IMG/VR virus record: IMGVR_UViG_3300024518_004186 | Location: 1 to 22,168 of that record | DNA: 22,168 nt | Source: a virus | Reading direction: 5' to 3' (one strand) | The notes under the pieces: generated by a model | Databases searched by the model: none | What the model saw: only the letters and a program-made list of their open reading frames with translations | What the model was told of the DNA's origin: nothing | Position numbers and translations under genes: made by a program | Part shown: piece by piece, positions 1-22,168 of the stretch | How positions within the stretch are numbered: the stretch's first letter is position 1 | Layout of the letters: every line of letters starts with the position of its first letter

Positions 1-881
1 GCCAGATCAAGAATTGTCTCTTCACCCAACGACCGAGCACCAGCCACATCCAACGTGGAATCCATAGGCCCAAGCGCAGACGCCAGCTCAGAGGTCAGCG
101 TCACCACCTGAGCATTAAATTTACTGTCCTTGATCCGCTGATCCAGAAGCACCAGCTTGTCTTCCGGCAACAGGTCGCGCATCTCTTCGGTCAGTGTCTG
201 CTCGGCCCAGTCGGTGCGCCCAATTTTAAGCTGGGTGTCCACCGCTGTCAGAATGTCATTCACGCGCGCCTCGTCATACAGCGTGTTCGCAGCTTCGACC
301 GTCATCTCTTTTGCTGTGGCGAACTGAGCCACCCCCCGCACCCGGGCCGACAGGACGCTGTCGAAGGTGGACGGACTGGGGTTCCTGAGCAAGCGGTCGG
401 TCAGGCGCTTCTGTGAAATCTGGAACTGCTGGGTGGTAAACGTCTCATTGCGCTTTTCCGATCGATCCATCACATCGCGATCAACCTCGCGCGTCCGTGG
501 ACGCTCAAACCCCTCGGTGAACCCGTCACGCATACGCTCAGGCAACTGATCCCTGATGCGCATCCGCTCAGTTTCAAAATTCTCACGGTGCTCGGCCTCA
601 AGCTCGTTGTAGCGCGCGTTGTCCGTGCCGTCAGGAATGTTGGCGATCTCAGCATTCATGACATCGACAGCATCCTCGTAATCATTTTGCGCTTTCAGGC
701 CAGTGCTGTGGTCGGACTTCGCCTGCTCTTTTGCAGCAATCTTTGCAAAGCCCTCACCCAAGCTGGCGATCTGACGACCGACACCGGCACCCAAGTCATC
801 TGCTGACGGACCACCACGAAGACGGCCGGCGTTTAAAGCGCCAGTCTGAACCTGAGGACGGAAGGTTGGAATTTTTGCCAT
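1..881 (-). CDS. Large internal virion protein, N-terminal part (cut by window edge)
   Basis: The frame is open from an ATG at 881 to the left edge, giving about 293 residues with no stop, so this is the N-terminal part of a longer protein. It begins MAKIPTFRPQVQTGA and is then almost entirely charged and helical (Glu/Arg/Asp/Gln rich), as expected of podovirus ejection or internal core proteins (T7 gp15/gp16 class). Those leave the capsid with the DNA and form a channel across the envelope. The start follows the gp14-like gene by one base (TAG-T-ATG) and has an AGGAAAA Shine-Dalgarno. Position after tail tubular A, tail tubular B and a gp14-like gene supports the call. No lysozyme or transglycosylase motif is visible in this part; it could lie beyond the edge. 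The class is inferred mainly from context and composition. Confidence 0.7.
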   Translation of the reverse strand, partial: MAKIPTFRPQVQTGALNAGRLRGGPSADDLGAGVGRQIASLGEGFAKIAAKEQAKSDHSTGLKAQNDYEDAVDVMNAEIANIPDGTDNARYNELEAEHRENFETERMRIRDQLPERMRDGFTEGFERPRTREVDRDVMDRSEKRNETFTTQQFQISQKRLTDRLLRNPSPSTFDSVLSARVRGVAQFATAKEMTVEAANTLYDEARVNDILTAVDTQLKIGRTDWAEQTLTEEMRDLLPEDKLVLLDQRIKDSKFNAQVVTLTSELASALGPMDSTLDVAGARSLGEETILDL

Positions 882-882
882 A

Positions 883-1356
883 CTATTTTCCTATGAACAC
901 GTTGGCTACCTGGGCGCCTGTGCCCAGTATTGTCCCAGCAAGAGCAGAATTGCGACTGGCCTGAAGCGATTCCTGCTCAAGTTTAAGGCCACTCATTTCT
1001 GTTTTGAGGCCAAAAGCCGCCAGCCTGGCATTGTGCCGCAACGTGCGTTCAGCCTCGATACGCGCAACTTTAGCATCAACCTGGAAGTCCTGCACCACCT
1101 GAGATGCAACATCCACCCCTTGCCCCGCTGCCGACACCAGTTGCTGACCACGCACCTGTCGCTCGGCCACAACAACCTGCGCAGCATCTTCCTCACCGCG
1201 CTGGATCGTGTTCTCAAACTCAAGCCGGTTCAGCTTTTGGTTTTGCTTGTTCTGCTCCTGCGCAATGCGCGAGGCTTGATCCTGGGCGCCAGCTTGAAGC
1301 GCACCGCCAGCCAAGGATAATCCGACTGCCGCCGCCTGCCCGCCGGTCAATCCCAT
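883..1356 (-). CDS. Internal virion protein, T7 gp14-like
   Basis: A 157-residue protein with a Gly/Ala-rich hydrophobic N-terminus (about residues 8-20), a long charged helical middle with many Gln, Glu and Arg residues, and a second Gly/Ala/Val hydrophobic stretch at the C-terminus. Small podovirus core proteins of the gp14 class have this layout; in T7, gp14 forms the outer-membrane part of the ejection channel. An in-frame start ten codons upstream would overlap the tail tubular B gene. I chose the ATG at 1356 because it lies one base after that gene's TGA and has GGTGGGAG upstream. It sits between tail tubular B and a large internal virion protein, the T7 order. Direct sequence similarity to gp14 is weak, so the call rests on layout and position. 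Confidence 0.7.
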   Translation of the reverse strand: MGLTGGQAAAVGLSLAGGALQAGAQDQASRIAQEQNKQNQKLNRLEFENTIQRGEEDAAQVVVAERQVRGQQLVSAAGQGVDVASQVVQDFQVDAKVARIEAERTLRHNARLAAFGLKTEMSGLKLEQESLQASRNSALAGTILGTGAQVANVFIGK

Positions 1357-1357
1357 G

Positions 1358-4126
1358 TCACTCTCCCACCAGCCCAGAGGGCACAATCGAAAGTATAGTC
1401 ATCGGGAGGGGGTCGCTCTGGCGTACAGCCACGCGCTTCTCGTCTCTCCACGTTGCATTTATAAGCACTTCTCCACGACCAGTCTTTTCATCTACCGGGT
1501 CGTCATAGTCTTCATTGTCGCGCTGTTTGATCTCATGCATATCAGTAAACGAAGGACCGGCCTCGCCACCGCGCGACTCCTCGAACAGTAGGGTGGCCTT
1601 GTTTATCCGGGCCTTTTTGTCCATCAGCGTCTCCCCCTGAATCTGTTCGAGATCCAAAGTGAACATGTCGCTGACATATGGCAGTCCTACATGGATGTGA
1701 CAGAACGGGTTGTCCAGCGTGATCTGACCGTTGACGACCGTGATAGGGACCTGCACCTGTCCATCAGCCAGGATGCATGCGTCTTCACCCTCAAGGTGAT
1801 CAAGCCCCTTGACCGACTTGACAGCCAGGCACCACTGCTTGGTGCTCCCCGACTGGTGCGCCGTAGGCACATCCTTATTCGGTTCCACCGTAACCACCGT
1901 GTCGCTGGTGAACCCAGTGATGGTCAACACCACCCGGCTATTCCCATTCTCGTCCAAGATGACAGCATTGCCCACGTCCGTGCTTTTGAACGTGGCATCA
2001 GATGCCGTAAGCGTCAACGAGGTGGGATGGGTAAACGGTGCCCCGGTCAGAGCCATTGTCGCCGACCCGTCCACGCCGGCCAGCGTCAGACTTGCCCCAT
2101 CGTAACTCAGGTTGCTGTCACAGAATTTGGCGTCAGTCTTGATATCGAGGACCTGCCTCGAGGTCATGCGCTCAATCAATCTGGCATTCCCGCGGTTGAT
2201 CAATACATACAGCACATCGTCGTTGCCCTCAGGCACCACAACGAAATCGATCACACGACCGTTTGGCGTGAACAAATGCTGATGCCAACCCCACACCTCA
2301 TGCTCAGGCACATATGTCAACCCGAGCACCACACCGTTCTGCTGCGCGCACCAGATCACAGAATGTGGGTTTTCCTGATAATCCCACGAATCAACCAGGA
2401 ACCCCGGCGCCTTAAAGAAGTGCGAAGCAAACAGCGTCAGGTCGCGACCACGGAACTGGCCGGCGTCACCAGTAGACCGAAGGTCACGGACAATCTTATT
2501 GCGGGACTGCATGTACACGCCAGTGCCCTGCACCTTTAAAGGCGGCAACTGGTCTGTTGCCCCGGTGCGCTCTTGCAGCCGAGCATTTACTTGCCCGGGC
2601 GTAACCGTGCCCGTCTCATTGCCGAACAGAGCCCACACGGATTCCTGGGTAAAAATCAAAGGCCGACCGATCTCAGTGATCCACCGCACCTCGTTAAATT
2701 CCTCACTGTTCAAATTGAACTTGAACGAGTCGTCAGACTGACTGGGCGAAAACCGGCTGAAATTCTCAAAGAACCCAGTCCGTGACTTCCAGATCGACTC
2801 AGGCTCGTTGACCGTATTCGCAAACCAAAGCGACTGCTGCATCAACCCAACCACCTTGGGAAAGTTGCCGGTGTTCAAAAACGGGTTGGTGCCGAACGGT
2901 GGACTGGCCGATATGTCAGGGCTTGCCCCAATGTCATCGAACGTCACGTCAGTGGTGGTTCCAATGAATCCGTAGATTCCACCCTCTTCCTTGTAAATAT
3001 TGTAGTCCGACGCATTGGCGACTGCTGTCCAGGACACCGTTACCGGGTCGGCCAGTGCGGCCTGGAGGGCCGTAGTCTCCGCGCTCAAGCGGTACACCGT
3101 TCCTCCAGCCGAATACGCTGTGTAGCCGGTGGTGTCCTCGTTCTGAAGGTCAAAGTCGCCACCAGAGACATTGGTCACCACAAACACCCGCTCGTTGATC
3201 TTTCTCATGCCTGTGACGTTCCGTATGAGCACCACGTCACCATCGGCGAAGTTGTGCCCCGCAGCGGTAACCGTACCCGGGTTGGCCTGTGTGACCGCGG
3301 TCATGGCATATCCGACAGCCTCAACGCCGACCAGCGACTCTTCAAAGTCATCCTTATCGACAGCCGTAACCTGATATTTCTGAACCACTGTCCCGGCAGA
3401 GCCCGACGCAGCAAGCGCCGAAGGTCTTGCCCCACCCAACGGATCGAAGGTGATGTCGCCGATCGTCCATGACGATGGGCCTGAATGCGTCAACTTCTGT
3501 GGGCGGTGGTTTTCGTGGACGATGTACATCACATCCAGCGACTGCACCATTTTCATGGACGTGACTTCTGACTGCAAAAACGGGGTCGCCAGCTCAAAGA
3601 TCCGCTCAACAGTGCCGCCGGACACATATGAGGTGTGCCCCGTGCCGTCAATACCGGTAAGCTCAAACTTTGTCGCGTTGACAAATGTAATGAAATACTT
3701 GAAGTCGTTGATTTCCGTGGTGCCGACAACGCTTTTGACCAGCACCTGGTCGCCGGTTGCATACCCGTGCGCAGCAGAGGTGGTGATCTCAACTGGGTTG
3801 GTCTGGGTTACCGCGGTGACCGTAAACTGGGCCTCAGTCACCTGAGCACCGTTACTGATAACCCGCATGTAACTGTCGCCGAACTCGAGCAGGTACTTCA
3901 CAGCATCGCTGAACACGAACTTGCGCAGCGAGGTTTCCCCCAAGCTGGTGTCCTTAACCTCAGTGATAAACTCCGTGCCCGGGCGGTTCGTGATGCCACC
4001 CTCACGCTGCACGATGAAATTCATACACTTCGCCAGACCGGTCTGGTACTTCGCCTGGTCGGCACGTCCGTGTAGAGCCGGGGTTATTTCACCCCCTGAA
4101 AATGAGCGTTGGATAGAACTGGGCAT
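1358..4126 (-). CDS. Tail tubular protein B (T7 gp12-like nozzle) with two FCCH-like insertions
   Basis: A 922-residue protein starting MPSSIQRSFSGGEITPALHG, followed by FIVQREGGITNRPGTEF, the usual opening of podovirus tail tubular B or nozzle proteins. These form the distal tail tube that DNA passes through. Two similar segments at residues about 101-176 and 274-348 each run V/MTAVTQ-NP ... G-A-GH-A-GD-V ... GGTV. They resemble the FCCH-type beta-barrel (named after ubiquitin-activating enzyme E1) that recurs in phage tail proteins. The second copy appears to interrupt a fibronectin-III-like sheet (about 239-273 and 350-400, with VSWTAVANASDYNIYKE). The rest is a beta-propeller-like tail domain. 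The start codon directly follows the TAA of tail tubular A. At 922 residues it is longer than T7 gp12 (about 794), which the insertions could explain. Confidence 0.92.
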   Translation of the reverse strand: MPSSIQRSFSGGEITPALHGRADQAKYQTGLAKCMNFIVQREGGITNRPGTEFITEVKDTSLGETSLRKFVFSDAVKYLLEFGDSYMRVISNGAQVTEAQFTVTAVTQTNPVEITTSAAHGYATGDQVLVKSVVGTTEINDFKYFITFVNATKFELTGIDGTGHTSYVSGGTVERIFELATPFLQSEVTSMKMVQSLDVMYIVHENHRPQKLTHSGPSSWTIGDITFDPLGGARPSALAASGSAGTVVQKYQVTAVDKDDFEESLVGVEAVGYAMTAVTQANPGTVTAAGHNFADGDVVLIRNVTGMRKINERVFVVTNVSGGDFDLQNEDTTGYTAYSAGGTVYRLSAETTALQAALADPVTVSWTAVANASDYNIYKEEGGIYGFIGTTTDVTFDDIGASPDISASPPFGTNPFLNTGNFPKVVGLMQQSLWFANTVNEPESIWKSRTGFFENFSRFSPSQSDDSFKFNLNSEEFNEVRWITEIGRPLIFTQESVWALFGNETGTVTPGQVNARLQERTGATDQLPPLKVQGTGVYMQSRNKIVRDLRSTGDAGQFRGRDLTLFASHFFKAPGFLVDSWDYQENPHSVIWCAQQNGVVLGLTYVPEHEVWGWHQHLFTPNGRVIDFVVVPEGNDDVLYVLINRGNARLIERMTSRQVLDIKTDAKFCDSNLSYDGASLTLAGVDGSATMALTGAPFTHPTSLTLTASDATFKSTDVGNAVILDENGNSRVVLTITGFTSDTVVTVEPNKDVPTAHQSGSTKQWCLAVKSVKGLDHLEGEDACILADGQVQVPITVVNGQITLDNPFCHIHVGLPYVSDMFTLDLEQIQGETLMDKKARINKATLLFEESRGGEAGPSFTDMHEIKQRDNEDYDDPVDEKTGRGEVLINATWRDEKRVAVRQSDPLPMTILSIVPSGLVGE

Positions 4127-4732
4127 TTACAGCCTGACGCTTATGAACTCAGAGTCCGGTTGAGCATCCTGCTTCACCTCGTTCGATTCTGACTCTTCAG
4201 CGCCGTCAAGCGCCTCACGATACAGATTCGCCACTTCATTGCGGATTGCTTGGGATACCGACAAAGGCATTGCGATCTGCATTGCAATGCGAAAGGCGAC
4301 GGCCTCAACGAATTCTGCTGAGAATTGCGTGGGGTCCTCGACCAATCGCGTATATTGCAACACTGCGTCTTCCTTGTCGGTGAAGATCACTTTTAAATTC
4401 GAGGAGTCATTTGCCAGGGTAAAGGGCACAGTCTCACTGTCGCGCTCCACACGCCCCACACCAGACAGAACTCTACGCGCGCGCACACAGTCCGAAGGGA
4501 ACTCGTAAGCAAACGCCCAATCACTGTTCGGGTCATCCGCCAGCTTGCCCAACGTTTTGTATTTCTGCGCAAACGGCCAGTTAAATTTATGAAGTATGTA
4601 GTCGCGTGACTTGGGATACCAAAGCTGGCACTCTTTTGCCTCAACACTTTTCTCGGTCAACGACTGGATGCGCCGGGTCACACCAATGTGTGAAAGCGCC
4701 ATGTTTGACATTTCGACTTCGGACGATGCCAT
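4127..4732 (-). CDS. Tail tubular protein A (T7 gp11-like adaptor)
   Basis: A 201-residue protein starting MASSEVEMSNMALSHIG. The phrase 'E-CQLWYPKSRDYIL--FNWPFA' near residues 33-56 is the recognisable core of the tail tubular A or gatekeeper family. The protein forms the ring that joins the portal to the nozzle. Length matches T7 gp11 (about 196). It is the first gene after the terminator at 4749-4786 and is followed with no gap by tail tubular B, so the two are probably translationally coupled. The C-terminal 20 residues are acidic and low in complexity. Confidence 0.92.
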   Translation of the reverse strand: MASSEVEMSNMALSHIGVTRRIQSLTEKSVEAKECQLWYPKSRDYILHKFNWPFAQKYKTLGKLADDPNSDWAFAYEFPSDCVRARRVLSGVGRVERDSETVPFTLANDSSNLKVIFTDKEDAVLQYTRLVEDPTQFSAEFVEAVAFRIAMQIAMPLSVSQAIRNEVANLYREALDGAEESESNEVKQDAQPDSEFISVRL

Positions 4733-4748
4733 AGCTTCCCTTCGGCAT

Positions 4749-4786
4749 TAAAAAAGGGCCGAACCGAGTTAGCCCGGCTCGGCCCT
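4749..4786 (-). terminator. Rho-independent terminator between capsid and tail genes
   Basis: On the minus strand an 8-bp stem (AGGGCCGA at 4779-4786, read in reverse, with its partner at 4755-4762), extended inward by three more G-C pairs after one mismatch, is followed directly by a run of six T residues (complement of 4750-4755). It lies in the 71-base gap between the small Lys/Ala/Pro-rich gene and tail tubular A. Because the late operon continues in the same direction, it probably works as a partial terminator that lowers tail-gene transcription relative to capsid genes. Confidence 0.85.
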
Positions 4787-4803
4787 GTGGTACTCAATTT
4801 AAC

Positions 4804-5094
4804 TCAGCCGTCTTCCGACTTGGCCTTTTTCGCGGCAGCTTTAGCAGCAGCCTCGTCGTCTGCGTTCCACTCACGCATCCAGACCTTTGAGAATTGCCCC
4901 TCACTGATCTCGATGATCTCGCCTGCTTCGACAATCTCCATGCGCTTTGACTCGGGTTTCCGACGAATCGGTCCACCGCGCCGAGTAACAACGACTTTCC
5001 CCGAAATTTTCTTCGGGGGCGTTGCCTTTGGCTTAACCGGCTTTGCAGCAGGCTCATCCGCAGGCTTGATGGCAGGTTTCTTTGTGTCAGCCAT
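4804..5094 (-). CDS. Small Lys/Ala/Pro-rich protein of unknown function
   Basis: A 96-residue protein. The first 30 residues are a flexible-looking repeat of K, P and A (KPADEPAAKPVKPKATPPKK). A compact middle (about 30-78, with VVVTRRGGPIRRKP and EAGEIIEISEGQFSKVWMREW) could be a small beta barrel, and the C-terminal tail is Ala/Lys-rich (AAAKAAAKKAK). I do not recognise the family. Its ATG overlaps the TGA of the cement protein gene by one base, so the two are coupled, and it is the last gene before the terminator at 4749-4786. A head-completion or accessory capsid protein would fit that position, but this is only a guess from context. Confidence 0.6.
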   Translation of the reverse strand: MADTKKPAIKPADEPAAKPVKPKATPPKKISGKVVVTRRGGPIRRKPESKRMEIVEAGEIIEISEGQFSKVWMREWNADDEAAAKAAAKKAKSEDG

Positions 5095-5516
5095 CAGTCA
5101 GTGTTGTCGGGGAACGCTTTCCAAGAATCAACATCCTTGGAAATATAAGCGTTGATCGCGCCAGCAGTAAAAGTACCGACGACAGTGTATTCCATACGCA
5201 CGAAGCGCAGGAGCCCGTGTGGCAAACGAACCTTGATGACTTCTGTACCAGCAGTCAGGTTCGCAGTCGCAATCGCAGCAATGACGATCTTGTCTACGGG
5301 TGACGTAAACGCCAGATCCGTAGCAGTCTCGAAATCAAAAGCGATTGAGGTTCCACCCGCAAAGTCGGTTTCGCCGACTTGAACGACCAGGTACAGCGGT
5401 TCACCGGGACCCATGTCCCGAGCTGCGTCCTGGAAATCAATAATGTTGGTCGAGTCAGCAGTCACTGTGACTGCTTGTGCGTCCGACATGTTCGTTTCAA
5501 TATCACGGTAAGCCAT
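5094..5516 (-). CDS. Capsid cement protein, Bbp16-like
   Basis: A 140-residue protein that I recognise as similar to the Bbp16 cement protein of Bordetella phage BPP-1. The match covers 'MSDAQAVTVTADSTNIIDF' followed by 'ARDMGPGEPLYLVVQV' and a C-terminal 'TAGAINAYISKDVDSW'. In BPP-1 this protein is a jelly-roll that dimerises on the outer capsid surface and staples capsomers together. The sequence is strongly beta in character, with no long helices. It is encoded directly after the major capsid gene, as in BPP-1. The Shine-Dalgarno is AAGGAG, ten bases upstream of the ATG. Confidence 0.85.
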   Translation of the reverse strand: MAYRDIETNMSDAQAVTVTADSTNIIDFQDAARDMGPGEPLYLVVQVGETDFAGGTSIAFDFETATDLAFTSPVDKIVIAAIATANLTAGTEVIKVRLPHGLLRFVRMEYTVVGTFTAGAINAYISKDVDSWKAFPDNTD

Positions 5517-5538
5517 GTTTCAATTTCTCCTTGTCAGG

Positions 5539-5555
5539 TCACCTAACTTAGGTGA
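5539..5555. repeat. Perfect 17-base inverted repeat over the capsid gene stop codon
   Basis: TCACCTAA, a central C, then TTAGGTGA. The TAA of the major capsid gene (5548-5550 on the minus strand) is inside one arm. No T-run follows, so it is not a classic terminator. As RNA it could form a short hairpin just upstream of the cement gene's Shine-Dalgarno, where it might protect the capsid message or set the capsid to cement ratio. Confidence 0.5.
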
Positions 5556-6537
5556 TCTGGGCTTCTGTGAGAGTCAGCGCATCAACCCGACGCACAGGAA
5601 CTTCGCCAAACGAAAGTGTTGGGCGACCGGCAGCACCGTCCATCGTCAAACGGACATTGCTGTCGTTCTTTTCCTGACGACGAATAAACGACTCAGCAGT
5701 GCGGTTTACCATCCAGACGGGGTTGCCGCCCTCGAGGCTCTTGATCTGAACCAAACCCTGGACCATCAGGTCGATCAGATCGGCACCAGCCGAAGCATCT
5801 TTGGTCAGGTCCGACACGTCGATGTTCGCAATGCGAACGCCATATTGCCAATCCTTGACCGCCAGGCCAAAACGCCAGATGTACTGGCTATTCATAACAG
5901 CCAGCTTCTTGCCGTTCGACAACGTGTTGATCTGAGTGCCGTGGTCGTGGAACTCAAGTCCAGCCGACGTGCCCTTGGGGAAAAAGCCGAAGATCTTATT
6001 CGGCGCCCAGTTGACCAGCCAAATGGACATGTTGTCCGAACCAGTACCACCAGCGTCCAGGATGTTCTCACCGTTGGCCGCACTCAAACTATTGTAGCGC
6101 GGTGCCAAACCAGTGTGCTTACCCGGGGTCAGTGCCACATCACCGTAGAACAAGGTATCAGCGAACTGCTGACGCATTGCTTCGAGGAATGCAGTGTCTT
6201 CAGTGAAACGAATTGCTTTTTCGTTCCCGCCCAAGCGGAGCAATTCCTTATCAACTTCGGAGAAACCTTCCAGCAAAGCGGCAGTCTCGTCCATCTGAGC
6301 CGTGCGCGATTTGCTGGGGTCAATTCCGTCATTGATCTGACGATAGCCGACAGTCGGCAAACCGGTACGAATAGTGTGCCGGTGTCCAGTTTCCAAGTTT
6401 CCTTCGATGACGGGGATGTCGTTGAGGACGCCAAATTCCTCTGCCAACATCTCGGCAATCGATGCGACCTGGCCATTCGGATCCAAGCGTTTAGCTTGAT
6501 CGGCCAGTGTCAGGTTGTTGTTTCCAATGGTTGCCAT
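5548..6537 (-). CDS. Major capsid protein, BPP-1 (Bbp17) type
   Basis: A 329-residue protein that reads as the major capsid protein of the BPP-1 group. It opens MATIGNNNLTLADQAKR, followed by 'VIEGNLETGHRHTIRTGLP' and 'DGIDPSKSRTAQMDET', which match what I recall of the BPP-1 capsid protein. That protein has an HK97-type fold with altered strand topology. Later parts (GLAPRYNSLSA; SIWLVNW) fit the same family. A TTG two codons earlier is in frame but only three bases after AAGGAG. The ATG at 6537 has a spacing of about nine and matches the family N-terminus, so I use it. It is flanked by scaffold upstream and cement downstream. No N-terminal delta domain is evident, which fits the separate scaffold gene. 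Confidence 0.93.
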   Translation of the reverse strand: MATIGNNNLTLADQAKRLDPNGQVASIAEMLAEEFGVLNDIPVIEGNLETGHRHTIRTGLPTVGYRQINDGIDPSKSRTAQMDETAALLEGFSEVDKELLRLGGNEKAIRFTEDTAFLEAMRQQFADTLFYGDVALTPGKHTGLAPRYNSLSAANGENILDAGGTGSDNMSIWLVNWAPNKIFGFFPKGTSAGLEFHDHGTQINTLSNGKKLAVMNSQYIWRFGLAVKDWQYGVRIANIDVSDLTKDASAGADLIDLMVQGLVQIKSLEGGNPVWMVNRTAESFIRRQEKNDSNVRLTMDGAAGRPTLSFGEVPVRRVDALTLTEAQIT

Positions 6538-6557
6538 AATCAATGGCTCCTTGTTTT

Positions 6558-7172
6558 TTACATATCAGGATAAAAAAGATCAGGTCCAGATTTCGCCGTG
6601 GCTACGGAATCTCCGTCCACGTTTCCACCTTCACCTAATGCTTTGCCAATCCCAGACAAGAAGCGCACTACGAACGGGTTGTTACCCAGTCCGGTTGATT
6701 TCAGAGCATCGTTAAGTTCCTGACTGCCGAAGCGGGCCAGTGCCTTTTGAGCGTTAACCACCGTTGCGTCGAAATTCGTGCCACCCATGTCTGGGTCCGA
6801 TTTGACCTGTGCAGCCCATTCGTTCGATTCACGCGCAAGGTCAGCTTTAAGTGCCTCGGTTGTTTCAATCGCGACTTGGTTGGACATGTCAACAAGTGAC
6901 TGGGCATTCTCATTCGAGAGGCCAGCACCACGCGCATACTCTTCAACAGCCGCAAGGCGTGTATCAGGGATAAGTGCGTTTTCGGGTAGGCTGAGTTCAT
7001 ACGTTTCCGGCGTTTGTGAGTTGCCTTCGGGTTTTTCTTCAGTCTTCGCCTCAGGGGAGGCGGGTTCGGTAACAGCGTCAGGATCCTCGACAACAGGGGC
7101 AGTGATTGCCTCGGCGGGAGTTAACTCCGCAGGGGTTTCTTCTGTCACAATTGTTTCTGGTTCATCGGCCAT
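6558..7172 (-). CDS. Capsid scaffolding (assembly) protein
   Basis: A 204-residue, very acidic protein. The first 60 residues are a disordered run rich in Glu, Pro, Thr and Ala. The middle is helical (about 68-120). The C-terminal part 'DPDMGGTNFDATVVNAQKALARFG' followed by 'LKSTGLGNNPFVVRFLSGIGKAL' is a pattern seen at the C-terminus of many phage scaffold proteins that precede the capsid gene. It would act inside the procapsid and leave or be degraded on maturation. Its stop lies 20 bases before the capsid ATG. AAGGG is six bases upstream of its start. No protease motif is visible, so I do not call it a protease fusion. Confidence 0.78.
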   Translation of the reverse strand: MADEPETIVTEETPAELTPAEAITAPVVEDPDAVTEPASPEAKTEEKPEGNSQTPETYELSLPENALIPDTRLAAVEEYARGAGLSNENAQSLVDMSNQVAIETTEALKADLARESNEWAAQVKSDPDMGGTNFDATVVNAQKALARFGSQELNDALKSTGLGNNPFVVRFLSGIGKALGEGGNVDGDSVATAKSGPDLFYPDM

Positions 7173-7271
7173 AACGTTCCCTTATCTCACCTAGAGTCAA
7201 TGTTGCACACGCTGTTTGTGCGTACAAATGTTTTAATTGAAAATAGCGTCAATGGATCCTAGACAGCCGGA
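7173..7271 (-). promoter_or_regulatory. AT-rich gap ahead of scaffold gene; possible capsid-operon promoter
   Basis: This 99-base gap is the largest non-coding stretch inside the late operon. On the minus strand it contains TTGACG followed by an AT-rich run, and a second TTGACT close to the scaffold start. No good -10 lies at the correct spacing, and there is a weak GCACA/TGTGC hairpin. It is a sensible place for a promoter serving the highly expressed capsid genes, but the sequence alone does not prove one. Confidence 0.3.
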
Positions 7272-7601
7272 TTACTTGTCGTCAAGGTTAGCTAGACGAA
7301 GCTCTTCCTCGCGCGCTTCAAGCATCATCTTCAGGAGTTCATCCGGGGCGGCTTCCTGTAGATCCATATGCAATTGAAGTCCGGCCTGACGGATGCCTTC
7401 TTTGAAAATCATTTCAGAGTTGTTGCCAGAAAAACTTATCTCGAACAGGCGAAGTTTTTCCAATCGACTCCAGATAAACCGGCGCCCCTGCTCATGCTCC
7501 ATGATCCATGTGAGGTCAGTTTTTTCTTGTTCAGCGGCAACGCGATTACGTTCGTCGTCAATGTCTGCCACTTCTTCACTGTCGGTGCGCGCGTTACTCA
7601 T
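7272..7601 (-). CDS. Bbp19-like phage protein
   Basis: A 109-residue acidic, helical protein. The central phrase 'DLTWIMEHEQGRRFIWSRLE' and 'FSGNNSEMIFKEGIRQAGL' then 'APDELLKMMLEAREEE' is the pattern I associate with the Bbp19 family of BPP-1-like phages, whose role is unknown. A start seven codons upstream is possible but lacks a Shine-Dalgarno. The ATG at 7601 overlaps the end of the upstream gene by eight bases and has GCGGAAA about nine bases before it, so I prefer it. It lies directly upstream of scaffold, capsid and cement genes, the gene order expected for a BPP-1-type head module. Confidence 0.75.
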   Translation of the reverse strand: MSNARTDSEEVADIDDERNRVAAEQEKTDLTWIMEHEQGRRFIWSRLEKLRLFEISFSGNNSEMIFKEGIRQAGLQLHMDLQEAAPDELLKMMLEAREEELRLANLDDK

Positions 7602-8109
7602 ATGAGATTTCCGCTGAGACATGGAGGTGATCGAGCGTAGTGAAATCGTTATTCAAGAAGGCTTGGAGTCGATGAACCCCAGGAGTGACTTTGTATGGTA
7701 TCCCGTCAGGGGTGCCGTATCTGAAAATCAAGCTGGCATCGGTCGCCGTCCCTGAGAACTCATGGAAATTGCGAACCGTACCCGCCCCTGCAATGTACTC
7801 GCGCTGGCGTTTGGGTTTAGTGTCTGCATGGGGATTTATTGAGATGACCCCAGTGTTATAGTTGGCGATCGAGAACTGCACCCACCGGCTCACGCCGCTG
7901 ACGCTTGAAGAAAATTTGCTCGACTGCCACCCGCCGACGCCCGAGTCCTGAATGTACAGCAGGAACTGGTGAACGTAGAACACTCGGTTTGCATCGCGAA
8001 TTCCCGGAATGGCAAACCCAGCACCTGACAAATCGGTGGCAAATTCCGTCGTGCCGGTGCCATCAAAGTTGGTGTCCAGTTTCTGGAAGAAACGCTGACC
8101 GGGGATCAC
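7594..8109 (-). CDS. Beta-rich putative virion protein of unknown function (copy 1 of 3)
   Basis: A 171-residue protein if it starts at the GTG at 8109, three bases after the stop of the upstream gene and with GGTGGG before it. Other in-frame starts up to 8178 would lie inside that gene. The protein is rich in Gly, Ser, Thr and aromatic residues, with no long helix. 'KLDTNFDGTGTTEFATDLSG' near the N-terminus followed by 'NRVFYVHQFLLYIQD' resembles the start of the next upstream protein, suggesting common ancestry. Its place between portal and scaffold suggests a minor head protein. I do not recognise a named family, and the start is uncertain. Confidence 0.65.
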   Translation of the reverse strand: MIPGQRFFQKLDTNFDGTGTTEFATDLSGAGFAIPGIRDANRVFYVHQFLLYIQDSGVGGWQSSKFSSSVSGVSRWVQFSIANYNTGVISINPHADTKPKRQREYIAGAGTVRNFHEFSGTATDASLIFRYGTPDGIPYKVTPGVHRLQAFLNNDFTTLDHLHVSAEISYE

Positions 8110-8111
8110 TG

Positions 8112-8642
8112 TTAGCCCACCGTCGCCACAATAGAAGCCTTGGCCTCGGTGAATGCCGAGAGATCGTCGCGTATCCAAACGCCCAGGTACTTGCCGGTGG
8201 TGAATACCAGCGGATCAGCAAACACACGATCGACGTAGAGAGCCGAATCACCAGCGGTGAACGTGATCTCGTTGTAATCCCAACCGGCGATCATGAAGTC
8301 GCTGTTGTTGGTGATCGCGCCCACGCCTTCGCCTGCAAGATCAAGGACGAGAGTGTCAGATACGAGTTGGGCACCGGCGGTGGCCTCCTGAAAAATACCA
8401 ACGATAATACCATTTGCCAGTGCTGCTGCGGGTGCAAGATTCAAGAATGATGCATCGGCATCAGTGACCACAGTGTCTTCGCCGTAGATCCGAATCGAGT
8501 GAACCTTCACAAAGTTGGCCCAACTCGGCACGGCCAGGTAGCGCAGCAAACCCGCTGGCCCAGACCCATCGGACTTGAGGCCATCGTTGCCAGTTCCATC
8601 GCCATTCGCGCTAAGGTATTTAACCAGTTGTGTTTGTGCCAT
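8112..8642 (-). CDS. Beta-rich putative virion protein of unknown function (copy 2 of 3)
   Basis: A 176-residue protein, start MAQTQLVKYLSANGDGTG, with AAGGAATGAC before the ATG, which is one base after the stop of the preceding gene. It is beta-strand rich and acidic. The C-terminal 'GKYLGVWIRDDLSAFTEAKA' lines up with 'GEYFGFKINDDLSGLSEHTA' at the end of the smaller neighbour upstream, sharing G-Y-G and DDLS. This points to a shared C-terminal fold. No named family was recognised. Its place between portal and scaffold suggests a minor head or decoration protein. Confidence 0.65.
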   Translation of the reverse strand: MAQTQLVKYLSANGDGTGNDGLKSDGSGPAGLLRYLAVPSWANFVKVHSIRIYGEDTVVTDADASFLNLAPAAALANGIIVGIFQEATAGAQLVSDTLVLDLAGEGVGAITNNSDFMIAGWDYNEITFTAGDSALYVDRVFADPLVFTTGKYLGVWIRDDLSAFTEAKASIVATVG

Positions 8643-8643
8643 G

Positions 8644-8985
8644 TCATTCCTTCCAAAAGATTGTAGCAGTGTGTTCCGACAACCCGCTCAGGTCGTCGTT
8701 GATTTTGAATCCAAAGTACTCACCCTCACCAGCCTCGAACCATCGGTGACCCAAGTGCCACATGTGGACGTTCGCGTTGATGATGTCAGTCTCGCCAACA
8801 GCAGAGTCATCGGACGTTTTAAACACGCCCATCTCTGTGCCGTTGGGCAGAAAGGCAAGCGTACCGTACAGACCGGCATCGGCCTCGTACCCGTCAGCTT
8901 GGAACTCCAAAAAGTCCACCTTCGCAGAGTCAGCCTTCACGATCGTTCCAGCGGTCACAGCAAGGTTTAGCGTTTCCTGTTTCAT
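8644..8985 (-). CDS. Small beta-rich putative virion protein (copy 3 of 3)
   Basis: A 113-residue protein that overlaps the end of the portal gene by four bases (ATGA). It is acidic and predicted to be mostly beta. Its C-terminal 26 residues (GEYFGFKINDDLSGLSEHTA onwards) resemble the C-terminus of the following protein, and it looks like a shortened version of it. Aromatic and His residues around 74-84 (NVHMWHLGHRWFE) are distinctive. The function is not known; direct coupling to the portal makes a head or connector role likely. A GGGGGC stretch eleven bases upstream serves as ribosome binding site. Confidence 0.65.
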   Translation of the reverse strand: MKQETLNLAVTAGTIVKADSAKVDFLEFQADGYEADAGLYGTLAFLPNGTEMGVFKTSDDSAVGETDIINANVHMWHLGHRWFEAGEGEYFGFKINDDLSGLSEHTATIFWKE

Positions 8986-10772
8986 TGCAGTGCCCCCGAA
9001 CCGGCACCCAGCAACTCATTCAAGGCGTTGCCTTCATCCGTGCGCGTCTCGCTCAAGGTCTTCGCCACGTCAGCCGACTGTGCAACCTGCTGCTGACGCG
9101 CCGCCTGCTCCTGCAACTGAGCACGTTCCTCGCGCAGCGCAGCAACAGCCTCATCGTCACGCACCACGCTCACGGGCACACCAAGGCGCTCTGCGATGAT
9201 GTCAACAGCCTCATCAAAATCAAACTTGTCCAACGCGCCCTGATCCAACTGGGCAGCTTGCGCGACAAACACAGCAAGATCCTGAATCGTCCCAACGTCC
9301 ACGCGCTTCTGCGCCTGGGCCAGGATCGACAGGTACTCAACTTTCAACTCTTTGCCCTGAATCGCTTCAGGTGGCTCAGGGATCTTCCCGCGCCTGTTCG
9401 CAATGTTGAACACCCGGTCAATGATCATGTCCAGCAGCTCGTCATCAAGGTTCGTCAACACCGGACCCAGCATAAGTAGGCGCTCTTGTACGCGCTCATC
9501 AACCTCACGCGCGGTGATCTCGCGTCGATCAAGAGCGAGAATAGCCAAAAACATGTCCTCAAAGAGGGCGCGTTTAATGCGATTCTCATGTTGACGAATC
9601 TTTTCTTCTACCCACTGCACATTGAAGTTCGACACTTCATGCGCGGGACGCAATCCACCGCGATCGCCAAACCCTTCAACGATCGTGAATTTACCCGGGA
9701 GAATGCTCGGGAATTTGTTTTTCAGTGACGGTGGTCCCTGCATAGGCGGGTTGACCTGCTTCTCGATCGCCTGAGCACTGCGCTTCTCGTAAAGCTGCAT
9801 TGCTTTGACATCACCAAGGATGTCCATCGCAGGGCTTGAACCGTACACGTCATTGCCGGTCACTTCCCATCGTGGCGCCAACAGAGGAAATTCGTGGAAC
9901 CCCTCTACACCCAGTCGATGCTTCGGGTCATTACTTGTGATCGAACCAGCAGTCTTTGACATACCGCGCTCGTAATGAACCATCACGTATTTCTTACCCG
10001 GCAGGCCCATCATGCCCTCTTGAAAGTCTTCGTTCGGCATCAGCACCTGACATACCTCAAAAGGCTGCTCGTCCGATGCACCACCGACAGCCTTCGCAGC
10101 GGTTGCAACCGAATCACTCACGTTATCAATTCCCCATTGCTGGACAATTTGTCGCGCAGTCATCTCAAGTGTCCGTGACGCACGGTCAATCTTGCGTTCA
10201 GAATTCATGCCCAGGGAGTACGAACCGATCGGCCAGTTAAATCCACGGACCACATCTTCATCGTCCTCGATGATCATCGCAGCGCCTGTGCCGTACCCAC
10301 CCATGTCAGAGTAAATTTGTGGCAGGACTTTGTAGATGTTCGACTTCGCGAAGATGTCGCGCAGAATACTTTCAACCTGCTCAAGCCATAGTCTCACCTC
10401 TGGCTCGTTCGCGAGTGCCTGGTCACCAAGCGTCAGCCTGAACCACGGTCGTGACGGTGACGTTAACCCTGACATCATCCCCGATGACAATGTGCGCAGT
10501 GCGAACGTTGCCGTGGAGTTAATGATCTTGTCATGGACTTTGTCGCCACGGTTTCTGTCCGTGACCAAGAACCGCTGCCTGCGTGGGATAATGTTCTCGG
10601 CGATCTCGCGCCAATGTGTTACCCAGGACTCGTCACGTTCTCGCTCAAGTTGTGACCGGACACGTTCTGCGCGCGCAACAAGCTCATCGTTCTCGTTGCC
10701 GTGGCGCGTTGACTCTCCCCTACCATCAGGGACGTGTGCTCCAAGCGACAACAGGTTTTTTTGCATGATCAT
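8982..10772 (-). CDS. Portal protein (head-tail connector, T7 gp8-type)
   Basis: A 596-residue protein of the head-tail connector family. Family features include 'SWVTHWREIAENIIPRRQRF', 'KVHDKIINSTATFALRTLSSGMMSGLTSPSRPWFRL' (in the 75-115 region), the wing/stem part with 'EKRSAQAIEKQVNPPMQGPP', and a Gln/Ala-rich coiled C-terminus (about 550-596). It forms the dodecameric ring at the head vertex through which the terminase packages DNA. Length fits the T7/BPP-1 class (about 535-600). The start at 10772 has GGGGA eight bases upstream and lies three bases beyond the stop of the glycine-zipper gene. A second ATG two codons later is possible. Its 3' end overlaps the next gene by four bases. Confidence 0.95.
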   Translation of the reverse strand: MIMQKNLLSLGAHVPDGRGESTRHGNENDELVARAERVRSQLERERDESWVTHWREIAENIIPRRQRFLVTDRNRGDKVHDKIINSTATFALRTLSSGMMSGLTSPSRPWFRLTLGDQALANEPEVRLWLEQVESILRDIFAKSNIYKVLPQIYSDMGGYGTGAAMIIEDDEDVVRGFNWPIGSYSLGMNSERKIDRASRTLEMTARQIVQQWGIDNVSDSVATAAKAVGGASDEQPFEVCQVLMPNEDFQEGMMGLPGKKYVMVHYERGMSKTAGSITSNDPKHRLGVEGFHEFPLLAPRWEVTGNDVYGSSPAMDILGDVKAMQLYEKRSAQAIEKQVNPPMQGPPSLKNKFPSILPGKFTIVEGFGDRGGLRPAHEVSNFNVQWVEEKIRQHENRIKRALFEDMFLAILALDRREITAREVDERVQERLLMLGPVLTNLDDELLDMIIDRVFNIANRRGKIPEPPEAIQGKELKVEYLSILAQAQKRVDVGTIQDLAVFVAQAAQLDQGALDKFDFDEAVDIIAERLGVPVSVVRDDEAVAALREERAQLQEQAARQQQVAQSADVAKTLSETRTDEGNALNELLGAGSGALQ

Positions 10773-10775
10773 AGA

Positions 10776-11147
10776 TCAGATCCCCAGCAGTTGTTTACCT
10801 ACGTTCGCGCCCGGCGTTCCAAAGGACGCGCGTAGTGCGGGGTTCGTGACGATCGTTGATGCGCGGCCACCACCTACGGCAGCTTTACCGTTCGATGTTC
10901 GTGCCGCACGAATGCGACGACGGCGACTGAGCTCGGCGCGGGACACCCGCTCTTGCTCAGTTATGCCTTGGGCTAAAGTGGGGGGTGCGCCCGGGCTACG
11001 GGACCTTGGGTTGCTACTGCCGAAGAGTGCGCCACCAAGTGACTCACCAATCTTTCCGCCAACTGCTGCACCTACAAGTCCACCGCCCGCGAAGCCAATT
11101 GCCGAACCGGCCAAACCGGCGGCAAGCTTGCCTGTATCACTGCTCAT
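10776..11147 (-). CDS. Glycine-zipper protein, possibly membrane-active virion protein
   Basis: A 123-residue protein starting MSSDTGKLAAG. Residues about 8-45 are a Gly/Ala-rich hydrophobic stretch with GxxxG spacing (GLAGSAIGFAGGGLVGAAVG), typical of glycine zippers that insert into or span membranes. The rest is basic (RSRSPG; RRRRIRAAR) and low in complexity. The ATG at 11147 lies inside the last codons of the acetyltransferase gene (11-base overlap) and has GAGGG upstream. An upstream in-frame start would overlap further. It could be a minor ejection protein, or a small membrane protein such as a holin, but neither is shown. Its neighbours (portal, acetyltransferase) favour a virion role. 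Confidence 0.6.
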   Translation of the reverse strand: MSSDTGKLAAGLAGSAIGFAGGGLVGAAVGGKIGESLGGALFGSSNPRSRSPGAPPTLAQGITEQERVSRAELSRRRRIRAARTSNGKAAVGGGRASTIVTNPALRASFGTPGANVGKQLLGI

Positions 11148-11646
11148 CCTCGAATACCCTCGTATAGATATCGTGTTTGCGTTCATAGCCTAACGCACCC
11201 AGCAATCTTTGGAAACCTTTCCTCGCAGGAACAATTTGAGTAATCCAAACCACCCCTTCGTCGCGAAGTTTCCCATCGCACCATCCGATGAACCTCGAGG
11301 CGAGTCCATCCATGCGATGTTGAGGGTCGATGTAAAGTACCTCTTGTGTTGCGCATAGCTTGCCACCCGACCGCGGTGTTTGCGCTGCGATGTAAAGTGC
11401 GTAACCGATCAGCGCGTGGTTTTCACGAACTGTAAAGGTTCTCATTAAACCAGCGTCCTCAATGCGGTTGTACATCTCCACATTCACCGTCAGCGACTCG
11501 GCTGGCAATGTATCCTTGATCTCATCGAAGTGAAATTCGCCCATCAACTCAGCGTCCTCATAAAACGCTTCAAATTTTTCCTGAGCAAACTGATACACAG
11601 TCTTCGATCGCGTTGGCGCCCAGCTAGGTTTCTTCTTCGGACTCAT
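11137..11646 (-). CDS. GNAT-family N-acetyltransferase
   Basis: A 169-residue protein with the GNAT fold pattern: a strand-rich middle (HALIGYALYIAAQTP), the core strand 'TQEVLYIDPQHR', the acetyl-CoA pyrophosphate loop and helix 'RMDGLASRFIGWCDGKLRDEG', and the C-terminal 'KGFQRLLGALGYERK' strand-turn. It would move an acetyl group from acetyl-CoA to an amine. GNAT genes next to portal genes occur in other podoviruses; the target is not known and could be a host or virion protein. The start has GAGGAAAG upstream and overlaps the preceding zinc-ribbon gene by 23 bases. Confidence 0.85.
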   Translation of the reverse strand: MSPKKKPSWAPTRSKTVYQFAQEKFEAFYEDAELMGEFHFDEIKDTLPAESLTVNVEMYNRIEDAGLMRTFTVRENHALIGYALYIAAQTPRSGGKLCATQEVLYIDPQHRMDGLASRFIGWCDGKLRDEGVVWITQIVPARKGFQRLLGALGYERKHDIYTRVFEDEQ

Positions 11647-11824
11647 TCAAACTTTCCTCGCTGATCGTCATCGGACTCACGTAGTCGCACATCAAACACG
11701 ACATCACATCAAATATCACCGTCAACAACTGAACGTCCACCGATCCGCAACTCGCGCAGCGGTACGGCCGGCGTGGGCACCCACAGGTGTCACTCTGGTG
11801 TTTTCTGCATAGCATCAGTGGCAC
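11624..11824 (-). CDS. Small zinc-ribbon protein
   Basis: A 66-residue protein read from a GTG at 11824, chosen because GGGAG lies seven bases before it. It overlaps the upstream gene by 35 bases. Cys residues at 6, 14, 16, 23, 26 (CASC), 43 and 46 (CLMC) suggest a zinc ribbon with CxxC knuckles, followed by an acidic tail (ESLNESEEET). An ATG three codons later would also work. Its role is unknown. Its place between two packaging-side genes suggests it is expressed late. Confidence 0.6.
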   Translation of the reverse strand: MPLMLCRKHQSDTCGCPRRPYRCASCGSVDVQLLTVIFDVMSCLMCDYVSPMTISEESLNESEEET

Positions 11825-12059
11825 TGTTCAACTCCCGCCACACAAGCTTAGGCCCAAATCGCCTCGGGCGCCAACGATCATCAGGCTGCACCAGAACCAG
11901 GATCTCGGCGATCAACGGCTTGGGACCCACCAGCGCAATCTTCTCTGGCTTGTCGCCCTCAGGCAGCGAATGCCCATGCAGCATCACCTGATCATCGTCA
12001 AGCCCCATGTTGTGGAACAGTATCTCGCGCAAGCGGATGATTTTCTGCGAGTCAGTCAT
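11790..12059 (-). CDS. Small protein of unknown function
   Basis: An 89-residue protein starting MTDSQKIIRLREILFHNMG. It has an acidic helix at the N-terminus and a Pro-rich middle with 'ALVGPKPLIAEILVLVQPDDRWRPRRFG'. I see no known motif. It overlaps the upstream gene by four bases (ATGA) and the downstream zinc-ribbon gene by 35. The compact gene packing and an AGGGG about eleven bases upstream support that it is real. Confidence 0.6.
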   Translation of the reverse strand: MTDSQKIIRLREILFHNMGLDDDQVMLHGHSLPEGDKPEKIALVGPKPLIAEILVLVQPDDRWRPRRFGPKLVWRELNSATDAMQKTPE

Positions 12060-12406
12060 CTCGGGTTGAACCCCTGACGCATGCGGATGCAGTCGTCGGG
12101 GATCTTGACGATCGGGCCGCGCGGCAGCCTGGGCGCGCGGAACACGTTGGTGCCGCCGTTCAGCCGGGCCTTGTTCTTCCTGAACCAGCTACTGAGGGAC
12201 ACCACACCGCACCGCACCATCCGCGGCAACTTATTGCTCGTCGTGTACACCACCTTGGTCGGGATCCCGCGCCGGCGCCTCATGCGCTTTGCCAATGTGG
12301 GACCCTCGCCCTGTACGTGCTTCACGCCTGGCCCCTTCTTGGTGTACGACGACTTCGGTACGCGCACCTGTGGGGCTGGCATCATCATTGCAAATGGGTC
12401 AGTCAT
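12056..12406 (-). CDS. Small basic protein of unknown function
   Basis: A 116-residue, strongly basic protein with an RMRRRRG stretch near residue 44 and many Lys and Arg residues throughout. It could bind nucleic acid or the packaged genome, but no fold is recognisable. GGGAG lies six bases before the ATG. It begins twelve bases after the large terminase stop and overlaps the next gene by four bases, so it belongs to the same transcript. Confidence 0.6.
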   Translation of the reverse strand: MTDPFAMMMPAPQVRVPKSSYTKKGPGVKHVQGEGPTLAKRMRRRRGIPTKVVYTTSNKLPRMVRCGVVSLSSWFRKNKARLNGGTNVFRAPRLPRGPIVKIPDDCIRMRQGFNPR

Positions 12407-12418
12407 TCTTCGCTCCCT

Positions 12419-13987
12419 TCAAGCTATCGGATTCCAGTCATGCTCACATTCCATCGCTCTGCCGTATCCATCACCGAACACCTCAGCAGCCACCGGGTAC
12501 GCAAACGTCAATGCCAATGCGTCAGCCCTGTCAGGCGATGCTATCCCGCGCTTCTTCATGTCTGCCTTGCGCTCAAGCTGGATCTCACCCCTCAAATTCA
12601 AACCATACTCGGGACCGATCAACTGCGCCATCAATTCTGCGTCATCCGGCAACATTGCCCCCTGCTTCAGCCATTGACGCATTGAGCCCCAGATCTCGGC
12701 TCGTTTGTTGGAATACTGCTCTCCTTCGTTACCAAAGTCACTGTGACCGCGCATGTCGGCTCGGGCGCCGAAGTTGACTCCGATGACCGAGTAGCCGAGC
12801 TGTCTGAGGCGATCAACAACCCCCCCTCCGACTCCACCCTCATCAACAAAGATAGCGTCTGGGTAGGAGGGTGCTTCTCCAGCAAGCCGCGCAACCTGGG
12901 CAGCAAGCTGCATTGTATCCAGTCCTCGGTAAGTCCACATACCCGTGTTTCTCGCATCTCGCCCCTGCCTTGCAAATACCACCGACTCGTCGTCGCCGAA
13001 CCGCGCGACATCCACTCCCAACACATACGCATCACCACCCTGGCAAGTATACTCCGTGTCAGGATCCATAGCACTCTCAACCGAGTCACTCGGGATAAAC
13101 TGGTTCGTGCCCGCTCTCGGGAACAACCCACGCACACGCACTCGCACAAAGTCACTGTCCTCACCATAATCCTCGACCATCTGCTCAAACCGTGTGTGGT
13201 TGATGTCCTCAACCGTCAATGAGTCAATCTGGTGCGTAACCCACCTGTGCTTCAACCTGGTGAAGCAATCTCGAAACCTGCCCGTATTTCTCGTCGGGTT
13301 ACCAAAGCACAACCAGAACATCTCAGTATTACTATCCGTCAACGCTCCCTCGGTCACTTCCCAGATCGCATCGTGAATGGCTGATGCCTCATCGAATATC
13401 ACCAAAATCCGCTTGCCCTCGTTGTGAAGACCAGCAAATGACTCAGTCCTCTGCTCGTTCCACGGGATCGCGTCAGCGCGCCATGTGCGCTCATGGTCCG
13501 GGTCCATGCTCGATATGCTGGTGGCCGTCATACGGAACCAATGGCGGCAAATGAGAAGGCGATACCACTTCGCGACCTCAGGCCACGTTTTCGTCTTTAG
13601 CTGCGTGTCTGTGTTCGCCGTCACCACAATGCGGGTGTCTTCCATCGTACACATGCCCCACCAGATAATCATGCTCACCAGGGCTGACTTCCCGATGTCA
13701 TGGCCGGATGCTGTCGCGAGTTGCAGGCAATGGTTGAAAGCGGCTTGGTTTTGTTTTTTGTGAGAGAGGGGGTCGGTCATTTTAGGGGGGTTAGGAATGC
13801 TTGCCAGTGAATCGGTCATTTCCTGTAGGATTTTTCTCTGCCACCTCCGGGGACCCCCCGAAGATTCCAGGTCCCCCGCCTCCCCCCAGGGGAACGCATA
13901 CAGCGCGAATGCCAATGGATCCCTGGCCATGCCGGCGAAGTCGGTCAAAAGTTGCGCGTCAATGTCAAGTGGCTTGGGGTTGATCAT
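12419..13987 (-). CDS. terL: Terminase large subunit (ATPase and nuclease)
   Basis: A 522-residue packaging motor. The ATPase half carries Walker A SGHDIGKS (94-101), Walker B LVIFDEAS (195-202) and the coupling motif CFGNPT (227-232). The nuclease half has the RNase H-like acidic positions in 'VLGVDVARFGDDESV' (D326), 'AIFVDEGGVGGG' (D382) and 'SPDRADALALTFA' (D487). It cuts concatemeric DNA and pumps it through the portal. The ATG at 13987 (MINPKPLDID) is chosen because the family N-terminus starts about there. Its Shine-Dalgarno is poor, and the frame is open upstream to 14104, so a longer form is possible. It is the first gene of the late operon; its small-subunit partner lies 1.8 kb away beyond an inverted cassette. 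Confidence 0.96.
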   Translation of the reverse strand: MINPKPLDIDAQLLTDFAGMARDPLAFALYAFPWGEAGDLESSGGPRRWQRKILQEMTDSLASIPNPPKMTDPLSHKKQNQAAFNHCLQLATASGHDIGKSALVSMIIWWGMCTMEDTRIVVTANTDTQLKTKTWPEVAKWYRLLICRHWFRMTATSISSMDPDHERTWRADAIPWNEQRTESFAGLHNEGKRILVIFDEASAIHDAIWEVTEGALTDSNTEMFWLCFGNPTRNTGRFRDCFTRLKHRWVTHQIDSLTVEDINHTRFEQMVEDYGEDSDFVRVRVRGLFPRAGTNQFIPSDSVESAMDPDTEYTCQGGDAYVLGVDVARFGDDESVVFARQGRDARNTGMWTYRGLDTMQLAAQVARLAGEAPSYPDAIFVDEGGVGGGVVDRLRQLGYSVIGVNFGARADMRGHSDFGNEGEQYSNKRAEIWGSMRQWLKQGAMLPDDAELMAQLIGPEYGLNLRGEIQLERKADMKKRGIASPDRADALALTFAYPVAAEVFGDGYGRAMECEHDWNPIA

Positions 13988-14156
13988 GGTGGAAACGTAT
14001 CCGCATTGATTGCAACCGGCAAGGGTGCAGGGTGCAGGGGCATATATATATGGGCGCACTGGTGGCGTGGTATTGTGCGCACAATGCCGGACATCGTGGT
14101 ACAATTAGGTGCAATAGGTGGTGCTTTCGTGCCGCCGCAATACGGGAGTGAACATC
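13988..14156. promoter_or_regulatory. Divergent intergenic region between terL and the GP88 cassette
   Basis: This 169-base gap separates two gene sets that point away from each other, so promoters are expected in both directions. It contains a perfect 14-base palindrome ATTGTGCGCACAAT (14072-14085), an AT-rich CATATATATATG (14040-14051) that could be a -10 region for terL, a TACAAT (14100-14105) suitable as a -10 for the plus-strand genes, and a tandem GGGTGCA repeat near 14025. I could not find well-spaced -35 boxes, so the promoter calls are tentative. Confidence 0.4.
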
Positions 14157-14531
14157 ATGGCGGATACAGTCTCAATTGGAGGGGTGCCGTTCGCAGATAC
14201 GATCAATTGCGAATCGATCATGGACGTGGATGGTGCGCATATCGGCTTGCGCGTGGTATCTGGGATTCACCTTAACGCAACCGAAACAGAAATTTACGGG
14301 TACGCGCACATAGGTGGTGTCCACCGCAAACGGTTGGTGGTCGCCATCTCGTTTTTTGGTGGTGTCGGCACCCGCTATTGGCGCATTGCCCTGGAAGGCG
14401 TGAATAAAAAACGCGCGGCATGGCGTGGCGTAGCAGGGGCAAATGGTGCTCAAACTGAAACCAGCATCATTGTTAAACGGTTGAAAGCAATTGATAGTAC
14501 CAACACAAAAGGATCCAAAAATGAAAGATGA
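14157..14531 (+). CDS. Protein of unknown function, first gene of the GP88 cassette
   Basis: A 124-residue protein starting MADTVSIGGVPFADTINCES. The ATG at 14157 has GGAG eight bases upstream. The N-terminal 60 residues look like beta strands; the C-terminal half is basic (VNKKRAAWRG). No family was recognised. It overlaps the next gene by eleven bases. This and the next three genes run against the flanking terminase genes. Confidence 0.65.
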   Translation: MADTVSIGGVPFADTINCESIMDVDGAHIGLRVVSGIHLNATETEIYGYAHIGGVHRKRLVVAISFFGGVGTRYWRIALEGVNKKRAAWRGVAGANGAQTETSIIVKRLKAIDSTNTKGSKNER

Positions 14532-14733
14532 CCGAGTGTATTTTGTGACGCTAGCGGTTGAAGCAATTCAATCACTAACGAACAAAGTATTAAAAGGCGA
14601 AACAATGCCTTTTAGATTTCAAGGCGCAGCAGTGAACAAAAGGCAAGCAATCACAGAAGCGGTAAAGCTTGCAACTAGTTGGGGACTTACCGTCAAAGCC
14701 GTAGTTTCAGTCGAACGCAAAGGGATAATCTGA
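14521..14733 (+). CDS. Small protein of unknown function in the GP88 cassette
   Basis: A 70-residue protein starting MKDDRVYFVTLAVEAIQSL, with AAGGA seven bases before the ATG. It looks like alternating short strands and helices (VYFVTLAVEAI; AITEAVKLATSWG; TVKAVVSVE). It overlaps the upstream gene by eleven bases and the GP88 gene by one (TGATG), so translation is probably coupled. Base composition is noticeably AT-rich: the line 14581-14640 is about 37 percent G+C by hand count. Confidence 0.65.
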   Translation: MKDDRVYFVTLAVEAIQSLTNKVLKGETMPFRFQGAAVNKRQAITEAVKLATSWGLTVKAVVSVERKGII

Positions 14734-15470
14734 TGAAATTAACACATGCAAATTTACTAACTACCGGTAACCCAAAAACATTAAAGGGTGAAACAGACGG
14801 ATATTTTACTGCTGTGCTGCATCTCGCACCGTCAACACTCAGCGGTAAAAACGTTTGCCCGTTTGCAACCGCCGCTTGTATTTTCGGTTGCTTGAATCAC
14901 GCCGGACGTGGTGGCATTTTCAAAAAGGGTGAAATCACGAACGCTATCCAGTTGGCGAGAATCGCGCGCACCAACTGGTATCACGATAATCGAGCGGATT
15001 TTCTGCTGAATCTTGAAAGGGCCATCACGTTGCACGTTAAACGTGCGAAGCAAAACGGCTTAACACCTTGTATCCGTTTAAACGGAACGTCTGATTTATC
15101 CATAGAGAACTGGGGCATTCTGGAAAGGTTTCCAGATGTCCAATTCTATGACTATACCGCTGTACCAAAACGCACGTTTGACTTTGCAAATCACAAGCTG
15201 CCCGAAAACTATCATTTGACGTTCTCACGCAAAGAAACACCGCTGAACCATACTGCTGCAAAGTTGGCACTAAAACGTGGCGTATCGGTTGCGGTGGTTT
15301 TCGACACTAAAAAGGGTGCGCCGCTGCCAAGTCAATTTTGGGGCAAGCCAGTAATTGACGGTGACTTGTCGGATCTGCGCTTTCGTGATGATCGTGGCGT
15401 TATTGTCGGTCTTAGGGCAAAAGGCAAAAAAGCAAAAGCGGATACGACCGGATTCGTGGTGCTCGTATGA
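14733..15470 (+). CDS. Gene product 88 (GP88) family protein, possible Fe-S protein
   Basis: A 245-residue protein of the phage GP88 family, a widespread group of unknown activity. Family-like blocks in order: 'LLTTGNPKTLKGETDGY', the Cys cluster 'NVCPFATAACIFGCLNHAGRG' (C42, C49, C53, a CX6CX3C pattern), 'PCIRLNGTSDLSIE', 'VQFYDYTAVPKRT', 'NYHLTFSRKET', 'VSVAVVFDTKK' and 'VIDGDLSDLRFRDDRG', ending in a basic 'AKGKKAKADTTGFV'. The three cysteines followed by regularly spaced strand-like blocks resemble a radical SAM-type barrel with an Fe-S site, but that is my inference. Its ATG overlaps the stop of the previous gene by one base. Four genes and a terminator form its unit. Confidence 0.85.
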   Translation: MKLTHANLLTTGNPKTLKGETDGYFTAVLHLAPSTLSGKNVCPFATAACIFGCLNHAGRGGIFKKGEITNAIQLARIARTNWYHDNRADFLLNLERAITLHVKRAKQNGLTPCIRLNGTSDLSIENWGILERFPDVQFYDYTAVPKRTFDFANHKLPENYHLTFSRKETPLNHTAAKLALKRGVSVAVVFDTKKGAPLPSQFWGKPVIDGDLSDLRFRDDRGVIVGLRAKGKKAKADTTGFVVLV

Positions 15471-15622
15471 TTCCAAAAGTAAAAACATGGCGCGCGCGTG
15501 ATATCCAGACGGGGCAAACGTTTGAAATCCAGACGGTTACCAAGCGCATGGTCAAAATCATTTTGTTTTTAGATTACGCGATTCCATCATGGCGGTTAAG
15601 GGTGTCCGTAAAGCGCCGCTAA
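15467..15622 (+). CDS. Very small basic protein, last gene of the GP88 cassette
   Basis: A 51-residue frame starting MIPKVKTWRARDIQTGQTFE and ending RLRVSVKRR. Its ATG overlaps the GP88 stop codon (ATGA), which suggests translational coupling. It ends 20 bases before a strong terminator, so it fills the end of the transcription unit neatly. It is basic and mixed strand/hydrophobic (VKIILFLDYAIPSW). No family was recognised. Confidence 0.55.
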   Translation: MIPKVKTWRARDIQTGQTFEIQTVTKRMVKIILFLDYAIPSWRLRVSVKRR

Positions 15623-15639
15623 ACGTCCACCACGTCGAT

Positions 15640-15766
15640 CAAGCCCCCAATGCCTATATGGTGTTGGGGGCTTTTTTTATGGGTTTCAAGCCCCCTGGGT
15701 GAATTCGGCCAGAATTCAAGCCCCCAGATTGCGCTACACGTCCACCAAATCAATCTAGGTAGGGTT
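15640..15766. repeat. Short direct repeats in the gap between GP88 cassette and terS
   Basis: CAAGCCCCC occurs at 15640-15648, 15687-15695 and 15717-15725. CGTCCACCA followed by a similar tail occurs at about 15625 and 15739. Two GAATTC sites separated by five bases (15701-15717) form a short inverted repeat. The first copy is part of the terminator stem. The others have no obvious job, but they sit just downstream of the small terminase gene; they may be a duplication left from cassette insertion or a packaging-related site. Confidence 0.45.
15642..15678 (+). terminator. Rho-independent terminator of the GP88 cassette
   Basis: A 9-bp perfect stem (AGCCCCCAA at 15642-15650 and TTGGGGGCT at 15664-15672) with a 13-base loop is followed by a run of seven T residues (15672-15678). 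It lies 20 bases after the last cassette gene. On the opposite strand no T-run follows, so it serves only the plus-strand genes. Confidence 0.92.
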
Positions 15767-16315
15767 CTACCCATCGGCATCGGTGGCATTGTCGGCCTTT
15801 GTCCCAGGGACGGATTCAGCGGTGCCATCCACTACGCGCGCCCGGGCAGATTTGAGCCTATCAGCCAGACCTACATTGATATTTATTTGGGTATCCGGTT
15901 GCAGTAATCCTAAATGTTTCATTGCCAATTCGATCATTCTGTCCTTAGGCCAGAACCCGATGGACGTTATCCCTGAATCCGAAAGCTTGATCGATTTTAT
16001 CGCCCTCCGGGTGGATTCCGGCATATCTTGAATTGACTTCAATTTTCCGTCATCATCAAAAGCGGTGGCGGGGTCACAAGTGAGTGTTGCCAAAAGTTCT
16101 CGGAAAATATCCTCAGCTTTAACTTCCAACCGATTTAATTGGCCTTTCATGAGATTTTGGATTTCGTCTTTTACCAGATCATTCCTGAGCAGAGCTGGCC
16201 CAGTGGTTCTGGCCTGTTTATGGGAATAGCCGGAGTCTTTGGCTGCCTGGGTGGCGGATTTACCTGCGACAATATGCCGAGCAAATTCCTTTTGACGGAC
16301 TGAGATTGTATTCAT
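15767..16315 (-). CDS. terS: Terminase small subunit
   Basis: A 182-residue protein with the Terminase_2-type N-terminus: 'SVRQKEFARHIVAGKSATQAAKDSGYS' then 'QARTTGPALL', an HTH-like DNA-binding domain (about residues 6-45), a helical oligomerisation middle (VKAEDIFRELLATLT) and 'RMIELAMKHLGLL' near the C-terminus. It recognises the phage DNA and hands it to the large subunit. The ATG at 16315 (MNTISVRQKEF) matches the usual N-terminus; an upstream ATG at 16342 is possible, and neither has a good Shine-Dalgarno. A TAGTACTA octamer at 16342-16349 lies just upstream. Unusually, it is separated from terL by an oppositely oriented cassette. Confidence 0.9.
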   Translation of the reverse strand: MNTISVRQKEFARHIVAGKSATQAAKDSGYSHKQARTTGPALLRNDLVKDEIQNLMKGQLNRLEVKAEDIFRELLATLTCDPATAFDDDGKLKSIQDMPESTRRAIKSIKLSDSGITSIGFWPKDRMIELAMKHLGLLQPDTQININVGLADRLKSARARVVDGTAESVPGTKADNATDADG

Positions 16316-16341
16316 GTCAAAATAATACACCACATCGGGCA

Positions 16342-16349
16342 TAGTACTA
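16342..16349. promoter_or_regulatory. TAGTACTA octamer between terS and the divergent small gene
   Basis: A perfect 8-base palindrome in the 49-base gap between the terS start (16315) and the divergent gene at 16365. It lies where a -35 or operator for terS would be: a TATTAT-like -10 is present on the minus strand about 16 bases further on. It is one of five identical copies, all within 630 bases. Confidence 0.6.
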
Positions 16350-16364
16350 AGTTACAATTCAGAG

Positions 16365-16616
16365 ATGCCAACGGATAAATACAATTTCAGCAAGTTGCGA
16401 CCGGGCGGGATGATATCTCTGCCGGCCCCGACAAAAACCCGAGCACACCAGATAAAGCAGGCTGCGTACATGTGGTCGAAACGTCAACGGGCACGGGGTA
16501 ATATGATCACGTTGCACACCTCAGTATTCGATTTCCACGTCAAAATAACGATGCACCCGGTAGCGTCCGACACTGTAGACCCACTGGCAAGTGGTTACAC
16601 AAAAGTTACGCAATAG
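16365..16616 (+). CDS. Small phage protein of unknown function
   Basis: An 83-residue protein starting MPTDKYNFSKLRPGGMISLP. The layout 'KLRPGGMISLPAP ... ARAHQIKQAAYMWSKRQ ... ITLHTSVFDFHVKITMHP' resembles a group of small phage proteins with an N-terminal strand, a basic helix and a C-terminal strand pair, whose function I do not know. Its last codons and stop are formed by the outermost inverted repeat of the control region (16591-16629), so the 3' end of this gene and the repeat share sequence. The Shine-Dalgarno is weak. Confidence 0.6.
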   Translation: MPTDKYNFSKLRPGGMISLPAPTKTRAHQIKQAAYMWSKRQRARGNMITLHTSVFDFHVKITMHPVASDTVDPLASGYTKVTQ

Positions 16617-16877
16617 TTACACATCTTTTGACCCCCATTTAAGCCGATCCTGAGCGTTTTGAGCTGATTCTACGCAGTTACACAAAGTTACGTATCTTTT
16701 CCCACTGCGCTATAGAAATACACTAGTACTATAATCATAGTACTACCCTATTTTTGTACCTCTATCTAGAAAAGATGTGTAACTTTGTGTAACTGTGTAG
16801 TTTTGGCCCATAGAGCCCGAATTCGGCACTTCTCAAAAAAAAAGATGTGTAACTTTGTGTAACTTTTGTGTTACCAA
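16591..16877. repeat. Nested dyad-symmetric repeat region (candidate origin or operator complex)
   Basis: Two pairs of long inverted repeats share one centre. The outer pair is 16591-16629 and 16840-16877, about 38 bases with roughly four mismatches and one gap. The inner pair is 16670-16700 and 16770-16800, 31 bases with three mismatches. Both centre on 16734-16735, and so does a pair of TAGTACTA octamers. Gaps between outer and inner arms are nearly equal (40 and 39 bases). Each arm begins AAAAGAT (read toward the outside) and carries GTAAC elements 10-11 bases apart, close to one helical turn. The inner right arm and outer right arm share 25 identical bases (16770-16794 and 16840-16864). 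Such iteron-like helically phased repeats suit cooperative binding of an initiator or repressor. Confidence 0.85.
16724..16745. promoter_or_regulatory. Central pair of TAGTACTA octamers around a TATAAT
   Basis: Two perfect octamers at 16724-16731 and 16738-16745, centres 14 bases apart, lie on the symmetry axis of the inverted repeats. A perfect -10 hexamer TATAAT (16730-16735) begins in the first octamer and runs into the space between the two. No good -35 is found upstream, so if this is a promoter it would need an activator. Alternatively the AT-rich centre could be a melting site. Confidence 0.65.
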
Positions 16878-16889
16878 AATGAAATCGTG

Positions 16890-16917
16890 TTGACACTGCC
16901 ACCCACTGGTGTACATT
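16890..16917 (+). promoter_or_regulatory. Candidate sigma70-type promoter for the plus-strand operon
   Basis: A perfect TTGACA (16890-16895), a 16-base spacer and TACATT (16912-16917) lie 69 bases before the ATG at 16986. A second overlapping possibility is TTGACC (16916-16921) with GATAGT (16940-16945), whose -10 would fall on an octamer. Either would be placed to be regulated by the two octamers downstream. Confidence 0.5.
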
Positions 16918-16941
16918 GACCGTACCAAGTAGGACAAGCGA

Positions 16942-16971
16942 TAGTACTACAGCATTCACCCCATAGTACTA
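16942..16971 (+). promoter_or_regulatory. Leader pair of TAGTACTA octamers, second one touching the ribosome binding site
   Basis: Perfect octamers at 16942-16949 and 16964-16971, 22 bases apart (two helical turns), lie between the candidate promoter and the first gene of the operon. The second octamer runs straight into the Shine-Dalgarno GAGGAG, which stands eight bases before the ATG at 16986. A protein bound here would be well placed to block transcription of the operon. Confidence 0.65.
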
Positions 16972-16985
16972 GAGGAGAAAAAACG

Positions 16986-18167
16986 ATGTCACGAAATTGT
17001 AACAACGTAGTATTTGGGAGGTTCGTTTTACTACAAAACGACAAGGTGCTCCCGGAGTCACCCAGGGCCGAATACCCTGCTGACGCAGTGGTCGCGACCC
17101 GCACGGGGATGGGTGTGGTTGACCCTGACTCGGGCGAGTGGGTGGTGTTCGACACCGTGATGGAATTGGAAGATTGGCAAGCCAGCAAAGACATGGCGTT
17201 CGCCAATCAGGAAGTTGCTGAACAGTGTGACAAGTGCGGCAAACACGTCGAAAATGGTGACGGGTTTCATGTCGGTGATGACCGGTTGTGCGCTGACTGT
17301 AATGATCCAGATGCTGGCGTGGCTATGCCCGGCAACTGGGTCGTGATTGAGGGCGGGAATTACCCGATCTGCATACCTACGGGTCAGCTTGACGGTGACG
17401 AGATAATCCGCCGCCACCTCACATTTGATGCCAAGCGGGGGTCACGGTTTAACGACTTCCGTGATTCGATGGAAGAGCAGGGTTATCAATATGCATACGA
17501 TGACGGCAACCTGTTCATCGATTGCGGGAAGAACATTTATGGCACCACCTACTCAGTCGAATTGCTGGGTGACATGTTTTACGATGACAGTCTGTTGCCC
17601 CTGGAAATCATGCTTTTTGATTTTTACGAGCGGGAAAAGGTGGTCATCGGAGCGGGTGACCTTGACACCACCGACGAGGAAAAATACCTCGATTGGGTGA
17701 ATAACTTCCTGACATTGCAAGCGTGGGCGGATCATTACGCCATGACGTTTGACGAGGCCAACGACCTGATCAGGCGGGTCAAAAAGGCTCGTCAGGAAAA
17801 TATCGATCAGAAGCGCAACATCGAAACTGGTGTTACCGGCGAGGAATTGCTGGTATGCCACCGTTGTGGCGCTGAAGACTGCCAACACGCACATTGGGTC
17901 AACACCAACACGTTGGAAGTGGGTGCGGAAACGGTCGATGCGCAGTCATGGTGCCCCGAATGTGACAGTGAAACCACCTTGATCCACAAGTCGGAATACC
18001 GCAATTTTCTGCGCTTTGATGACTTTTTTGAAGCTCGGGACTATGCCGAAAAGCATGACCTGAATAAGGGTTATTCATGCTTGCGCATCACCCAGTACGA
18101 AAATCAGTTTGTAATCGAGCGTGACCCCGGAAATCTGCCGGGCGTTTATGTGGAGAAAACCCTATGA
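16986..18167 (+). CDS. Zinc-ribbon protein of unknown function
   Basis: A 393-residue acidic protein with two putative zinc sites. The first is C81/C84 with C102/C105 (CDKCGKH ... LCADC), a LIM- or ribbon-like knuckle. The second is C291/C294/C299 with nearby His and C323/C326 (CHRCGAEDC ... WCPEC). The middle (about 140-270) is helical and very acidic, with no recognised catalytic motif. A very good AGAGGAG lies before the ATG. It is the first gene of the operon behind the octamer-bearing control region, and its stop overlaps the next ATG by four bases. Early phage proteins of this kind often interact with host enzymes, but no specific role can be given. Confidence 0.75.
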   Translation: MSRNCNNVVFGRFVLLQNDKVLPESPRAEYPADAVVATRTGMGVVDPDSGEWVVFDTVMELEDWQASKDMAFANQEVAEQCDKCGKHVENGDGFHVGDDRLCADCNDPDAGVAMPGNWVVIEGGNYPICIPTGQLDGDEIIRRHLTFDAKRGSRFNDFRDSMEEQGYQYAYDDGNLFIDCGKNIYGTTYSVELLGDMFYDDSLLPLEIMLFDFYEREKVVIGAGDLDTTDEEKYLDWVNNFLTLQAWADHYAMTFDEANDLIRRVKKARQENIDQKRNIETGVTGEELLVCHRCGAEDCQHAHWVNTNTLEVGAETVDAQSWCPECDSETTLIHKSEYRNFLRFDDFFEARDYAEKHDLNKGYSCLRITQYENQFVIERDPGNLPGVYVEKTL

Positions 18168-18568
18168 AAACGGTACTTTTCTGGCTACCAAAAGGTTGCC
18201 GCAAACCCAAAATGCAGGGGCTTGCAACCGCTGTATGCAGTGCAGCCACGATCCAAGTGTTCAGGCGCATGGCGCTTGACGGTAAGGGCAAGTTCTTCAT
18301 TGTGGACTGCGAGACTGCCGCCCAGGGGCGTGATATCATCAAGAGCCGTAAGGCCGGGATGGTTGCCAACCTCGATGATGGCAACACGATTGTGTTGGGT
18401 GTGACGGCGGTTCTGGCTATCAATGGCGCAAATGAGTCCTGCGCCAACTGGGATAGCCGTATCGCACAAAATGGCAAGGTGTCCGAGCGTGAATCGCGCG
18501 CACTGCGTGGTGATGATTCGGATATGGGTCGGTTGGATGTGAACACTTTGTTTCGAGAGGTGCAGTAA
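18164..18568 (+). CDS. Protein of unknown function
   Basis: A 134-residue protein starting MKTVLFWLPKGCRKPKMQG, coupled to the previous gene by an ATGA overlap. The centre looks alpha/beta (KGKFFIVDCETAAQGRDIIKS; NTIVLGVTAVLAING). No motif is recognised. The pairing with the zinc-ribbon gene upstream and the RHH gene two bases downstream suggests one transcript. Confidence 0.7.
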   Translation: MKTVLFWLPKGCRKPKMQGLATAVCSAATIQVFRRMALDGKGKFFIVDCETAAQGRDIIKSRKAGMVANLDDGNTIVLGVTAVLAINGANESCANWDSRIAQNGKVSERESRALRGDDSDMGRLDVNTLFREVQ

Positions 18569-18570
18569 AT

Positions 18571-18735
18571 ATGGCTACCACCACAGTGAAAACCGCTATG
18601 CGGATTCCGGCGGATGTGATTACGGAAATCGAAAAGATGATGGCTCAGGACGGATTTGGCGCTGGTGACCGGACGAAATACATCGTTTCGATCCTGCGCA
18701 AGGCGATTGCTGCCCGGCAGGTGCCATCCGAGTAA
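18571..18735 (+). CDS. Ribbon-helix-helix DNA-binding protein (Arc/CopG/MetJ type)
   Basis: A 54-residue protein, about the size of the Arc repressor (53). 'VKTAMRIPADVITEIEKMM' is the usual RHH beginning: a beta strand with alternating polar residues, a Pro-Ala/Asp turn and helix A. 'GDRTKYIVSILRKAIAAR' is helix B. RHH proteins dimerise, insert the paired strand in the major groove and bind tandem short palindromes, often at their own promoters. It is the third gene of the operon that starts behind the TAGTACTA octamers and is closed by a terminator at 18779. It is therefore the best candidate in the window for the protein that reads the octamers. GAGAGG lies about eleven bases upstream. Confidence 0.85.
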   Translation: MATTTVKTAMRIPADVITEIEKMMAQDGFGAGDRTKYIVSILRKAIAARQVPSE

Positions 18736-18778
18736 ACGTCAAGCACTGATTGACACCACCCCCCTGTTTCAGTACCCT

Positions 18779-18814
18779 AACCTGATCGCGGATATCCCGT
18801 GGTCAGGTTTTTTT
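18779..18814 (+). terminator. Rho-independent terminator after the RHH gene
   Basis: AACCTGA (18779-18785) pairs with TCAGGTT (18803-18809), with an internal palindrome GGATATCC in the loop that strengthens the hairpin, followed by a T-run to 18814. It ends the first three-gene block. A promoter-like TTGACA-17-TACCCT (18750-18778) lies directly upstream and might read into the terminator. Confidence 0.88.
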
Positions 18815-18826
18815 ATGGGGATTGGC

Positions 18827-19378
18827 ATGGCAACGAACGGAAGTTGGGCAATTATGGAGTGCATGGGGTTCTGTGGGTCCTGCATGGATCACCACCTAGC
18901 GAAGCGCACAAGCCGTGGCTGGAAATGTGGCAAGTGCCATCAGGCATATCCCTACCAAATGGAGCCGATGGACTGCGCCACCTGTGGCCCGATATTGTTT
19001 GAATACCCGAACCCAGAGGCATCCGGTCGCGAGGGATGGACTTGCTCTGCCTGTAATGGGGATTCCGCGGGTGGTGGCCCAGGGTATTGCCGTGATTGCA
19101 ACGAAACGGGATACAAGATGGCTAACGGTCGAAAATACATCTGCCACTGCCCGGTAGGGCTACCGCTGATGCGCGCCAAAATTCAATCCGCCGAGAGGGA
19201 TTCGGTCAGGCCCGGCTACCTTGATTACCTCGTTGGCGAGAATAAGCGCCTGCAATCACAGGTGGACGAATTGTTACGCCGACTCAGTAGCCCGATAAAT
19301 GCATTGGCATCAGCGGAGCGGGCGGTTGAAATTGCGGAGATGACCCGTGACATGATAAAGGAATCAAAATGTGGATAA
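18827..19378 (+). CDS. Multi-zinc-finger protein with DnaJ-like CxxC repeats and coiled-coil tail
   Basis: A 183-residue protein with pairs of Cys: C16/C19, C34/C37, C50/C53, C73/C76, C88/C91 and C107/C109. The block 'WTCSACNGD ... GYCRDCNETGY' resembles the CxxCxGxG repeats of the DnaJ zinc domain; the others look like zinc ribbons. A heptad-like helix near 133-150 (YLVGENKRLQSQVDELLRRL) suggests dimerisation. The start is uncertain: ATGs at 18815, 18827 and 18857 are in frame. I use 18827 because GGGGA stands six bases before it. Its last codons overlap the methyltransferase start by eight bases. It might bind DNA or a partner protein; no activity is visible. Confidence 0.7.
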   Translation: MATNGSWAIMECMGFCGSCMDHHLAKRTSRGWKCGKCHQAYPYQMEPMDCATCGPILFEYPNPEASGREGWTCSACNGDSAGGGPGYCRDCNETGYKMANGRKYICHCPVGLPLMRAKIQSAERDSVRPGYLDYLVGENKRLQSQVDELLRRLSSPINALASAERAVEIAEMTRDMIKESKCG

Positions 19379-20484
19379 TCCCGAACAACTTGCCGACAAA
19401 AGACCCACGATCATATCGTTTTGCACCGGTTATGGTGGACTCGAGCAAGCCATCAAGCGAGTTTTTGGATCTTGTCGCGTCCTCGCTTATGTGGAGATCG
19501 AAGCCTTCGCCATCGCCAACTTGGTTGCGAAGATGGAAGCGGGAAAATTGGGTCCGGCACCTGTTCACACGGACGTGCATACCTTCCCAGGAAAAGCGTT
19601 TTCTGGACGAGTGGATTTCTTGCTCGGCGGGTATCCCTGCCAGCCTTTCAGCGCAGCGGGAAAGCGTCTTGGAGCAGATGACCCCCGACACCTCTGGCCC
19701 AGTATTGCCCGGGCAATTAGATCTATTCGGCCACGATTCTGTTTCTTCGAGAACGTCGAAGGACACGTTACCCTTGGGCTTAAAGACGTTATCAACGACC
19801 TGGGCGAAATGGGTTACAGCGTTGAGGCAGGATTGCATAGCGCGGCGGAAGTCGGCGCCCCGCACCGACGCAAGCGGATTTTCATCCTGGCCCACACCGT
19901 CGGGGATGGCGGGCGGACAGACGAGCCGGGGCGGCAAGCGGAAGAGCGAGCTTCTGCTGGGGGGCGCGGTGAAACTATGGCCCACAGCAGCAGCACGGGA
20001 TTGGAAGGACACTCCGGGGATGTCAACCGAGAGGGACGGCAACCCGACTGGCAGGATCGATCAGTTGCCGCGCGCTGTTTACAACGCTGGCCCAGCAGAC
20101 CCGGACAGCCCCAGTACGACTGGGAAGAGCCAAGGGTCGTGGCCGACACCCCGGACGATCACGGGCGGAGCGGAGTCAGCGAAGCGGAAGCAGGAACTGG
20201 GCCGGACGGAGTCGGGCGGGTCGGACCTGCAAGCGGCGGTTCGGGCCACGACCTGGCCGACTCCACGCGCGCAGGACGGGTCGGGGACGGGTCCCACGGA
20301 GTGCGAGATGACGGAAACGGGGTTCAAGGTGACCCGGAAGTCGGGGGAGAAATTCGGAGCGAAGCTGAAGGACGCAGCGGCACACAAGGTTGCCCTGGGG
20401 GGCAAATTAAACCCAAATTGGGTGGAGTCCCTGATGGGGGTCGAATTGGGGTGGACCCAATTGCCAATAGAGTGGACAGGTTGA
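19369..20484 (+). CDS. WPTP-repeat phage protein fully overlapping the methyltransferase gene
   Basis: A 371-residue frame that starts two bases before the methyltransferase start and lies almost entirely on top of it in another frame. It is not a random shadow in appearance. It opens MWIIPNNL and has 'SLMWRSKP' (39-46), 'TWLRRWKRENWVRHLF' (51-66), 'LDLFGHDSVSSRTSKDT' (117-133), repeats WPTP/WPTA at 174, 204, 258 and 296, 'ARDWKDTPGMST' (209-220), and 'LNPNWVESLMGVELGWT' (347-363). I recall phage proteins with this same order of blocks, often called methyltransferase-associated. The function is unknown. The same AAAGGA can serve this ATG (spacing six). It could yet be a false frame that mirrors methyltransferase repeats. 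Confidence 0.68.
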   Translation: MWIIPNNLPTKDPRSYRFAPVMVDSSKPSSEFLDLVASSLMWRSKPSPSPTWLRRWKRENWVRHLFTRTCIPSQEKRFLDEWISCSAGIPASLSAQRESVLEQMTPDTSGPVLPGQLDLFGHDSVSSRTSKDTLPLGLKTLSTTWAKWVTALRQDCIARRKSAPRTDASGFSSWPTPSGMAGGQTSRGGKRKSELLLGGAVKLWPTAAARDWKDTPGMSTERDGNPTGRIDQLPRAVYNAGPADPDSPSTTGKSQGSWPTPRTITGGAESAKRKQELGRTESGGSDLQAAVRATTWPTPRAQDGSGTGPTECEMTETGFKVTRKSGEKFGAKLKDAAAHKVALGGKLNPNWVESLMGVELGWTQLPIEWTG

Positions 20485-20567
20485 GGTTGCTGGGCAATGG
20501 GGTTGTCCCTGCCCAGGCTACGCGCGCGCTGGAAATTTTATACGGGAGAATGATCGATGGTCAGTGA
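19371..20567 (+). CDS. DNA (cytosine-5) methyltransferase
   Basis: A 398-residue C5-cytosine methyltransferase read from a GTG at 19371. Motif I is SFCTGYGGLEQA (16-27, SAM binding). Motif IV is GGYPCQPFSAAG (86-97) with catalytic Cys90. Motif VI is FENVEGH (126-132) and motif VIII GAPHRRKRIFILA (162-174). A long Gly/Asp/Arg/Glu-rich region (about 175-360) carries 'MAHS', 'VADT', 'LADS' repeats where the target-recognition domain belongs. The C-terminal LRLLGNGVVPAQATRA is motif X. The protein would protect phage DNA from host restriction. No restriction gene is nearby, so it is an orphan methylase. AAAGGA is eight bases before the GTG. Almost the whole gene is also open in a second, apparently meaningful frame. 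Confidence 0.95.
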   Translation: MDNPEQLADKRPTIISFCTGYGGLEQAIKRVFGSCRVLAYVEIEAFAIANLVAKMEAGKLGPAPVHTDVHTFPGKAFSGRVDFLLGGYPCQPFSAAGKRLGADDPRHLWPSIARAIRSIRPRFCFFENVEGHVTLGLKDVINDLGEMGYSVEAGLHSAAEVGAPHRRKRIFILAHTVGDGGRTDEPGRQAEERASAGGRGETMAHSSSTGLEGHSGDVNREGRQPDWQDRSVAARCLQRWPSRPGQPQYDWEEPRVVADTPDDHGRSGVSEAEAGTGPDGVGRVGPASGGSGHDLADSTRAGRVGDGSHGVRDDGNGVQGDPEVGGEIRSEAEGRSGTQGCPGGQIKPKLGGVPDGGRIGVDPIANRVDRLRLLGNGVVPAQATRALEILYGRMIDGQ

Positions 20568-20796
20568 GATAAAGACATTTGAGATGGCGCACCACGACGG
20601 CGAGACGGATACGGACGTGTTGTTGGAGTACACGGTAGACCCTGGCACCGACCGGGTGGACATCTTGTCGGTCAGCCATGTGTTGTCGCGCACCCCGATT
20701 TTGGACTTGGACTTGGTACGCCGGATGAAGTCAGACCCTGACGTTGAGGTGATGGCGCTCGAGGGGTATTACGACGGTGGATCGAGTGCGGGCTAA
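20557..20796 (+). CDS. Small acidic protein of unknown function
   Basis: A 79-residue acidic protein starting MVSEIKTFEMAHHDGETDTD, with GGGAG eight bases before its ATG. It overlaps the methyltransferase end by eleven bases and the radical SAM gene start by 20. It seems to have three or four strands and a short helix. No family is recognised. Confidence 0.6.
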   Translation: MVSEIKTFEMAHHDGETDTDVLLEYTVDPGTDRVDILSVSHVLSRTPILDLDLVRRMKSDPDVEVMALEGYYDGGSSAG

Positions 20797-21772
20797 CGTT
20801 GTGACTGTTGGTTCTAAAAACGAAAGTCTTGGGGCGAACAAGCTGGCGACATGGCTACGGTCAACCGGGTGGGACGTTGCCGAGTCTGTTGAAGTGTCTC
20901 CGATGTTCCACGATTTCGACCTAACCTGCTTCTCTGCCGTTTTTTCGTGGAAGTTGCCAGCCCTGGTGAAGATGGTTAATTCCATCAAGGCAAAAGGCGA
21001 GGTGTGGATCGGTGGCCCTGCCGTGAGCTTCAGCAGCAAGAATTGTAGGTATGTTGAGGATGCCACCGGTATCGCACCCACCACCGGGATAGATCACAGA
21101 TTTGAAAAGGCAGAGCATGATTCATGCATGAATTACTTTTCCCGTGGCTGTCCGGCGTACACCCCTGCGTGTGGGTTTTGTCCCGTGCCGAAGATAGAGG
21201 GCAGCACCTTCACGTTTTACCCGGATGCGCGCCCCACCAAGATGCTGTTGGATAACAATCTGTCGGCGCTGCCTAGCGAATATCAAGATCACATAATTGA
21301 CGCATACCGTAATTTCAGCGGCAAGGTAGATGCCAACAGTGGTTTTGAGCCGCATTCATTCAGCGAAGAGACGTTGGCCCGGTGGTCAACCTTTCCGCTT
21401 ATGTACTGGCGTTTCGGGTATGACGATCTGACCGAAAGGGAGCAGGCGCTTACAATGCTTGATCTTCTGTTGTCCAGCGGGGTGTCGGGCAGACGCATCC
21501 AGGTGTATACACTTATCGGGAATGAATCGGTTGCCGACAGTATAAGCAGATGCCGGGAAGTTATCCGTTTGGGGGCTGAACCGCGGCCACAACGATTGCG
21601 ACCGCTTGATTGGCTCGGTGGCGATCTGCCGTGCCGTCACGACTGGACAGAAAAAAACCTGATTGCAACCCAGAGGTACTTTGCATTGCCACAAATATGG
21701 AAAACAGTGGAGATGAAGGATTTTTATTATCAAAAGCGTTATCCGTTCAGGGACATGGGGGTGGCAGTATGA
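20777..21772 (+). CDS. Radical SAM superfamily protein
   Basis: A 331-residue protein with the Cys cluster GCPAYTPACGFC (C125, C132, C135; CX6CX2C) expected to hold a 4Fe-4S cluster that cleaves S-adenosylmethionine. The spacing differs from the classical CX3CX2C but is used in some subfamilies. The N-terminal 85 residues look like a Rossmann-type domain (ANVVTVGSKNESLGANKLATWLRSTGWDV; EVWIGGPAVS), similar to B12-binding-like domains of radical SAM enzymes, but without the cobalamin-binding His motif. Later strand blocks (LMYWRFGYDD; RIQVYTLIGN) fit a barrel. The substrate is unknown. It starts at a GTG with GAGGGG upstream. It stands two genes after a SAM-dependent DNA methyltransferase, so a DNA- or nucleotide-modifying role is possible. 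Confidence 0.8.
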   Translation: MDRVRANVVTVGSKNESLGANKLATWLRSTGWDVAESVEVSPMFHDFDLTCFSAVFSWKLPALVKMVNSIKAKGEVWIGGPAVSFSSKNCRYVEDATGIAPTTGIDHRFEKAEHDSCMNYFSRGCPAYTPACGFCPVPKIEGSTFTFYPDARPTKMLLDNNLSALPSEYQDHIIDAYRNFSGKVDANSGFEPHSFSEETLARWSTFPLMYWRFGYDDLTEREQALTMLDLLLSSGVSGRRIQVYTLIGNESVADSISRCREVIRLGAEPRPQRLRPLDWLGGDLPCRHDWTEKNLIATQRYFALPQIWKTVEMKDFYYQKRYPFRDMGVAV

Positions 21773-22065
21773 TTAACCCGCTCGAAAAGCTGTGCTACTA
21801 CGACGAGCGCAACCCTGACCATCCAGATAAAACGGATTACGATTACGAGTTTCCTGAGCCGCGCGACAACTGTGCTTGCTCCAACTGTTTCTATGGCCGT
21901 GACGCGATGGCGCTGGAGATGATTGCTCAAGCCGAGGCGCTGCGGATAGCTGACAGGCTGCTTGGCAAGACCTTGAAGTATCTAGCCACCTCCAGTGGCG
22001 TGGGATCCAACGGCTTGAGGGCAGAGGTTTTGAAACACTTAGAGGCAACCGAAGGGGGAGAGTGA
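21769..22065 (+). CDS. Small Cys-containing protein of unknown function
   Basis: A 98-residue protein starting MINPLEKLCYYDERNPDHPD, overlapping the radical SAM stop by four bases (ATGA) and with GGGGGT upstream. It has 'NCACSNCFYGRD' near residues 36-47 (three Cys close together), perhaps a metal site, followed by a helix (MALEMIAQAEALRIADRLLG). No family is recognised. Coupling suggests it is co-made with the radical SAM protein. Confidence 0.65.
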   Translation: MINPLEKLCYYDERNPDHPDKTDYDYEFPEPRDNCACSNCFYGRDAMALEMIAQAEALRIADRLLGKTLKYLATSSGVGSNGLRAEVLKHLEATEGGE

Positions 22066-22168
22066 TGAGCGACGGGATTGGCTACCGAAAAACTGACGAT
22101 GACCCCCTCCAAACACTTGCCGAGGCTGCGGGGGCAGAGGTCTTGAGCGATTGCATTGCACATCTGCA
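22065..22168 (+). CDS. Unknown protein, N-terminal part (cut by window edge)
   Basis: Thirty-four codons of an open frame starting at an ATG that overlaps the preceding stop (TGATG) with AAGGGGGAG upstream. The visible part reads MSDGIGYRKTDDDPLQTLAE and continues out of the window. It is too short to classify. Confidence 0.5.
   Translation, partial: MSDGIGYRKTDDDPLQTLAEAAGAEVLSDCIAHL

Follow-up and report, generated by a model that had tools for sequence, protein, structure and literature searches.

A 22,168-nucleotide stretch of viral DNA (the window, by which we mean the whole of the DNA analysed) contains what, judged from the sequence and its relatives, is a genuine pair of overlapping genes on one strand, in which 1,114 bases are double-coded for a C5-cytosine methyltransferase and, in its +1 frame, for the WPTP protein. 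Rather than being an unrelated second gene, the WPTP protein is probably, as its sequence relationships suggest, the other half of the same enzyme, namely the half with motif IX. We consider it likely that the two proteins form a widespread two-subunit C5-cytosine methyltransferase encoded in overlapping frames, whereby the interaction of the subunits and their activity are inferred and no translation data are available.

The window is a tailed-phage fragment in which a PHROGs scan found terminase, head-tail and tail genes and recognised no restriction enzyme among the 10 further ORFs. The features of the locus are collected in Table 1. A preliminary description of this DNA had reported two proteins on one strand in different frames, and both ORFs indeed exist, including the WPTP protein with its 371 residues as an ATG-initiated ORF. 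The end given there for the region, 20484, is correct for the WPTP stop, but the methyltransferase extends 83 bases further. The methyltransferase had also been called complete with all key motifs, which holds only in part. We located the C5 motifs I, IV, VI, VIII and X in this frame, while motif IX was not seen there (by eye only) and the match to Pfam PF00145 (E 2e-32, residues 13–176) stops at residue 176. The same protein matches PHROG 363 with E 7e-56, and the consensus of the alpha frame retains a WPxRPGxPQxxWExPRVV stretch, which may be a target-recognition domain (TRD). The blocks of the WPTP protein, which the preliminary description had likened to phage proteins, were traced by database search to PHROG 1008 ("DNA methyltransferase"; E 1e-24). 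The WPTP protein gave no match in Pfam, NCBIfam or PADLOC at E up to 1, and its alignment profile gave none against PDB sequences at E up to 1. Its four WPT elements (residues 174, 204, 258 and 296) lie exactly atop the AHT, AHS, ADT and ADS of the methyltransferase, which carry identical residue numbers, so that the reported superposition of the two sets of repeats is right, as is the local G+C of about 75 percent (0.75 at 20221–20280). AlphaFold gave no usable fold for the WPTP protein alone (38-sequence alignment, mean pLDDT 48.9, pTM 0.20); such a poor model could be expected of a chain that depends on a partner, and equally of a chain that does not fold.

Table 1. Positions of the two overlapping reading frames and of their landmarks in the window.
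Feature	Positions	Strand	Remarks
Shine-Dalgarno-like AAGGA	19358-19362	+	6 nt 5' of the ATG; direct reading
Overlapping starts ATG (WPTP) and GTG (methyltransferase), written ATGTG	19369-19373	+	direct reading
TAA stop of the upstream ORF 18656-19378	19376-19378	+	directly past both starts
WPTP protein (proposed beta subunit)	19369-20484	+	+1 frame, ATG start, 371 aa; PHROG 1008, stop avoidance, wobble constraint
C5-cytosine methyltransferase (alpha frame)	19371-20567	+	GTG start, 398 aa; PF00145, PHROG 363
Make-up of the alpha frame			motifs I-VIII, then a hydrophilic ADT/AHS-rich stretch, then motif X
Motifs I-VIII region of the methyltransferase	19407-19898	+	constraint on both frames
Four WPT elements, WPTP frame	19888-20262 (19888, 19978, 20140, 20254)	+	each atop AHT/AHS/ADT/ADS of the methyltransferase frame
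Motif IX-like block LNPNWVESLMGVELGWT, WPTP frame	20407-20457	+	profile alignment to one-frame relatives, probability 95.9, E 6e-9
Motif X (LLGNGVVPAQA), methyltransferase frame	20487-20519	+	3' of the WPTP stop

One sign that the second frame is used is the scarcity of stop codons in it. Searching IMG/VR with the WPTP protein furnished 80 loci, 78 of which contain an overlapping match to the window methyltransferase when only the window proteins serve as queries; L072 and L078 show a methyltransferase match only with a wider query set. Since such a search favours loci with an open WPTP frame, we performed a second search with the methyltransferase. None of the 29 viral loci newly obtained in this way has a stop in the WPTP frame more than 54 codons ahead of the methyltransferase stop, and their third frame holds 10–33 stops. 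These 29 loci, which were read from the match start, of which 3 reach the contig end and several are near-copies (e.g., L108–L110), are our only unbiased set.

Because stops are in every gene rarer in the +1 than in the +2 frame, a suitable null model has to retain both the protein and its codon usage. For this we shuffled synonymous codons within each gene, using 50 sequences clustered at 80% identity, the window included, with one cut contig (L001) and two duplicates (L081 and L111) left out before clustering. Over motifs I–VIII, the WPTP frame contains 4 stops compared to 194.7 expected (n = 50), with 49 of the 50 sequences free of stops; all 4 occur in a Paenibacillus phage locus (L118) whose WPTP ORF begins later. 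The C half gave 6 stops (L002, L118 and L119) versus 87.2 expected (n = 50), which brings the total to 10 stops in 3 of the 50 sequences. In the loci found with the WPTP protein and in 39 other relatives, the zero-stop counts are fixed by how the ORFs were constructed, and only the expected values are informative there. In phage C75C1, with a G+C content of 48%, the WPTP ORF contains no internal stop and the third frame contains 35. The same shuffling applied to 29 ordinary C5 methyltransferases from bacterial genomes predicted 442.0 stops in the +1 frame, and 447 were found. This control was picked from 54 loci, of which 33 were kept (12 with a WPTP match, 4 gene repeats, 2 without a match to the methyltransferase set and 3 short or partial ones were taken out); of these, 2 could not be recovered, and another 2 among the remaining 31 proved to be WPTP-type and were excluded. 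Some control genes come from genomes that also bear a WPTP-type gene.

In this register, the wobble positions of the methyltransferase are the second positions of the WPTP codons. We analyzed the identity at fourfold sites in sequence pairs less than 50% identical and obtained, for the methyltransferase, 0.464 over motifs I–VIII (0.284 expected), 0.498 over the repeats (0.282 expected) and 0.736 in the C-terminus within the overlap (0.293 expected). Past the WPTP stop, in a region in which the protein sequence of motif X remains conserved, the value is 0.321 compared to 0.281 expected. The reverse test on the wobble positions of the WPTP frame gave 0.644 in the N half (0.277 expected), 0.394 in the repeats (0.280 expected) and 0.316 in the motif IX block (0.278 expected). 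The ordinary methyltransferases show 0.285 versus 0.276 for pairs below 50% identity and 0.339 versus 0.299 for pairs of 50–80%. The pairs are not independent of each other, and we base our conclusions on how large the effects are, on the fall at the WPTP stop and on this control; the test with its control took the place of a formal dN/dS analysis of the overlapping frames in close pairs. From the two-way results we can conclude that the catalytic half depends on both frames and the remainder chiefly on the WPTP frame. As far as substitution patterns can tell, both frames are under purifying selection across the overlap, though the constraint on the methyltransferase frame is only weak along the WPTP repeats and the motif IX block.

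Across the 50 aligned sequences, the start site reads NTGTG in 37, has the two starts 5 nt apart in 6 and shows neither arrangement in 7, where the WPTP start in each relative is the start codon nearest to the position aligned with the WPTP start in the window. In 23 of the 37 NTGTG sequences, the methyltransferase has no possible start other than the GTG once past the in-frame stop that precedes it. A crude pattern detected a Shine-Dalgarno-like site in 28 of the 50. That it is found in just 28, and that 7 sequences have starts neither 2 nor 5 nt apart, are points against the two-subunit reading. The position of the upstream stop makes a translational coupling of that ORF to the two starts possible, which remains an inference.

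Relatives with a different distribution of the motifs over the frames show what the WPTP protein may contribute. Gordonia phage Upyo encodes motifs I–VIII in one frame, which ends at codon 182, and uses the other for the PTP repeats, the motif IX block and motif X, while Mycobacterium phage Cornucopia gp70 holds motifs I–VIII, PTP units, the IX block and motif X in a single chain. Among the 32 loci retrieved with gp70, 23 combine PTP units with the IX block in the methyltransferase frame, one (L240) has the IX block without PTP units, one (L234) has PTP units and motif X with no recognised IX block, and 7 possess a short first frame without PTP units, IX block or X. Our pattern for motif X, with 11 matches in these 32 loci, was too strict, as the consensus reads GNGVCPQQA. 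The WPTP profile aligns to the one-frame chain over repeats and IX block with a probability of 95.2 (E 2.7e-8), and the IX–X block of the one-frame chain aligns in turn to motifs IX–X of ordinary C5 methyltransferases with a probability of 93.9 (E 1.6e-7). Directly compared with the ordinary enzymes, the WPTP motif IX block gives only a weak alignment (probability 11.9, E 0.0025), so that the link runs via the one-frame relatives. By way of these relatives, the profile alignments identify the C-terminus of the WPTP protein as the carrier of motif IX. The predicted structure of a one-frame relative has a confident core (pTM 0.65) that superimposes on M.HhaI with Z 21.4 over 243 residues (rmsd 4.0, 25% identity), while its PTP region (about residues 191–350) lies mostly below a pLDDT of 60. 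The one-frame sequence profile reaches M.HhaI over motifs I–VIII only, and the motif IX link consequently rests on the profile alignments of the IX block.

In 25 one-frame loci the +1 frame over motifs I–VIII contains 88 stops compared to 87.4 expected, and none of these loci is stop-free. The count takes in 25 of the 32 Cornucopia-type loci; the 7 with the short first frame were excluded. The second frame is thus no longer held open where motif IX sits in the methyltransferase chain. Gordonia phage JKSyngboy is an exception in that the IX block stands in the methyltransferase frame, yet the +1 frame is stop-free over motifs I–VIII. Because of this exception, and because the one-frame loci represent little more than one lineage, we regard the two-subunit reading as supported but not proven. 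When loci were sorted with regular expressions by the frame of motif IX, 83 had it in the +1 frame, with stops in the scanned stretch in 23 and none in 60; 23 loci were without a recognisable motif VIII and 19 without an IX block in either frame. The figure for motif IX in frame 0, 23 of 23 with stops, includes a first-codon stop of JKSyngboy and is replaced by the 25-locus count. Within the one-frame lineage the PTP array itself is split between frames, which the simple two-subunit model does not explain. In some other lineages (L009, L014, L023, L034/L035 and L114), motif X is found in the WPTP frame.

We propose that ribosomes would be loaded at the one Shine-Dalgarno-like site and start either at the ATG, giving the WPTP protein, or 2 bases further on at the GTG, giving the methyltransferase; this choice of start, and two polypeptides arising by alternative initiation, are inferred. 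The alpha subunit would supply the catalytic and AdoMet-binding motifs I–VIII together with motif X. The beta subunit, i.e., the WPTP protein, would supply motif IX and, going by its place in the one-frame relatives, also the stretch from motif VIII to motif IX, in which target-recognition domains sit. Along the WPTP repeats and the IX block, alpha would be mostly a tolerant linker that is kept open to reach motif X. Association of the subunits and a methylation activity are deduced, not observed. The enzyme would probably protect the phage's DNA from host restriction by modifying it, a biological role that is likewise inferred. Target recognition by beta, itself an inference, is made uncertain by the WPxRPGxPQxxWExPRVV stretch of alpha and by M.EcoHK31I, for which the available portion of PMC3404938 places the predicted TRD in the larger subunit.

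The rival that survives best, although we think it unlikely, is that the WPTP protein is translated but fulfils a function apart from methylation, for example an anti-restriction or regulatory one, and merely shares the DNA. Its N half (about residues 1–170) has neither a Pfam match nor, to our knowledge, a counterpart in C5 methyltransferases, yet is constrained in its own right, and JKSyngboy keeps its +1 frame open over motifs I–VIII despite an IX block in the other frame. Such an independent protein would leave unexplained that in the Cornucopia lineage the IX block and PTP units lie within the methyltransferase chain while the +1 openness is lost (88 versus 87.4 stops). The answer to the question posed in the preliminary description, whether WPTP proteins occur without an overlapping methyltransferase, also speaks against it: among 133 loci we found no WPTP locus without a methyltransferase, and 132 share the common +1 register, the only exception being L072, in which the methyltransferase frame is broken. 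Here one has to consider that 104 of the 133 loci were obtained with WPTP queries and are biased to that frame, and that the queries for the set include many of those loci.

Two separate polypeptides would not be needed if programmed ribosomal frameshifting past motif VIII joined the two frames into one chain. The position of motif IX, in the +1 frame between VIII and X, would fit such a joint, as would the lineages listed above with motif X in the WPTP frame. In the window, however, motif X is again encoded in the first frame, so that two shifts would be required (slippery sites were not searched), and a joined chain does not account for the WPTP protein's own conserved start, for the stop avoidance (4 versus 194.7) or for the wobble conservation over motifs I–VIII. 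Because conservation of the WPTP frame begins at its own start and extends through the catalytic half, we hold a programmed frameshift to be quite improbable. Even less credit is due to the idea that the conserved wobble positions serve a binding site or the structure of the RNA or DNA and no protein at all: wobble constraint alone reveals no cause, and RNA structure is untested, but the constraint extends over about 1.1 kb, tracks the WPTP register, ends at the WPTP stop and is accompanied by stop avoidance and a conserved start. Finally, the view that the WPTP frame does not code and is merely a shadow of the methyltransferase, held open by composition or codon bias, can be dismissed with hardly any reservation, since despite the high local G+C and the trivially lower number of stops in +1 than in +2 frames, 194.7 stops are predicted by shuffles in which the protein and its codon usage are preserved and only 4 exist, the same shuffles match ordinary C5 methyltransferases (447 versus 442.0) and the one-frame lineage (88 versus 87.4), C75C1 keeps the frame open at 48% G+C with 35 stops in the third frame, and the wobble constraint falls at the WPTP stop.

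The preliminary description had left two possibilities, a long double-coded gene or a database family built on a shadow frame. Stop avoidance, wobble constraint that ends at the WPTP stop, paired starts and the negative control decide for the first, and we reject the second, though database records are inconsistent as to which frame is annotated. It had named synonymous constraint in only one frame and stops in the WPTP frame of homologues as refuting evidence. Constraint in one frame only is not what we see, with the methyltransferase frame weak over repeats and IX block; stops are absent from 47 of the 50 sequences and present in L002, L118, L119 and in the one-frame lineage.

The overlapping pair looks old and common. 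A scan of GTDB genomes gave 24 loci across varied phyla, all with the overlap in the identical register, and the bacterial carriers, whose prophage status is unchecked, comprise Bradyrhizobium, Rhodobacteraceae, Desulfovibrio, Planctomycetota, Acidobacteria and others. In the class of one carrier (G003), 5 of 142 genomes, G003 included, show PHROG 1008 matches. A prophage WPTP protein matches 210 of 50,697 phage records, the overlap not being confirmed for each. Reading 22 named records in all frames, we found that 19, among them N15 (gene 58), epsilon15, BcepC6B and C75C1, have a WPTP frame that stays open over more than 230 codons, in +1 relative to the methyltransferase; the three exceptions are Upyo (split), JKSyngboy (mixed) and Cornucopia (one frame). 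The annotations differ from record to record, and as a rule just one of the two frames is entered. Those of N15, epsilon15 and BcepC6B give a single frame, two sister Synechococcus phages have opposite frames annotated at one place, and the Xanthomonas phages PhiXhv-18 and PhiXhv-5 have both. Paenibacillus phage Redbud carries the label "g50 internal gene", Tunturiibacter phage Tunturi_1 has the WPTP frame alone, annotated as methyltransferase, and Pseudomonas phage Riah has neither frame annotated. We found no paper describing this overlap in the literature searched, with most subscription papers outside the scope of the search; the accessible part of PMC3711429, on conserved frame transitions, names no C5 DNA methyltransferase.

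Many phage genes listed as "DNA cytosine methyltransferase" may thereby be annotated, cloned and assayed as half an enzyme, and genes assayed in this way would look inactive. Kilobase-long same-strand overlaps with both products conserved are rare in DNA phages and bacteria, and the overlapping, split and one-frame arrangements offer a natural series for the study of constraint shared by two frames. One may further speculate, tentatively and with considerable doubt, that the WPTP units, one to several in variable number, are target-recognition modules placed on a separate subunit in the other frame, and that the catalytic domain of this nearly universal enzyme was overprinted once, long ago, with its own partner, after which the pair spread through phages of many bacterial phyla. 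If this is true, duplication of units in beta could gain or lose methylation specificities, while alpha need only stay open.

In M.EcoHK31I (YGGCCR), the smaller ORF lies inside the larger one, in another frame. The available portion of PMC3404938 describes this enzyme as two polypeptides, the larger with motifs I–VIII, X and a predicted TRD and the smaller with motif IX only, and the window resembles it in having motifs I–VIII and X on one polypeptide and IX on a second. Excerpts of PMC3439449 call M.EcoHK31I naturally split, and the enzyme also appears in those of PMC6456624. By analogy with this division of motifs, the pair may work like M.EcoHK31I, homology to its smaller polypeptide being untested. 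The window differs in that the WPTP ORF spans nearly the entire methyltransferase ORF and starts 2 nt ahead of it, in that the WPTP protein bears an N half over motifs I–VIII and one to several WPTP units, and in that none of the 10 further window ORFs was recognised as a restriction enzyme. M.AquI is likewise a C5 methyltransferase on two polypeptides with motifs I–VIII on one, but its smaller subunit, according to the same part of PMC3404938, holds both IX and X, whereas X is in the alpha frame of the window; the lineages with motif X in the WPTP frame are nearer to M.AquI. PHROG 1008, together with PHROGs 31772 and 10223, is another close known counterpart, and 1008 matches the second frame in the window and in the relatives scanned, while its entry gives no hint that members sit within another coding frame. 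The Cornucopia type (gp70) shares motifs I–VIII, the PTP units, the motif IX block and X with our pair and differs by having them in a single frame, with +1 stops over motifs I–VIII at the chance rate. The motif division itself is known from M.EcoHK31I, as the accessible text of PMC3404938 has it; that the WPTP protein is probably the second half of the enzyme had been missed by the preliminary description.

In the lineage fetched with gp70 of Mycobacterium phage Cornucopia (L215–L236), the array of WPTP-type repeats (PTP units) is split across two frames, the methyltransferase frame (frame 0) and the WPTP frame (+1). In most of these loci the +1 frame holds the first PTP units, while the later units lie in frame 0 together with the block of methyltransferase motif IX. 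This divided array is unexplained; it may be a remnant of some indel by which the frames became fused. Seven further loci fetched with gp70 (L237–L239, L241, L243, L245 and L246) have a first frame of just 100–236 codons that contains neither PTP units nor motifs IX or X. They look like split or disrupted forms.

Two features near the overlapping pair in the window were also noted. The upstream ORF terminates within the start of the pair and had no PHROG match in the PHROGs scan of the window ORFs. A radical SAM domain protein sits a short way downstream of the methyltransferase.

Neighbours of the overlapping pair in the window
Feature	Position	PHROG match	Translation
240-aa ORF	18656-19378		several CxxC pairs
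Radical SAM domain protein	20777-21772	PHROG 9298, E 1.6e-12	

Irregular copies of the pair were also seen: the methyltransferase frame is broken in L072 (register 2, an offset other than the usual +1), and the WPTP frame is shortened in L125 and L058. Pseudomonas phage Riah (L249) carries the entire methyltransferase/WPTP locus with both frames unannotated. Finally, Gordonia phages Upyo (L114) and JKSyngboy (L119) carry this same gene in naturally rearranged forms. In Upyo the gene is split, the first frame stopping past motif VIII; JKSyngboy has motifs IX and X in frame 0 and the PTP units in +1.
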